A stretch of 48,074 nucleotides of DNA from Carboxylicivirga marina. GTDB taxonomy: Bacteria > Bacteroidota > Bacteroidia > Bacteroidales > Marinilabiliaceae. A program made the translations under genes and the position numbers. The stretch lies in assembly GCF_016612505.1 (NCBI RefSeq), contig NZ_JAENRR010000037.1, positions 1 to 48,074 of the forward strand, in the 5' to 3' direction. Below are positions 1 to 48,074 of the stretch, piece by piece (position 1 is the stretch's first letter; each line of letters starts with the position of its first letter). The notes below the pieces were generated by a model. That model worked only from the letters and a program-made list of their open reading frames with translations, was not told where the DNA came from and made no database searches.

Positions 1-227
1 CTCAAAAGCGGGTGCAAAATAAGGGAGTATTTTTCGTATCTCCAAATTAAAAAACGAAAAATTTATGAGGCAGCTTGGAAGAGTATGGCTTAAGAATTGA
101 TTTGGTGGGGGTTGGTGGTGGAAAGTTTTTTAGATATTTATTCTTCAAAAAAATCCCTTTGAAATTCTTTCATTCTTAAAGAAGAGTTGCGAAATTAGCT
201 TAAATACTTTTAATCAATTATTTAGCT

Positions 228-1448
228 ATGAACTTAAAGAAGTTAATTAAAAACCTAGGCTTCCAAATATTGTTGGCCATGATACTGGGAACGGCTGTTG
301 GTGCCATAATGGGTCCAAAGGCATCCATGTTTTCACCGCTAGGTGATTTCTTTATGGATTTAATAAAAATGCTTGTTGTTCCATTGGTCGCCATCTCTAT
401 AATTTCAGGGGCAGCCTCGCTTGGTGCCACCAAATCGGCAGGTAAGATCGGTATCAGCACCATTGGCTATTTTTTAATAACTACTGTCGTTTCGGTTATG
501 TTGGGGCTATTCTTAGGTGAAGTATTTACACCTGGTTCAGGCCTCGATCATGATACCGTTATGGAAATGTTCCCTCAAGACACCAGCGGCGCAGAAGCTC
601 CAGTAATGAGTTTTTGGGAAACCATCATCAATATTATACCTGAAAACCCTATTGCATCATTGGTGACAGGCAACATTCTTGAGATTATATTCTTTGGCCT
701 ATTCCTAGGCATAGGCATATCAACTTTGAGCAGTGAAAAGAAGGCTTTTTTAATGAATGGCATGAACTACCTTGTTGAGGCTTTAATATGGATGATTAAA
801 ATAGTTATGTATACAGCTCCTATTGGTGTATTTGGATTGATGGCGGCAGCCATTGGCGAATTTGGATTTGAGCTACTGATGATGGCTTTAGATTTAATGT
901 GGGTAAACGTGGTTGGTGGTATTATTTTGTTATTTGGCTTATATCCGCTTACACTCAAATTGTTTGCTAAGGTTTCCATTGCTCAGTTTATCAGAAAGAT
1001 GGTTAAAGCACAAATTGTTGCATTCTCAACCAGTTCTTCGCTCGCTACTTTACCAATAACCATGGAGGTGTGTGAAGAAGAACTTAAGATATCTAAGGCT
1101 ACAAGTGGGTTTGTTTTGCCACTGGGCGCCACTATTAATATGACAGGTAGTGCATTATATTATGCCTTAGCGGCCATCTTTTTTGCACAACTATTTGATA
1201 TCGACCTCACAATAACGCAATACATTGCCATCATTGTAACATCTACTGTTGGTTCAATAGGACAAGCCGGCGTACCAGGTCCTTCATTGTTAATTGTTGC
1301 AGTACTTGTTGCTGCAGATATTCCGGCGCAAGGCTTACCATTATTATTTGCTCTAGATCGCGTTTTTGATATGTTAAGAACGGCATTTAACATTACAGGA
1401 GATGCAGCTTGTGCCTGTATTGTTGACCGCTTTAACGATAAAAAATAG
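228..1448 (+). CDS. Dicarboxylate/amino acid:cation symporter (DAACS family)
   Basis: This 406-residue inner-membrane protein belongs to the glutamate/dicarboxylate symporter family, which takes up acidic amino acids or C4-dicarboxylates with Na+ or H+. The serine-rich hairpin motif STSSSLATLP is present. The C-terminal substrate helix has the family pattern DxxxDMxRTxxNxxGD (here DRVFDMLRTAFNITGD). The usual NMDGT motif reads NMTGS, so the Asp of that motif, which helps bind Na+ in archaeal homologues, is missing; the related SstT group also varies here, so coupling may differ. Length is normal. It stands alone and converges with the carbonic anhydrase gene across a shared terminator. The substrate cannot be read from the sequence; the family call is firm. 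Confidence 0.93.
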   Translation: MNLKKLIKNLGFQILLAMILGTAVGAIMGPKASMFSPLGDFFMDLIKMLVVPLVAISIISGAASLGATKSAGKIGISTIGYFLITTVVSVMLGLFLGEVFTPGSGLDHDTVMEMFPQDTSGAEAPVMSFWETIINIIPENPIASLVTGNILEIIFFGLFLGIGISTLSSEKKAFLMNGMNYLVEALIWMIKIVMYTAPIGVFGLMAAAIGEFGFELLMMALDLMWVNVVGGIILLFGLYPLTLKLFAKVSIAQFIRKMVKAQIVAFSTSSSLATLPITMEVCEEELKISKATSGFVLPLGATINMTGSALYYALAAIFFAQLFDIDLTITQYIAIIVTSTVGSIGQAGVPGPSLLIVAVLVAADIPAQGLPLLFALDRVFDMLRTAFNITGDAACACIVDRFNDKK

Positions 1449-1471
1449 AACTTGAAGTACTATCCCAAATA

Positions 1472-1505
1472 AAAAGGTTGACGCCGCATTGGTGTCAACC
1501 TTTTA
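1472..1505. terminator. Bidirectional intrinsic terminator between convergent genes
   Basis: GGTTGACGCC and GGTGTCAACC form a 10-bp stem with one G-U pair, around a 5-base loop. A-rich sequence lies on the left and TTTT on the right, so the hairpin can end transcription from both sides. It sits between the symporter stop and the 3' end of the carbonic anhydrase gene. Confidence 0.85.
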
Positions 1506-1527
1506 TTATATCGTAAAAGCAGAACGT

Positions 1528-2136
1528 TTACTTAATCATATCATCCGGATGAATTTCCTTTAATGAATTCAATTCACCAGTCGAAATATCAAATACCCAT
1601 CCATGCACAAAAAGACGTTGACCTCTTGCCCATGCATCTTTAATTATATCCATAGATGCTAACTTTTCAACCTGCTTTATAATACTTAGCTCCGATAATC
1701 GATCCAGTTTTTTTGTATCATCATCAATATTGGCAATCTCTTGCTGATTTGAATCAAGCGTATCTTTAATATCACCTACCCATTTGGTTAAATAAGGATC
1801 TTCCAAACCATCATAAGCAGCCTTAACACCACCACAGCTATAATGACCTGCAACCACAATGTGCTTTACTTTTAAATAGTCGACTGCATAGCGAAGAGCA
1901 GCCATCAGGTTATCATCTTCGGCATGTACAAGGTTAGCCACATTACGATGAACGAAGAATTCACCCAACTTACCTCGTGTAATTACTGTTTCTGACATGC
2001 GACTATCGGCACAACCAATCCAAAAATACTTTGGCGCCTGCCCCAATGACAAGTTCTTGAAATATTCTTCATCTACATTTTTAATGGTCTGCACCCAACT
2101 ACGGTTAGCCAGAAATATTTGATCGTATGACTTCAT
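1528..2136 (-). CDS. can: Beta-class carbonic anhydrase
   Basis: The 202-residue enzyme interconverts CO2 and bicarbonate in the cytoplasm. All zinc-site residues of the beta class are visible: Cys42-x-Asp44-x-Arg46 in GCADSRM, and His98-x-x-Cys101 in the motif HYSCGG. The Asp44/Arg46 dyad is intact. Length is typical. The gene starts 26 bases after the stop of the SulP transporter on the same strand, so the two are almost certainly co-transcribed. SulP/carbonic anhydrase pairs are a recurring arrangement, usually read as bicarbonate transport coupled to interconversion. The start chosen gives the usual N-terminus just before the first helix. Confidence 0.96.
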   Translation of the reverse strand: MKSYDQIFLANRSWVQTIKNVDEEYFKNLSLGQAPKYFWIGCADSRMSETVITRGKLGEFFVHRNVANLVHAEDDNLMAALRYAVDYLKVKHIVVAGHYSCGGVKAAYDGLEDPYLTKWVGDIKDTLDSNQQEIANIDDDTKKLDRLSELSIIKQVEKLASMDIIKDAWARGQRLFVHGWVFDISTGELNSLKEIHPDDMIK

Positions 2137-2162
2137 ATCTATCAGTTTTGTTTGGTTTATAA

Positions 2163-3719
2163 TTATGCCACGCCAGCTCTAAACATTGAAAGTGCCGCCG
2201 TTTCACTCTTTTTGATGGTGACTTTAATATTATTCTGTTTGGCTGTTGAGGAACAGAAATCTTTAAGCGCTTCCAGTATATCGTTATCAATAAAGTCAAC
2301 CTCTGTACCATCAACGAGCAAGTTGATATCTTTTGGCAAATACTGAAGCGTACGTCGCACATTGGCTTTATTAAAGAAATATAAGTTACGCGAAATCTGA
2401 ATCATGTAATTATTCCCAACATTAGACAAAATAATACCTGAACGGAAGTTTGACTTTAACACAAACACAAAACCGATGATAATACCAAAAGTGATACCCT
2501 TCAACAGGTCTGTTAATAAGATGACCGCAATGGTTGCAAAGAATGGTATATACTGATTTACACCTTTCTTAATCGCATCTTTATATATCGATACCTTATT
2601 AAGCTTTAAACCCACATGAATAAGTACAGCTGCTAAAGCCGATAATGGGATGTAATTAAGGTACGGTGCAAAAAACAATACACTCAATAATAATAATACT
2701 CCATGGAAGATAGCTGAAAACTTACCTTTACCTCCGGCATTAACATTGGCCGAACTACGAACAATAACAGCCGTCATTGGCAATCCACCAACCAAACCAG
2801 CCAACATATTACCTACACCTTGGGCTTTTAGCTCTTTATTTGGGGATGCAATACGCTTGGCAGGATCTAATTTGTCCGTTGCATCAAGGCTTAATAAGGA
2901 TTCTAAACTTCCAACAATAGCAATTGTGAAAGCCACTACCCATACGTCAGGATTTGTTATTGCTCCAAATGCAGGGAATCGTAATTCATCAATTAAGGAA
3001 CTAAAACCACTCATTTCGGGTAAAGAAACCAGGTGCGTTGCATCTAAAGCAAGCACAGGTACCGACGATTTAAAGATTTCGTTAAGTGCAACACCTAACA
3101 CAACCACAACTAAAGGCCCAGGAATGAGTCGTAAAACCAGATTGCTTTTAAATGTTTTTGAATCCCACAGAAACAAAACGCTCATTGACAATACACTTAT
3201 AATGATTGCTCCCGGAAGAACAGCTTCAATCATATAGTATAACTCCGAGAATGTGTTGTGACCATATTTATCTTCAAAGGCAGCTGTGTCAATCCCGGCC
3301 AGATCATAACCAAAAGCATGAGGAATCTGCTTTAGTATGATACTTAAACCAATAGCTGTTAACATTCCGGTAATAACTGAACTTGGGAAAAAGTGACCAA
3401 TAACCCCTGCTCTCAAATAACCTAAAACCAATTGTATGGCACCTGAAATAAATACCGCCAACAGAAAGGTTTCAAATGAACCAAGGGTTGCAATTGCTGC
3501 AAACACAATGACGGTTAATCCAGCAGCCGGTCCACTGACACTTAATCGTGAATCAGACATAAAGCCCACCACAATACCTCCTAATATACCAGATATTACC
3601 CCTGAAAATAATGGTGCACCCGATGCTAATGCAATACCCAAACACAATGGCAATGCCACCAGGTAAACAACCAATCCGGCAGGAATATCATTTTTATAAG
3701 TCTTAAAAAAATCCTTCAT
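2163..3719 (-). CDS. SulP family anion transporter with C-terminal STAS domain
   Basis: This 518-residue protein has the SulP N-terminal signature (DIPAGLVVYLVALPLCLGIA, residues about 10-29), some 10-14 hydrophobic segments, and a C-terminal cytoplasmic STAS domain from about residue 430 (LLVDGTEVDFIDNDILEALKDF region). SulP proteins move sulfate, bicarbonate or related anions across the inner membrane. The carbonic anhydrase gene immediately downstream favours bicarbonate (an inference), as in BicA-type or SulP-CA systems, but sulfate cannot be excluded. No cysteine or sulfate-assimilation genes lie nearby. Length is within the family range. Confidence 0.93.
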   Translation of the reverse strand: MKDFFKTYKNDIPAGLVVYLVALPLCLGIALASGAPLFSGVISGILGGIVVGFMSDSRLSVSGPAAGLTVIVFAAIATLGSFETFLLAVFISGAIQLVLGYLRAGVIGHFFPSSVITGMLTAIGLSIILKQIPHAFGYDLAGIDTAAFEDKYGHNTFSELYYMIEAVLPGAIIISVLSMSVLFLWDSKTFKSNLVLRLIPGPLVVVVLGVALNEIFKSSVPVLALDATHLVSLPEMSGFSSLIDELRFPAFGAITNPDVWVVAFTIAIVGSLESLLSLDATDKLDPAKRIASPNKELKAQGVGNMLAGLVGGLPMTAVIVRSSANVNAGGKGKFSAIFHGVLLLLSVLFFAPYLNYIPLSALAAVLIHVGLKLNKVSIYKDAIKKGVNQYIPFFATIAVILLTDLLKGITFGIIIGFVFVLKSNFRSGIILSNVGNNYMIQISRNLYFFNKANVRRTLQYLPKDINLLVDGTEVDFIDNDILEALKDFCSSTAKQNNIKVTIKKSETAALSMFRAGVA

Positions 3720-3830
3720 AGCTTCCTAAATTTTTAATTTTACAGCCCGTTGAAATACAAAGCGCATGCCAAATTGAGTTATCACAATTACATTTAATAG
3801 TATTGCTATCTTTTTTGCATTTATTAAGAT

Positions 3831-4541
3831 TTAGACCTTCATCAAAAAACTAAAATCATCGGTAGGCTGTACTTCATAAGGTTTTTTCCCATATTGAAAT
3901 ACACGCAATGGTAATTTACCTTCGTAGCCAATGTTACCATCAGAATAAGTAAACATACATCCTTCACGTAAACCTACAACTGTGGTTGATTGATTAACAA
4001 CTAAAAACTCCATGATGCGTTCTTCACGTGTTTCGCCACCATGACCTTCTGGATTTGCATCAAGATAATGCGGATTAATCTGATACGGTATTAGATTAAG
4101 TGCATCAAACCCGAGTGGATCGATGATTGGCATATCATTGGTGGTTTTAATAGTAGGACATGCCAGGTTTGAACCAGCACTCCATCCTATGTATTTTGTT
4201 CCGCCTAATACTTTTTTACGAATTGGCTCGGTTAACTTGTTATCGTGTATCATACGTAACAATTGCCAGGTACTTCCTCCGCCAACTACAATGGCTTCGG
4301 CTTCTTCTACTGCTTTCACCGGATCATCGAAATGATGAATGGAAACCACATCGTGCCCCACTTCATTAAAGCGGCTTTTTACTTTCGCTTCGTAATCGTC
4401 AAACGATACGGTTACCCCTGCATAAGGGATAAACAGACATTTTACTTTTTCATTTCCCAAAAACCCGGAGATGTTATGTTTTGGATAATCGAGGTAGGCT
4501 TCGCCTGCCATTGTTGAGTTTGATATTAATAATAAGTTCAT
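3831..4541 (-). CDS. pepE: Dipeptidase E (peptidase E, family S51)
   Basis: The 236-residue cytoplasmic serine peptidase cleaves dipeptides with N-terminal aspartate. The nucleophile motif GWSAGSN (Ser near residue 122) and the preceding VGGGSTWQLL loop are characteristic of family S51. The N-terminus MNLLLISNST is the first beta strand, so the start is secure, and the length matches E. coli PepE. It is a single gene, separated from the upstream permease by a CCTGACAGG hairpin at 4619-4650. Cyanophycinase is a relative, but the length and the absence of a signal peptide favour PepE. Confidence 0.94.
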   Translation of the reverse strand: MNLLLISNSTMAGEAYLDYPKHNISGFLGNEKVKCLFIPYAGVTVSFDDYEAKVKSRFNEVGHDVVSIHHFDDPVKAVEEAEAIVVGGGSTWQLLRMIHDNKLTEPIRKKVLGGTKYIGWSAGSNLACPTIKTTNDMPIIDPLGFDALNLIPYQINPHYLDANPEGHGGETREERIMEFLVVNQSTTVVGLREGCMFTYSDGNIGYEGKLPLRVFQYGKKPYEVQPTDDFSFLMKV

Positions 4542-4618
4542 AATTAAAACTATTAGATGTTAGACTTCTTAGATAATAGATAAAAAAGAAAAGAGGGGTT
4601 TTGTTTAGATATTTGGGA

Positions 4619-4650
4619 GACCTGTCAGCTTTTTGGAAACCTGACAGGTC
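4619..4650. repeat. CCTGACAGG-family hairpin, copy 1
   Basis: Perfect 10-bp arms GACCTGTCAG and CTGACAGGTC surround a 12-base centre. It lies just after the 3' end of the permease gene on the minus strand and may act as its terminator. It belongs to a family with further copies at 9121, 10179, 14913 and 19603. Confidence 0.85.
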
Positions 4651-4660
4651 TTGAAATATC

Positions 4661-5917
4661 TTACAAGGCGTTTATCGCTTCTACCGGATCCATTTTAGAG
4701 GCTTTCCAGGCGGGTATAAAACCAGAGACAACACCTATAAAAGAAGATATGCCAATACCCTTGAGAATATTAAGCAAGGTAAGCGCCATCTCCGAATCAG
4801 TCGCCAAGCTAATCGTCATGGCAATACCAAAAACAATGAATAATCCGGCCAGCCCTCCCAGTAATGACAGTGCGGTACTTTCAATCAGGAATTGCATCAG
4901 GATAAATTTTCGCTTAGCACCTAATGCCTTTTGTATTCCTATAATACGCGTTCGCTCTTTAACTGATACAAACATGATGTTGGCAATGCCAAAACCTCCA
5001 ACCAGTATGGAGAAACCACCAATGAACCATCCAGCCCAATCGATAAAATCAAAAAGACTATCGAAATTTTTCTGAATCAGGCTAATGCGATTGAGTGCAA
5101 AATCATTATCGCCCTGAGGCTTAATACGCCTGATGGCACGCATCACACCGGTAAGCTCGTCTACCATATCATCTGAGGTATAGCCGGGCTTAGCTTTAAC
5201 TAATATCATGGGGTTAACCGATTCGCTGCGGAGGTTAAACAGGTTACGAGCATATTTAACGGGAATAATGATATTCTTATCGAGGCTATTGCCAAAAATA
5301 TCGGACCCGGTACGTAACAAAACACCAATAACCGTCAGCTTACGGCCCATCATTTTGACACGCTTGCCTATGGGGTCGGTTCCCTGAAATAATTCGCTGG
5401 CTATTTCGGCACCAATAATGGCCACTCCCATTCCGCTATTGGCTTCGTAAGGTGAAAAGTAACGACCACCGGCAATTTCAAAGGTCCATATTTTATCAAA
5501 TCCATCGGACACGCCCATGACCGCCACATTGTCGTATGAATTTGACTCGTACTGAAGCATTTTTTGTGATGACATCACATAGGATACATCCTCAGCTATT
5601 TGCGAACGACGCTTAATTTGCTCATAATCATCTAAGGACGGTACTTGCCGGTTCATGTAGCGCCACCAGGGATATTCCGATTCCCCTTCGGGTGGCGTCC
5701 AGGGCCATTTTTGAATATACACCACATTGTCACCCAATGACTCAATACTCTCGCGCACTTGCTTCTCCAAAAAATCGATTAAGGTAAACACTGTTATGAT
5801 GGAAAAGATACCAATGGTAACACCTGAAAGGGTCAGAATAGTGCGCAGCACATTCGTACGCAAGGCATTGATAGCAAACAGGAAACTTTCTTTTAAAAAC
5901 TTATAGACCAGTATCAT
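4661..5917 (-). CDS. ABC transporter permease, MacB/FtsX type
   Basis: The chosen start at 5917 (MILVYKFLKESF) gives 418 residues. An in-frame ATG at 6013 would add 32 residues without membrane-protein character and is rejected. The layout is the MacB type: one N-terminal membrane helix (LRTILTLSGVTIGIFSIITV), a large periplasmic MacB_PCD domain of about 220 residues, then three C-terminal helices of the FtsX domain, ending in the typical PVEAINAL. Such permeases act with an ATPase and often with a periplasmic adaptor in export of lipoproteins, peptides or drugs, or in mechanotransmission. No ATPase gene is adjacent, so the partner must be elsewhere. Confidence 0.9.
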   Translation of the reverse strand: MILVYKFLKESFLFAINALRTNVLRTILTLSGVTIGIFSIITVFTLIDFLEKQVRESIESLGDNVVYIQKWPWTPPEGESEYPWWRYMNRQVPSLDDYEQIKRRSQIAEDVSYVMSSQKMLQYESNSYDNVAVMGVSDGFDKIWTFEIAGGRYFSPYEANSGMGVAIIGAEIASELFQGTDPIGKRVKMMGRKLTVIGVLLRTGSDIFGNSLDKNIIIPVKYARNLFNLRSESVNPMILVKAKPGYTSDDMVDELTGVMRAIRRIKPQGDNDFALNRISLIQKNFDSLFDFIDWAGWFIGGFSILVGGFGIANIMFVSVKERTRIIGIQKALGAKRKFILMQFLIESTALSLLGGLAGLFIVFGIAMTISLATDSEMALTLLNILKGIGISSFIGVVSGFIPAWKASKMDPVEAINAL

Positions 5918-6035
5918 GGGTTGGTGTTGTTTGTGTAGGCAAGATAGTTTAAAAAGTCCGAAGTCTGAAGCCTGTCGAACTTTCAAGTCCATTATTAGTT
6001 GATATATAACCAATATTGTCCTAATTATTTCATGA

Positions 6036-6202
6036 TATTGGGCTATTCGCCCAAACCCAACTTACTTTTTGATCTTGATGTCAAAAACTAAGGAAAAAAC
6101 ATCAAGGCTTCACCTGCTTCTCTCATAAAACTACAGTTATTTGACTGAAATCGTTTAAACTCGCTTCGCTCAAACAGAAAACGATTTTTAGCGTCAAACA
6201 AC
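6036..6202. repeat. Intergenic dispersed-repeat region with a large stem-loop
   Basis: This fills most of the gene-free stretch 5918-6296. At 6136-6202, GTTaTTTGAC plus AAATCGTTT pair with AAACGATTT plus GTCAAAcAAC, giving a two-part stem of about 18 bp around a 21-base loop. At 6036-6072 a TTGGGC/GCCCAA hairpin followed by AACTTACTTTTTG resembles a second copy at 18018-18052. No ORF of note is present. It lies downstream of the DUF4956 gene on the minus strand and could end its transcript. Confidence 0.6.
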
Positions 6203-6296
6203 CTTGTTTCATGGTTCACCAGCTGAGGCCCTTTCCCTACAGGACGTGTAGCGAATTAAACAAAAACATTTAGGACGCCATTAATATATAACAAAC

Positions 6297-6920
6297 TTAT
6301 TTCTTATAATAGATGGTGATTTTTGCTTCCCGCTTGATGTAGCTCACTTCTTTTACCGTGATTTTTTGGATATCTAATTCTGTAATTTGCTTCAAATGTT
6401 CTATTAACTCGCTACGATTAGATGGTTTGATTAGCTCCAGGTTGCTAAAGCTTATTTCCTGTTTTTGGTTAATCGTACGATGATTATAATACTCAAGCAC
6501 GATAACGGAGGTAATTATAAGCATATTACTCAAGAACATACCACGCAAGAGATGCGGAAATAAGGCCAGCGCATTAATGGCCGATGTGCCAATAATCGTA
6601 AATAAATAAGCCATCTGGTAGGCTTGCATGTTTCGTGTTCGAAAGCGAATGATACTGAAAATGGCAAATAAGCCCAGGGCAATTCCCAACTCAACTCTGA
6701 CAATACTTAAGTACGACGATAGAAGGAAGATTATAATACCAATAATCACGAGTGGAAAAACATACTCTTTGTTTTCCTCCGTTTTTTTATATAAACCACC
6801 AATAAGTATCAGTATAACGAAAGCATTAACCGCAAAACGAGTAAGCACATCAATAAAATCGGCATTTGAAGAATCTGATATAAAAGACATCATATAGGAT
6901 AGAATTAATAGCTTAAACAT
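6297..6920 (-). CDS. DUF4956 family membrane protein
   Basis: The 207-residue protein has four or five predicted membrane helices in its first about 145 residues. It carries the DUF4956 hallmark (GIALGLFAIFSIIRFRTRNM), followed by a soluble C-terminal tail of about 60 residues with beta/alpha character. Function is unknown. In many bacteria DUF4956 genes sit beside CotH-like and VTC polyphosphate-polymerase genes; here the CotH-like gene overlaps the 5' end by 16 bases, but no VTC gene is present. The true start may be one of the later ATGs near 6893, which would remove or shorten the overlap. The family assignment is confident, the role is not. Confidence 0.85.
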   Translation of the reverse strand: MFKLLILSYMMSFISDSSNADFIDVLTRFAVNAFVILILIGGLYKKTEENKEYVFPLVIIGIIIFLLSSYLSIVRVELGIALGLFAIFSIIRFRTRNMQAYQMAYLFTIIGTSAINALALFPHLLRGMFLSNMLIITSVIVLEYYNHRTINQKQEISFSNLELIKPSNRSELIEHLKQITELDIQKITVKEVSYIKREAKITIYYKK

Positions 6921-7966
6921 GTTGATTGCATACTTCTGATAATCCGATCATTTTCAAATTCATCGTAAAACGAATCGAGATAATTAAGCATTTGTTTTTT
7001 GTGAAAATCATTGAGCAACTCAAATTCAGTTACCACCTGGTATAAGGCCTCTTTCTTATCCAAAAATTCCTGCAAGGCCTCTCTAAAGCCTTCTTCACTG
7101 CGACAGACACCCATATAATACCGCTCAGTTACTGAAGAGATACTCGACTCTTCATTGGGCACGGCATAACTGGTGTTTACCATTCCCGAATAATCAAAGT
7201 CATACGGAACGGCTATTCCATTGGGTTGTGGTGATGGCACCAGAGGAACAAACACCTTTAGGTTATGCTGCCCCTTTACGCTCCAATCGCCATTACCTAT
7301 CATGTAATTAAAGATGGCTACCCTATCTAATATATTGGGCTGTATATGTAATTGTGAAATGGTTGACACCTCGGTATGCAATATCTCATGTCGCTCCGAA
7401 AGCATATTAACGGGCTCAATTAAAAATCCATATTGCTCAATGACCTTCTTCTTTTTACCCGTATCGATGTAATTGATTTTGAGCAAACGCACACCAAAGC
7501 TCTGATTGCTTAACACACTATACAGCTTATAGCACAAGTACTCTTTATAGATATATTGAGCACTCTGCTTCGAGTATTGACAATGTGTTACCAGCTTTAC
7601 CTTATTGAGGTCATCCAAATCTTCATAATCAAAATCGCCCTTTTTAAAGTTTAGCTTGATGGGCGGAAAACTACAATATTCATTTCTGAATTCACCTCGT
7701 GATTTGAGTTTGAGCTTGTGATTAACAGAATCGACAGGACTATGGTGGGTGGTTAAAAGTGCTTTTATGTATTCGCGAGGTTTCTTACGTGTGTATTGTC
7801 TGACCTTGAAACGTAGTGATACTTCCAAAACCTCATCATCTTCAAATAAATGCGAAGGTTCATCAACAGTATGTTCTATACCATAATTATGTTCGTTGGA
7901 GCCTTGACTATAGGATGCCACGTAACAGCAGGCAATCAGCAGGGTAAATAATAAACTAAATTTCAT
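6905..7966 (-). CDS. CotH-like exported protein
   Basis: The chosen start at 7966 gives MKFSLLFTLLIACCYVASYS, a clean signal peptide; an in-frame ATG at 8002 adds a 12-residue non-signal extension. The mature protein is about 335 residues. It has CotH-family features: an early charged segment ending KLKSRGEFRNEYCSFPPIKL (compare the RGNSS...KPY region), then GNGDWSVKGQHNLKVF (the GNxDW..HN motif), then PYDFDYSGMVN (the P-D-F-D metal-binding motif). CotH proteins are atypical protein kinases in spore coats; the non-spore versions are uncharacterised. Overlap with the DUF4956 gene indicates a two-gene operon. The substrate is unknown. Confidence 0.7.
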   Translation of the reverse strand: MKFSLLFTLLIACCYVASYSQGSNEHNYGIEHTVDEPSHLFEDDEVLEVSLRFKVRQYTRKKPREYIKALLTTHHSPVDSVNHKLKLKSRGEFRNEYCSFPPIKLNFKKGDFDYEDLDDLNKVKLVTHCQYSKQSAQYIYKEYLCYKLYSVLSNQSFGVRLLKINYIDTGKKKKVIEQYGFLIEPVNMLSERHEILHTEVSTISQLHIQPNILDRVAIFNYMIGNGDWSVKGQHNLKVFVPLVPSPQPNGIAVPYDFDYSGMVNTSYAVPNEESSISSVTERYYMGVCRSEEGFREALQEFLDKKEALYQVVTEFELLNDFHKKQMLNYLDSFYDEFENDRIIRSMQSTCLSY

Positions 7967-7999
7967 GTCAGATGGATATGGGTTTGTAGCTCCAAAATA

Positions 8000-8018
8000 C
8001 AAACTTATTGTATAAGTT
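8000..8018 (-). promoter_or_regulatory. Putative promoter -7 element with overlapping palindrome
   Basis: On the minus strand TAAGTTTG (8007-8000) matches the Bacteroidota -7 consensus TAnnTTTG, placed to start transcription about 25-30 bases before the CotH-like ATG. A perfect 7-bp inverted repeat AACTTATtgtATAAGTT (8002-8018) overlaps it and could be an operator. No TTG lies at the expected -33 spacing, so the promoter call is tentative. Confidence 0.4.
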
Positions 8019-8116
8019 GAAAGACATAAAATTCCATGTTGCTACGAACAGCGCTTCTGTATGTACTAAACCCTTGCTTTAATTTACTTTTAATTGGTAT
8101 ACTTGATTAAGAAAAA

Positions 8117-8244
8117 CACCTCTCCTCGGTCCTCTCCTTGAGGAGAGGAAGTGTGAAAGATTGAAACACTGAGCTTTGATTACAGGCTGCAATCTGCAAT
8201 GATGCTCTCTCCTTCTCCTATTAGGAGAAGGCTGGGATGAGGTG
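8117..8244. repeat. DUF559-associated palindromic element, copy A
   Basis: The 128-bp element begins CACCTCTCCTCGG and ends GGGATGAGGTG, so its ends are imperfect inverted repeats. Inside the left end is the palindrome CCTCTCCTtgAGGAGAGG (8131-8148); inside the right end is CCTTCTCCT-att-AGGAGAAGG (8211-8231). The centre is nearly the same as copy C. It lies just downstream of the DUF559 gene on the minus strand and makes up most of the gap 7967-8269. Confidence 0.9.
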
Positions 8245-8269
8245 ATTAAATAAAAATGCGTTAATCTCT

Positions 8270-8647
8270 TTATAGCTTATCACAAATCTCGAGTATTGTC
8301 TTACATACTTTTTGAATATTTTTCTGAACTTCTTCATTCGTAAAACGTAGTACTTTAACACCAAGGTTATTTAACTCAGCCGTCCTGCCTCTATCATATT
8401 CTTTCTGAAAGTCGTGTATTTTTCCATCAACCTCAATCACTAGTTTCTTCTCATGACAATAGAAGTCTGCAATAAATATATCAATAGGGTGTTGACGCCT
8501 GAATTTTAAACCATTTAACTGTCGGTTACGGAGTTTGTTCCACAGAATCTTTTCAGCACCAGTAAATTCTTTACGCAAATCCTTTGCTCGCTGCCTAATT
8601 TTAGCAGAGGCACCGTAAAAGAGATTATCAAAGTTTTCTTGGGACAT
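8270..8647 (-). CDS. DUF559 domain endonuclease-like protein
   Basis: The chosen start at 8647 (MSQENFDNLFYGAS) gives 125 residues; an upstream ATG at 8689 would add a hydrophobic stretch that overlaps the repeat region. The family pattern is clear: KDLRKEFTGAEKILWNKLRN, then LKFRRQHPIDIFIADFYC, then KKLVIEVDGKIHD. The Asp in IADFYC and the Glu/Asp of VIEVDG are the expected PD-(D/E)XK-like active-site residues of this Vsr-related fold. The biological role of DUF559 is not established. Repeats of one family lie on both sides (8117-8244, 8711-8840 and 8974-9100), suggesting the gene travels with, or acts on, these elements. Confidence 0.88.
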   Translation of the reverse strand: MSQENFDNLFYGASAKIRQRAKDLRKEFTGAEKILWNKLRNRQLNGLKFRRQHPIDIFIADFYCHEKKLVIEVDGKIHDFQKEYDRGRTAELNNLGVKVLRFTNEEVQKNIQKVCKTILEICDKL

Positions 8648-8710
8648 AAGCTTCAAGTTAGTTAATATCAGAATTTTTATAATATACACCTCTCATAAGT
8701 GTAATCAAAA

Positions 8711-8840
8711 TACCTCTCCTCGGTCCTCTCCTGACAGGAGAGGAAGTGCTCATCTTGGAAGAATAGCACTTTTAAAATTGAATCGCTGCCGTTCAGTGTG
8801 CTCACTCCTTCTCCTATTAGGAGAAGGCTGGGATGAGGTG
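8711..8840. repeat. DUF559-associated palindromic element, copy B
   Basis: It has the same terminal modules as copy A (ACCTCTCCTCGGTCCTCTCC at the left; CCTTCTCCTattAGGAGAAGG and GGGATGAGGTG at the right), but a different middle of about 70 bases. It lies about 64 bases upstream of the DUF559 start codon. The string AAATGCGTTAAT follows soon after both copies A and B. Confidence 0.9.
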
Positions 8841-8973
8841 ATAAATGATTAGTAATAACAAAAGCATCCAAGTCAAATGCGTTAATAGCTTAAAACACCG
8901 GCTCTTAAAATCCAAGAAGCTTAATTAAAAACTTCTCAGCTCACAAACACCGCCTCTCAGTGCAATTATAAAA

Positions 8974-9100
8974 CACCTCTCCTCGGTCCTCTCCTCAAGG
9001 AGAGGAAGTGTGAAAGATTGAAACACTGAGCTTTGAATACATGCTGCAATCTGCCATGATTCTATCTCCTTCTCCTTGAGGAGAAGGCTGGGATGAGGTG
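8974..9100. repeat. DUF559-associated palindromic element, copy C
   Basis: Nearly identical to copy A over its full 127 bp, including the central stretch AGTGTGAAAGATTGAAACAC. The loop bases of both hairpins differ (ctcaagg and cttgagg forms), the pattern expected when stems are conserved but loops drift. Together with copy B and the CCTGACAGG hairpin at 9121 it fills the gene-free stretch 8648-9163, where no convincing ORF is visible. Confidence 0.9.
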
Positions 9101-9120
9101 ATAGTACCAGGCATAAAACA

Positions 9121-9153
9121 AAACCTGTCAGGATTTTGAATCCTGTCAGGTTT
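9121..9153. repeat. CCTGACAGG-family hairpin, copy 2
   Basis: AAACCTGTCAGGATT and AATCCTGTCAGGTTT form 15-bp arms with one mismatch around TTG. It lies 10 bases beyond the 3' end of the holin-like gene and may terminate the lysis-type gene set. Confidence 0.88.
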
Positions 9154-9163
9154 ACCCCTCCTC

Positions 9164-9616
9164 TTATCTTTTCCGTTTAAACAGCCCACCTAGAAATCCC
9201 TTCTTCGGTGCTGCCTTTAGTGAATCAGCGTTAACGCCTTTGGTTTTTTCATAGGTGCGTGCCACGCCCAAACCCAACATACCAATCACAACAGTCATTA
9301 AATGCTCCATTTGAAGCGCCGGAGGTGGTGGTGCGCTGGCATTGCACAACTTAATGGCATACACCATTATGTCTCTTAAAATAAAGTTGTATAGTAAAGC
9401 CAATCCACATACCCAGCCAATGAAGGGGCGCCAACCGGCTACAAATACTGATTTATGGGCAGCTTCGATTTTATTAATTTCAATCTGCCCCAGGTTTTCG
9501 TTGTGAGTGATCTTTCTGAGCTCCAATTCCATTTTCATCTCTTCCTCCCTGGAGGTATGTAACTCATCAATGGTATTAACTACCCCGTCTACTATTTTTC
9601 CGATTGGTATTGTCAT
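9164..9616 (-). CDS. Holin-like protein (3TM GTA-holin type)
   Basis: This 150-residue protein has a charged N-terminal coiled-coil-like segment (about 1-55), then the sequence SVFVAGWRPFIGWVCGLALL typical of the three-TM phage/gene-transfer-agent holin family. Two or three further hydrophobic segments follow, then a basic tail (KKGFLGGLFKRKR). Holins of this kind let a muramidase reach the wall. The stop codon of the preceding GH108 gene overlaps its start by 4 bases, so the two are translationally coupled. Export or anchoring roles outside phages are possible, because no phage structural genes are nearby. Family confidence is good. Confidence 0.82.
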   Translation of the reverse strand: MTIPIGKIVDGVVNTIDELHTSREEEMKMELELRKITHNENLGQIEINKIEAAHKSVFVAGWRPFIGWVCGLALLYNFILRDIMVYAIKLCNASAPPPPALQMEHLMTVVIGMLGLGVARTYEKTKGVNADSLKAAPKKGFLGGLFKRKR

Positions 9617-10131
9617 AGCGCTAATGTTTTAAAAGATCGGTTGAGCCATCCGTGAAGAAATTTTATTTGTGTACGGTTGCGGGCCACAATAGCATTATAG
9701 CGAGCCACTTTGCCAATAAAAAAGGCCTGTACAAAAGCCTGTTCACCATAGTTGTTAATAGCCTTGAGGGTGATGGGCCCCAATCCCCCATCGGGTGTGA
9801 CACCAACAATGCGCTGCGCCATTTTTACCGAAGTGCGCACGCCTGCGTTAACACCAAAGTCAAAAATATTATAGGCCACTAAATCGCTCTCGACCTCATC
9901 CAGGCGTGCCTTGTCCCAGTATTTTTCTTTATATAAATCCATTACCATACGGGTTACCAGAGGGTCATCGTGCCTGCCGGCTTTTACCAATGACCAGCCA
10001 GGCCAGTTGGGGTTGTAACGCTCGGCAATACCGGCAAAAGTCCAGCCACCACTGTCGTGCTCCACTTTGTGCAGCACAAAACCGCCTTCGTTCTGCATGG
10101 TTTGTTGAAATGCTTTATTAAAGTTTGCCAT
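9613..10131 (-). CDS. GH108 family N-acetylmuramidase
   Basis: The 172-residue lysozyme-like protein has the GH108 motif NEGGF with catalytic Glu15, and DSGGWTFAGI (residues 26-35). The C-terminal half matches the associated peptidoglycan-binding domain (LDEVESDLVAYNIFDFGVNAG and later FLHGWLNRSF). It would hydrolyse the glycan backbone of peptidoglycan. There is no signal peptide, so it would need the neighbouring holin-like protein (overlap ATGA) or another route to leave the cytoplasm. Length is typical of phage and GTA-type endolysins. It is preceded by a hairpin of the CCTGACAGG family, which separates it from the upstream helical-protein gene. Confidence 0.9.
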   Translation of the reverse strand: MANFNKAFQQTMQNEGGFVLHKVEHDSGGWTFAGIAERYNPNWPGWSLVKAGRHDDPLVTRMVMDLYKEKYWDKARLDEVESDLVAYNIFDFGVNAGVRTSVKMAQRIVGVTPDGGLGPITLKAINNYGEQAFVQAFFIGKVARYNAIVARNRTQIKFLHGWLNRSFKTLAL

Positions 10132-10178
10132 ATGAATGTTGTTTAGGCGTATTTGCTATTTTAGTTGACAATAATGAA

Positions 10179-10211
10179 AAACCCGCCAGGATTCTGAATC
10201 CTGACAGGTTT
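10179..10211. repeat. CCTGACAGG-family hairpin, copy 3
   Basis: AAACCCGCCAGGATT and AATCCTGACAGGTTT face each other around CTG (15-bp arms with two mismatched or wobble positions). It lies between the helical-protein gene and the muramidase gene and could weaken read-through between them. Confidence 0.85.
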
Positions 10212-10232
10212 AAAGCAATCGACTGTAAATAA

Positions 10233-10892
10233 TTAGCTTCTGACAAATACGCCCAATGCTTCGAGTAGCTGAGGCTGATCGTAGAGTGCCACTTTGGCTA
10301 TCGCATAGAAATCATCCATCCACTCTTTAAGAGCTAAGAGGGCGGCATTTTTATTCTTGGTCATATCCTGTGATTCGGCCAGTTCGGTGTCAAAATGCGA
10401 ACGCTTGGCTAAGAGTTCTTCAAGCAGGGCAAGGCATTCATCAACCTGTGCTGCTGTGAGTTTTATTTTATCCATTTCTGTTTGAAGGGTGGCATCAGCT
10501 TTAACAGCTGTATAAAACAAACGAACCTTATCGAAAAAATCGTTGTACTTACGCGGAAAGCGACCTTTTACACCAAGTTTTACCAAAACCTCTGGTTTAT
10601 GCTTAAAAAATATCAGTGCTTTATCGCGATGAACCTTAAATACAGCTTGAAGTTCGTTGTAAGTTGTTGAGTATGTCAATGAAGCCTCACTCGATTCGGT
10701 ATCTTCTTTAAAGTTTTTATCCCAAATGCCCTGACTTGCATTATAAGTTTGACGCCCTACTGCTAATTGCTCGTCTCCCATGCCATATTCGGCAAGTGCT
10801 GCTTTAATAGCCGGGTTTGTTTCGGCATTGGTGATGGCTGTTCGGGATTTTTCTAAGAATTTTGATTCTGATTTAAAAAGTCGTTTTGTCAT
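10233..10892 (-). CDS. Helical protein of unknown function, Bacteroidota type
   Basis: This 219-residue soluble protein is predicted almost wholly alpha-helical and very charged (MTKRLFKSESKFLEKSRTAI at the start; ending KVALYDQPQLLEALGVFVRS). The two halves look like an internal duplication: a long helix with NPAIKAALAEYGMGDEQLAVG near residues 27-47, and a second bundle around residues 120-219. I recognise the style as one common in Bacteroidota but know no function. Its neighbours are the muramidase/holin pair downstream and the tandem-repeat ORF and LytTR regulator upstream, all on the minus strand. It has no signal peptide, membrane helix or known catalytic motif. Confidence 0.75.
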   Translation of the reverse strand: MTKRLFKSESKFLEKSRTAITNAETNPAIKAALAEYGMGDEQLAVGRQTYNASQGIWDKNFKEDTESSEASLTYSTTYNELQAVFKVHRDKALIFFKHKPEVLVKLGVKGRFPRKYNDFFDKVRLFYTAVKADATLQTEMDKIKLTAAQVDECLALLEELLAKRSHFDTELAESQDMTKNKNAALLALKEWMDDFYAIAKVALYDQPQLLEALGVFVRS

Positions 10893-10921
10893 ATCTATAT
10901 GGTTTAATTAAAAATATTGAT

Positions 10922-11233
10922 TTATGAATGGTGCCATGCATGCGCAAGCGTTACAATGCACTGCGCAATCGGGGAAATCGGTTGCGCCATGGGGAAAATC
11001 GACTGCGCCACCGGGGAGATCGACTGCGCAGGCGGGGAAATTGATTGAGAACACGGTACGATCGCATGAGAGCCTGGGGAAATTGATTGCGCCATTGGGA
11101 AGATCGACTGCGCGGAGCGTACCTTCAACTGAGCGCTCATTTGATTGCCTTTAGCCAGGTAAATATACTCCCGACTGTCTTGTAAGCTTTTTAGATAAAT
11201 ATTGTGCTTAATAGTATGATGTAAAATCCTCAT
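10922..11233 (-). CDS. Small ORF encoding heptapeptide repeats (possible protein)
   Basis: Starting from the ATG at 11233, the ORF encodes 103 residues; other ATGs lie at 11278 and 11140. The first about 30 residues are basic and ordinary (LHHTIKHNIYLKSLQDSREY). From about residue 41 the protein is made of heptads of the type AQSISPx: AQSIFPM, AQSISPG, SQSISPP, AQSISPV, AQSIFPM, AQPISPI. They arise from 21-base DNA repeats. The plus strand is open over the same stretch, so reading frame alone does not prove coding. It lies between the LytTR gene and the helical protein, all on the minus strand, which supports a place in that gene set. Function unknown. Confidence 0.4.
   Translation of the reverse strand: MRILHHTIKHNIYLKSLQDSREYIYLAKGNQMSAQLKVRSAQSIFPMAQSISPGSHAIVPCSQSISPPAQSISPVAQSIFPMAQPISPIAQCIVTLAHAWHHS
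10939..11127. repeat. 21-base tandem repeat array (about 9 units)
   Basis: Head-to-tail units of exactly 21 bases begin at 10939, 10960, 10981, 11002, 11023, 11044, 11065, 11086 and 11107. The commonest form carries CTGCGC near the left and GGGGAAATCG at the right. Units 1-4 and 7 are close copies; units 5 and 6 are diverged. Because 21 is a multiple of three, both strands stay open across it. Confidence 0.92.
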
Positions 11234-11358
11234 TGTATCGTGCTTAAAAATCGATACACAAGATATTACTTTAAGCACTTGCTGATTTCAAATGGTCAGA
11301 AAAACTGAATAAGCGGTAGAGATTGAGGAATAAACGGTAGGATTTGGCAAATAAGCGG

Positions 11359-11688
11359 TTATGAAAATGGCTGAATTTTCTCTAATAATTGGGTAGTATT
11401 ACGGCGCGAAACGTCAAATTCCTTTCCATTTTCCATCTGAACCTTTTGTAATACTTTAAAATAGGCCGATAAATAATTCAGATTTATAATCACATTGCGG
11501 TTAATGCGAACAAAATAATTGGGCAGACTATTTTCCAAATCTTTGAGCTGTTCGCAATGCGACAGGGTGATATCGCCGCTTAAATAAATGGTGATGGCTC
11601 CTTGAGCATATTGCAGGTAGCAAATGTGCTTGTAGGGAACCCGTTGTATCTTTTGCTGACATTCGAGTATCAGGCATTTTTTAAGCAT
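11359..11688 (-). CDS. LytTR-domain DNA-binding protein
   Basis: The 109-residue protein consists of a LytTR DNA-binding domain and little else. Visible features are the opening strand and RVPYKHICYLQYAQGAITIYL, the typical SLPNYFVRINRNVIINLNYL segment (usual form F.RiHRSyiVN...I), and the ending GKEFDVSRRNTTQLLEKI (compare VSRR/S..). No receiver domain is present, so it is not a standard response regulator; stand-alone LytTR proteins often pair with a membrane partner, but none is seen here. It is the first gene of the minus-strand set running through the repeat ORF, helical protein, muramidase and holin, and is the natural candidate for its regulator (inference). Confidence 0.88.
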   Translation of the reverse strand: MLKKCLILECQQKIQRVPYKHICYLQYAQGAITIYLSGDITLSHCEQLKDLENSLPNYFVRINRNVIINLNYLSAYFKVLQKVQMENGKEFDVSRRNTTQLLEKIQPFS

Positions 11689-11860
11689 AAGGTATGGCGT
11701 TTGGTTAAACGGGCAGTGAAGATATAAATTTTTCTTATGAACAACAGATGGTTTTTGTCAATTTTATTACGCTTACTATACAATAGCTAACTCTTCCTTA
11801 AGGATGCGATCTTAATAAGCAGCTTGTCAATAAAAATCGCATCCCAAAAACCTAAAGCCT

Positions 11861-11868
11861 TATATTTG
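11861..11868 (+). promoter_or_regulatory. Putative -7 element for vsr (near-leaderless)
   Basis: TATATTTG matches TAnnTTTG exactly and lies 5 bases before the vsr ATG, so a transcript would start at or next to the start codon. No TTG is found at the usual -33 spacing, which lowers the confidence. Confidence 0.4.
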
Positions 11869-11873
11869 AATAG

Positions 11874-12284
11874 ATGGATGTGCACGATAAAAAGACCCGG
11901 GCGTATAATATGAGCCGGATTAGGGGGAAGGATACGAAGCCTGAACTGCTGGTGCGTCGCTTTCTGTTTGCCAACGGCTTTCGTTATCGCCTGCATGTAA
12001 AAGAGCTGCCGGGCAAACCTGATATCGTTTTACCCAAATACAAAACAGTCGTATTTGTGCACGGCTGCTTTTGGCACGGACACAAAGGCTGCAAATATTT
12101 TACCATACCAAAAACACGCACCGAATGGTGGCTCACTAAAATCAAAGGTAATAGCCGACGTGATAAACTAGCTGAAATAGATTTAAATGTGTTAGGCTGG
12201 AAAGTGATTGTGATTTGGGAATGTAAGTTAAAATCAAAATCCATTACTACTACTCTTGAAAACCTTCTCGAAAAACTTTCCTGA
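11874..12284 (+). CDS. vsr: Very short patch repair endonuclease (Vsr)
   Basis: The 136-residue protein nicks DNA 5' of T:G mismatches left by deamination of 5-methylcytosine. The family motifs are all present: RAYNMSRIRGKDTKPE near the start, then LPGKPDIVLPKYKTVVFVHG with the catalytic Asp50, then CFWHGHKGC and the W residues that intercalate at the mismatch. The Cys/His zinc-site pattern is visible around HGCFWHGHKGC. Length matches E. coli Vsr. It lies just upstream of a C5-cytosine methyltransferase gene, exactly the enzyme whose product it would protect against. It has its own putative promoter, separated from the methylase operon by the C-box. Confidence 0.96.
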   Translation: MDVHDKKTRAYNMSRIRGKDTKPELLVRRFLFANGFRYRLHVKELPGKPDIVLPKYKTVVFVHGCFWHGHKGCKYFTIPKTRTEWWLTKIKGNSRRDKLAEIDLNVLGWKVIVIWECKLKSKSITTTLENLLEKLS

Positions 12285-12316
12285 TACAATAACTACCTGT
12301 TGATAAAATTATCAAT

Positions 12317-12351
12317 ATGTGACGTATAGTCCGTTGACTTATAAGTCACAT
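12317..12351. promoter_or_regulatory. C-box operator of the controller protein
   Basis: Two dyads, GACGTATAGTC (12321-12331) and GACTTATAAGTC (12336-12347), are separated by four bases and enclosed by ATGTGAC (12317-12323) and its complement GTCACAT (12345-12351). This is the layout of C-box operators in controller-regulated restriction-modification systems (GACTnnnAGTC pairs). It ends 19 bases before the controller ATG. Confidence 0.9.
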
Positions 12352-12364
12352 CCGAATAGTTTTA
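12334..12364 (+). promoter_or_regulatory. Putative promoter of the controller-methylase-nuclease operon
   Basis: TTG (12334-12336), a 20-base gap and TAGTTTTA (12357-12364; one mismatch to TAnnTTTG) fit a Bacteroidota promoter. The -33 element lies inside the C-box. The start site would fall within a base or two of the ATG at 12371, so the message is probably leaderless, as described for several controller genes. Confidence 0.55.
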
Positions 12365-12370
12365 CCCTCC

Positions 12371-12601
12371 ATGAATTTACAGGAACTATTTGGCAAACGC
12401 GTACGCGAACTACGTCAAAAACAAGAACTAAGCCAGGAGGCGCTCGCCTTTAAAGCTGGTATCGACAGAACATATATGACCAGTATTGAGAATGGGAAGC
12501 GAAATGTTTCCATTCAAAATATTGAGAAGGTGATAACCGCACTTGATGTTCCGGTTAAAGATTTTTTTGCATCAGACATTTTTATTGAAGGGAAGAAATG
12601 A
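12371..12601 (+). CDS. Restriction-modification controller protein (XRE family)
   Basis: This 76-residue helix-turn-helix protein matches C proteins of type II restriction-modification systems in length and layout: FGKRVRELRQKQELSQEALAFKAGIDRTYMTSIENGKRNVSIQNIEKVITAL. The HTH spans about residues 16-40. C proteins bind C-boxes as dimers to time expression of the nuclease after entry into a new host. A well-formed C-box lies immediately upstream, which supports autoregulation. The stop codon overlaps the methyltransferase ATG (ATGA), so the two are translated together. Here the methylase, not only the nuclease, follows the controller, an order discussed in the findings. Confidence 0.93.
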   Translation: MNLQELFGKRVRELRQKQELSQEALAFKAGIDRTYMTSIENGKRNVSIQNIEKVITALDVPVKDFFASDIFIEGKK

Positions 12602-13830
12602 AGAAGTATTCAGAACTAAAAAAGGTATTAAACTTTAGGAAGTTAAAATACTTTGAGGAAGAGCATGCATGCGTTACACATTATCTGCAAACCGTAGAAG
12701 ATGATGCTGGTAAATATTACAAGGTAAAGGCTGAAGAATATTTGAAAGCAAAAGGCCAATCATTAGTTAATGGTCATTCAATAAAAATCCCTTTCAAATT
12801 TGATGATATACCATTTCCACCACCCCAAAAACCAGATTTTACTTTCATCGATCTGTTCGCAGGAATTGGAGGTTTTAGGATGGCTTTACAAAACTTAAAC
12901 AACAAATGTGTATTTAGCTCTGAGTGGGACAAGTTTGCTAAAAAGACATATGAAGCCAATTTTGGTGAAGTGCCTTTTGGCGATATCACAAAAGATGAGA
13001 CTAAAAACTATATACCTGATAGTTTTGATATCTTATGTGCTGGTTTTCCATGTCAAGCATTCTCAATTGCTGGAAGGCGAGGAGGATTTGAAGACACAAG
13101 AGGAACACTCTTCTTCGACGTAGCAGAGATTATCAGAAGAAAACAACCTAAAGCAATTTTTCTTGAAAATGTCAAAGGATTACTAAATCATGGCGGTGGC
13201 AAAACGCTTGAAACAATATTAAATGTATTAAGGGAAGATCTCGAATACTTCGTTCCAGAGCCGAAAATATTAAACGCAAAAGATTTTGGCACCCCTCAAA
13301 ATAGAGAACGAATCTTCATTGTTGGGTTTAGGAAAGATTTGGGAATTAATGAATTTCATTATCCTAAGCCGTCTTGTGAAAAAATCATATTTGAAAAGGT
13401 AAAAGAGAAAAACCCAGTCTCCGTTAAATACTATCTGTCAGATACATATTTAAACACCTTAATAGAGCACAAAAAACGACATGCAAGTAAAGGTAATGGG
13501 TTTGGTTACGAGATCATCCCAGATGATGGAACTGCTAACGCTGTTGTCTGCGGAGGCATGGGCAGAGAAAGAAATTTAGTTTATGATGACAGATTAGAAG
13601 ATTTTACACCTGTAACCAACATTAAAGGAGAAGTTAACAGGCAAGGCATTAGAAAAATGACTCCTAGAGAATGGGCAAGACTTCAAGGATTTCCAGATGA
13701 ATATCTTATCCCCGTTTCAGATGCATCTGCATACAAACAATTTGGCAACTCAGTCGCAGTTCCTGCCATCCAAGCTACTGCAAAGAAAATAATTGAAACA
13801 TTAAAGAAAAATGACACTAAAAGGAAATAA
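12598..13830 (+). CDS. DNA (cytosine-5) methyltransferase, HpaII-type partner
   Basis: The 410-residue enzyme methylates cytosine C5 using AdoMet. Motif I is FIDLFAGIGGFRMAL (about residues 82-96), the catalytic motif IV is GFPCQAFS with Cys152, motif VI is ENVKGL, motif VIII is QNRERIFIVGF and motif X ends QFGNSVAVPA. An N-terminal extension of about 80 residues precedes motif I. The target is inferred to be CCGG, because the gene is followed, with a 20-base overlap, by an HpaII-like endonuclease. The upstream Vsr gene fits a C5-methylating system. Translational coupling to the controller gene (ATGA) is seen. Confidence 0.95.
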   Translation: MKKYSELKKVLNFRKLKYFEEEHACVTHYLQTVEDDAGKYYKVKAEEYLKAKGQSLVNGHSIKIPFKFDDIPFPPPQKPDFTFIDLFAGIGGFRMALQNLNNKCVFSSEWDKFAKKTYEANFGEVPFGDITKDETKNYIPDSFDILCAGFPCQAFSIAGRRGGFEDTRGTLFFDVAEIIRRKQPKAIFLENVKGLLNHGGGKTLETILNVLREDLEYFVPEPKILNAKDFGTPQNRERIFIVGFRKDLGINEFHYPKPSCEKIIFEKVKEKNPVSVKYYLSDTYLNTLIEHKKRHASKGNGFGYEIIPDDGTANAVVCGGMGRERNLVYDDRLEDFTPVTNIKGEVNRQGIRKMTPREWARLQGFPDEYLIPVSDASAYKQFGNSVAVPAIQATAKKIIETLKKNDTKRK

Positions 13831-14908
13831 AGGAGAATGGAGTGAATTATACACATTCTTTAAACTACTGCACGATGGCATACTATTCTCTGCCGATGAA
13901 AAATTAAATAAAACAACTTCTTCTATTGATGTCAATTCTATTTATAGAGATGATACAGGAAAAGAATTAGAATTCAAACGCGCTGGAAATCAAATCGACA
14001 TTATAGATACTACAAGTAAAAAAGTAATAATGAGCTTCAGCTATACTGACGCTAAAGCGTTAGCTGATGAACTTTTAACGGAAATTCATAAACTTAGTGG
14101 CAACAAAAACAAAATAAACAACACAACTGAAACCAAAATTAAGAATCATCATATCAATCAGGTTAAAACTAAATCACAAAACAAAGGTGATATTAGAATG
14201 TTAGTTTATGATAGTGTACATGGTTTAACTTCTGATCAAGAATTTAGTATTAAATCATTTCTAGGTAGTGACCCTACACTTTTCAATGCCAACAAAACGA
14301 CCAACATTATCTATAAGATAAGTAATCAAAATGGTAACGCGATGCCGGCGGCGGATATTGCCACAGTCAATTCTTTAAATCCAAAATCCAAAAAATACAT
14401 CAAAAGAATAGAGGAAATTCAAAACTTAGGCTATTCAATAGACTTTGACTCATATCAAGACAACACCTTTAAGCTTAATCTACAATTAATCGATAGTGAC
14501 CTACCAAAAATATTAGCACATATTGTTCTTGATAAATATATAAGTCAGATAACTAAAATACCTGACATCATTAATAAGCTAAATACCTCTAACCCGTTGA
14601 ACTACGATTTATCGCTAGGCCATAATTTTTATGAATACAGATTAATCAATTTCCTTGTTGAAGCAGCGTTAGGTATGACCTCAAAGACTGTTTGGACAGG
14701 AAAGTATGCTGTGATTGGTGGCCTTATAATTGTGAAGTCTAATGCTGATATTGTATGTTATCACTTAGTTGATTTTAATAAATTCAAAGAATACCTTAAA
14801 AACACTTGTAAGCTTGACAATCCTAGTGGCTCAAAGATGGGATACGGAGAAGTTTATGAGGAAAATAATGAGACATACATAAAGTTGAATTTTCAGTTTA
14901 AAGCATAA
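13811..14908 (+). CDS. HpaII-like type II restriction endonuclease
   Basis: The 365-residue protein begins MTLKGNKGEWSELYTFFKLL, matching the start of the HpaII endonuclease family (NKGEWSE motif). It continues with a charged middle segment and KELEFKRAG, where Glu-x-Lys could serve the catalytic site. HpaII cuts C/CGG. Length agrees with the family. Its start overlaps the methylase end by 20 bases in another frame, so both are expressed from one message. The DNA is noticeably A-rich compared with flanking genes, consistent with acquisition by transfer. Target specificity is inferred from family membership and the C5 methylase next to it. Confidence 0.85.
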   Translation: MTLKGNKGEWSELYTFFKLLHDGILFSADEKLNKTTSSIDVNSIYRDDTGKELEFKRAGNQIDIIDTTSKKVIMSFSYTDAKALADELLTEIHKLSGNKNKINNTTETKIKNHHINQVKTKSQNKGDIRMLVYDSVHGLTSDQEFSIKSFLGSDPTLFNANKTTNIIYKISNQNGNAMPAADIATVNSLNPKSKKYIKRIEEIQNLGYSIDFDSYQDNTFKLNLQLIDSDLPKILAHIVLDKYISQITKIPDIINKLNTSNPLNYDLSLGHNFYEYRLINFLVEAALGMTSKTVWTGKYAVIGGLIIVKSNADIVCYHLVDFNKFKEYLKNTCKLDNPSGSKMGYGEVYEENNETYIKLNFQFKA

Positions 14909-14912
14909 GCAT

Positions 14913-14944
14913 AACATGTCAGGATTTAAGTTCTGACAGGGCTT
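14913..14944. repeat. CCTGACAGG-family hairpin, copy 4 (degenerate)
   Basis: ACATGTCAGGATT and GTTCTGACAGGGCT form imperfect arms 5 bases after the endonuclease stop codon, in the position of a terminator. It is the most diverged of the five copies seen. Confidence 0.7.
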
Positions 14945-14957
14945 CTTTCCTAAATAA

Positions 14958-15272
14958 ATGGCAAACATCAAATTCGAATACCTCTATCGCGATGAGGGCA
15001 ATTACAAAACCTATGGGGAGGTAATTTTCTCTAATCCCAATCAGTTGTCTGTAGAGTATATCACTCAACGTATTGAATCAAATCTTATTGAAGGCTCCTG
15101 GTTTGAACCCAACAAGTGGAATATTCCGCGTTTCAGTTTCCATCAACACAATCCATTTGGCATTAATGATTTACTGTGGTATGAGTTTGATTGTCTTAGC
15201 CAATGTCATGAAACTTCGAATTCAAATAGTATCGACGATTTTTTAGAACGAATCATTTCAACCGCCGAGTGA
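14958..15272 (+). CDS. Small conserved-type protein of unknown function
   Basis: The 104-residue protein has no membrane helix or signal peptide. It opens ANIKFEYLYRDEGNYKTYGEV, then IFSNPNQLSVEYITQRIESN and a Trp/Pro/His-rich centre (PRFSFHQHNPFGINDLLWYEFD). I recall similar short proteins in many genomes, often in accessory regions, but know no function. It lies 49 bases after the endonuclease stop, beyond a degenerate hairpin, on the same strand, so it may belong to the restriction island or be a passenger. The start is the only ATG close to the first beta strand. Confidence 0.7.
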   Translation: MANIKFEYLYRDEGNYKTYGEVIFSNPNQLSVEYITQRIESNLIEGSWFEPNKWNIPRFSFHQHNPFGINDLLWYEFDCLSQCHETSNSNSIDDFLERIISTAE

Positions 15273-15450
15273 TACCGATTACGAATCAAAACGATTGATA
15301 AAAAATCAATCTGTGCTCCTGTTTCGGCATTAATCCATGTAATAAGGCACAGATTGCAAATCTGCGCCAGCGTTGGGAAAATACATCTTGTACATCCTCT
15401 GTGTTCTCTTTTAACTCTGCGGTAAATTATTTCTTACAAATCTTTACTTT

Positions 15451-15561
15451 AACTAACGGGATGCAGCATAGTTTGTGTTTAATAGAAAGCCCCCACTCCC
15501 TTCGGGTATCTCCCCAGGGGGAGAATGAATTGAACTTTGAAACTAACGCCATGCAGCATAG
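15451..15561. repeat. Direct repeat pair around a palindrome
   Basis: Two 21-base copies beginning AACTAACG and ending ATGCAGCATAG occur at 15451-15471 and 15541-15561, differing at two bases. Between them lies the palindrome TCTCCCC-AG-GGGGAGA (15509-15524). They occupy the gene-free stretch 15273-15573, in which no ORF or promoter stands out. Confidence 0.75.
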
Positions 15562-15573
15562 CAGAGTCAGTTT

Positions 15574-16527
15574 TTAGTTATTTTGAGCGGTAATTGCCCT
15601 AAGCAGCATCTCATTTTGTTCCCTCAATAAACGATGAGCTTCATCGAGCCTGACTTCTTTAAAACGGATTTTATCGCCTGCTTTCATCTGGCCCAGCAAG
15701 GGTAAATCGGCTGAAATAACATTGGCTATTTTAGTATAACCTCCAATGGTTTGGCGGTCGGCCAGCATAATAATGGGCTCGCCATGAGCCGGCACTTGTA
15801 TGGTGCCGTTGGCAATGCCTGCCGATAGTATGTCGGCCCCATGGCGATGTGCGATGTGAGGGCCATTCAATCGATAGCCCATGCGGTCGCTCTGGCTGCT
15901 GACGGTATAATTCTCGCTAAGGAAATTTGTTATGCCAGCTAAGGTAAAGGCTTCGCTTTCGATGGCGGCAATCACATTTATCGTGTTGGTGTTTTGTGGT
16001 AACAACAGACAATCCGGATTTAAGCGCCGTTGACAGATTGCACGCCCCTTTCCTATTTCAATTTCATCACCTTCCTGCAATGCACGTCCGCCATAACCGC
16101 CCAGTTTGCCACGCAAATAGGTCGATTGACTGCCCATTACCACCGGCACATCAAATCCGCCGGCAATAGCTATGTAAAGTCGACTACCTTGTTTAAAAAT
16201 GTCTGTTTTAAGCACATCTCCCTTCTTTACCAGGTGATTCGTAAAGGCATCAACCGGTATGTTATTGATTGTTACATCCGACAGTGCTCCGGCCAGACCA
16301 ATCTGGGCATCCGTCATAAATTCAATCTCAGGTCCCATTAATGTGGCTTCGATACAGGCGTCCGACGGCTTGTTACCAACTAATAAATTGGCCATTTGTA
16401 AAGCATGTGTATCCATGGCTCCCGACACGGGCATGCCAAACTGCTGATAGCCTACTCGACCCAAATCTTGTATGGTAGATAACAAGCCAGGCTTAAGGAT
16501 TTTTATTTTACCCATCGTTGTGCTCAT
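15574..16527 (-). CDS. pxpC: 5-oxoprolinase subunit PxpC
   Basis: The 317-residue subunit belongs to the biotin-dependent carboxyltransferase-like family (KipA/PxpC). The N-terminal segment ILKPGLLSTIQDLGRVGYQQFGMPVSG with MDTHALQMANLLVGN is diagnostic. With PxpA and PxpB it forms the ATP-dependent bacterial 5-oxoprolinase, which opens 5-oxoproline (pyroglutamate) to glutamate. It overlaps the end of pxpB by 20 bases from this start, or by 8 bases if the second Met (position 5, 16515) is used, which is the more usual spacing. It is the last gene of the pxpABC operon on the minus strand. Confidence 0.95.
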   Translation of the reverse strand: MSTTMGKIKILKPGLLSTIQDLGRVGYQQFGMPVSGAMDTHALQMANLLVGNKPSDACIEATLMGPEIEFMTDAQIGLAGALSDVTINNIPVDAFTNHLVKKGDVLKTDIFKQGSRLYIAIAGGFDVPVVMGSQSTYLRGKLGGYGGRALQEGDEIEIGKGRAICQRRLNPDCLLLPQNTNTINVIAAIESEAFTLAGITNFLSENYTVSSQSDRMGYRLNGPHIAHRHGADILSAGIANGTIQVPAHGEPIIMLADRQTIGGYTKIANVISADLPLLGQMKAGDKIRFKEVRLDEAHRLLREQNEMLLRAITAQNN

Positions 16528-17197
16528 TTAATCGTTCATACTCGTCTTTGTTAATCGGATAAAACTCCAGAACATTACCAGCTTCTAATAAGAAAGGCTC
16601 ATCCTTTTCGGGTTTGAATAATCGCAAGGGTGTGCGTCCGATTATTTGCCAGCCTCCGGGACTCTCAATGGGATAAATACCGGTTTGCTCACCTGCAATA
16701 CCCACTGAGCCGGACAGTATTTTAGAATCAGGCACCTCTTTACGTGGGGTAGCAATGGCTTTATCCATGCCGCCGAGGTAACAGAACCCAGGTGTGAAAC
16801 CAAGCATATACACGAGGTAACTGGCCTCGCAATGCCTATTGATGACTTGTTCTTTGTTTAATCCACTATGTTGACATACATGCGGTAAATCCTTGCCAAA
16901 CGTTTCGCCATATAATACAGGAATGCGAACCGTTTTGTAATCAACTGCAGAATTTGGTTTTATCTCAGCTGCCATTTTTTTTATTTGGCTCACCAGCAGC
17001 TTAAAATCGATTACCAAGGGCTGATAATGAATGATTATATCGGTATACGAAGGTACGAGTTCAGTGATGCCTTCAATTTCTGATTCTTCAAGCAATTGCA
17101 TCAAGGACCTAATTTTCTGCAAGGTATCAGGAGATATGGCAGTGCCAAGCTTCACCTGAAAAGCCGAATCGCCCAATGGAAATATTTGCATCATCAT
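16508..17197 (-). CDS. pxpB: 5-oxoprolinase subunit PxpB
   Basis: This 229-residue protein is the cyclophilin-like KipI/PxpB subunit. Family signatures are PLGDSAFQVKLG near the start and the stretch MLGFTPGFCYLGGMD (about residues 140-154), followed by TPRKEVPDSKILSGSVGIAG and GGWQIIGRTPL. It acts with PxpC, to which it is often fused, in ATP-dependent hydrolysis of 5-oxoproline. The start overlaps the pxpA stop (ATGA type), showing tight coupling. In Bacillus the homologue KipI also inhibits the kinase KinA; nothing here suggests that role. Confidence 0.95.
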   Translation of the reverse strand: MMMQIFPLGDSAFQVKLGTAISPDTLQKIRSLMQLLEESEIEGITELVPSYTDIIIHYQPLVIDFKLLVSQIKKMAAEIKPNSAVDYKTVRIPVLYGETFGKDLPHVCQHSGLNKEQVINRHCEASYLVYMLGFTPGFCYLGGMDKAIATPRKEVPDSKILSGSVGIAGEQTGIYPIESPGGWQIIGRTPLRLFKPEKDEPFLLEAGNVLEFYPINKDEYERLNEHNDG

Positions 17198-17946
17198 AAT
17201 TGGCTTATTGGTGAAACAATTTGAATATGATTAGCCTTTAACATGCCATGAAGCGCTTTGGCTAGTTCTACTGCTCCGGGATTATCGCCATGTATGCAGA
17301 TGGTATCGGCCTTGATGGCTATTGGCTCACCATCGATACTTTCAACACGGTTATGAAGCACCATGTCGAGCACTCGCTTTTTGCAGCGTTCCACATCATG
17401 GATGACGGCTCCTGCCTGTTGGCGGGAAACCAATTGCCCGCTACTGGTGTAAGCCCTGTCGGCAAAGACTTCGGAAACGGCTTTTAGTCCAAGATCTTCA
17501 GCAGCCTTAAGCATTAATGAATTGGCTAGTCCGTAAAACAGCAGCCCGGCATTAACCGCTTTGATGCCCTGTGCAATGGCTAAAGCAATATCGTAATCAG
17601 CCGCCGCCATGTTATATAAGGCACCGTGTGGTTTGACATGAGTAATTGAGCACCCATGTTTAACGGCTTGCTTTTGCAGAATCACTACTTGCTCTTTTAC
17701 CAGTTGTTCTATTTCTGCCGCAGAAAGATGATGAGCTATTCGGCCGAAATTATCCGGGTCGTTAAAGCCGGGGTGCACACCAATTGCCACTTTGTTTTCT
17801 CTGGCCATCTGCACGGTTTTATCCATGCTGTTGATGTCGCCGGCATGGTAACCACAGGCGATATTGGCTGAGCTGATGAATGGCATCACGGCAGCGTCAT
17901 TACCAATGCCTTCTCCTAAGTCGCAGTTTATATCTATATATTTCAT
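17194..17946 (-). CDS. pxpA: 5-oxoprolinase subunit PxpA (LamB/YcsF family)
   Basis: The 250-residue protein starts YIDINCDLGEG, the hallmark of the LamB/YcsF family, and continues SSANIACGYHAGD (about residues 25-37), VGVHPGF-type GVHPGFNDPDNFGR and HVKPHGALYN. It is the PHP-like hydrolase partner of the 5-oxoprolinase complex. It is the first gene of pxpA-pxpB-pxpC, each overlapping the next. The preceding gene in the same orientation encodes an NRAMP-fold transporter, an arrangement also seen around Bacillus ycsFG and kipIA, which points to uptake and breakdown of one compound. Confidence 0.96.
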   Translation of the reverse strand: MKYIDINCDLGEGIGNDAAVMPFISSANIACGYHAGDINSMDKTVQMARENKVAIGVHPGFNDPDNFGRIAHHLSAAEIEQLVKEQVVILQKQAVKHGCSITHVKPHGALYNMAAADYDIALAIAQGIKAVNAGLLFYGLANSLMLKAAEDLGLKAVSEVFADRAYTSSGQLVSRQQAGAVIHDVERCKKRVLDMVLHNRVESIDGEPIAIKADTICIHGDNPGAVELAKALHGMLKANHIQIVSPISQL

Positions 17947-18017
17947 GTTTCTTATTCTATTAACTTCTCTTTCAACTCAAGCCCTCGTGGCTTCCTCTTT
18001 TTATTCCATATTGTATC

Positions 18018-18052
18018 TATTGGCGCTTCGCCCAAACCCGACTTACTTTTTG
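18018..18052. repeat. Dispersed intergenic repeat, second copy
   Basis: ATTGGCGCTTCGCCCAAACC followed by CGACTTACTTTTTG is about 85-90% like 6038-6072. The TTGGCG/CGCCCAA part forms a short hairpin. It lies between the transporter gene and pxpA. Confidence 0.65.
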
Positions 18053-18092
18053 TTTATTCTATAATCCCCATCCCCACATCTTCGATATGGTA

Positions 18093-18122
18093 CTTCCCCT
18101 TTTTCTCAGGAAAAAAGGGAAG
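18093..18122. repeat. Hairpin between the NRAMP-like gene and pxpA
   Basis: CTTCCCCTTTTTC and GGAAAAAAGGGAAG form a long A/T- and G/C-block stem with a very small loop. There is no U-tract on the minus strand after it, so attenuation or mRNA-end protection is as likely as termination. Confidence 0.6.
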
Positions 18123-18161
18123 AGCTGCCTACTTAATACATATCGATTTACACACTCAATT

Positions 18162-19400
18162 TCATAATAAACCCATTACATGCGTTAAACTTTTTATGCC
18201 CAAACCTAATGCAATTAATACCACAATAATGGCCAGAAGGTTTTGGGATTTATTATTCGTATACGATTCAAGAATTTGCTTGTTGTTCATCACAATGAGC
18301 AGAAAGATGGCTATGAACGGCAGTAATAAGCCATTGGCAAATTGTGCAAAAACAATGGCTTTAATCGGACTGTAACCAATGGCCGAAAAGAGAATACCTA
18401 TTAGTAATATTGCACGCCATATCCATTTGAATTTCTGCGATTTTAAATCGGGTTTAAACCCAAGTATTCCCGATGTTGCATAAGCAGCGGCCAACGGTGC
18501 TGTTATAGCTGAGGAGATGCCAGCTGCAAATAAGCCCAAAGCCATAAATACTCCAGCCCAACTACCTAGCACAGGTGTTAACTGACTGGCTAAATCGCCT
18601 GCACCTTTTATTTCAATACCACTTCCATAAAAAGTAGCTGCTGCCGTAATAACGATTGACATGGATATGAACCCACCCAGCAGAATGGAAAATAACAAGT
18701 CGGTACGGGCAATTTTTAAATCAGAAGGATTCTTCCACTTTTCACGCACACTGGAAGCATGCAGGAATAAATTATACGGTACTACCGTGGTACCAATTAA
18801 ACCCATAAGCAGATAAAAAGAGCCATCGGGCATGGATGGTACAAACATACCTTTTAGTACCTCTAACATGTGTGGCCCAACCACAATGGCTGTTGTAATA
18901 AATGCAAAGCTCATCAGCAGTACCAGGCCGATAATCATTTTTTCGATGCGTTTGTACGAACCCATCTCCAACAAAATAAAGGCAAGTAAACCAATGACTG
19001 GTCCCCATAGACCAACTGACAACTCCCCCATTTGAATGCTTGAAACACCTGATAGCTCAACCATTCCCATGGATGCACCCAGTATGTTACCGGTTTCATA
19101 AGCTGCATTGCCAATGAGTATGGCCGAAAGCACCAATCCGGCTGTCAGATATCTTACAATCGGATTATTAAACTGTAAGCGTAGTGCTTTTCCGAGCCCC
19201 ATTTGCCCCACCAGGCCCAAACGAGCTGTCATTTCCTGCAACACAATGGTGGCGATAATGCTAAACAGCAAGCCCCATAGTAAGGCATAACCAAAACCGG
19301 CACCTGTAATGCTGCAGGTGGTAATGGTTCCGGGACCTATAAAGGCGGCAGTTACTAATATGCCGGGGCCTATTTGTTTTAATCGTTGAATGATTTCCAT
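18162..19400 (-). CDS. NRAMP-fold transporter lacking metal-ligand residues
   Basis: The chosen start at 19400 (MEIIQRLKQIGPG) gives 412 residues; an ATG at 19490 would add a hydrophobic 30-residue leader not seen in the family. The fold is NRAMP/MntH, with about 11 membrane helices. In metal-transporting members helix 1 carries DPGN and helix 6 MPH; here they read GPGT (residues 22-25) and VPY (207-209). All main metal ligands are therefore absent. It lies upstream of pxpABC on the same strand, as ycsG does in Bacillus, so transport of 5-oxoproline or a related organic substrate is more plausible than manganese (inference). Confidence 0.85.
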   Translation of the reverse strand: MEIIQRLKQIGPGILVTAAFIGPGTITTCSITGAGFGYALLWGLLFSIIATIVLQEMTARLGLVGQMGLGKALRLQFNNPIVRYLTAGLVLSAILIGNAAYETGNILGASMGMVELSGVSSIQMGELSVGLWGPVIGLLAFILLEMGSYKRIEKMIIGLVLLMSFAFITTAIVVGPHMLEVLKGMFVPSMPDGSFYLLMGLIGTTVVPYNLFLHASSVREKWKNPSDLKIARTDLLFSILLGGFISMSIVITAAATFYGSGIEIKGAGDLASQLTPVLGSWAGVFMALGLFAAGISSAITAPLAAAYATSGILGFKPDLKSQKFKWIWRAILLIGILFSAIGYSPIKAIVFAQFANGLLLPFIAIFLLIVMNNKQILESYTNNKSQNLLAIIVVLIALGLGIKSLTHVMGLL

Positions 19401-19602
19401 ACCTATGCTAAGTGAGTTGGTAACAATGATGGTTTCAAATATAAGGATTAAAACAATCAGGTATTTTTTTGAAGTGATGAGATTTAGCACGGGAGAGAAA
19501 CTACTGATATTCTTATGTACTTATCACACCTAAAATGCAGTTTATGAAGACACTATATAAAGGATTTTATTTTGGTTTTTCTTTGCGGTAAGTCATTTTT
19601 AA

Positions 19603-19635
19603 GACCTGACAGGATTCATAATCCTGACAGGTTTT
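19603..19635. repeat. CCTGACAGG-family hairpin, copy 5
   Basis: ACCTGACAGGATT and AATCCTGACAGGT face each other around CAT (one mismatch). It lies in the gap 19401-19742 between divergent genes, where a terminator is not expected. The rest of that gap holds only the purH promoter. Confidence 0.88.
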
Positions 19636-19688
19636 GGTTAACACAAAAACTAATCTAAATTCATTCTAATTTAAATACCTAAAGCACC

Positions 19689-19718
19689 TTGTTGGCATTG
19701 CTTATTTTCTTATTTTTG
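19689..19718 (+). promoter_or_regulatory. Bacteroidota-type promoter of purH
   Basis: TTG (19689-19691), exactly 19 bases, then TATTTTTG (19711-19718), a full match to TAnnTTTG. The start site would be near 19723, leaving a leader of about 20 bases before the purH ATG. It may also feed mreB, which follows purH by 12 bases. Confidence 0.75.
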
Positions 19719-19742
19719 CGTGAAAGAATTAAACGGATATAA

Positions 19743-21332
19743 ATGAGTACTTTAAAAAAGGTAAAATCGGCATTGGTTTCAGTCTTTCACAAGGACGGTT
19801 TAGATGAAATCATTAAAACATTACACGAACAGGGTGTTACCATTTATTCAACAGGTGGTACACAGGCTTTTATCGAAGGATTAGATGTGCCATGTGAGCG
19901 CGTTGAAGACTTAACCAGCTACCCATCTATTTTAGGTGGTCGTGTTAAAACACTTCACCCAAAAGTGTTCGGTGGAATTTTAGCTCGTCGCGATAACAAA
20001 GGCGATATTGAGCAATTGGCTCAGTACGAAATCCCTGAGATTGACCTGGTGATTGTTGACCTTTATCCGTTTGAAGCCACCGTTGCTTCAGGTGCACCAC
20101 TTCAGGATATTATCGAAAAGATTGACATCGGTGGTATCTCGTTAATACGTGGAGCAGCTAAGAACTACAAAGATGTGATTATCGTTCCTTCAAAAGACCA
20201 GTATGCTGATTTATTGGCTATTTTGAAAAATCAGAATGGCGAATCGTCATTGGAAGACCGCTTTAAGTTTGCAGCAGCAGCCTTTGGTGTTTCATCGCAT
20301 TACGATTCGGCTATTTCTAACTTCTTTAACAAAGACAAGGAAGATATGGAGCGCATCAGCCTGAATGATGGTGATGTACTACGTTATGGTGAAAACCCAC
20401 ATCAGAAAGCAACTATTTACAAATACAACAATGTAAAAGAAGGTGCCTCACTGGCCAATGCCAATGTATTGCAAGGCAAAGCACTTTCATACAACAATAT
20501 GTTGGATGCCGATGCAGCCTGGAAAGCAGCCAGCGACGCCTACCACTCAGTTGGTCATATTGAAGGCAAGCAAGCCGTATCGGTTGTAAAACACCTTAAT
20601 CCTTGTGGATTGGCCGTTACTAACGACACCATGAAGTCATTGGAACTAGCCTGGGCAGGTGACCCTATCTCTGCTTTTGGTGGTATCATTTGCTTTACCG
20701 ATACAGTCACTGAAGAAATTGCTAACTGGTTTGCCAAGCGATTTGTTGAAATCATTATTGCCCCTGCCTATACGCCAGAAGCACTAGAGGTATTTGGTAA
20801 AAAGAAAAACCTTCGCCTACTGGAAACACCAATTAAAAATGAATTGACAGGTGAAAAATTGGTTCGCTCTGTAAGTGGTGCTATTTTGGTACAAGATGAA
20901 GATGAAGGTGTTGATTCTGATTTCAAAAACGTGACATCGAAAGAATTTGATGATACGAAAATGGAATTGGCCAAATTTGGTATTACAGCATGTAAGCACC
21001 TTAAGAGTAACGCCATTGCGGTTGTTACCGAACAAGCCGATGGTTCGTTTTGGTTAACCGGAGCCGGTATGGGTCAGCCTAACCGCCTAGACAGTATGCG
21101 TCACTTGACAATGCCTCGCTTTAACATGAAAGAAGGGGTTGACATTGCTAATTCGGTGGTTATCTCCGATGCATTCTTCCCATTCCGCGACAGCATTGAA
21201 GCGGCTAACGAATACGGGGTGAAATACATTGTTGAGCCGGGTGGAAGTATCCGTGACGAAGAAGTTATAGAAGCCTGTAACGAATTCGGTATGGCCATGT
21301 TATTTACTGGAAAACGTCATTTTAAACATTAA
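19743..21332 (+). CDS. purH: Bifunctional AICAR formyltransferase/IMP cyclohydrolase
   Basis: The 529-residue enzyme carries out the last two steps of purine synthesis: formylation of AICAR, then ring closure to IMP. The N-terminal IMP cyclohydrolase (MGS-like) domain shows STGGTQAFIEG, SYPSILGGRVKTLHPKVFGGIL and GAAKNYKDV. The C-terminal AICAR formyltransferase domain has LRYGENPHQKA, KHLNPCG and DAFFPFRDSIE. Length is normal for the family. A good promoter lies just upstream. mreB follows after only 12 bases, so nucleotide synthesis and the cell-shape operon may share a transcript. Confidence 0.98.
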   Translation: MSTLKKVKSALVSVFHKDGLDEIIKTLHEQGVTIYSTGGTQAFIEGLDVPCERVEDLTSYPSILGGRVKTLHPKVFGGILARRDNKGDIEQLAQYEIPEIDLVIVDLYPFEATVASGAPLQDIIEKIDIGGISLIRGAAKNYKDVIIVPSKDQYADLLAILKNQNGESSLEDRFKFAAAAFGVSSHYDSAISNFFNKDKEDMERISLNDGDVLRYGENPHQKATIYKYNNVKEGASLANANVLQGKALSYNNMLDADAAWKAASDAYHSVGHIEGKQAVSVVKHLNPCGLAVTNDTMKSLELAWAGDPISAFGGIICFTDTVTEEIANWFAKRFVEIIIAPAYTPEALEVFGKKKNLRLLETPIKNELTGEKLVRSVSGAILVQDEDEGVDSDFKNVTSKEFDDTKMELAKFGITACKHLKSNAIAVVTEQADGSFWLTGAGMGQPNRLDSMRHLTMPRFNMKEGVDIANSVVISDAFFPFRDSIEAANEYGVKYIVEPGGSIRDEEVIEACNEFGMAMLFTGKRHFKH

Positions 21333-21344
21333 AATATAAGTTGA

Positions 21345-22370
21345 ATGGGACTATTTTCGTTCTTATCGCAAGAAATAGCCATCGACCTTGGTACAGCCAA
21401 CACAATTATTATCCATAACGATAAAATTGTAGTTGACGAACCATCCATCGTAGCGCTGAACCGCAAATCCGACAAACTGGAAGCCATTGGAGAAAAGGCC
21501 CGCCAGATGCATGGCAAAACCCACGATAATATTTATACCATCCGCCCCTTGCGCGATGGTGTAATTGCCGACTTTAACGCGGCCGAACAGATGATTCGTG
21601 GTATGATTAAAATGATTAATCAGAAGCCTCGCCTCTTCGCTCCTTCTTTATCCATGGTAGTATGTATTCCATCAGGAAGTACCGAAGTTGAGATTCGTGC
21701 TGTACGTGACTCATCGGAACATGCCGGTGGCCGTGAAGTTCACATGATTTACGAACCAATGGCGGCAGCCCTGGGTATCGGACTTGATGTGGAAGCGCCG
21801 GAAGGTAACATGGTGGTGGACATAGGTGGTGGTACAACCGAGATTGCTGTTATTTCATTAGGCGGTATTGTAACCAATAAGTCCATTCGTATTGCAGGCG
21901 ATGACCTGACAGCTGATATAATGGAATACATGCGTCGTCAGCACAATATAAAAGTTGGAGAGCGCACAGCTGAAAACATTAAAATTGAAGTGGGTTCAGC
22001 TTTACCAGAATTGGATGAGCCACCAACTGATTTTATTGTTCAGGGTCCAAATCAGATGACTGCTCTGCCAATTGAGGTGCCTGTTTCGTATCAGGAAATA
22101 TCACACTGTTTGGAAAAATCCATTTCAAAGATTGAAACAGCGGTATTGTCAGCATTGGAGCAAACACCTCCTGAGTTGTACAGCGACATTGTTAAGAATG
22201 GTATTTTCTTAGCTGGTGGTGGCGCCTTGCTTCGCGGATTAGATAAGCGTTTGTCGGATAAGATTAATATCCCGTTCCACATTGCCGAAGATCCATTGCA
22301 CGCCGTGGCTCGCGGTACTGGTATTGCACTTAAAAACCGTCACCGAATATTGCCTTATTTGATTAGATAA
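21345..22370 (+). CDS. mreB: Rod shape-determining actin homologue MreB
   Basis: This 341-residue actin-like ATPase forms membrane-bound filaments that guide lateral wall synthesis. It begins MGLFSFLSQEIAIDLGTANTII, with the phosphate-1 loop DLGTANT. IGGGTTEIAVISLGG (phosphate 2) and the adenosine segment LAGGGALLRGLDKRLS follow, and the N-terminal hydrophobic segment can act as membrane anchor. Length and order are standard. mreC, mreD, PBP2 and rodA follow on the same strand, but a 169-base gap with a large imperfect hairpin separates mreB from mreC. Confidence 0.98.
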   Translation: MGLFSFLSQEIAIDLGTANTIIIHNDKIVVDEPSIVALNRKSDKLEAIGEKARQMHGKTHDNIYTIRPLRDGVIADFNAAEQMIRGMIKMINQKPRLFAPSLSMVVCIPSGSTEVEIRAVRDSSEHAGGREVHMIYEPMAAALGIGLDVEAPEGNMVVDIGGGTTEIAVISLGGIVTNKSIRIAGDDLTADIMEYMRRQHNIKVGERTAENIKIEVGSALPELDEPPTDFIVQGPNQMTALPIEVPVSYQEISHCLEKSISKIETAVLSALEQTPPELYSDIVKNGIFLAGGGALLRGLDKRLSDKINIPFHIAEDPLHAVARGTGIALKNRHRILPYLIR

Positions 22371-22373
22371 AAT

Positions 22374-22518
22374 AGTCAGTAGATATTAGACAGTAGTCAG
22401 TATATTAAAAAAGGCTATGAGATGTGAGATATGAGTAATGAGATTACTATTCAATTGAATCAATCTCACCGCTCAATTCTCATTGCTCACCTCTAGGTAA
22501 AATACTGACTACTGACTT
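22374..22518. repeat. Imperfect inverted repeat between mreB and mreC
   Basis: CAGTAGTCAGTAT (22391-22403) is the exact complement of ATACTGACTACTG (22502-22514). Between them, a GAGATGTGAGATATGAGTAA-like arm imperfectly matches the complement of the CTCACCGCTCAATTCTCATT-like arm, so the whole piece can fold into one long hairpin. Motifs of the AGTCAGTAGTCAGTA kind recur within it. Confidence 0.75.
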
Positions 22519-22539
22519 TTTACCAACAACTATATTTAC

Positions 22540-23370
22540 ATGAGAAACTTTATCCGCTTTATTATAAAATACCATTTTGCGATTCTCTTTTTTATTATTG
22601 AAGCCGTTTCTCTTTTGCTGGTACTTAACTACAACGCCTACCAGCGTTCCTCTTTCCTTTCATCATCGAGCACAGTAACCGGCGGCATATTCAAGCGCTA
22701 CAATGCCGGAGCCGAATACCTGATGTTACGTGACATTAACGAAGATTTAGCACAAGAAAATGCTTACCTGCGCAGCCGCATGCCAGAATCGTTTCGTGCA
22801 TCACGCGATTACTTTAACCTGGTTCACGATACGGTTAGCAAGCAAGAGTTCATCTATCGCTCGGCCCGAGTGATAAACAATTCAACCAATCGTCGTTTTA
22901 ATTACATCACACTCAACAAAGGCCGTTTAAATGGTATTGAACCCGAAATGGGTGTTATCTCAAATAAAGGTGCTGTGGGCATTGTTAAGAATGTCTCAGA
23001 CAACTACTCAACGGTTATTTCCATTATTAATACCCGATTGAAGATATCGGCCAAACTGAAAGAATCAGGTTTTTTTGGTTCACTCGAATGGGATGGCACA
23101 TCGTACCAACATGTATACTTGCTTGACATACCAAGACATGCCAATGTGAACGTGGGTGATTTGGTGGTTACCAGCGGTTACTCATCCATCTTTCCAGAGG
23201 GCGTATTATTAGGCAATGTTGAAGAGGTAACGCTAGATAAGGGAGCCAGTTTCTACCGCACACGTGTTAAGTTATCAGTTGATTTTAAAAACCTGGCATT
23301 TGTTGAAATCATTGGCCACAACTCACGCGATGAACAAATTAAACTAGAGAAGGAGACCGAAGATGATTAG
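22540..23370 (+). CDS. mreC: Rod shape-determining protein MreC
   Basis: The 276-residue bitopic membrane protein has one N-terminal helix (FAILFFIIEAVSLLLVLNY, about residues 15-33), a short coiled coil (YLMLRDINEDLAQENAYLRS) and a periplasmic beta-rich domain with NKGRLNGIEPEMGVISNKGAVGIV and VGDLVVTSGYSSIFPEGVLLG. MreC links MreB to the elongation penicillin-binding protein. It ends in an overlap with mreD (8 bases). Length is typical. It follows an unusual repeat-filled gap after mreB. Confidence 0.96.
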   Translation: MRNFIRFIIKYHFAILFFIIEAVSLLLVLNYNAYQRSSFLSSSSTVTGGIFKRYNAGAEYLMLRDINEDLAQENAYLRSRMPESFRASRDYFNLVHDTVSKQEFIYRSARVINNSTNRRFNYITLNKGRLNGIEPEMGVISNKGAVGIVKNVSDNYSTVISIINTRLKISAKLKESGFFGSLEWDGTSYQHVYLLDIPRHANVNVGDLVVTSGYSSIFPEGVLLGNVEEVTLDKGASFYRTRVKLSVDFKNLAFVEIIGHNSRDEQIKLEKETEDD

Positions 23371-23881
23371 TCATTTACCACGATACATATTTAACTTCAT
23401 ATTTTTCACGCTGATACAAATTTTAGTGCTGAACAATATTCAGTTAAGTGGATATGTCAATCCTTATTTATACATCCTGTTTATCATCACCTTACCTTTT
23501 GAAATACCGGGGTGGCTATTGTTAGTATTAGGCTTCTCGTCGGGTATGGTCATTGATATTTTTAGTAATACACCTGGCATGCACGCCTCGGCAACCGTAT
23601 TTATGAGTTTCCTGCGGCCATATGTGCTTCGCATCTTCGCTCCACGAGATGAATACCAGCCAGGCACCATCCCTACCATGGGGTTTTATGGTATCTCCTG
23701 GTTTTTAAGGTATAGCATCATCCTGGTTTTTGCTCACCACTTCTTTTTATTCTTTATCGAAGTATTTTCGCTAACACATTTTTTCTCAACCTTCTTAAGG
23801 GTTGTTAGCAGTACTGTTTTCACGATATTACTCATCATAGTTGCCCAATTATTTAGTCAGGGTAAGAAACAAGGGAGGTAA
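23363..23881 (+). CDS. mreD: Rod shape-determining protein MreD
   Basis: This 172-residue polytopic membrane protein has five or six predicted helices and the weakly conserved MreD profile, with NPYLYILFIITLPF early and an acidic/glycine-containing segment SSGMVIDIFSNTPGMHASATVFM in the middle. It works with MreC and PBP2/RodA in elongation. The identification rests on position between mreC and PBP2 as well as on topology. A GGAG ribosome-binding site (about 23351) precedes the ATG, which lies inside the 3' end of mreC. Confidence 0.93.
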   Translation: MISHLPRYIFNFIFFTLIQILVLNNIQLSGYVNPYLYILFIITLPFEIPGWLLLVLGFSSGMVIDIFSNTPGMHASATVFMSFLRPYVLRIFAPRDEYQPGTIPTMGFYGISWFLRYSIILVFAHHFFLFFIEVFSLTHFFSTFLRVVSSTVFTILLIIVAQLFSQGKKQGR

Positions 23882-23884
23882 GTC

Positions 23885-25744
23885 GTGGGAGGAATCAACA
23901 ATCGTACACTATTAATCGCCACCATTATGGTGAGTTTAGCTCTGATATTTATTGTCAAGCTTTTTATCCTGCAAGTGTATGATACATCGTATAGCATTTC
24001 GGCCGAAAGTAATACACGACGAAAAGTTACACAATTCCCATCACGCGGATTGGTTTATGATCGTAACGGAAAGCTTTTGGTGTCCAATCAGGCTGTTTAT
24101 GATGTGATGGTAGTGCCCCGCGATATTGTTCCTTTTGATTCCGTCGATTTTTGCGAATCACTGGATTTAAGCATTGAGCAATTACGCGAACGTTTTGTTC
24201 AGATGAGGCAGGACATTAAAACCCGAAAAATATCGACCTACAAGCCTTCTGTTTTCATGAAGCAGCTATCCGCTGAACAGTATGGAAGCTTCCAGGAGAA
24301 ACTGTATAAATTCAAAGGCTTCTTCGTTCAAGGGCGTTCTCTCAGAAAATACGAATACCCTTCGGCAGCACATGTATTGGGCTATGTGGGCGAAATCAGC
24401 GAGAATAACCTGAAAAAAGACAATTACTACTCGCAAGGTGACTATGTTGGCATTAGTGGCATTGAACAGACCTATGAACACAAGCTACGTGGCAAGAAAG
24501 GTGTAAAGTTTATGCTGGTAGATGTGCATGGCCGCGAAAAAGGAGCTTTCAGAGGTGGCAAAGGCGATACTGCTGCCATAGCAGGTAAAAACATTACCCT
24601 ATCATTGGATATTGAACTACAACAATATGGCGAGCAACTCATGAAAAATAAAGTGGGTAGCATTGTGGCCATTGAACCCACAACCGGTGAGATACTCACT
24701 TTGATATCTGCTCCTAACTACGATCCGTCACTTTTAATTGGCCGCGATCGCTCCAAAAACTTCCCGGTTTTACAAGCTGATACCTTATTCCCATTGTTGA
24801 ATCGTGCAGTTCAGTCAAAATACCCACCTGGCTCTACTTTTAAAACGATTAATGCATTGATCGGCCTACAAGAAGGAACACTAAAACCTTATACGACTCA
24901 TGAATGTTTTATGGGCTATTTTACCAGAAGTCTTTCGGTGGGCTGCCACTTGCACGATTCACCGCTTAATTTATCACAATCTATTCAACACTCGTGTAAT
25001 GCCTATTATTGCTATGAGTTTCGTGACATATTGGATAACCCTAAATACAACAACATACAAGATGCTTTTGATGCCTGGAAGGACTACGCTGTAAGATTTG
25101 GCTTTGGTTACCGATTAGGCTCCGACTTCAGAAATGAATCGAGAGGCTTTATTCCTAACTCGGGTACATTCGACAAAATATATAAAGGCAGCTGGAATTC
25201 ATTAACGGTGATATCGCTATCCATTGGTCAGGGCGAAATATTAACCACACCCTTACAAATGGCCAATATGGCCGCCATGCTGGCTAATCGCGGTCACTTT
25301 TTGACCCCACACATTATCAAAGATATTGAGGACGAATTGATCGATGACCGATTCAGTGAAATTCATGAAACGGGTATCGACATACAACATTTTGCACCTG
25401 TTATAAACGGTATGGAACTGGCCGTATGGGGTGGCGCCGGAAGTACGGCTCGCATAGCACAAATTCCGGGCGTAACCATTTGTGGTAAAACCGGAACGGC
25501 TCAAAACCCGCATGGTGACGATCACTCTATTTTTATTGCTTTTGCGCCTAAAGATGACCCACAAATTGCCATTGCTGTTTATGTTGAAAATGGTGGTTTT
25601 GGTGCAACGTGGGGAGCACCCATTGCCAGTTTAATGATAGAGAAATACCTGAATGGAGAAATATCAACATCACCATATAGAAAGTACACCGAAAACCGCA
25701 TTCTGGAAGGAGACCTAATAAATGCCGAGCAGAAACTACAATAA
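23885..25744 (+). CDS. mrdA: Penicillin-binding protein 2 (elongation transpeptidase)
   Basis: The 619-residue class B PBP cross-links peptidoglycan in lateral growth. It starts with GTG, preceded by a strong GGGAGGT site 8 bases upstream. An N-terminal membrane helix (ATIMVSLALIFIVKLFILQV) precedes the dimerisation/pedestal domain (RRKVTQFPSRGLVYDRNGKLL). The transpeptidase domain has S317-T-F-K320, the SxN motif in QHSCNAYY and KTG in CGKTGTAQN. All catalytic motifs are intact. The end overlaps rodA by 23 bases, its usual glycosyltransferase partner. Confidence 0.97.
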   Translation: MGGINNRTLLIATIMVSLALIFIVKLFILQVYDTSYSISAESNTRRKVTQFPSRGLVYDRNGKLLVSNQAVYDVMVVPRDIVPFDSVDFCESLDLSIEQLRERFVQMRQDIKTRKISTYKPSVFMKQLSAEQYGSFQEKLYKFKGFFVQGRSLRKYEYPSAAHVLGYVGEISENNLKKDNYYSQGDYVGISGIEQTYEHKLRGKKGVKFMLVDVHGREKGAFRGGKGDTAAIAGKNITLSLDIELQQYGEQLMKNKVGSIVAIEPTTGEILTLISAPNYDPSLLIGRDRSKNFPVLQADTLFPLLNRAVQSKYPPGSTFKTINALIGLQEGTLKPYTTHECFMGYFTRSLSVGCHLHDSPLNLSQSIQHSCNAYYCYEFRDILDNPKYNNIQDAFDAWKDYAVRFGFGYRLGSDFRNESRGFIPNSGTFDKIYKGSWNSLTVISLSIGQGEILTTPLQMANMAAMLANRGHFLTPHIIKDIEDELIDDRFSEIHETGIDIQHFAPVINGMELAVWGGAGSTARIAQIPGVTICGKTGTAQNPHGDDHSIFIAFAPKDDPQIAIAVYVENGGFGATWGAPIASLMIEKYLNGEISTSPYRKYTENRILEGDLINAEQKLQ

Positions 25745-27143
25745 AAGCATTGACTGGATTACAGTTGGATTATACAGCCTCTTGGTTCTATTTGGTTGGC
25801 TAAATATTTATGCGGCCAATTTCAACCCTGAAAATCCGGTCTTTTTTGATACCAATAAAGAGTATTTCAAACAATTGGTTTGGATCGGTTTCTCCTTGGT
25901 TTTTGTAGGTATGATAATAATTACCGACAGTAAATTCTATGTCGAATTCTCCTATATTTTTTATGGCATCACCATTTTACTACTTATTGTTGTATTACTC
26001 TTTGGTAAAGAAATAAATGGTGCTAAATCGTGGTTTGAGATTGGACCTATTCGTTTTCAGCCTGCCGAATTATCAAAGATGGCCACTAACCTGGCCGTGG
26101 CTAGGGCACTGAGTCGTTATGGCTTTTCATTTAAAAAGTTCTCTGACCTGCTTAAAGCCGGAGCCATTATATTGTTTCCAATGCTTTTGATCCTGCTGCA
26201 AAATGATACCGGATCAGCCCTTGTTTACACTGTATTTATAATCGTTTTCTATCGCGAAGGATTAACCGGCTATATTTTAACCTTTGGCTTTATAGCTGCA
26301 ATAGTGGCTATTCTTACCTTAATGATGCCCAATGCTACCATCATTGGACTCATTATGATGAGCATCATTGCAATACTCTATTTTAAAGGTGCCCGAACCG
26401 AATTAATTAAGGCCATTATTGGTGGTGGCGTTGTATTAGCTTTGAGTTATGCAGCCTATATTTATTCAGGCCTTAGCCTGGAACTTGAATACGTATTAAT
26501 TCCTGCCATATTAATTGTAAGCGTCTATTTATTATATACCACTATCTCTAAGCGTATTAATAAGTTTGTACCCACATATCTATTAATCTTATGGAGCGCC
26601 ATCATATTAACCCTATCTGCCGATTACTTTTTTGAGGATGTATTGTCGCATTACCAACGCACACGTATCAATGTGTTACTTGGCCTTGAGCAGGATCCTC
26701 TGGGAGCCGGATATAATGTGAATCAATCGAAAATTGCCATTGGCTCTGGCGGAATTGGCGGCAAAGGATACCTGCAAGGCACGCAAACCAAGTTTAACTT
26801 CGTACCAGAGCAATCGACTGACTTTATTTACTGTACTGTGGGTGAAGAATGGGGTTTTATTGGCTCAACAGCTGTGGTACTGTTGTTCTTAGCACTGCTT
26901 TTAAGACTTATATTTCTTGCCGAAAAACAGCACTCAGCCTTTAGTCGAGTCTATGGATACGGAGTGGCAGCCATCTTCTTTTTCCACTTTGCCATTAACA
27001 TTGGCATGACCATTGGTTTGGCCCCTGTAATAGGTATTCCATTGCCATTCTTTAGCTATGGAGGCTCTTCACTTTGGGGTTTTACACTGTTACTTTTTGT
27101 GTTTTTAAAGCTCGATATCAACAGAAACGAGCTTATTCGTTAA
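25722..27143 (+). CDS. rodA: Rod shape-determining SEDS glycosyltransferase RodA
   Basis: This 473-residue polytopic membrane protein polymerises lipid II together with PBP2. About ten helices are predicted. SEDS hallmarks are NGAKSWFEIGPIRFQPAELSK, LQNDTGSALVY, the loop GYNVNQSKIAIGSGGIGGKG, and the late EQSTDFIYCTVGEEWGFIGS, with GIPLPFFSYGGSSLW near the C-terminus. It is somewhat longer than E. coli RodA because of extra helical segments near residues 190-290, as is usual in Bacteroidota. A GGAAGGAG ribosome site precedes the ATG inside the PBP2 gene. Confidence 0.97.
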   Translation: MPSRNYNKSIDWITVGLYSLLVLFGWLNIYAANFNPENPVFFDTNKEYFKQLVWIGFSLVFVGMIIITDSKFYVEFSYIFYGITILLLIVVLLFGKEINGAKSWFEIGPIRFQPAELSKMATNLAVARALSRYGFSFKKFSDLLKAGAIILFPMLLILLQNDTGSALVYTVFIIVFYREGLTGYILTFGFIAAIVAILTLMMPNATIIGLIMMSIIAILYFKGARTELIKAIIGGGVVLALSYAAYIYSGLSLELEYVLIPAILIVSVYLLYTTISKRINKFVPTYLLILWSAIILTLSADYFFEDVLSHYQRTRINVLLGLEQDPLGAGYNVNQSKIAIGSGGIGGKGYLQGTQTKFNFVPEQSTDFIYCTVGEEWGFIGSTAVVLLFLALLLRLIFLAEKQHSAFSRVYGYGVAAIFFFHFAINIGMTIGLAPVIGIPLPFFSYGGSSLWGFTLLLFVFLKLDINRNELIR

Positions 27144-27250
27144 AAATACTTAATCATTGTAAGTGATTTTTTAACATTTCATATTAAAGCAAATGTAAAT
27201 ACCTGATTCCGTTGAGATTCTAACGATTACCAACTGAAAGTTAAACAATT

Positions 27251-27280
27251 TTGATATCATTTTTAAAATTTGTACTTTTG
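27251..27280 (+). promoter_or_regulatory. Bacteroidota-type promoter of the KamA-like gene
   Basis: TTG (27251-27253), 19 bases, then TACTTTTG (27273-27280), a perfect TAnnTTTG. Transcription would start at about 27285-27286, two bases before the first stem of the structured leader, and about 147 bases before the ATG. Confidence 0.8.
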
Positions 27281-27285
27281 CGGCA

Positions 27286-27412
27286 CGTCATTTGTAATGA
27301 TAGACACCCCGAAACTTTCGGTCATGTTGCTGTGGGAATGAAGATTAGCAACTCTCTTAATTGACCGGTTTTGGAATATTAACAAATGATTCCGCACAAA
27401 ATTTGCCGAATC
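27286..27412 (+). ncRNA. Structured 5' leader RNA (candidate cis-regulatory element)
   Basis: Nested complementary segments fold into one long helix. P1 pairs 27288-27295 (TCATTTGT) with 27382-27389. P2 pairs 27309-27315 with 27368-27374 (7 bp, one G-U). A 3-base bulge follows, then P2b pairs 27319-27324 (CGGTCA) with 27362-27367. P3 pairs 27326-27331 (GTTGCT) with 27347-27352 around a 15-base loop. A second small hairpin, GATTC/GAATC (27388-27412), overlaps P1 by two bases, so the two may be alternatives. It starts at the predicted transcription start and ends before the AAGGAG ribosome site. I do not recognise it as a named riboswitch. Confidence 0.6.
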
Positions 27413-27432
27413 AATAAAAAAGGAGATTGCTT

Positions 27433-28737
27433 ATGAAGTATAAGATTTATGCGCTGCACAATTATCGACAAATTCCACAAATAGCAAGACTTACGGAAGA
27501 AGACATTTTTAGCATTGAGGTGGTTGGAACAGTTTTGCCCTTTAAAACTAACAGTTATGTTGTTGATGAATTGATAGATTGGGCCAACTATAAAGAGGAT
27601 CCAATCTTCATCTTGAACTTCCCTCAAAAAGGTATGTTGGAAGAGGAAGATTTCAACCACATGGCCGAAGTATTGAAAAGTGATGCCGATAAAGCAAGCA
27701 TAAAAGAGGAAGCTAATAAGATACGTGAAAAGCTAAATCCTCACCCGGCAGGTCAAATGGAATACAATGTACCTGAATTAAACGGTGTTAAATTAACAGG
27801 TGTTCAGCACAAATACGACGAAACCATGTTGTTCTTCCCTGCACAGGGACAAACATGTCACGCTTATTGTACTTTCTGTTTCCGCTGGCCACAATTTACC
27901 AACATGGACGAAATGAAATTCGCCATGAAGGAAATTGATTATGTCATCGAATACTTAAAACTTCACCCTGAAATCACTGACCTGTTAATAACTGGTGGTG
28001 ATCCAATGGTGATGAAAGGTAAAATGTTGGATGCTTATTTAACTGCATTGGTTGAAGCTGATATACCACATTTAAAGAATATCCGTATTGGTTCTAAAAC
28101 GTTAGGTTTCTGGCCTTATCGTTATTTAACTGATAGCGATGCTGATGAAGTATTAGCAGCCTTTAAAAAAGTAACTGACGCTGGTATAACATTGGCCTTT
28201 ATGGCTCACTTCAACCACTATCGTGAGTTGGAGACCAAAGCAGTACAAGAAGCAATTAAAAAAATAAAAGCAACTGGCACTCAAATACGTACACAGTCAC
28301 CGTTATTAAATAACATTAACGCCAAGCCTGAAATTTGGTCAACGATGTGGCAAAAACAAGTGAGCTTAGGTTTAATACCTTATTACATGTTTATTGCTCG
28401 TGATACTGGTGCTCAAAAGTACTTTGGTGTATCATTAGTTGACGCATGGCAAATTTTCCAGAAGGCATACCAGAAAGTAAGTGGTATTTGCCGTACAGTA
28501 CGCGGACCAAGTATGTCGTGTACGCCGGGTAAAGTACGCATTGTGGGTGTGACTGAAATTAAAGGTGAAAAAGCATTTTGTCTTGAATTTATTCAGGGCC
28601 GTGAAAGCAACTGGGTAGCACGTCCGTTCTTTGCTAAATTTGACGATAAAGCCCTTTGGATGGATGACTTAAAACCAGCCTTTGGTAACTCTGAGTTCTT
28701 TTTTGAGCAGGAGTTCTCTGATATGTTTTTAGGATAA
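27433..28737 (+). CDS. KamA (lysine 2,3-aminomutase)-like radical SAM protein
   Basis: The ATG at 27433, behind an AAGGAG site, gives 434 residues; a TTG six bases earlier is a worse start. The radical SAM cluster motif is Cys142-x3-Cys146-x2-Cys149 in QTCHAYCTFCFRWPQF, followed by ITGGDPMVMKG, as in the KamA group. The PLP-binding PGGGGK motif of true lysine 2,3-aminomutase is not evident; only SMSCTPGKV is found in roughly that region. The substrate is therefore uncertain; it could be an aminomutase of another amino acid or a PLP-independent branch. It is a monocistronic gene with its own promoter, structured leader and terminator. Confidence 0.85.
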   Translation: MKYKIYALHNYRQIPQIARLTEEDIFSIEVVGTVLPFKTNSYVVDELIDWANYKEDPIFILNFPQKGMLEEEDFNHMAEVLKSDADKASIKEEANKIREKLNPHPAGQMEYNVPELNGVKLTGVQHKYDETMLFFPAQGQTCHAYCTFCFRWPQFTNMDEMKFAMKEIDYVIEYLKLHPEITDLLITGGDPMVMKGKMLDAYLTALVEADIPHLKNIRIGSKTLGFWPYRYLTDSDADEVLAAFKKVTDAGITLAFMAHFNHYRELETKAVQEAIKKIKATGTQIRTQSPLLNNINAKPEIWSTMWQKQVSLGLIPYYMFIARDTGAQKYFGVSLVDAWQIFQKAYQKVSGICRTVRGPSMSCTPGKVRIVGVTEIKGEKAFCLEFIQGRESNWVARPFFAKFDDKALWMDDLKPAFGNSEFFFEQEFSDMFLG

Positions 28738-28759
28738 CAATCAGCAAATTACATATTTC

Positions 28760-28795
28760 AAAAAGCAGAATGACGAAAGTGATTCTGCTTTTTTT
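28760..28795 (+). terminator. Intrinsic terminator of the KamA-like gene
   Basis: AAAAAGCAGAAT and ATTCTGCTTTTT form a perfect 12-bp stem with a 10-base loop, followed by further T residues, 22 bases after the stop codon. Confidence 0.9.
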
Positions 28796-28868
28796 GTGCA
28801 CTTAACTTATCAACAAATGAATATTGCTACAGCTATTTTTTGTTATTTTGCAGCTATAATAAATTGAT

Positions 28869-29702
28869 ATGAGCAAAAACAAATTAATAGCACCTTTTCT
28901 AAAATGGGTTGGCGGTAAAAGACAACTTCTGCCGGCTATTAATCAATACATGCCCAAATCATATAATAACTACTACGAACCGTTTGTAGGTGGTGGTGCT
29001 GTTTTGTTTAATTTACAGCCTCAAAATGCCATTATAAACGATTTTAACCAGGAACTGGTTAATGTGTATAAGGTGATTAAGAATCATCCTGAAGAGCTGA
29101 TTAAAGACCTTAAAAAGCACAAAAACGAATCGGACTACTTTTACGAAATTCGAGGCCTTGACAGAAAGCCGGGTTTTAATAAGCTTTCTGCTATAAAAAA
29201 AGCCTCTCGCATCATCTACCTCAATAAAACCTGTTACAATGGGCTTTATCGCGTAAATAATTCGGGTGAGTTTAATTCGCCTTTTGGCAAATACAAGAAT
29301 CCGAATATCGTTAATGACATTACTATTAATGCTGTTAGTGAATTCCTAAACAGCAATAAGGTAAGAATATTGAACGGCGATTTCGAAAAAGCAGTAGAAA
29401 CAGCCAAAGAAGGTGATTTTGTGTATTTCGACCCACCATATGTACCAGTTTCACAAAGCGCCAACTTTACGGGATATGTACAAGGCGGTTTTAACCTTGC
29501 CGAGCAGGAACGCTTGCGCGATGTATGTAATCGCCTAAACGATAAAGGGGTTCAGTTTTTATTGTCCAACTCTTCTACCCCAATTATTCATGAGCTTTAT
29601 GCGGCTTATGACATTAAGGTTGTAAAAGCGACCAGAGCCATTAATTCCAACGCAGCCAAACGAGGTGCCATTGACGAAGTATTGGTGAGAAATTATGAGT
29701 AA
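28869..29702 (+). CDS. dam: DNA adenine methylase (Dam/DpnIIA type)
   Basis: The 277-residue class D12 N6-adenine methyltransferase has APFLKWVGGKRQLLPAI (AdoMet motif I) and DFVYFDPPYVPVS with the catalytic DPPY at residues 188-191. YYEPFVGGGAVLF and the IIYLNKTCYNGLYRVN segment are typical of GATC-specific enzymes such as Dam and M.DpnII. Specificity for GATC is therefore likely but inferred. It overlaps the next gene by 8 bases, forming a restriction-modification pair. A possible promoter (TTG at 28824; TTATTTTG at 28843-28850, one mismatch) lies just upstream. Confidence 0.93.
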   Translation: MSKNKLIAPFLKWVGGKRQLLPAINQYMPKSYNNYYEPFVGGGAVLFNLQPQNAIINDFNQELVNVYKVIKNHPEELIKDLKKHKNESDYFYEIRGLDRKPGFNKLSAIKKASRIIYLNKTCYNGLYRVNNSGEFNSPFGKYKNPNIVNDITINAVSEFLNSNKVRILNGDFEKAVETAKEGDFVYFDPPYVPVSQSANFTGYVQGGFNLAEQERLRDVCNRLNDKGVQFLLSNSSTPIIHELYAAYDIKVVKATRAINSNAAKRGAIDEVLVRNYE

Positions 29703-30978
29703 TGCTTCAAAAAATGATGTTGCGTGGCAAGAGTTATTCGAGCAATACAATATTGCGAAAATAGTTAATGAAACCGGCTGTTTCGAAATTACTTCAGCCA
29801 CCATTAATAAGCTTAGGGAAGCACGTTTAATGACCAAGTTTGATTATGCCTCTCAGTTACCAGCCATCTTTAAGCAATACCATTTATCAATCTTACCCAA
29901 CTCGCGTGGAGGCTACATCATTTCAGATTTTGAGACTTTTCAAAAATTCGAAAATAATAATTCAGAGATTATTGAAATCGAGTTTCCTGCGCAAATTGAG
30001 AGCATCAACTACAATAACATTACCAGTGAATCAACTGCCATAAACTGCGCCTATTTATCCGGTATTCTAAGTGATTTTCTCGGTAAACAAAAATTATATC
30101 AGACTATTAATGGCAGAATGAGTTCTTCTGAATTTTCGTTTAACATTCAAACGTCAAAGCAAAACTTAATAATCGACGTTAAGAATGCACAAATTGAAAT
30201 TGATGCCGGTTTTGAAAGCAACGATAGCATCATCTTGATTGAAGCGAAAAACAACCTGTCAGATGACTTCTTAATTCGTCAACTATATTATCCTTATCGC
30301 CTGTGGCGTAATAAATCAAGAAAAGACATACGTTCTGTATTCTTAACTTATTCGGATGGTGTATTTCATTGCCGAGAGTTTGATTTTGATGATCCGAATA
30401 ATTATAACTCCATTCGGCAAATTAATGAGAAGAAATATGCCATTAGCAATCAAAAGCTTGATGTGAAAGCTCTAAATAAGCTAATGCAAAGAACTCCCAC
30501 TATTGCAGAGCCTCCAATTCCTTTTCCTCAGGCCGATTCTTTTGAACGTATTATTAACTTATGCGAATTACTGAACTCAAAAGAGTCACTTAGCAGGAAT
30601 GCGGTCACCGAAAATTACGACTTTAATATTCGACAAACCAATTACTATACAGACGCTTGTCGTTACCTCGGGCTCGTTGAAAAACAAAACCAGAACCAGC
30701 AGATTGAATATCAATTAACATCCATGGGCCAACAGCTTTTCAAAATGACATTGGCACAACGAAAAATGGCCTTTATCGAGCAAGTTTTAAAACATCAGGC
30801 TTTTAAAGCGTGTTTGCAACTTTACTTCGAGAAAGGTGAAAAGCCTTCGAAAGATGAAGTCGTTGAAATAATGAAACGCTCTGAACTTTACAATGTTAAT
30901 TCAGAATCTACTTACTACAGAAGAGCCTCTACCATTAGCCACTGGCTCAATTGGATTTTATTTCAAATAAGCCTATAG
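29695..30978 (+). CDS. PD-(D/E)XK type II restriction endonuclease (putative)
   Basis: This 427-residue protein overlaps the Dam-like methylase gene and so is expected to be its restriction partner. The nuclease core is visible as IEIDAGFESNDSIILIEAKNN, giving Asp170...Glu183-x-Lys185, the PD-(D/E)XK catalytic triad. The N-terminal part (about 1-110) looks like a recognition or wHTH region, and the last about 150 residues resemble a winged-helix domain (NAVTENYDFNIRQTNYYTDACRYLGLVEK). I do not recognise a characterised enzyme with this layout. GATC recognition is inferred only from the methylase. Confidence 0.75.
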   Translation: MSNASKNDVAWQELFEQYNIAKIVNETGCFEITSATINKLREARLMTKFDYASQLPAIFKQYHLSILPNSRGGYIISDFETFQKFENNNSEIIEIEFPAQIESINYNNITSESTAINCAYLSGILSDFLGKQKLYQTINGRMSSSEFSFNIQTSKQNLIIDVKNAQIEIDAGFESNDSIILIEAKNNLSDDFLIRQLYYPYRLWRNKSRKDIRSVFLTYSDGVFHCREFDFDDPNNYNSIRQINEKKYAISNQKLDVKALNKLMQRTPTIAEPPIPFPQADSFERIINLCELLNSKESLSRNAVTENYDFNIRQTNYYTDACRYLGLVEKQNQNQQIEYQLTSMGQQLFKMTLAQRKMAFIEQVLKHQAFKACLQLYFEKGEKPSKDEVVEIMKRSELYNVNSESTYYRRASTISHWLNWILFQISL

Positions 30979-31118
30979 TTACATGTAAGTTTAGCTCATC
31001 ACCCTCCATTTGCATAAAGGCTATTTGGCTCTATCAATAAAAATATTGACGTGTTCATTTGATTTTTTGTAAGGTTTACTTTACTTTTAGTCATGTATTG
31101 ATTACTAAACATTAAGTC

Positions 31119-31577
31119 ATGAAGACCTTCCTACCCTATTTCTTTCGAAAAATTGGCATAGCCTTATTCATGTTATCAATATTATTTTCCTTTATTAAAA
31201 GCTTTGATGAGCATCTTCTTTTCCCAAGAAACATTATAAATGCAACGACTCAAGAAACCACTGATACAACAAGTGAGAATTCGTATTATGTTTTTACTGA
31301 GACTCAACATCAACATATTCAGAAGCTTATTTTTTGGCTGGCTCTGAGTGGTCTTTTAATATACTCTTTCTCCAAAGAAAAGGTGGAAGATGAATTTTTG
31401 GCCAAACTACGAGCTAATGCCTTACTTATCGCGTTTCTTGCAAGTTTGATCTTTTCAGGCGCAATGATGCTCATAAAAGGTGCAACTGAGGTTAAAATAT
31501 TGGCTTTCCTGCAAATTCAAATGCTTATTTATGTTATTGTATATGCGTACACTAAAAAAATCAAATACGCCGGATGA
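31119..31577 (+). CDS. Four-helix membrane protein paired with an XRE regulator
   Basis: The 152-residue protein has about four predicted membrane helices: near residues 12-27, 66-82, 97-116 and 125-146. The loop after helix 2 reads SKEKVEDEFLAKLRANALL, a sequence style common in small Bacteroidota membrane proteins that sit directly before a short XRE-type regulator. The stop codon overlaps the regulator's ATG (4 bases). Function is unknown; a role in sensing or in sequestering the regulator is a guess. No enzymatic motif is visible. Confidence 0.75.
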   Translation: MKTFLPYFFRKIGIALFMLSILFSFIKSFDEHLLFPRNIINATTQETTDTTSENSYYVFTETQHQHIQKLIFWLALSGLLIYSFSKEKVEDEFLAKLRANALLIAFLASLIFSGAMMLIKGATEVKILAFLQIQMLIYVIVYAYTKKIKYAG

Positions 31578-31774
31578 AAAACAAGCTAAAAATATACCGA
31601 GCCATTAAAAATGTTACTCAGGCACAGTTGGCCGATGAAATTGGTGTATCCAGACAATCAATCAACACGATTGAAAAAGGTAAGTTTGTACCATCAACAG
31701 TCCTCGCTCTTAAATTTGCACGATTTTTCGAAGTAGCAGTTGAAGAAATATTTAGTTTGGAAGACAATGATTAA
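31574..31774 (+). CDS. Short XRE-family transcriptional regulator
   Basis: This 66-residue protein is one helix-turn-helix domain: MKNKLKIYRAIKNVTQAQLADEIGVSRQSINTIEKGKFVPSTVLALKFARFF, ending VEEIFSLEDND. The HTH lies at about residues 15-35. It is the YozG-like group of tiny regulators that are usually co-transcribed with a small membrane protein, as here. Its 3' end overlaps the pentapeptide protein gene by 8 bases (ATGATTAA), so all three genes should share one message. The target is probably its own operon (inference). Confidence 0.9.
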   Translation: MKNKLKIYRAIKNVTQAQLADEIGVSRQSINTIEKGKFVPSTVLALKFARFFEVAVEEIFSLEDND

Positions 31775-32342
31775 ACCATTTTTTGAAGAAGAAGATTACA
31801 ACAACAAGGATTTTTCGCAAGATATTCTTCCTGCAGGTGAGTATGATAACTGCCTGTTTACCAATTGTATTTTTACTGAAACCAACTTGAGCGATTACCA
31901 ATTCACAGAATGCCAATTTGTAAATTGCGATTTGAGCAATGCCAATGTAGCTCATGCGGTTTTGCGTGATGTGAAATTTAAAGATTGTAAACTACTGGGC
32001 ATTCAATTTACTGAATGCAATGGAATGCTCTTCTCCCCGAGTTTTGATAACTGCCAACTACGCTTGGCCTCATTTTATAGCCGAAACCTCAAGAACTGCA
32101 GTTTTACAAACTGCCAATTGCACGAAGTCGACTTTGCGGATTGCAATCTAACAAAAACGAGCTTTGCTAATTGCGATTGCAGCAATGCCTTATTTGACAA
32201 TACTAACCTGGTTAAAGTTGATTTATCGAGTTGCTACAACTTCACTATTGATCCGGAACGAAACAACATTAATAAAGCCAAATTCTCAAGCGACCAGTTA
32301 ATTGGTTTATTGCGTAAATATCAAATACAGGTTTCGCACTAA
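31767..32342 (+). CDS. Qnr-like pentapeptide repeat protein
   Basis: The chosen start at 31767 (MIKPFFEEEDYNNKDFS) gives 191 residues; an upstream in-frame ATG lies deep inside the regulator. Most of the protein is A(D/N)LXX-type pentapeptides with many Cys/Phe positions (CLFTNCIFTETNLSDYQFTE and on). These repeats build a right-handed square helix that mimics DNA. The C-terminal segment NFTIDPERNNINKAKFSS plus LIGLLRKYQI resembles the end of Qnr proteins, which protect DNA gyrase. Whether this one confers quinolone tolerance is unknown. It is the last gene of the three-gene unit. Confidence 0.85.
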   Translation: MIKPFFEEEDYNNKDFSQDILPAGEYDNCLFTNCIFTETNLSDYQFTECQFVNCDLSNANVAHAVLRDVKFKDCKLLGIQFTECNGMLFSPSFDNCQLRLASFYSRNLKNCSFTNCQLHEVDFADCNLTKTSFANCDCSNALFDNTNLVKVDLSSCYNFTIDPERNNINKAKFSSDQLIGLLRKYQIQVSH

Positions 32343-32362
32343 AAAAGCTAGTTTATTAAGAA

Positions 32363-32391
32363 TTGTAGCTAAGCGCTTTTTTTTACCTTTG
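32363..32391 (+). promoter_or_regulatory. Bacteroidota-type promoter of the EamA/YkgJ pair
   Basis: TTG (32363-32365), 18 bases, then TACCTTTG (32384-32391), a full match to TAnnTTTG. The start site would be near 32396, about 15 bases before the ATG at 32412. Confidence 0.75.
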
Positions 32392-32411
32392 CGCTCACTA
32401 AAATTCAGTCA

Positions 32412-33302
32412 ATGTCAGAGCGTTTTAAAGTATTGGGTAGTTTGGTGTTATCCATGATATGTTGGGCCTTTTCATTTGTATGGATAAAGCAGGCTTTTGT
32501 ATCGTTTAATCCATTAACAATTGTTGTGATGCGCTTGGCCATCAGTGCCTGCTTATTGTACATTATCTTAAAGCTATTACGACAGCTCAAGCCCATGCTA
32601 AAAGCTGATTTCAAGTGGTTTCTACTGTTAGCATTCTTCGAGCCTTTTCTTTATTTCATGGGCGAAAGTTTTGGGCTAGAATTGGTGTCTTCAACCGTAG
32701 GCGCGGTTATTGTCTCCACCATTCCTCTTTTTGCCCCAATCACCGACAGAATATTCTTTAAAAGTAAAATAAGCTGGGCCAATATACTGGGTATTTTTGT
32801 ATCCTTTGCCGGCGTTTTAATGCTCATATTTAAAGATGACTTTTCATTGGCAGCCCCATTAAAAGGTATATTACTGGTATTTCTCGCCGTTTTTGCGGCA
32901 TTAGGCTATTCTGTGGTTCTAAAAAAAGTACCAAAACATTACAATGCAGTTAGCATTATTACCTTTCAGAATGCCATCGGGCTTATCTATTTCCTGCCGC
33001 TATTTTTTATTTACGATGTACCCAAACTATGCGACAAACCCATTACAGGTGAGGCTATTTATGCGGTTGTTGCACTTGCGGTTGTCGCATCTTCTCTGGC
33101 ATTTATCTTTTTCACCTACGGCATGCGCATTATTGGCATTACAAAAGCCAATGTGTTTGTTAATATGATTCCTGTTTTTACAGCCATAATTGCCTGGTAC
33201 GTATTGGGCGAAGTTCTCACATTTCAAATGTTACTTGGTATTGCTATCTTAATAAGTGGGGTATTTGTTTCACAATTTAAAGTGCCAAAGCGTGGAGTTT
33301 GA
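32412..33302 (+). CDS. EamA/DMT family transporter
   Basis: The 296-residue protein has ten predicted helices in two EamA repeats (about residues 8-140 and 150-290). The opening LGSLVLSMICWAFSFVWIKQ and the LGYSVVLKKV and FTYGMRIIGITKANVF segments are typical. The drug/metabolite transporter family exports amino acids, nucleosides or other small molecules; the substrate cannot be told here. The 3' end overlaps the start of the following Cys-cluster gene by 11 bases, so the two are co-translated. Its promoter is the best in this part of the window. Confidence 0.93.
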   Translation: MSERFKVLGSLVLSMICWAFSFVWIKQAFVSFNPLTIVVMRLAISACLLYIILKLLRQLKPMLKADFKWFLLLAFFEPFLYFMGESFGLELVSSTVGAVIVSTIPLFAPITDRIFFKSKISWANILGIFVSFAGVLMLIFKDDFSLAAPLKGILLVFLAVFAALGYSVVLKKVPKHYNAVSIITFQNAIGLIYFLPLFFIYDVPKLCDKPITGEAIYAVVALAVVASSLAFIFFTYGMRIIGITKANVFVNMIPVFTAIIAWYVLGEVLTFQMLLGIAILISGVFVSQFKVPKRGV

Positions 33303-33786
33303 CCCAAAGAAATTAGACCAGGAGGCTCGTAACAAAGCCAAGGAGAACAAATCATTTTTAGCCAAACTCAAAAAGAAACGGCCTAAAAATCTTGATGACG
33401 AAGCCCAGCGTTTGCATCAGGAAGTATTTGAATACACCGATTGCCTTCAATGCGCCAATTGCTGTAAATCTATCAGCCCTATAATTTTAGACAGAGACGT
33501 GGACCGTTTGGCAAATCATCTGCGCATGAAACCTAAACAGCTTATTGAGCAATACCTGTTACTGGATGATGATGGCGATTATATTTTCAAAGAAACACCT
33601 TGTCCCTTTTTAATGGCTGATAACTACTGCATGGTGTATGAATCACGTCCTAAAGCCTGTCGAGAGTACCCGCATACCGACCGAAAACGCTTTTATCAGA
33701 TTACGACACTTACTTATAAAAACACATTTGTTTGCCCTGCTGCATTCGACGTGGTTGAAGGTCTTAAACCCATTTTTGATAAATGA
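33292..33786 (+). CDS. YkgJ-family cysteine cluster protein
   Basis: The start is taken at GTG 33292 (residue 1 of VEFDPKKLDQEARNKAKEN), which fits related proteins that begin M-EFDPKK; an ATG at 33256 lies further inside the EamA gene. The product is 164 residues. The conserved cysteines are CLQCANCCKS, then CPFLMADNYCMVYESRPKACREYP, the CxxCxxCC...C...C..Y..RP..CR pattern of the YkgJ (UPF0153) family. They are thought to bind a metal or Fe-S cluster. The function is not established. A second, shorter member is at 45870-46193. Confidence 0.9.
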   Translation: MEFDPKKLDQEARNKAKENKSFLAKLKKKRPKNLDDEAQRLHQEVFEYTDCLQCANCCKSISPIILDRDVDRLANHLRMKPKQLIEQYLLLDDDGDYIFKETPCPFLMADNYCMVYESRPKACREYPHTDRKRFYQITTLTYKNTFVCPAAFDVVEGLKPIFDK

Positions 33787-33834
33787 TTGGAGCAGGTACA
33801 CTAATTTAATATTTTTACCGTTTTAGTACTTACG

Positions 33835-34866
33835 ATGAAGGGAAAAGCAGTCATATATTTATTTACCATCCTATTATGCGGATGGACTATTAATGCCAAT
33901 GCACAGCAAGCAGGCAGTAATACTTATGACTTTTTGACTCTGACCAACTCGGCCAGAGTCGGTGCTTTGGGGGGTAATCAGGTTGGCATGCACTTAAATG
34001 ATGTCAGCTTAGTTTTTCACAACCCGGCCAATCTGTCTTCACAGCTTCATCAAACAATGACATTTAATTATGTGCCTTATGTAAGTGATATTAAAATGAC
34101 TTACGCAGGTTATGCTCATACAGTTGAAAGCGTCGGAACTTTTGGGGTAAGCATTCATTCCATTAACTATGGAACTTTTGATCGTGCCGATGTAGATGGT
34201 AATTTAAACGGTACTTTCTCGGCAGCTGAATACGCCATTAACCTGAGCTACTCAAAAGTATTGTCACCAAAATTAAGAGCTGGTATTTCATTGAAACCAA
34301 TTATTTCTAACCTCGAACAGTACAATTCTTTTGGTTTAGCAGCTGATTTAGGCCTGCTTTATCACTCCGAGAATCAGTTATTTTCGGCGGGGATAACATT
34401 AAAAAATGTCGGTTCGCAAATAACAACTTACAACGACACCTATGAGCCATTACCAACTGATTTGCAGATTGGTATCAGCAAAAAACTGGCTCATGCCCCA
34501 TTCCGTTTTTCATTAACAGCTCAAGATTTATTTGACTGGAATATGAAATACAAAGTGGAAGATGGCAATGGCGATATCATTGAAGGTGAAGGCAACAATG
34601 CCAATGGCATCGATCAACTCATGCGTCACATGGTTTTTGGACTTGAATTAGTACCTTCAGATAACTTTTATGTGGCTGTTGGTTACAATCATCGACGACG
34701 AAAAGAATTGGGCATCACAGAAAAGATGTCGACAACTGGTTTCTCGTGGGGTTTTGGCTTTCGGGTATATAAATTTCACTTCGCTTATGGCTCTGCCAGA
34801 TATCATCTGGCTGGTTCGTCAAATCACTTTAGTATTTCAACGAGTCTTTCGAATTTCAGAAACTAA
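33835..34866 (+). CDS. porQ: Type IX secretion system protein PorQ
   Basis: This 343-residue outer-membrane beta-barrel-type protein starts with a signal peptide (residues 1 to about 23, ending ANA-Q). QAGSNTYDFLTLTNSARVGALGG is characteristic of PorQ, as is the following HNPANLS and the run of alternating strands to the end (SSNHFSISTSLSNF). PorQ works with PorU, PorV and PorZ in the attachment complex of the Bacteroidota type IX secretion system. No other type IX gene is in the window, which is normal because these genes are scattered. Its start follows the Cys-cluster gene by 48 bases. Confidence 0.9.
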   Translation: MKGKAVIYLFTILLCGWTINANAQQAGSNTYDFLTLTNSARVGALGGNQVGMHLNDVSLVFHNPANLSSQLHQTMTFNYVPYVSDIKMTYAGYAHTVESVGTFGVSIHSINYGTFDRADVDGNLNGTFSAAEYAINLSYSKVLSPKLRAGISLKPIISNLEQYNSFGLAADLGLLYHSENQLFSAGITLKNVGSQITTYNDTYEPLPTDLQIGISKKLAHAPFRFSLTAQDLFDWNMKYKVEDGNGDIIEGEGNNANGIDQLMRHMVFGLELVPSDNFYVAVGYNHRRRKELGITEKMSTTGFSWGFGFRVYKFHFAYGSARYHLAGSSNHFSISTSLSNFRN

Positions 34867-34921
34867 ATTAGCACCTTTTTAATAACATCGAGTGCGTATT
34901 AGCGCGGTTCATTTATTTGAT

Positions 34922-34929
34922 TATATTTG
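34922..34929 (+). promoter_or_regulatory. Putative -7 element for the coiled-coil protein gene
   Basis: TATATTTG matches TAnnTTTG; the ATG is 37 bases downstream. No TTG lies at the usual -33 spacing. Confidence 0.4.
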
Positions 34930-34965
34930 TCCGACCTAAAATTACATACACTCAAATAACTGATC

Positions 34966-35442
34966 ATGGCTATTTTTAAAATTGAAATACCCGATGATAA
35001 GAAAGATTTTATCATTGAACTATTCAAGCAATTAAGTTTCCTCAAATACCACACATTAAATCCTGAAAATAAAAAGCTCGAAAAAAAACGCGAGAATGAA
35101 ATTCTGCTACAACAAAAACAACAACAAGCTAAGTTAAACAAGCTTAACCAATTAAATGGCCTTCGAAACACTATAAATAGTATTCAAAGCGCCAGAAGCG
35201 ACAGTCATGATTCGATTCTATTTAGATTTCAGCATGGCACAGAGGTAAGCGCTTTAAAAATTAATACCTACAACCATCTACTCACCTCCTTAGAACGTTA
35301 CTTCCGTACAAGTGTGAAAAAATTTCGTTTTGAAGAAAATACAAACAATGATACCTACCCAATGGATAAGTATCTTGTTTACGTAACACTTGAAGACGAT
35401 ACCGAATTAAAAGCTGGTTTTTGTAACAACAGATTAAACTAA
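34966..35442 (+). CDS. Coiled-coil protein of unknown function
   Basis: The 158-residue soluble protein has three parts: a short N-terminal beta/alpha segment (AIFKIEIPDDKKDFIIELFK), a charged, glutamine-rich coiled coil (about residues 38-65: KKLEKKRENEILLQQKQQQ), and a C-terminal part with YLVYVTLEDDTELKAGF. No known domain is recognised. It is a single gene with its own -7 element, and converges on the NDH-2 gene across a small hairpin. A real gene is likely because the length and composition are protein-like and the upstream spacing is normal. Confidence 0.65.
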   Translation: MAIFKIEIPDDKKDFIIELFKQLSFLKYHTLNPENKKLEKKRENEILLQQKQQQAKLNKLNQLNGLRNTINSIQSARSDSHDSILFRFQHGTEVSALKINTYNHLLTSLERYFRTSVKKFRFEENTNNDTYPMDKYLVYVTLEDDTELKAGFCNNRLN

Positions 35443-35461
35443 CTGCCCGATATTCAGGCAG
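35443..35461. terminator. Short terminator hairpin between convergent genes
   Basis: CTGCC (35443-35447) and GGCAG (35457-35461) form a 5-bp stem around nine bases. Beyond it lies a T-rich run near 35470. It directly follows the coiled-coil protein stop codon and faces the end of the NDH-2 gene. Confidence 0.5.
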
Positions 35462-35468
35462 CAAAGTT

Positions 35469-36752
35469 CTATTTTTTTATTCGCTTATAAGGCGATATTA
35501 GAATGCGTAGAGATTGGTCGCGCGAGAAATAACTCTGTGCCCAGTTAACAAATATAAAAAAGCGATTTTTAACTCCTACAATAGCCATCAGGTGCACAAA
35601 TAACCAAAGAAACCAAGCAAAGACACCTGAAAATTTAAATCCTGGTAAATCCGCTACTGCCATGTTACGGCCTATGGTTGCCAAACTTCCTTTATCGGTA
35701 TATTTAAAAACACGCCAAGGCTTCTTTGTTACAAAATTTCGAGCCAAATTAAGGGCTTGCTGTATAGCCACCTGAGCCACCTGCGGATGACCATTCGGGT
35801 ACTTATCATTGCCCTCTATTAAACAGGCATCTCCAATGGCAAATATGCTATCATATGGCCTTAATCGATTATAATTATCAACCAACAAACGATTGCCACG
35901 AGTGTAATTGGCTGAGTCAATACCTGCTGTTTGATGTCCGCTTACACCTGCTGTCCAAATCAGGTTTCGGGCATAAAGTGTCGCACCATCAGATAAACTG
36001 ATTTTATTTCCATCATAATCATCTATTCGCGTATTTAAACACACTTCAACGCCAAGCTTTTCTAGAAACTCTAATGCCTTTTTCCCGGCCCGATCAGACA
36101 TACCATTTAAAACCCGGGGTGCGGCTTCAAACAGTAATATCTTCATTTTGCTAAAATCCAGTTCGGGATAATCTTTTGGTAACACAAACCGACGCATCTC
36201 GGCAATGGAACCTGCCAATTCAACCCCGGTAGGACCACCTCCAACAATCACCACCGACATTAGCTTCGCGTGTTCGTCGGCATCTTCAGTTAAGTTGGCC
36301 TTTTCAAACGAAGATAAAATACGATTTCGAAGATTAATAGCCTCGGCCGTAGTTTTCATTGGCAGACTATGCTTCTCCATATTATCGGAGCCAAAATAAT
36401 TGGTATTCACCCCATTGGCCAGAACCAGATAATCGTAATTCATTTCGCCAGCCAATGTTGTTATACTTTTTTTATCGGCATTAATTGACACCAACTCGGT
36501 TGTTCGGAAATGAAGATTACTATGCGATTGAAAAATCTTTCGAACCGGAAAAGAAATTGAGCTGGGCTCAATTCCGGACGAAGCCACCTGATAAAACAAA
36601 GGTTGAAACTGATGAAAATTTTGTTTGTCGATGACCACAACCTGGTAAGGCGAGCCACTTAATTTTTGAGCCAGTTTCAGTCCGCCAAATCCTGCTCCAA
36701 TAATGACGATTCGCTTTTTGTTATTGCGTGGTAAGTTGAAGTTATTCTCCAT
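35469..36752 (-). CDS. ndh: Type II NADH:quinone oxidoreductase (NDH-2)
   Basis: The 427-residue membrane-associated flavoprotein passes electrons from NADH to quinone without pumping protons. The FAD-binding fold appears as RIVIIGAGFGGLKLAQKL (about residues 14-31), the NAD-binding fold as VVIVGGGPTGVELAGSI (about 165-181), and the quinone-site region as GHPQVAQVAIQQALNLARN. The C-terminus contains amphipathic and hydrophobic segments (FAWFLWLFVHLMAIVG) that bind the membrane, as in other Bacteroidota NDH-2 proteins. Length is typical. It is monocistronic. Confidence 0.94.
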   Translation of the reverse strand: MENNFNLPRNNKKRIVIIGAGFGGLKLAQKLSGSPYQVVVIDKQNFHQFQPLFYQVASSGIEPSSISFPVRKIFQSHSNLHFRTTELVSINADKKSITTLAGEMNYDYLVLANGVNTNYFGSDNMEKHSLPMKTTAEAINLRNRILSSFEKANLTEDADEHAKLMSVVIVGGGPTGVELAGSIAEMRRFVLPKDYPELDFSKMKILLFEAAPRVLNGMSDRAGKKALEFLEKLGVEVCLNTRIDDYDGNKISLSDGATLYARNLIWTAGVSGHQTAGIDSANYTRGNRLLVDNYNRLRPYDSIFAIGDACLIEGNDKYPNGHPQVAQVAIQQALNLARNFVTKKPWRVFKYTDKGSLATIGRNMAVADLPGFKFSGVFAWFLWLFVHLMAIVGVKNRFFIFVNWAQSYFSRDQSLRILISPYKRIKK

Positions 36753-36860
36753 GGTTTATTTTGCTTTTCCATCAGAACATTGGCCCGACAAGAAAGTTTA
36801 AGCATTTGAAGAAACAAATCGTTAATTAATGTGAAATGACAATTTTTTATTCACAAATAA

Positions 36861-37349
36861 CTATTCCTTACTATGTATCTTCACCTTAAAGGTGAAGTAT
36901 TTCTGACAGACATAACTGTATCCTACAACAATTATAGTTGTTACTATTTTTGCTACAGTTGGGTACAAATCAACAAGCTCAACAAATAGTTTTAAGAGTA
37001 TATAGTTTAGAATAATGCTGCCCAGAACAGTTAAACCATAGCGCACTAATTGTATGCGTCCCCTCAAATTCGATTCGGTGAATGTTATGTATTTTGATAG
37101 TAGAAATCCGGTAGCAAAAGTGATGGGAAACACAAAAATAAAAGCTGCAATATGGGGACTAATGGCCACTAATCCTGTTTGTACTATCTGTTTATCCAGC
37201 ACAAAGTTATAAGTGATAAAATAAAGAAATATATCAAAGGCGGTGTTAGCGCCTCCGCAAGCAGCATAATTAAATGTTTGACGGGGTAGGTATTTTTCAA
37301 ATGGTTGGTAGAACCAATCTAAAATCGTTAGTATTAATTTTCTCAACAT
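36861..37349 (-). CDS. GtrA family membrane protein
   Basis: This 162-residue protein has four predicted helices (about residues 28-46, 60-85, 98-122 and 128-150). The GtrA pattern is visible in FNYAACGGANTAFDIFLYFI and in the SKYITFTES-type loop, ending VCQKYFTFKV. GtrA proteins help flip or transfer lipid-linked sugars for surface polysaccharides; some members are uncharacterised. No glycosyltransferase gene is adjacent, so its sugar pathway cannot be named. A good promoter lies immediately upstream. Confidence 0.9.
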   Translation of the reverse strand: MLRKLILTILDWFYQPFEKYLPRQTFNYAACGGANTAFDIFLYFITYNFVLDKQIVQTGLVAISPHIAAFIFVFPITFATGFLLSKYITFTESNLRGRIQLVRYGLTVLGSIILNYILLKLFVELVDLYPTVAKIVTTIIVVGYSYVCQKYFTFKVKIHSKE

Positions 37350-37374
37350 ATGTAACCCTGATAATTTTAGTGAG

Positions 37375-37402
37375 CAAAGCTACATAAATATATAATGCCC
37401 AA
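37375..37402 (-). promoter_or_regulatory. Bacteroidota-type promoter of the GtrA gene
   Basis: On the minus strand, TTG (37402-37400), 17 bases and TAGCTTTG (37382-37375) match the TTG/TAnnTTTG pattern. The predicted start site is about 20 bases before the ATG. Confidence 0.65.
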
Positions 37403-37431
37403 AAGTAATATCTATTGGATTTGAAAAGCGA

Positions 37432-37584
37432 CTACAAAACGCCTAAAACTAACCAAGTTAGCACAGCCGCAACAATAATAAACAGTCCGATATCTTTTAG
37501 TTTATCAACCAGAGAGGCCATCATCAGGCGTGACTTTGCGTCATCAATGTAAGTGTCTTCGAGAGCTTTTTTCCTTCTTAGCAT
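37432..37584 (-). CDS. Small single-helix membrane protein (50 residues)
   Basis: The ORF begins MLRRKKALEDTYIDDAKSRL, then VDKLKDIG, and ends in a hydrophobic helix (FIIVAAVLTWLVLGVL). The design, a charged amphipathic N-terminus followed by one membrane span, is protein-like and stops just after the helix. It fills part of the otherwise gene-free stretch 37350-37823; the rest of that stretch (37585-37823) shows nothing recognisable. Because it is short, coding is probable rather than certain, and the function is unknown. Confidence 0.55.
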   Translation of the reverse strand: MLRRKKALEDTYIDDAKSRLMMASLVDKLKDIGLFIIVAAVLTWLVLGVL

Positions 37585-37823
37585 GAATCAAGTGCTTTGG
37601 AGTTGGGTTCATTTATCATTTAAAAATAATAGTTATCTTTAATAGAAACGCCAATAAGCCACTCCTGTTGATAAACGATATTATTTCCTTGACGAATGAA
37701 TAATTTTTAGTGATAAACAACTTTTCAAACCACAATAATGGCTCCAAGATATTGATTACCAAGAGGCCAGTCTCATTGGTGTAATTCTATGTTTTATCTA
37801 CTGATTAAACTAGAAATCATATT

Positions 37824-40154
37824 CTAATTGTCCTTTAATGTTGCAAAAATCCGCTGCGCGTCAGAAGAACCATTCTCATCTATTACTTTAAGGTGATTCC
37901 ATCCATTTTTTAATATCATTTCCATCTTGTTTTCCCCCAATGTGTGACCAATATATTGCTCATTCAGATACCAATATATCTTGATGTTTTCATCCTGATG
38001 AGCAGCTTTACAAACTACACTTTGTAACTGCCCATCAAAGTCACGGGGTAAAAACAGCTTTGCATTGGGGTTGGGGTAGATGATTTTAAGCGTGTTCTGT
38101 GTTGTGTAGGCTTTGCACTTAGGGTAATGACTTTTAGCCCGGGCAATGTATTGACCTTTCTTGCGCAGATAAAAGGCAATATCCGGTTGATAAACGGTTA
38201 CCGTTTTTTTTTCACGGCCAATGTCGTTCCAACACTTCGAACAACACTGATGTTGACCATTTGCTGAGAAGTATTTAAACTGGTGATAATCACAAGATCG
38301 AAGAGGCTTCATCTCTTCTGGTACAAATAAAGTATCCACCACGGGGCACGCATCTGTAGCTCTGAAGCCAGATAAGGAACATATACTCATTGGCTTATAG
38401 TCCATGTCAGCAGATTCAAACCAGGAATTACCAGAATTAACTGGTAACATTTGAAGTATGTCGAATAAAATGGGGCCTGCAGTTACAGCACCACTAATAT
38501 TCTTATTACCTTCTCCATTAAAATTGCCGCACCAAACAGCAATGGTATATTCCGGAATTACGCCAATAGCCCAGGCATCCTTATGTCCGTAACTCGTACC
38601 AGTTTTCCAGGCGATGGGTCTTGAATTACTGAAGCGTTCCCAGAAATATTCACTTCCCGGACGCTTTAAGTCTTTTAACATCTCCAAGGTGAGCTGACAA
38701 CTACCATTACTGATTAACTGGGCACTTGCTTGGCTGCCTTGTTGTCCTTGCAAAAGGTAGTTATCGCTAAAAACACCATTGTTGGCCAATCCGCGATACA
38801 GTTTTACCATGTCCCACATTTTTACTTCAGCACCTCCTAAAATGAGAGGCAAGCCATACTCATCTGCATTTCGAAAAAGTGTGCTTGTCCCTGCGAGCTT
38901 GAGGAAACTGTAAAACTGATAGACGCCATAGTAGTTTAGCAGACGAACAGCCGGAATATTTAAAGAACGTACCAATGACTCATGCGCGGTGACAACTCCT
39001 TGGAATTCACGATTGGCATTTCGGGGTGAAAAACCATCAAAATAAGTTGGTAAATCGCGAACGTAACTTTGCGGTAAAATGATGCCTTCATCAATACTTA
39101 GGGCATACAAAAAGGGTTTTAATATTGATCCTGAAGAACGGGCAGCCATCACACCATCTACTTGTCCCCCATGTTGAGCATCAAAAAAATCAGGTGAGCC
39201 AACATAGGCTTTTATGGCACCTGTTTTAGTATCAGCAACTAAAATTGAGAGGTTGTTGATATCGTAGGGAGCATAGATTTTTCGGTATTTCCCGGCCAAT
39301 TGAACACAACGCTTCTGGGTCGTTTCGTCAAGCGTGGTTTGTAATAGCCATTGTTGGGGACTGGCTGATTTTAAGCGACGTGCCAGGTGAGGTGCATGTG
39401 ATTCAAATGAAATAAAGCGATCGGGTAAATCTTCGAGTAAAGCCAGGCGGTAGTTTTGATCACTAATCACCCCTTTATCCAGCATTTTTTTAAGTAAGCG
39501 ATTACGTTTATTCCGCAGTGGCGCTGAACTATCTTTGGGGTAGATCATGCCGGGTGCATTGGGTAATACGGCCAGAGTAGCTGCCTCGCCCCAGGTCAGT
39601 AAGCTGGCATCTTTGCCGTAAAATTTAAAGGCAGCTGTACGATAGCCTATCACATTCCCCCCATAAGGTGCATGATCGAGGTAGAGTTTTAACAGTTGTT
39701 CTTTTGAATAGTGAAGGTCAAGCTTTATAGCCAGACATATTTCACGAAACTTATTGATGTATGTCCGTTTCTTTGGCGCCGACATACGGGCAATCTGCAT
39801 AGGGATAGTACTTGCTCCACTGACTATCTGTCCATTTTGAATGTTCTGCCACATAGCTCTCAAGATGGCTCTTACATCAATGCCCCAGTGCTGGTAAAAA
39901 TGTTCATCTTCGAACGCAATAACAGCTGTTTTAAGCTTGTTAGGCACAACTGTGGTATCAGGGGGAAAGTACCACTGTTCATTGGCATTTATAAACACAT
40001 GCAACAAGCTGCCATTACTTGCTTTTACTGTGGTACTGTATTCTTCTTTGAATAATGGCTTAGAAAAGGGAATTATTAAATAGAAGCAAACAATGGTTGG
40101 AAGCAAGCCCCCCAACCATCGTAATACTTTTCTTTTATTTATATGACTCAACAT
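37824..40154 (-). CDS. pbpC: Penicillin-binding protein 1C
   Basis: The 776-residue bifunctional enzyme has an N-terminal membrane helix (about residues 11-29), a GT51 transglycosylase domain (FEDEHFYQHWGID, then GASTIPMQIARM and the LLKLYLDHAPYGGNVIGY region) and a transpeptidase domain with S343-I-L-K346, SLNIPAV (SxN) and KTGTSYGHKDAW (KTG). A C-terminal BiPBP_C domain follows a Cys-rich linker (CSLSGFRATDACP and later CCSKC). All catalytic motifs are present. It overlaps the alpha-2-macroglobulin gene by 20 bases, a pairing conserved across many Gram-negative bacteria in which the two act in wall repair and protease defence. Confidence 0.95.
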   Translation of the reverse strand: MLSHINKRKVLRWLGGLLPTIVCFYLIIPFSKPLFKEEYSTTVKASNGSLLHVFINANEQWYFPPDTTVVPNKLKTAVIAFEDEHFYQHWGIDVRAILRAMWQNIQNGQIVSGASTIPMQIARMSAPKKRTYINKFREICLAIKLDLHYSKEQLLKLYLDHAPYGGNVIGYRTAAFKFYGKDASLLTWGEAATLAVLPNAPGMIYPKDSSAPLRNKRNRLLKKMLDKGVISDQNYRLALLEDLPDRFISFESHAPHLARRLKSASPQQWLLQTTLDETTQKRCVQLAGKYRKIYAPYDINNLSILVADTKTGAIKAYVGSPDFFDAQHGGQVDGVMAARSSGSILKPFLYALSIDEGIILPQSYVRDLPTYFDGFSPRNANREFQGVVTAHESLVRSLNIPAVRLLNYYGVYQFYSFLKLAGTSTLFRNADEYGLPLILGGAEVKMWDMVKLYRGLANNGVFSDNYLLQGQQGSQASAQLISNGSCQLTLEMLKDLKRPGSEYFWERFSNSRPIAWKTGTSYGHKDAWAIGVIPEYTIAVWCGNFNGEGNKNISGAVTAGPILFDILQMLPVNSGNSWFESADMDYKPMSICSLSGFRATDACPVVDTLFVPEEMKPLRSCDYHQFKYFSANGQHQCCSKCWNDIGREKKTVTVYQPDIAFYLRKKGQYIARAKSHYPKCKAYTTQNTLKIIYPNPNAKLFLPRDFDGQLQSVVCKAAHQDENIKIYWYLNEQYIGHTLGENKMEMILKNGWNHLKVIDENGSSDAQRIFATLKDN

Positions 40155-43100
40155 GCACTTTCACTCCTTCTGTTGTCGCTTTAAAATCACTGTTGTACAT
40201 AGCCTCGGCTAATGTTGGAGGTAAAACAAACTGACCAACATGAATGCAGTTGAGCTTCACTACAAAGTCTAGTTTCTTTTTACCATCAAGATCAAAGAAC
40301 CACATCACGCGGTCATCACGTATGTCCAGGTAATCTTCATGCCCGATACTCCATTCTCTTACCCAGTCGGGTAATAAAGTGCCATTCAAACGCGTGTTTT
40401 CAATGGCCCATCCGGATGGAATTATTTGCACCAAGGCTAACTCATTTAAATCACTTACTGCACTGGCATTTTGAACACTGAATCGTCCATAGAATGTAGT
40501 TCCCTGTTTTAGATTCTGCGGATTAATATGCTTGCCATTTTCGTCATACCACTCAACATCAAGGTTCAGATTCTTTTCTACTGCTGGTGTATTGTCCTCA
40601 AAAGGCACTCCATTCCAGGATAAAGTCGCATAGACTTGCTCAAGATCCGAAGCTTCAGATAATTCAACCTTAAGAGTTTGTCCAAAGTTATCGGGTATCT
40701 TTACCGAGTAGTTACCGGCTTTATTAAAGGCAATCTTGTCTCCATTCGCCAATATGATGTTACCGGTCATAATTTGCCCATTACCGATTTCAATTCCTCT
40801 TGCCTTAAAGTACTTTCCTAATGACAATAACATGTAACCGGAACTTTGAGTGCTCAGGTAATCTAAAGTGGATAATTTCCGGGCAGTGCTTTTGGCCAAC
40901 AGTTCGGCATCATTCATTTTACCCATCAATGTGGCGCAATAAAGAATGATGGCGTCATCGCGGTGCTTTGAACCATAGCTGTAGATATCCGGTTTATATT
41001 CTTCTGTTGTGTGCTCGGCTTTAGCCAGAATCTGCTCCCGCACATCTTCTACACCATTTAAGTGATAAGCTGTAGCCAACATCCACTTTTGCGTGCTGCT
41101 CATTTTATCAATCTTATTTTCCATCAGCAAGTTCATCTCAGACATCACACTGCGATCAGCTAAAGCCAGGATAAATACGCGATTGACGCGCGTCATCAAG
41201 TCCCCTTTATGCTTTTTGGCGTAATTGCGCAAGGTATTAATGCCATTATCGTATAAATAGTCAGGCACAGCGTAGCCCATTTTCTTGGCTTCAACCAAAA
41301 AGTGGGTAACGTAATTGGTACCCCAGAAGGAGATTGATGTCCCCCCCGGCCAATAGGAGAAGCCACCATTGGCAACCACAAAACGCTGAAGGCGTTTTAT
41401 ACCATTATTAATATTTTCATCGATTTGCTTGCCCTCTCCGGTACTGAAATAACCCATTGACTTAAGCATCAACTGTGGGAATACAGCCGATGTCGTTTGC
41501 TCAACACAGCCATAAGGGTATCGAATCAGCCACTTCAGGCGATGGTTGAAGTCCATATTGGGGAAAACACTTAGTTCTATGGAAGCATTATTGGTTCCAT
41601 CCAGTCCTACTTTTGGCACATTCATTTCAATGCTATTGCCTTTCGCTACTTTTTGTGTCTCCTTATCGTATTGGCGCGTGGCATTGGGTACCACCTTAAT
41701 GTTAGTTGTGCTTTCGACCACAATATCGCCCGACTGACCTTTGATCACAATCTTAGCCTGTCCCACTGCTTTTTTAACACGCACTTTATAGGCAATATCC
41801 GCTTCCGAACTTTGAGAGAAATCAACAGAGTGATTGATATGACTGATGACCTCTAGTGGACCTTCAGTACTGATTGTAAAGTCGGCCTGTGTTATTTTCT
41901 TATTAAGGTTAAACAAAGCCACAGGTAAAGTAAACTCATCACCCGGGTTAAGCATACGCGGTATGCTTGGTTGCATAATTATATCGGAACGAACAGGAAC
42001 TGTTTTGTCAGCATTACCGAAGTTTCCACGCTGTGCTCCCACTACCATTACGCGTACAGCACCGCTGTAATTAGGCATGTGGAACGATACACTTGCTTTA
42101 CCATTGCTATCAGTCATAAGCGGACCTTTAAACATGCACACCGGTTCAAATCGTTTCTTGCCATCAACCGGATCAACCTGCGATTCGCGGTAATCCATTT
42201 CTTCGGCTCCTCCAATGGAGAAGGTTTGAAAAACATCACCTTTATTGGCACTGATTACCTGTGAGAAAATATCGTAGCTATCTACAAACAAACCAATTTT
42301 TTTATAGAACTCGCGCCATGGGCGAGGCGTTCTGAATTGTGTTAAGCTCAATAAACCTTCGTCTACCACCGCAATGGTAAATTGTGACTGCTGACCATTT
42401 TCGGTACTGATATCCACAGTAAAATCCTCATTGGGCACCAGGTTATCGGCCGTGCTAATCAGGTATTTGATTTTGGTATTTTCATCTTCCACATAGATGG
42501 GGATGATGCCAAACATCCGAATCGGACGGTCGTTGATGGTTTGGTCATGCGGCTGCAATACGGATACTGTGGCATATACGTTTGGTAGCATGCTCTTGTC
42601 AAGCGGAATGTCTATCACCAGCTCGTCTGCATCTGTTTTTGATGGGTCCACCCAGAACCAATCTAGCATTTCATTGCCCTGCTCAATTGTCACCAATACG
42701 TTACCACGTTTAGGATTAGGCAGCTTAATCTTAGCTGTTTCATCCGGACTGTATTTTTCTTTATCGGCTTTAATGGCCAAAGTTCCTTCGTTGCGATCAC
42801 TGCCCCCTGAGCTGCCATAACGGTATGCACTAAAGAAAATAGAAGCTGAGTGCCCATTACCCCCATCACTCACTTCAATCAGGTACTCGCCATCTTCTGA
42901 AGGTTCGAAGCTGATGGTGGCCACACCATCTGTTGAATTGATGCTTCCTTCTGTTTCGAGGTAAGTCTGGTTGTCTTCTTTATATTTTAAACGATAACTG
43001 CTGCGCGAATCATACTGGTACCACCAGCGCTTATCGTTTCGGTAAATTTTATATTGCAGAGTGCTGCCACTTACAGGCTGCCCGTTGGTATCGAGTAAAA

Positions 43101-45597
43101 TAACTGGGAACTTAACCTCCTGATTGGTTTTATAATAACCGTATCCACTTGGGTCTTTAATACCAACATAGTTAGGATAAACGTGCATGCTGGTGTAATT
43201 CCAACCTTCGTTGGGTTGACCGCCTTTTTCTAATACCCTGGCAGCAATCTTTAGTTTTAAGGCTGATGGGACTTTCCCCAGGGAAGGTACAAACCAGGAT
43301 GCACTGTGATGACCTTTCGCATCTAATTCGGTCTTAAGCACATTGTGCGTGCTGGCTTTAAACTCCACATCTTCACGTGTAAATGTGAATTCGCGATATT
43401 TGGGAAAGGTCATTTCATAAGGTAACACCTCAATGCTTGCTTCCGCCTTAAGGTTGGACGCCGGAGCACCAAACAGGTACTTGGCATTAATATCGAAATC
43501 AATGACTTTATCCGTCCATATAAACTGTCTTTTGCGTGGTTTAACCTGCACCTTTAATTGCTCGGCTACCACCGTTTCTATCTTCAATTCTTTATTAAAA
43601 TAAGAACCCCCAGCCTGTATGTTTATGTTATAGGTACCGGTAGGTGCATTGTCGTCGGTGGTCATTTTAAACACATACATGCCATCGGTTGAGTTTACCT
43701 CAACGTGCTCAAAGATGGTGTTGTATTGCGGATCGCGAACCGATATTTCGGCCGGATGATTGTGTGGAAAAGTTGAGTCACTATTCCTGGCGATGAAGGA
43801 CACATGAATGGAGTCGCCCGGACGGTATACGCCTCGCTCCAGGTAGATAAAACCTTTAGTTTTGTTTCGATTGTTATGCACACCGCCAATATCAAAGCCT
43901 GAATTACTCCAGCTCATCTCGTTTTTATTTAGCAGCGTTAGTTGGTTCTTGTATTCAGCGCTTACGTAATTGTAATAATTACGACTGCCAAAGCTTGCTA
44001 AGCCCTGGCTGTTAGTTGTGTTGCTGGCTTCAACATCTCCCTGCCAGTTTAGTAATGAAACACGTACACCCGACATGGCTTTGCCACTCACTATATTGGT
44101 AACGAAAACATTAGTACCATCGTTGGTGCGTTTCAATGTCATGCCCAAATCACTTAAGAAGACAGGTTTGTATATCTGGCCTTTGTTCAATACATAATGA
44201 AGGATGTCTTCTTCCGTTTCCTTCATCATGTCTTCGGGTGTGAAGTTGATGCGGATCAAAAATAAACCGTCATCGTATTTTCCAAACAGATCGGATAAAT
44301 CAAATTCATTGAGTAACCACTCGTTTTGTGTGGCACCAATTTCGATGGTTTGGTTTTTAACAATGACTCCAATGTTGCTTTCATAGTTACTCCCAAATCC
44401 TTTGTTACGGGTGCGTGAACTGTTGAGTTGTTGCGAACGGGCAAAATCACCAATACGCTGGGTGAACACTTTTTTAACCTGCAGGTGCACCCGACTAAGG
44501 TTAGTGGTGTAAAACTGTATCTTCTTGTTATTGGATGTAGGCAATATAATACCATTGGATGCAAACTCCAGCTGTGGTGGAATATCTGAAAAGCTAATTT
44601 CCCTGCTTACCTGAGACTCAGTTTTGGTGCCCCATCGGCTGCTAACACCCTTGTTAACTGTAATGGTATAGGAAGAGCCAAACTTAAAGTTACCGTCGAT
44701 GATGGCTGTCTTGCCCAGTTTTTTAATTTTATAATCGATGGCTGGTGACACTGAAATCAAGCCATCAATATTTTGCTCCATGCTTATGTCATCGGAGAAA
44801 ACCACTCGCACACGCGGATTGCGCCCATCTTCATCAACCCTGAATTTGTTGGCTTCCATCTTTTTCAGAGGCGAAACCACAAAGGTTTCGGTATAGTCAA
44901 ATTCCAGCTCCAGGTCTTCTTTTTGAATGATGAAGCTAAAGTTCTGGTTATTATCTAAGCGGGTAATCTCAGTGGTGCTAAACTGGAAATTCCAGTCATC
45001 CACCTGGCTCCAGTTAAGCGTGCATTTACCACCTTTGATCTTAGCCGCTTTTTGCAGTGTCTCCAGCTTTGTTTTTTCAGAGAAAGTAATATTACCACGA
45101 TAGACCAAAAGCTTGGGGCTATTATGATCTTTTAACTCCAATGAGCCTTTAAAAGCAGTTATGTCGCGACCCAAAACATTGAAAGCAAATTCCAAATCAT
45201 CGAGCCTGGCTGTTTTAAACTTATCAATAATATCTTGCAGGTGTAGTGTTCCCTGGTAAGCTGTGCGTAACTCCAATGCTTCATCAGGTACAAAAAGCAA
45301 AGTGCGTTTGTTCTCCCATTTGGCATCACCTTTAATGGCTGGTGAAAAGCTAAAAGCTTCCTTTGCTGAACTTCCCACTTCGTTATCTTCGATAACCGGG
45401 TTGTTGAAAATCACTTTAATGCTTTCGTCGAAATGAATCTCGCCACTTGTTACAAAACTAACCTCTTTGGCTTGTTCTTCTGTGTAGCTAACTTCTACTT
45501 TGGCAGAGCCTTTGGCTTTTTTCTTATTGTTACAGGCAGCAAAAGCACTAAGTATAAGAATTAATAAACTCCAGTTGTAAATTGTGTTTTTATTCAT
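40135..45597 (-). CDS. Alpha-2-macroglobulin family lipoprotein with thioester
   Basis: This 1820-residue periplasmic lipoprotein starts with a type II signal peptide whose lipobox is SAFAAC (lipidated Cys21). The body is a chain of MG domains; the MG1/bait region is near residues 600-1000, where GVYRPGDSIHVSF marks the YfhM-type MG fold. The thioester motif is intact: GCVEQ with Cys1364 and Gln1367, in RYPYGCVEQTTSAVFP, followed by an alpha-alpha toroid and C-terminal receptor-like domain. Such proteins trap attacking proteases. It precedes and overlaps pbpC, its usual partner. Length agrees with large Bacteroidota homologues. Confidence 0.95.
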   Translation of the reverse strand: MNKNTIYNWSLLILILSAFAACNNKKKAKGSAKVEVSYTEEQAKEVSFVTSGEIHFDESIKVIFNNPVIEDNEVGSSAKEAFSFSPAIKGDAKWENKRTLLFVPDEALELRTAYQGTLHLQDIIDKFKTARLDDLEFAFNVLGRDITAFKGSLELKDHNSPKLLVYRGNITFSEKTKLETLQKAAKIKGGKCTLNWSQVDDWNFQFSTTEITRLDNNQNFSFIIQKEDLELEFDYTETFVVSPLKKMEANKFRVDEDGRNPRVRVVFSDDISMEQNIDGLISVSPAIDYKIKKLGKTAIIDGNFKFGSSYTITVNKGVSSRWGTKTESQVSREISFSDIPPQLEFASNGIILPTSNNKKIQFYTTNLSRVHLQVKKVFTQRIGDFARSQQLNSSRTRNKGFGSNYESNIGVIVKNQTIEIGATQNEWLLNEFDLSDLFGKYDDGLFLIRINFTPEDMMKETEEDILHYVLNKGQIYKPVFLSDLGMTLKRTNDGTNVFVTNIVSGKAMSGVRVSLLNWQGDVEASNTTNSQGLASFGSRNYYNYVSAEYKNQLTLLNKNEMSWSNSGFDIGGVHNNRNKTKGFIYLERGVYRPGDSIHVSFIARNSDSTFPHNHPAEISVRDPQYNTIFEHVEVNSTDGMYVFKMTTDDNAPTGTYNINIQAGGSYFNKELKIETVVAEQLKVQVKPRKRQFIWTDKVIDFDINAKYLFGAPASNLKAEASIEVLPYEMTFPKYREFTFTREDVEFKASTHNVLKTELDAKGHHSASWFVPSLGKVPSALKLKIAARVLEKGGQPNEGWNYTSMHVYPNYVGIKDPSGYGYYKTNQEVKFPVILLDTNGQPVSGSTLQYKIYRNDKRWWYQYDSRSSYRLKYKEDNQTYLETEGSINSTDGVATISFEPSEDGEYLIEVSDGGNGHSASIFFSAYRYGSSGGSDRNEGTLAIKADKEKYSPDETAKIKLPNPKRGNVLVTIEQGNEMLDWFWVDPSKTDADELVIDIPLDKSMLPNVYATVSVLQPHDQTINDRPIRMFGIIPIYVEDENTKIKYLISTADNLVPNEDFTVDISTENGQQSQFTIAVVDEGLLSLTQFRTPRPWREFYKKIGLFVDSYDIFSQVISANKGDVFQTFSIGGAEEMDYRESQVDPVDGKKRFEPVCMFKGPLMTDSNGKASVSFHMPNYSGAVRVMVVGAQRGNFGNADKTVPVRSDIIMQPSIPRMLNPGDEFTLPVALFNLNKKITQADFTISTEGPLEVISHINHSVDFSQSSEADIAYKVRVKKAVGQAKIVIKGQSGDIVVESTTNIKVVPNATRQYDKETQKVAKGNSIEMNVPKVGLDGTNNASIELSVFPNMDFNHRLKWLIRYPYGCVEQTTSAVFPQLMLKSMGYFSTGEGKQIDENINNGIKRLQRFVVANGGFSYWPGGTSISFWGTNYVTHFLVEAKKMGYAVPDYLYDNGINTLRNYAKKHKGDLMTRVNRVFILALADRSVMSEMNLLMENKIDKMSSTQKWMLATAYHLNGVEDVREQILAKAEHTTEEYKPDIYSYGSKHRDDAIILYCATLMGKMNDAELLAKSTARKLSTLDYLSTQSSGYMLLSLGKYFKARGIEIGNGQIMTGNIILANGDKIAFNKAGNYSVKIPDNFGQTLKVELSEASDLEQVYATLSWNGVPFEDNTPAVEKNLNLDVEWYDENGKHINPQNLKQGTTFYGRFSVQNASAVSDLNELALVQIIPSGWAIENTRLNGTLLPDWVREWSIGHEDYLDIRDDRVMWFFDLDGKKKLDFVVKLNCIHVGQFVLPPTLAEAMYNSDFKATTEGVKVHVESYK

Positions 45598-45778
45598 GGT
45601 GATCTGGGATGTGTGAGAATGTTAAGATGACTAAAATATAAATTTTATTCTAATCATTAACATAGATTTACAATAAGTAAGGCGGCTGCCGTTTCGATTA
45701 ACAGACTGGTCAAACTTTTGCTAATTATTAACGTGAGTTCAATTTAAATTATAAAACTCAGATTGAAATAAAAAGCCT

Positions 45779-45786
45779 TACCTTTG
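45779..45786 (+). promoter_or_regulatory. Putative -7 element before the small YkgJ gene
   Basis: TACCTTTG matches TAnnTTTG exactly; the nearest TTG is only 13 bases upstream (45763-45765), shorter than usual. A transcript would have a leader of about 80 bases. Confidence 0.4.
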
Positions 45787-45869
45787 ATCCGGATGGGATA
45801 ATATTAATGAATATTACAATGCCTCTTTCCATTCGCAACGAATCAAATTAAACTAAGATTAATTGCTTT

Positions 45870-46193
45870 ATGGAAAACAAAATCTCATCGCCTACCTGTC
45901 AGAATTGTGGTGTTTGTTGTCGTAACTTTCCATTTGTGGAACTTAACGAGAATGAACTGAAAGCATTAGAAGGTTTCACGAAAATGCACCGTCATGAATT
46001 TACCGACCCTCGTGGCCCTAGTTATGATGATGGCTACTTTCTAAAATCGAAAGAAAATGGCGATTGCATCTTCCTAAAAATAGATAATGGTTTCTTTACA
46101 TGTGGTGTATATGAGGCTCGCGCCGGTATCTGTCGTAACTACCCTATTAATGAACACCATTGGAAATGGTGTAATGAAAATCGGGTGGAATAA
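45870..46193 (+). CDS. Small YkgJ-family cysteine cluster protein
   Basis: The 107-residue protein is a compact member of the YkgJ group: CQNCGVCCRNFPFVELNE near the start, then CIFLKIDNGFFTCGVYEARAGICRNYPI, giving the CxxCxxCC...C..Y..R...CR pattern. The cysteines probably bind a metal or an Fe-S cluster. Function is unknown. The protein ends soon after the last motif, which is normal for the short branch. It is a single gene in a 270-base-spaced region between the large lipoprotein gene and a small membrane protein on the other strand. Confidence 0.88.
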   Translation: MENKISSPTCQNCGVCCRNFPFVELNENELKALEGFTKMHRHEFTDPRGPSYDDGYFLKSKENGDCIFLKIDNGFFTCGVYEARAGICRNYPINEHHWKWCNENRVE

Positions 46194-46264
46194 TATCTTT
46201 GTCTGTTGTCTTTTTAACAGCGACAAAGCGTAAGTGCTACAACGAACATGTGATAAACTCTTGA

Positions 46265-46543
46265 TTAACTATTATGATAAGCTCGTTCATTTAACTTCCA
46301 AACAGTTAAACCATTAAAAAAACCAAGTATAAATCCTCCAATTGTAAAAAGAATTAATCGAATATGCCAAGTTTCAACAGGCTCTACAAGATGAGAAATA
46401 ACGTTAGTAATAGCTGCCCAAAATAGCCCCATCCCTAACGCTCCGTATACTATCGCATATCGTATCTTTCCTTTACATCTTATTTTTTCCCATTTTTCTT
46501 TTGAAGGTCGTATCATACTTTTTTTCTCTAGAAATACATTCAT
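46265..46543 (-). CDS. Small two-helix membrane protein, unknown function
   Basis: The 92-residue protein has a basic N-terminus (MIRPSKEKWEKIRCKGKIRY) and two predicted membrane helices (about residues 30-50 and 60-80), ending NERAYHNS. A second ATG at 46516 would remove nine residues and may be the true start. No family is recognised. It stands alone on the minus strand between two plus-strand units. A real gene is likely on composition and membrane topology, but the support is limited to that. Confidence 0.6.
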   Translation of the reverse strand: MNVFLEKKSMIRPSKEKWEKIRCKGKIRYAIVYGALGMGLFWAAITNVISHLVEPVETWHIRLILFTIGGFILGFFNGLTVWKLNERAYHNS

Positions 46544-46800
46544 ATGTTACATGTAAAAATAGTCTTTTTTAGAAGGTGTTGATAGCATTCAACCTCGTAT
46601 ATTTATTTACAAGCTGACGATTAAGCTACAATTCTTTACTCAACTGAAAAATAATCTCTCAGTTCTATTTCTATTCTGAACATTCTTTCATAACTTTTAC
46701 TATCCTATCCTCCTTACTTTCTGACAATTACAAATAACTTTATTCCCGGCCACTTTTAGTGGTGGTTTCACAGCCAATTACTAACTAATACATAAGCTTT

Positions 46801-47079
46801 ATGGAACACGGACCTGCTGCCAAACTTGGCGTTGATCATGCATCAAAGAAAAAATCAAAGCTCGGCGTTATCCTATTTATCTTCTATTCACTGGTCTACG
46901 CAGGATTTGTCGTTATTGGCGTTGTCAATTATGAATTAATGGGTAAAATCATCTTTGCCGGGCAAAACTTAGCTGTTGTCTATGGTTTTGGACTAATCAT
47001 TTTTGCTATTGTTCTTGGCTTAATCTACAACGCCATCTGCACCAATTATGAAAATTCAATGAATAAGGAGGACAAATAA
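46801..47079 (+). CDS. DUF485 family membrane protein
   Basis: This 92-residue protein has two membrane helices and the DUF485 pattern (LGVILFIFYSLVYAGFVVIG, then a short loop and VYGFGLIIFAIVLGLIYNAI), followed by a charged tail. DUF485 (YjcH-type) proteins are encoded directly before acetate/solute:cation symporters and probably assist them. Here the stop codon overlaps the symporter start by one base (AATGA), preceded by a GGAGG site. The usual order in acs-yjcH-actP operons supports the call; acs is not in the window. Confidence 0.93.
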   Translation: MEHGPAAKLGVDHASKKKSKLGVILFIFYSLVYAGFVVIGVVNYELMGKIIFAGQNLAVVYGFGLIIFAIVLGLIYNAICTNYENSMNKEDK

Positions 47080-48002
47080 TGATCTATACACCATCAATAA
47101 CCGCCATCATTATTTTTATATTATTTGTGGCACTAGTACTTGGCTTATCGTTTTACTTCGCAGGCAAAACCAAATCAGCCTCAAGCTTTTATGCAGCAGG
47201 TGGCACTATACACTGGGGCGTTAATGGAATCGCTTTTGCCGGCGATTACCTGTCGGCTGCCTCATTTCTTGGCATTTGCGGAATGATTGCCTTCTCAGGG
47301 TATGATGGCTTCCTGTATTCGATAGGTTATCTGGCCGGATGGATTGTTGCGCTGTTTCTGGTTGCTGAACCACTTAAGCGATTGGGTAAATTTACCTTCA
47401 CAGATGCCTTGGATGCAAAATTCGACTCTAAGGCTATTCAATTAACAGCTGCCATCAGCACCTTAATTGTATCTATGTTTTACCTCATACCTCAAATGGT
47501 TGGTGCAGGAGCTTTGGTAAAACCATTGCTGGGTTTAGAACATCATTGGGGAGTAATCATCGTTGGGGTCATTGTTATATTTATTGTAGCAACCGCGGGC
47601 ATGACATCCACTACATATGTGCAGTTTATTAAGGGAGCATTGCTAATTGTCTTTTCTACTATTTTATGTATCTACATTTTTAACAATGGGCTTAAGCTAA
47701 CACCTGAAACAAAGCATCAATCGTATCATCAATTTATTAACATCTCACCATTGATAGAAAACAACAAAATCATTGGAGCTGATGATTATACAATTCTTAA
47801 GCAAATAGTTGTAAAAGAACAAACCTTGGTTAAGCTGGAAAAAGACGGTGTTAATAGATGGTTCAATCTGGTGAAGGATGACGATAAACAAATTCTGCAA
47901 GAAATGCTATCAACCACAAATTTGTATAAAGGAGAAAAGCTTTACAATGGTGAACCCGCAGAAAACGCGAAATTCTATCAGGTTGGCCATATGAGTAAAG
48001 GT
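47079..48002 (+). pseudogene. actP: Acetate-type cation:solute symporter (ActP/SSS), truncated
   Basis: The N-terminal part matches ActP-like sodium:solute symporters: FYAAGGTIHWGVNGIAFAGDYLSAASFLGI is diagnostic, and about seven helices follow. The family is normally about 550 residues or more, but the frame breaks off near residue 307 after VGHMSK and stops at 48011 (GGF, stop). The family-like sequence ends abruptly at about 48000 and is followed by AT-rich sequence unlike the gene. A stop or a disrupting insertion is the likely cause; the rest of the gene would lie beyond the window. The DUF485 gene before it is intact. Confidence 0.8.
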
Positions 48003-48074
48003 GGGTTCTAAAAATTAGTTTTTTCAATTTTTGACTTGATAAAATCGCAGAACCCTTTAACGAAATTTTCAAAT
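48003..48074. mobile_element. Possible end of an inserted element (partial, at window edge)
   Basis: From about 48003 the sequence leaves the actP frame. GGGTTCT (48003-48009) and AGAACCC (48049-48055) are perfect inverted repeats about 40 bases apart, and the stretch is AT-rich. The pattern is compatible with the left end of an insertion sequence that interrupts actP. The transposase and far end are outside the window, so the call is an inference. Confidence 0.4.

Follow-up and report, generated by a model that had tools for sequence, protein, structure and literature searches.

Does a small nuclease gene that lies among palindromic repeats take part in their spread, or do the gene and the repeats merely share a neighborhood? 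The question is raised by a 48,074-nucleotide stretch of a Carboxylicivirga marina contig (NZ_JAENRR010000037.1; hereafter the window), in which a DUF559 nuclease gene stands among three paired-hairpin elements, A, B, and C (Table 1). A first-pass annotation of the sequence had proposed that the nuclease may mobilize, process, or depend on these palindromes in the way that RAYT transposases serve REP elements. The analysis described here follows that proposal from the locus itself to relatives of the same genus, to genomes of the same phylum, and to DUF559 loci from mixed phyla.

Paired-hairpin elements in the window

The three elements were confirmed as described by the annotation. Their common ends are imperfect terminal inverted repeats, as in a MITE: comparison of the left 35 bases with the reverse complement of the right 35 gave scores of 14 (A), 16 (B), and 20 (C), against a best score of 12 among just under 2000 random 128-mers of the window. 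Left ends agree at 32-33 of every 35-36 aligned positions and right ends at 40-45 of 49. Identity at the centers is 41/44 between A and C, versus 25/50 between A and B and 26/49 between B and C, so that A and C have a common center and B has another, again as first noted. Each element carries two internal palindromes, approximately TCCTCTCC-loop-GGAGAGGA and CCTTCTCC-loop-GGAGAAGG, and in single-stranded folding both strands of A, B, and C beat all 200 shuffles (z -3.9 to -5.5). Elements do lie on both sides of the gene, with the added detail that both B and C are upstream.

The two end types occur in inverted pairs at A, B, and C, as in the BoxC/PIT/TM repeats discussed below. A TM-like hairpin with a third purine tract was found once per element by scanning, and at the other end too by eye. 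The window ends differ from the BoxC/PIT/TM consensus (GGGAGAGGG..GGGTGAGGG), and a general end motif had 0 matches in the window's own genome.

Table 1. Coordinates of features in the window
Feature	Position	Strand	Remarks
Element A	8117..8244	+	Paired-hairpin element, 128 bp, CACCTC...GATGAGGTG; downstream of DUF559 gene
First palindrome of A	8130..8149	.	
Second palindrome of A	8211..8231	.	Repeat I4
DUF559 nuclease gene	8270..8647	-	ATG at 8647; longest ORF 8270-8689, from GTG at 8689
ACACCTCTC	8686..8694	+	Resembles start of left end, possibly a remnant (family D6); by eye
Element B	8712..8840	+	129 bp (130 bp if the T preceding ACCTC is counted); ends as in A and C, center different; upstream of DUF559 gene
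First palindrome of B	8724..8744	.	
Second palindrome of B	8807..8827	.	Repeat I4
AAATGCGTTAATAGCTT	8875..8891	+	88% copy of 8254-8270 beside A; outer sequence common to the flanks of A and B (family D10)
Element C	8974..9100	+	127 bp, near-copy of A (119/128 aligned positions); upstream of DUF559 gene
First palindrome of C	8987..9006	.	
Second palindrome of C	9068..9087	.	By eye
Gap without element	15273..15573	.	Counterpart in congener G004 (L066:8747-10786) holds its DUF559 gene, window-family elements, and one further ORF

Several other features lie close by. At 9164-10131 on the minus strand lie two phage-like lysis genes, for a holin (GTA_holin_3TM) and a glycosyl-hydrolase-108 muramidase, with no other phage genes noted alongside. 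They are kept in the congener G004, and the pair is flanked by a second palindromic repeat (AAACCTGTCAGGATTTTGAATCCTGTCAGGTTT, arms 88% complementary) at 9121-9153 and 10179-10211. A complete-looking CCGG restriction system stands approximately 3 kb from the DUF559 gene (11874-14908, plus strand) and is made up of consecutive genes for Vsr, a C5-cytosine methylase, and an HpaII-type restriction endonuclease.

The repeat family within the genus

A search of 20 relatives for the 22-base right end, allowing up to 3 mismatches, returned 61 matches in nine genomes, all of the window's genus, including 4 in the window's own genome, 3 of them at this locus. Of these matches, 13 have a DUF559 gene no more than 1 kb away (own genome 3/4, G004 5/22, G010 4/7, G009 1/2, the other five genomes 0/26), and the other 48, spread over the nine genomes, lie farther off. 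The family is therefore concentrated at DUF559 genes, yet the majority of its copies are elsewhere.

Complete copies numbered 29 distinct elements in 41 scanned stretches, mostly 127-130 bp long, and with the ends as set by the analysis none of the 29 has a target-site duplication of 2-8 bp. The ten copies within 1 kb of a DUF559 gene, from four genomes, are without exception opposite in strand to the gene, copies of one array not being independent of each other. In the congener G004, window-family elements are set out in tandem-like arrays that repeat every ~200-236 bp with spacers resembling one another, including where no DUF559 gene is close (L066:2509-3621, L092). At least a fragment of DUF559 is present in all 12 genomes of the genus, and palindromic repeats of several different families occur among the DUF559 flanks listed; the second DUF559 gene of the window's own genome has a flanking palindrome of another family (CCCCCATCG..).

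The DUF559 protein

The gene between A and B is intact, with 125 codons before the stop, and its product matches DUF559 with a Pfam E value of 3.2e-39. The family residues E, D, ExDG..H, D, and R are kept in this protein and are invariant in sets of 14 and 23 sequences, both of which include it; the acidic and histidine residues of homing-nuclease type are thus retained, marking a putative EDxHD site. Structural modeling suggests that the nearest solved folds outside DUF559 are those of the EDxHD homing endonuclease I-Bth0305I and of Vsr, and I-Bth0305I is also a detectable sequence relative of the DUF559 catalytic domain. The window protein does not belong to Vsr by that family's profile (PF03852). 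Close behind I-Bth0305I and Vsr, the model of 8270-8689 also returned mitochondrial ribosome proteins of Toxoplasma and Tetrahymena as fold matches. DUF559 is strongly constrained, with purifying selection wherever it was computable, including in the in-frame inserts described below, and such constraint could mean a host function.

The annotation had described DUF559 as lacking an assigned role. Pfam does still file it under unknown function; the description is partly outdated by a 2026 study, which reports that cells without a cytosine methylase require Caulobacter VsrA, a protein with a DUF559 domain, to respond to DNA damage, and proposes for it a role in mismatch repair linked to a solitary cytosine methylase (PMC12907096). 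This work provides the strongest rival for the role of the enzyme and points to methylation-linked repair. Two other readings were tried and set aside: a defense system, for which PADLOC gave only a weak match to DpdF (E 3.5e-4), and phage or plasmid cargo, for which searches of 50,697 phage records and 72,556 plasmid records gave matches in 3 and 40, respectively.

Hairpins around DUF559 genes at large

The association of nuclease and palindromes is general and strong, extending far beyond this locus. Hairpins on both sides within 300 bp were found at 52 of 79 DUF559 genes; the same held for none of 29 Vsr genes and for 2 of 432 random positions. The DUF559 total comprises 16/26 places in relatives (from 33 rows listed, fragments and contig ends being left out), 25/40 genes inside long frames in the phylum (40 of 41 rows), and 11/13 stand-alone genes in the phylum (13 further loci); the Vsr genes represent 29 of 30 loci from the same draw of 296 genomes. 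In a second set, from mixed phyla, two-sided hairpins occurred at 50 of 71 DUF559 loci versus 24 of 237 control positions within those loci. This set was obtained by scanning species genomes with an alignment of DUF559, which yielded at least 578 relatives and 80 loci, 9 of these loci having short flanks and being left out. By phylum labels that the author assigned from record titles, the proportions were 25/33 in Pseudomonadota, 8/11 in Chloroflexota, 8/13 in Bacteroidota, 1/1 in several phyla, and 0/1 each in Elusimicrobia, Spirochaetota, Nitrospirota, and Cyanobacteriota. The end sequences CCCTCACCC..CCCTCTCCC, or something near them, appear in most of the 12 loci shown from this set, and ends of the consensus type (GGGAGAGGG..GGGTGAGGG) occur at many of its loci.

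Other measures gave similar contrasts. Direct repeats spanning the gene with a score of at least 30 were found at 15/27 DUF559 loci versus 7/194 control ORFs, and under looser hairpin settings, with 4 of 29 loci at contig ends left out, two overlapping DUF559 sets gave 21/25 and 29/40 versus 6/130 controls. About a third of DUF559 genes (27/79 and 21/71) had no two-sided hairpins under the settings used. A search of open-licence PMC literature, by title and start of abstract, returned no paper joining DUF559 to these repeats; a prior description in preprints or subscription journals is possible.

According to the annotation, the association would be chance if the repeats were equally common in close relatives lacking DUF559 and if DUF559 genes elsewhere lacked flanking palindromes. 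Evidence on these two points was mostly in favor of a real link: palindromes do flank DUF559 genes at other loci, and at least three copies of the general end motif were present in 11 of 126 DUF559 carriers versus 3 of 170 other genomes (Fisher p 0.0099), but at five or more copies there were 3 carriers and 3 others. As a census the single general motif was rejected as too strict, and both copy counts therefore cover consensus-like ends only. The repeat-rich genomes without a DUF559 match at E 1e-10 are G041, with 23 copies, and G123 and G302, with 5 each; congeners of these genomes are DUF559-positive (G131, G294). One of those congeners, G294, has 104 matches to the general end motif and one DUF559 match among the matches listed.

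DUF559 within other genes and at empty sites

The window's own DUF559 copy is intergenic. In the phylum, 126 of 296 genomes were DUF559-positive, and the matches listed for this set also place DUF559 in 41 open frames of at least 350 aa. Translation of 40 of these loci gave frames open throughout, many with DUF559 between translated hairpin ends, the layout in DNA being end - DUF559 - end. In ten ORFs chosen by the author out of the 40, the host genes, as named by Pfam, are those for leucyl-tRNA synthetase (LeuRS, at two sites), MetH, RecG, HsdR, HsdM, a UvrD-like helicase, methylmalonyl-CoA mutase, an M23 peptidase, and N-formylglutamate amidohydrolase. Host domains lie on both sides of DUF559 in seven of the ten, and no intein family matched in the ten at E 1e-8. 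At one locus (L152) the layout is full element - DUF559 - full element, which is that of the window, at a site where another locus (L150) has end - DUF559 - end. Such in-frame nuclease inserts in LeuRS, MetH, RecG, and restriction subunits raise the question of how an essential enzyme can accommodate, or even benefit from, another enzyme lodged in one of its loops.

Empty and occupied sites, the comparison of which the annotation had recommended, bear out insertion. RecG without an insert can be aligned to occupied RecG as far as the junction on either side, leaving 0-2 host residues unaligned. In one genus, the RecG profile was matched by 121 of 121 genomes, 114 of them above the cut-off, among the matches listed, and a set of 299 genomes from that genus gave at least 12 RecG loci with an insert. 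One RecG sequence (L178) has a short extra stretch, GGSTEENGGT, at the insert position, perhaps the scar of a lost insert. The LeuRS site, in 30 loci, holds 4 long inserts of three DUF559 types and 16 sites that are empty or carry short unrelated repeats, with 10 loci unclassed because those on the minus strand were not turned. The LeuRS loop before TTRPDTIFG (L219-L244) is a hot spot for in-frame repeats, congeners holding other short ones such as GTCATTGCGAACGAAG.. (L241) and AGTCGAAAGTCAAAAGTC (L222). Because the loop also holds unrelated short repeats, a permissive loop, and not a homing site, may explain the repeated insertion there.

Movement and conflict with host trees

The congener G004 keeps the window's holin-muramidase pair (79% identity over 961 bp). 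At the place of the window's DUF559 gene, it has five full-length repeat matches, one partial match, and no DUF559; its DUF559 gene lies ~6 kb away, in a gap that is free of elements in the window, and a single block of alignment with the window covers both this gene and the adjoining element A. Two insert types at the LeuRS site, I (6 rows) and II (3 rows), each form a clade on the insert tree (support 100/99); L172 was left out of this comparison as the same place as L216. On the host-gene tree, a single clade is rejected for either type (AU p 0.0016 and 0.00024). The types were fixed from the insert sequence before the host tree was built and after a conflict had been suggested by pairwise distances. 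Such a conflict could arise through exchange between hosts and equally through repeated insertion.

Divergence of inserts and hosts gave a mixed picture. In the RecG pair L359/L360, synonymous divergence is 0.022 in the insert versus 0.241 and 0.217 in the flanks, and in L168/L169 identity is highest at the insert and declines to either side. Inserts at the second LeuRS site and in HsdR diverge with their hosts. Under core limits, with 4 of 30 loci at contig ends left out, insert synonymous divergence fell below that of the host in only 25/45 RecG pairs and 35/65 other pairs, and under wider limits it did so in 48/66 RecG pairs. A general rule that inserts are younger than their hosts was consequently dropped, being clear for L359/L360 and mixed in the core-limit counts. 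The inserts show inheritance as well as horizontal movement, and the support for movement comes from the G004 relocation and from the conflict between trees at LeuRS.

In E. coli, the DUF559 gene ycjD is present in 3365 of 5426 genomes. A clean empty site was sought there and not obtained: in the place that ycjD and sapF take beside fabI in K-12, both of the ycjD-less regions inspected carry an RND efflux operon and a TetR gene, so that simple excision does not account for the difference.

Proposed mechanism and alternatives

The preferred reading, to which a probability of roughly 0.58 is given, is that the DUF559 gene and its palindromes form one homing-like mobile element, of which A, B, and C are end-only, non-autonomous copies. 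The element would consist of two imperfect terminal inverted repeats, each a hairpin with a purine-rich tail (a BoxC/PIT-like end), enclosing the nuclease gene. The nuclease, with its predicted EDxHD-homing-endonuclease fold, would cut DNA without the element, whether at an empty site or in a repeat copy that has only the ends, and host recombination would copy the element in as it repairs the break. A, B, C, and other end-only copies, presumably descended from the full element, may supply homology and spread by the same process. As a guess, the hairpins might serve as recognition or replication-fork signals. Observed beneath this proposal are the association, in-frame insertion with empty counterparts, relocation of the gene together with A in G004, the LeuRS tree conflict, purifying selection, and homology to a homing nuclease. 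We infer homing because it best accommodates the type of fold, insertion sites that preserve the reading frame, and the absence of target-site duplications.

A broader and more tentative proposal, held at somewhat less than even odds, is that DUF559 nucleases and BoxC/PIT palindromes represent a class of mobile element in many bacterial phyla. A homing-type nuclease, and not a transposase, would then drive both dispersed hairpin repeats and full elements that invade essential genes in frame and are translated without splicing, and many BoxC/TM repeats would be non-autonomous descendants.

The alternative that survives best, though it is considered unlikely, is that DUF559 works in a RAYT-like manner, acting on the hairpins in single-stranded form, such as arises at replication forks, and excising or copying paired-hairpin elements without double-strand-break homing. 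Paired inverted hairpins of near-fixed length (most of the 29 copies at 127-130 bp), the lack of target-site duplications, the stable single-strand folds of A, B, and C, and the dispersal of most copies away from any DUF559 gene are all consistent with it. The PD-(D/E)XK-type fold, however, is closest to homing and mismatch endonucleases, and covalent-tyrosine chemistry is not known for such folds, which also counts against it; further, a whole gene inserted with its ends in frame at recurrent sites resembles homing. Since the closest relatives are I-Bth0305I and Vsr, homing-like copying is likelier than RAYT-like strand transfer. The annotation's interpretation is thus partly supported, by the association (52/79, 50/71) and the evidence of movement, and its RAYT/REP analogy fits the paired-hairpin layout; the enzyme is not a RAYT, its fold being nearest I-Bth0305I and Vsr.

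Less probable again is that DUF559 is a resident repair or structure-specific endonuclease, either Vsr-like or cutting hairpins or triplexes, while the palindromes are spread by another enzyme, such as a Y1 transposase, and gather at DUF559 secondarily. An enzyme of that kind could be supplied by the Y1_Tnp genes found in 19 of 20 relatives and matched five times in the window's own genome, all on other contigs, and a resident role agrees with the strong constraint on DUF559, with the Vsr and C5-methylase genes ~3 kb away in the window, and with the methylation-linked action on DNA that the available part of the Caulobacter VsrA study attributes to a DUF559 protein (PMC12907096). For such an enzyme, in-frame positions within LeuRS, MetH, RecG, and HsdR, flanked by hairpin ends, would be unexpected, as would conflict with the host tree, and Vsr genes of the same draw are without such hairpins (0/29). 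Finally, the notion that hairpin repeats are simply common between genes and DUF559 happens to lie among them, to which the position of most window-family copies away from DUF559 lends something, is highly improbable against the controls (2/432 random positions and 0/29 Vsr genes versus 52/79; 24/237 versus 50/71; 7/194 versus 15/27) and the retention of hairpins where DUF559 sits inside coding genes (25/40).

Comparison with known systems

Elements A, B, and C have the imperfect terminal inverted repeats of a MITE of a DDE transposon but not its target-site duplication (0/29). Rickettsia palindromic elements, of ~150 bp, likewise lie in frame in unrelated protein genes, and the available part of a review does not mention an endonuclease with them (PMC10969869); in the loci described here the insert carries a whole nuclease domain, and literature of the Rickettsia type was set aside as describing analogs only. 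Caulobacter VsrA shares the DUF559 domain and evidence of acting on DNA in the cell, but is explained by mismatch repair, with palindromic repeats unmentioned in the available text (PMC12907096).

With I-Bth0305I and other EDxHD homing endonucleases, DUF559 shares its predicted fold, sequence kinship, and insertion in conserved genes whose counterparts in relatives are empty. Horizontal transfer into one and the same site, as expected of a homing element, was found at LeuRS by the AU test and in the RecG pair, with a mixed result over all pairs. I-Bth0305I differs in being an intron-borne ('mobile intron protein'), long, multi-domain protein, whereas DUF559 here is short, has hairpin ends, and is read through in frame, with no intein domain found.

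RAYTs are Y1 HUH enzymes. REP/REPIN-RAYT systems resemble the loci described here in having paired inverted palindromes dispersed around a nuclease gene, but DUF559 has a PD-(D/E)XK-type fold, no Y1 transposase gene lies among the window repeats, where the gene is DUF559, and the window ends are without the GTAG/CGTC tag named in the title of one REP/RAYT paper (PMC3733652).

The window ends are a variant (AGGAGAAGG..GATGAGGTG) of BoxC/PIT/TM ends. As far as the available text of Holder et al. 2015 goes, the BoxC/PIT/intrastrand-triplex (TM) motif occurs in E. coli and more than 260 other genomes; the five inverted TM pairs of E. coli K-12 always join type A with type B; and genome instability surrounds the motif, with mobility activities never found nearby (PMC4666352). 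A hairpin arm with a third purine tract, two inverted end types, and very wide occurrence are common to both; the difference is that the word 'endonuclease' is absent from the available text of that paper (PMC4666352), whereas here DUF559 lies between such ends. In Enterobacter sp. 638, a hundred CCCTCTCCC..GGGAGAGGG palindromes were, in the available part of the source, taken as likely terminators. In E. coli K-12, an end with a type-A TTA loop lies ~170 bp past the stop of ycjD, with a partial end at the stop itself. At the 5′ end of the same gene, a long perfect inverted repeat has CACCTC/GAGGTG tips like those of the window elements (L356:5737-5800).

Known beforehand, then, were the BoxC/PIT/TM palindromes, whose mover had not been found according to the available text (PMC4666352); the loci described here place DUF559 between such ends. 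If true, the link would offer both a candidate engine for long-known repeats of unexplained mobility and a role for DUF559, and the idea is testable in E. coli K-12, where ycjD adjoins such a repeat.
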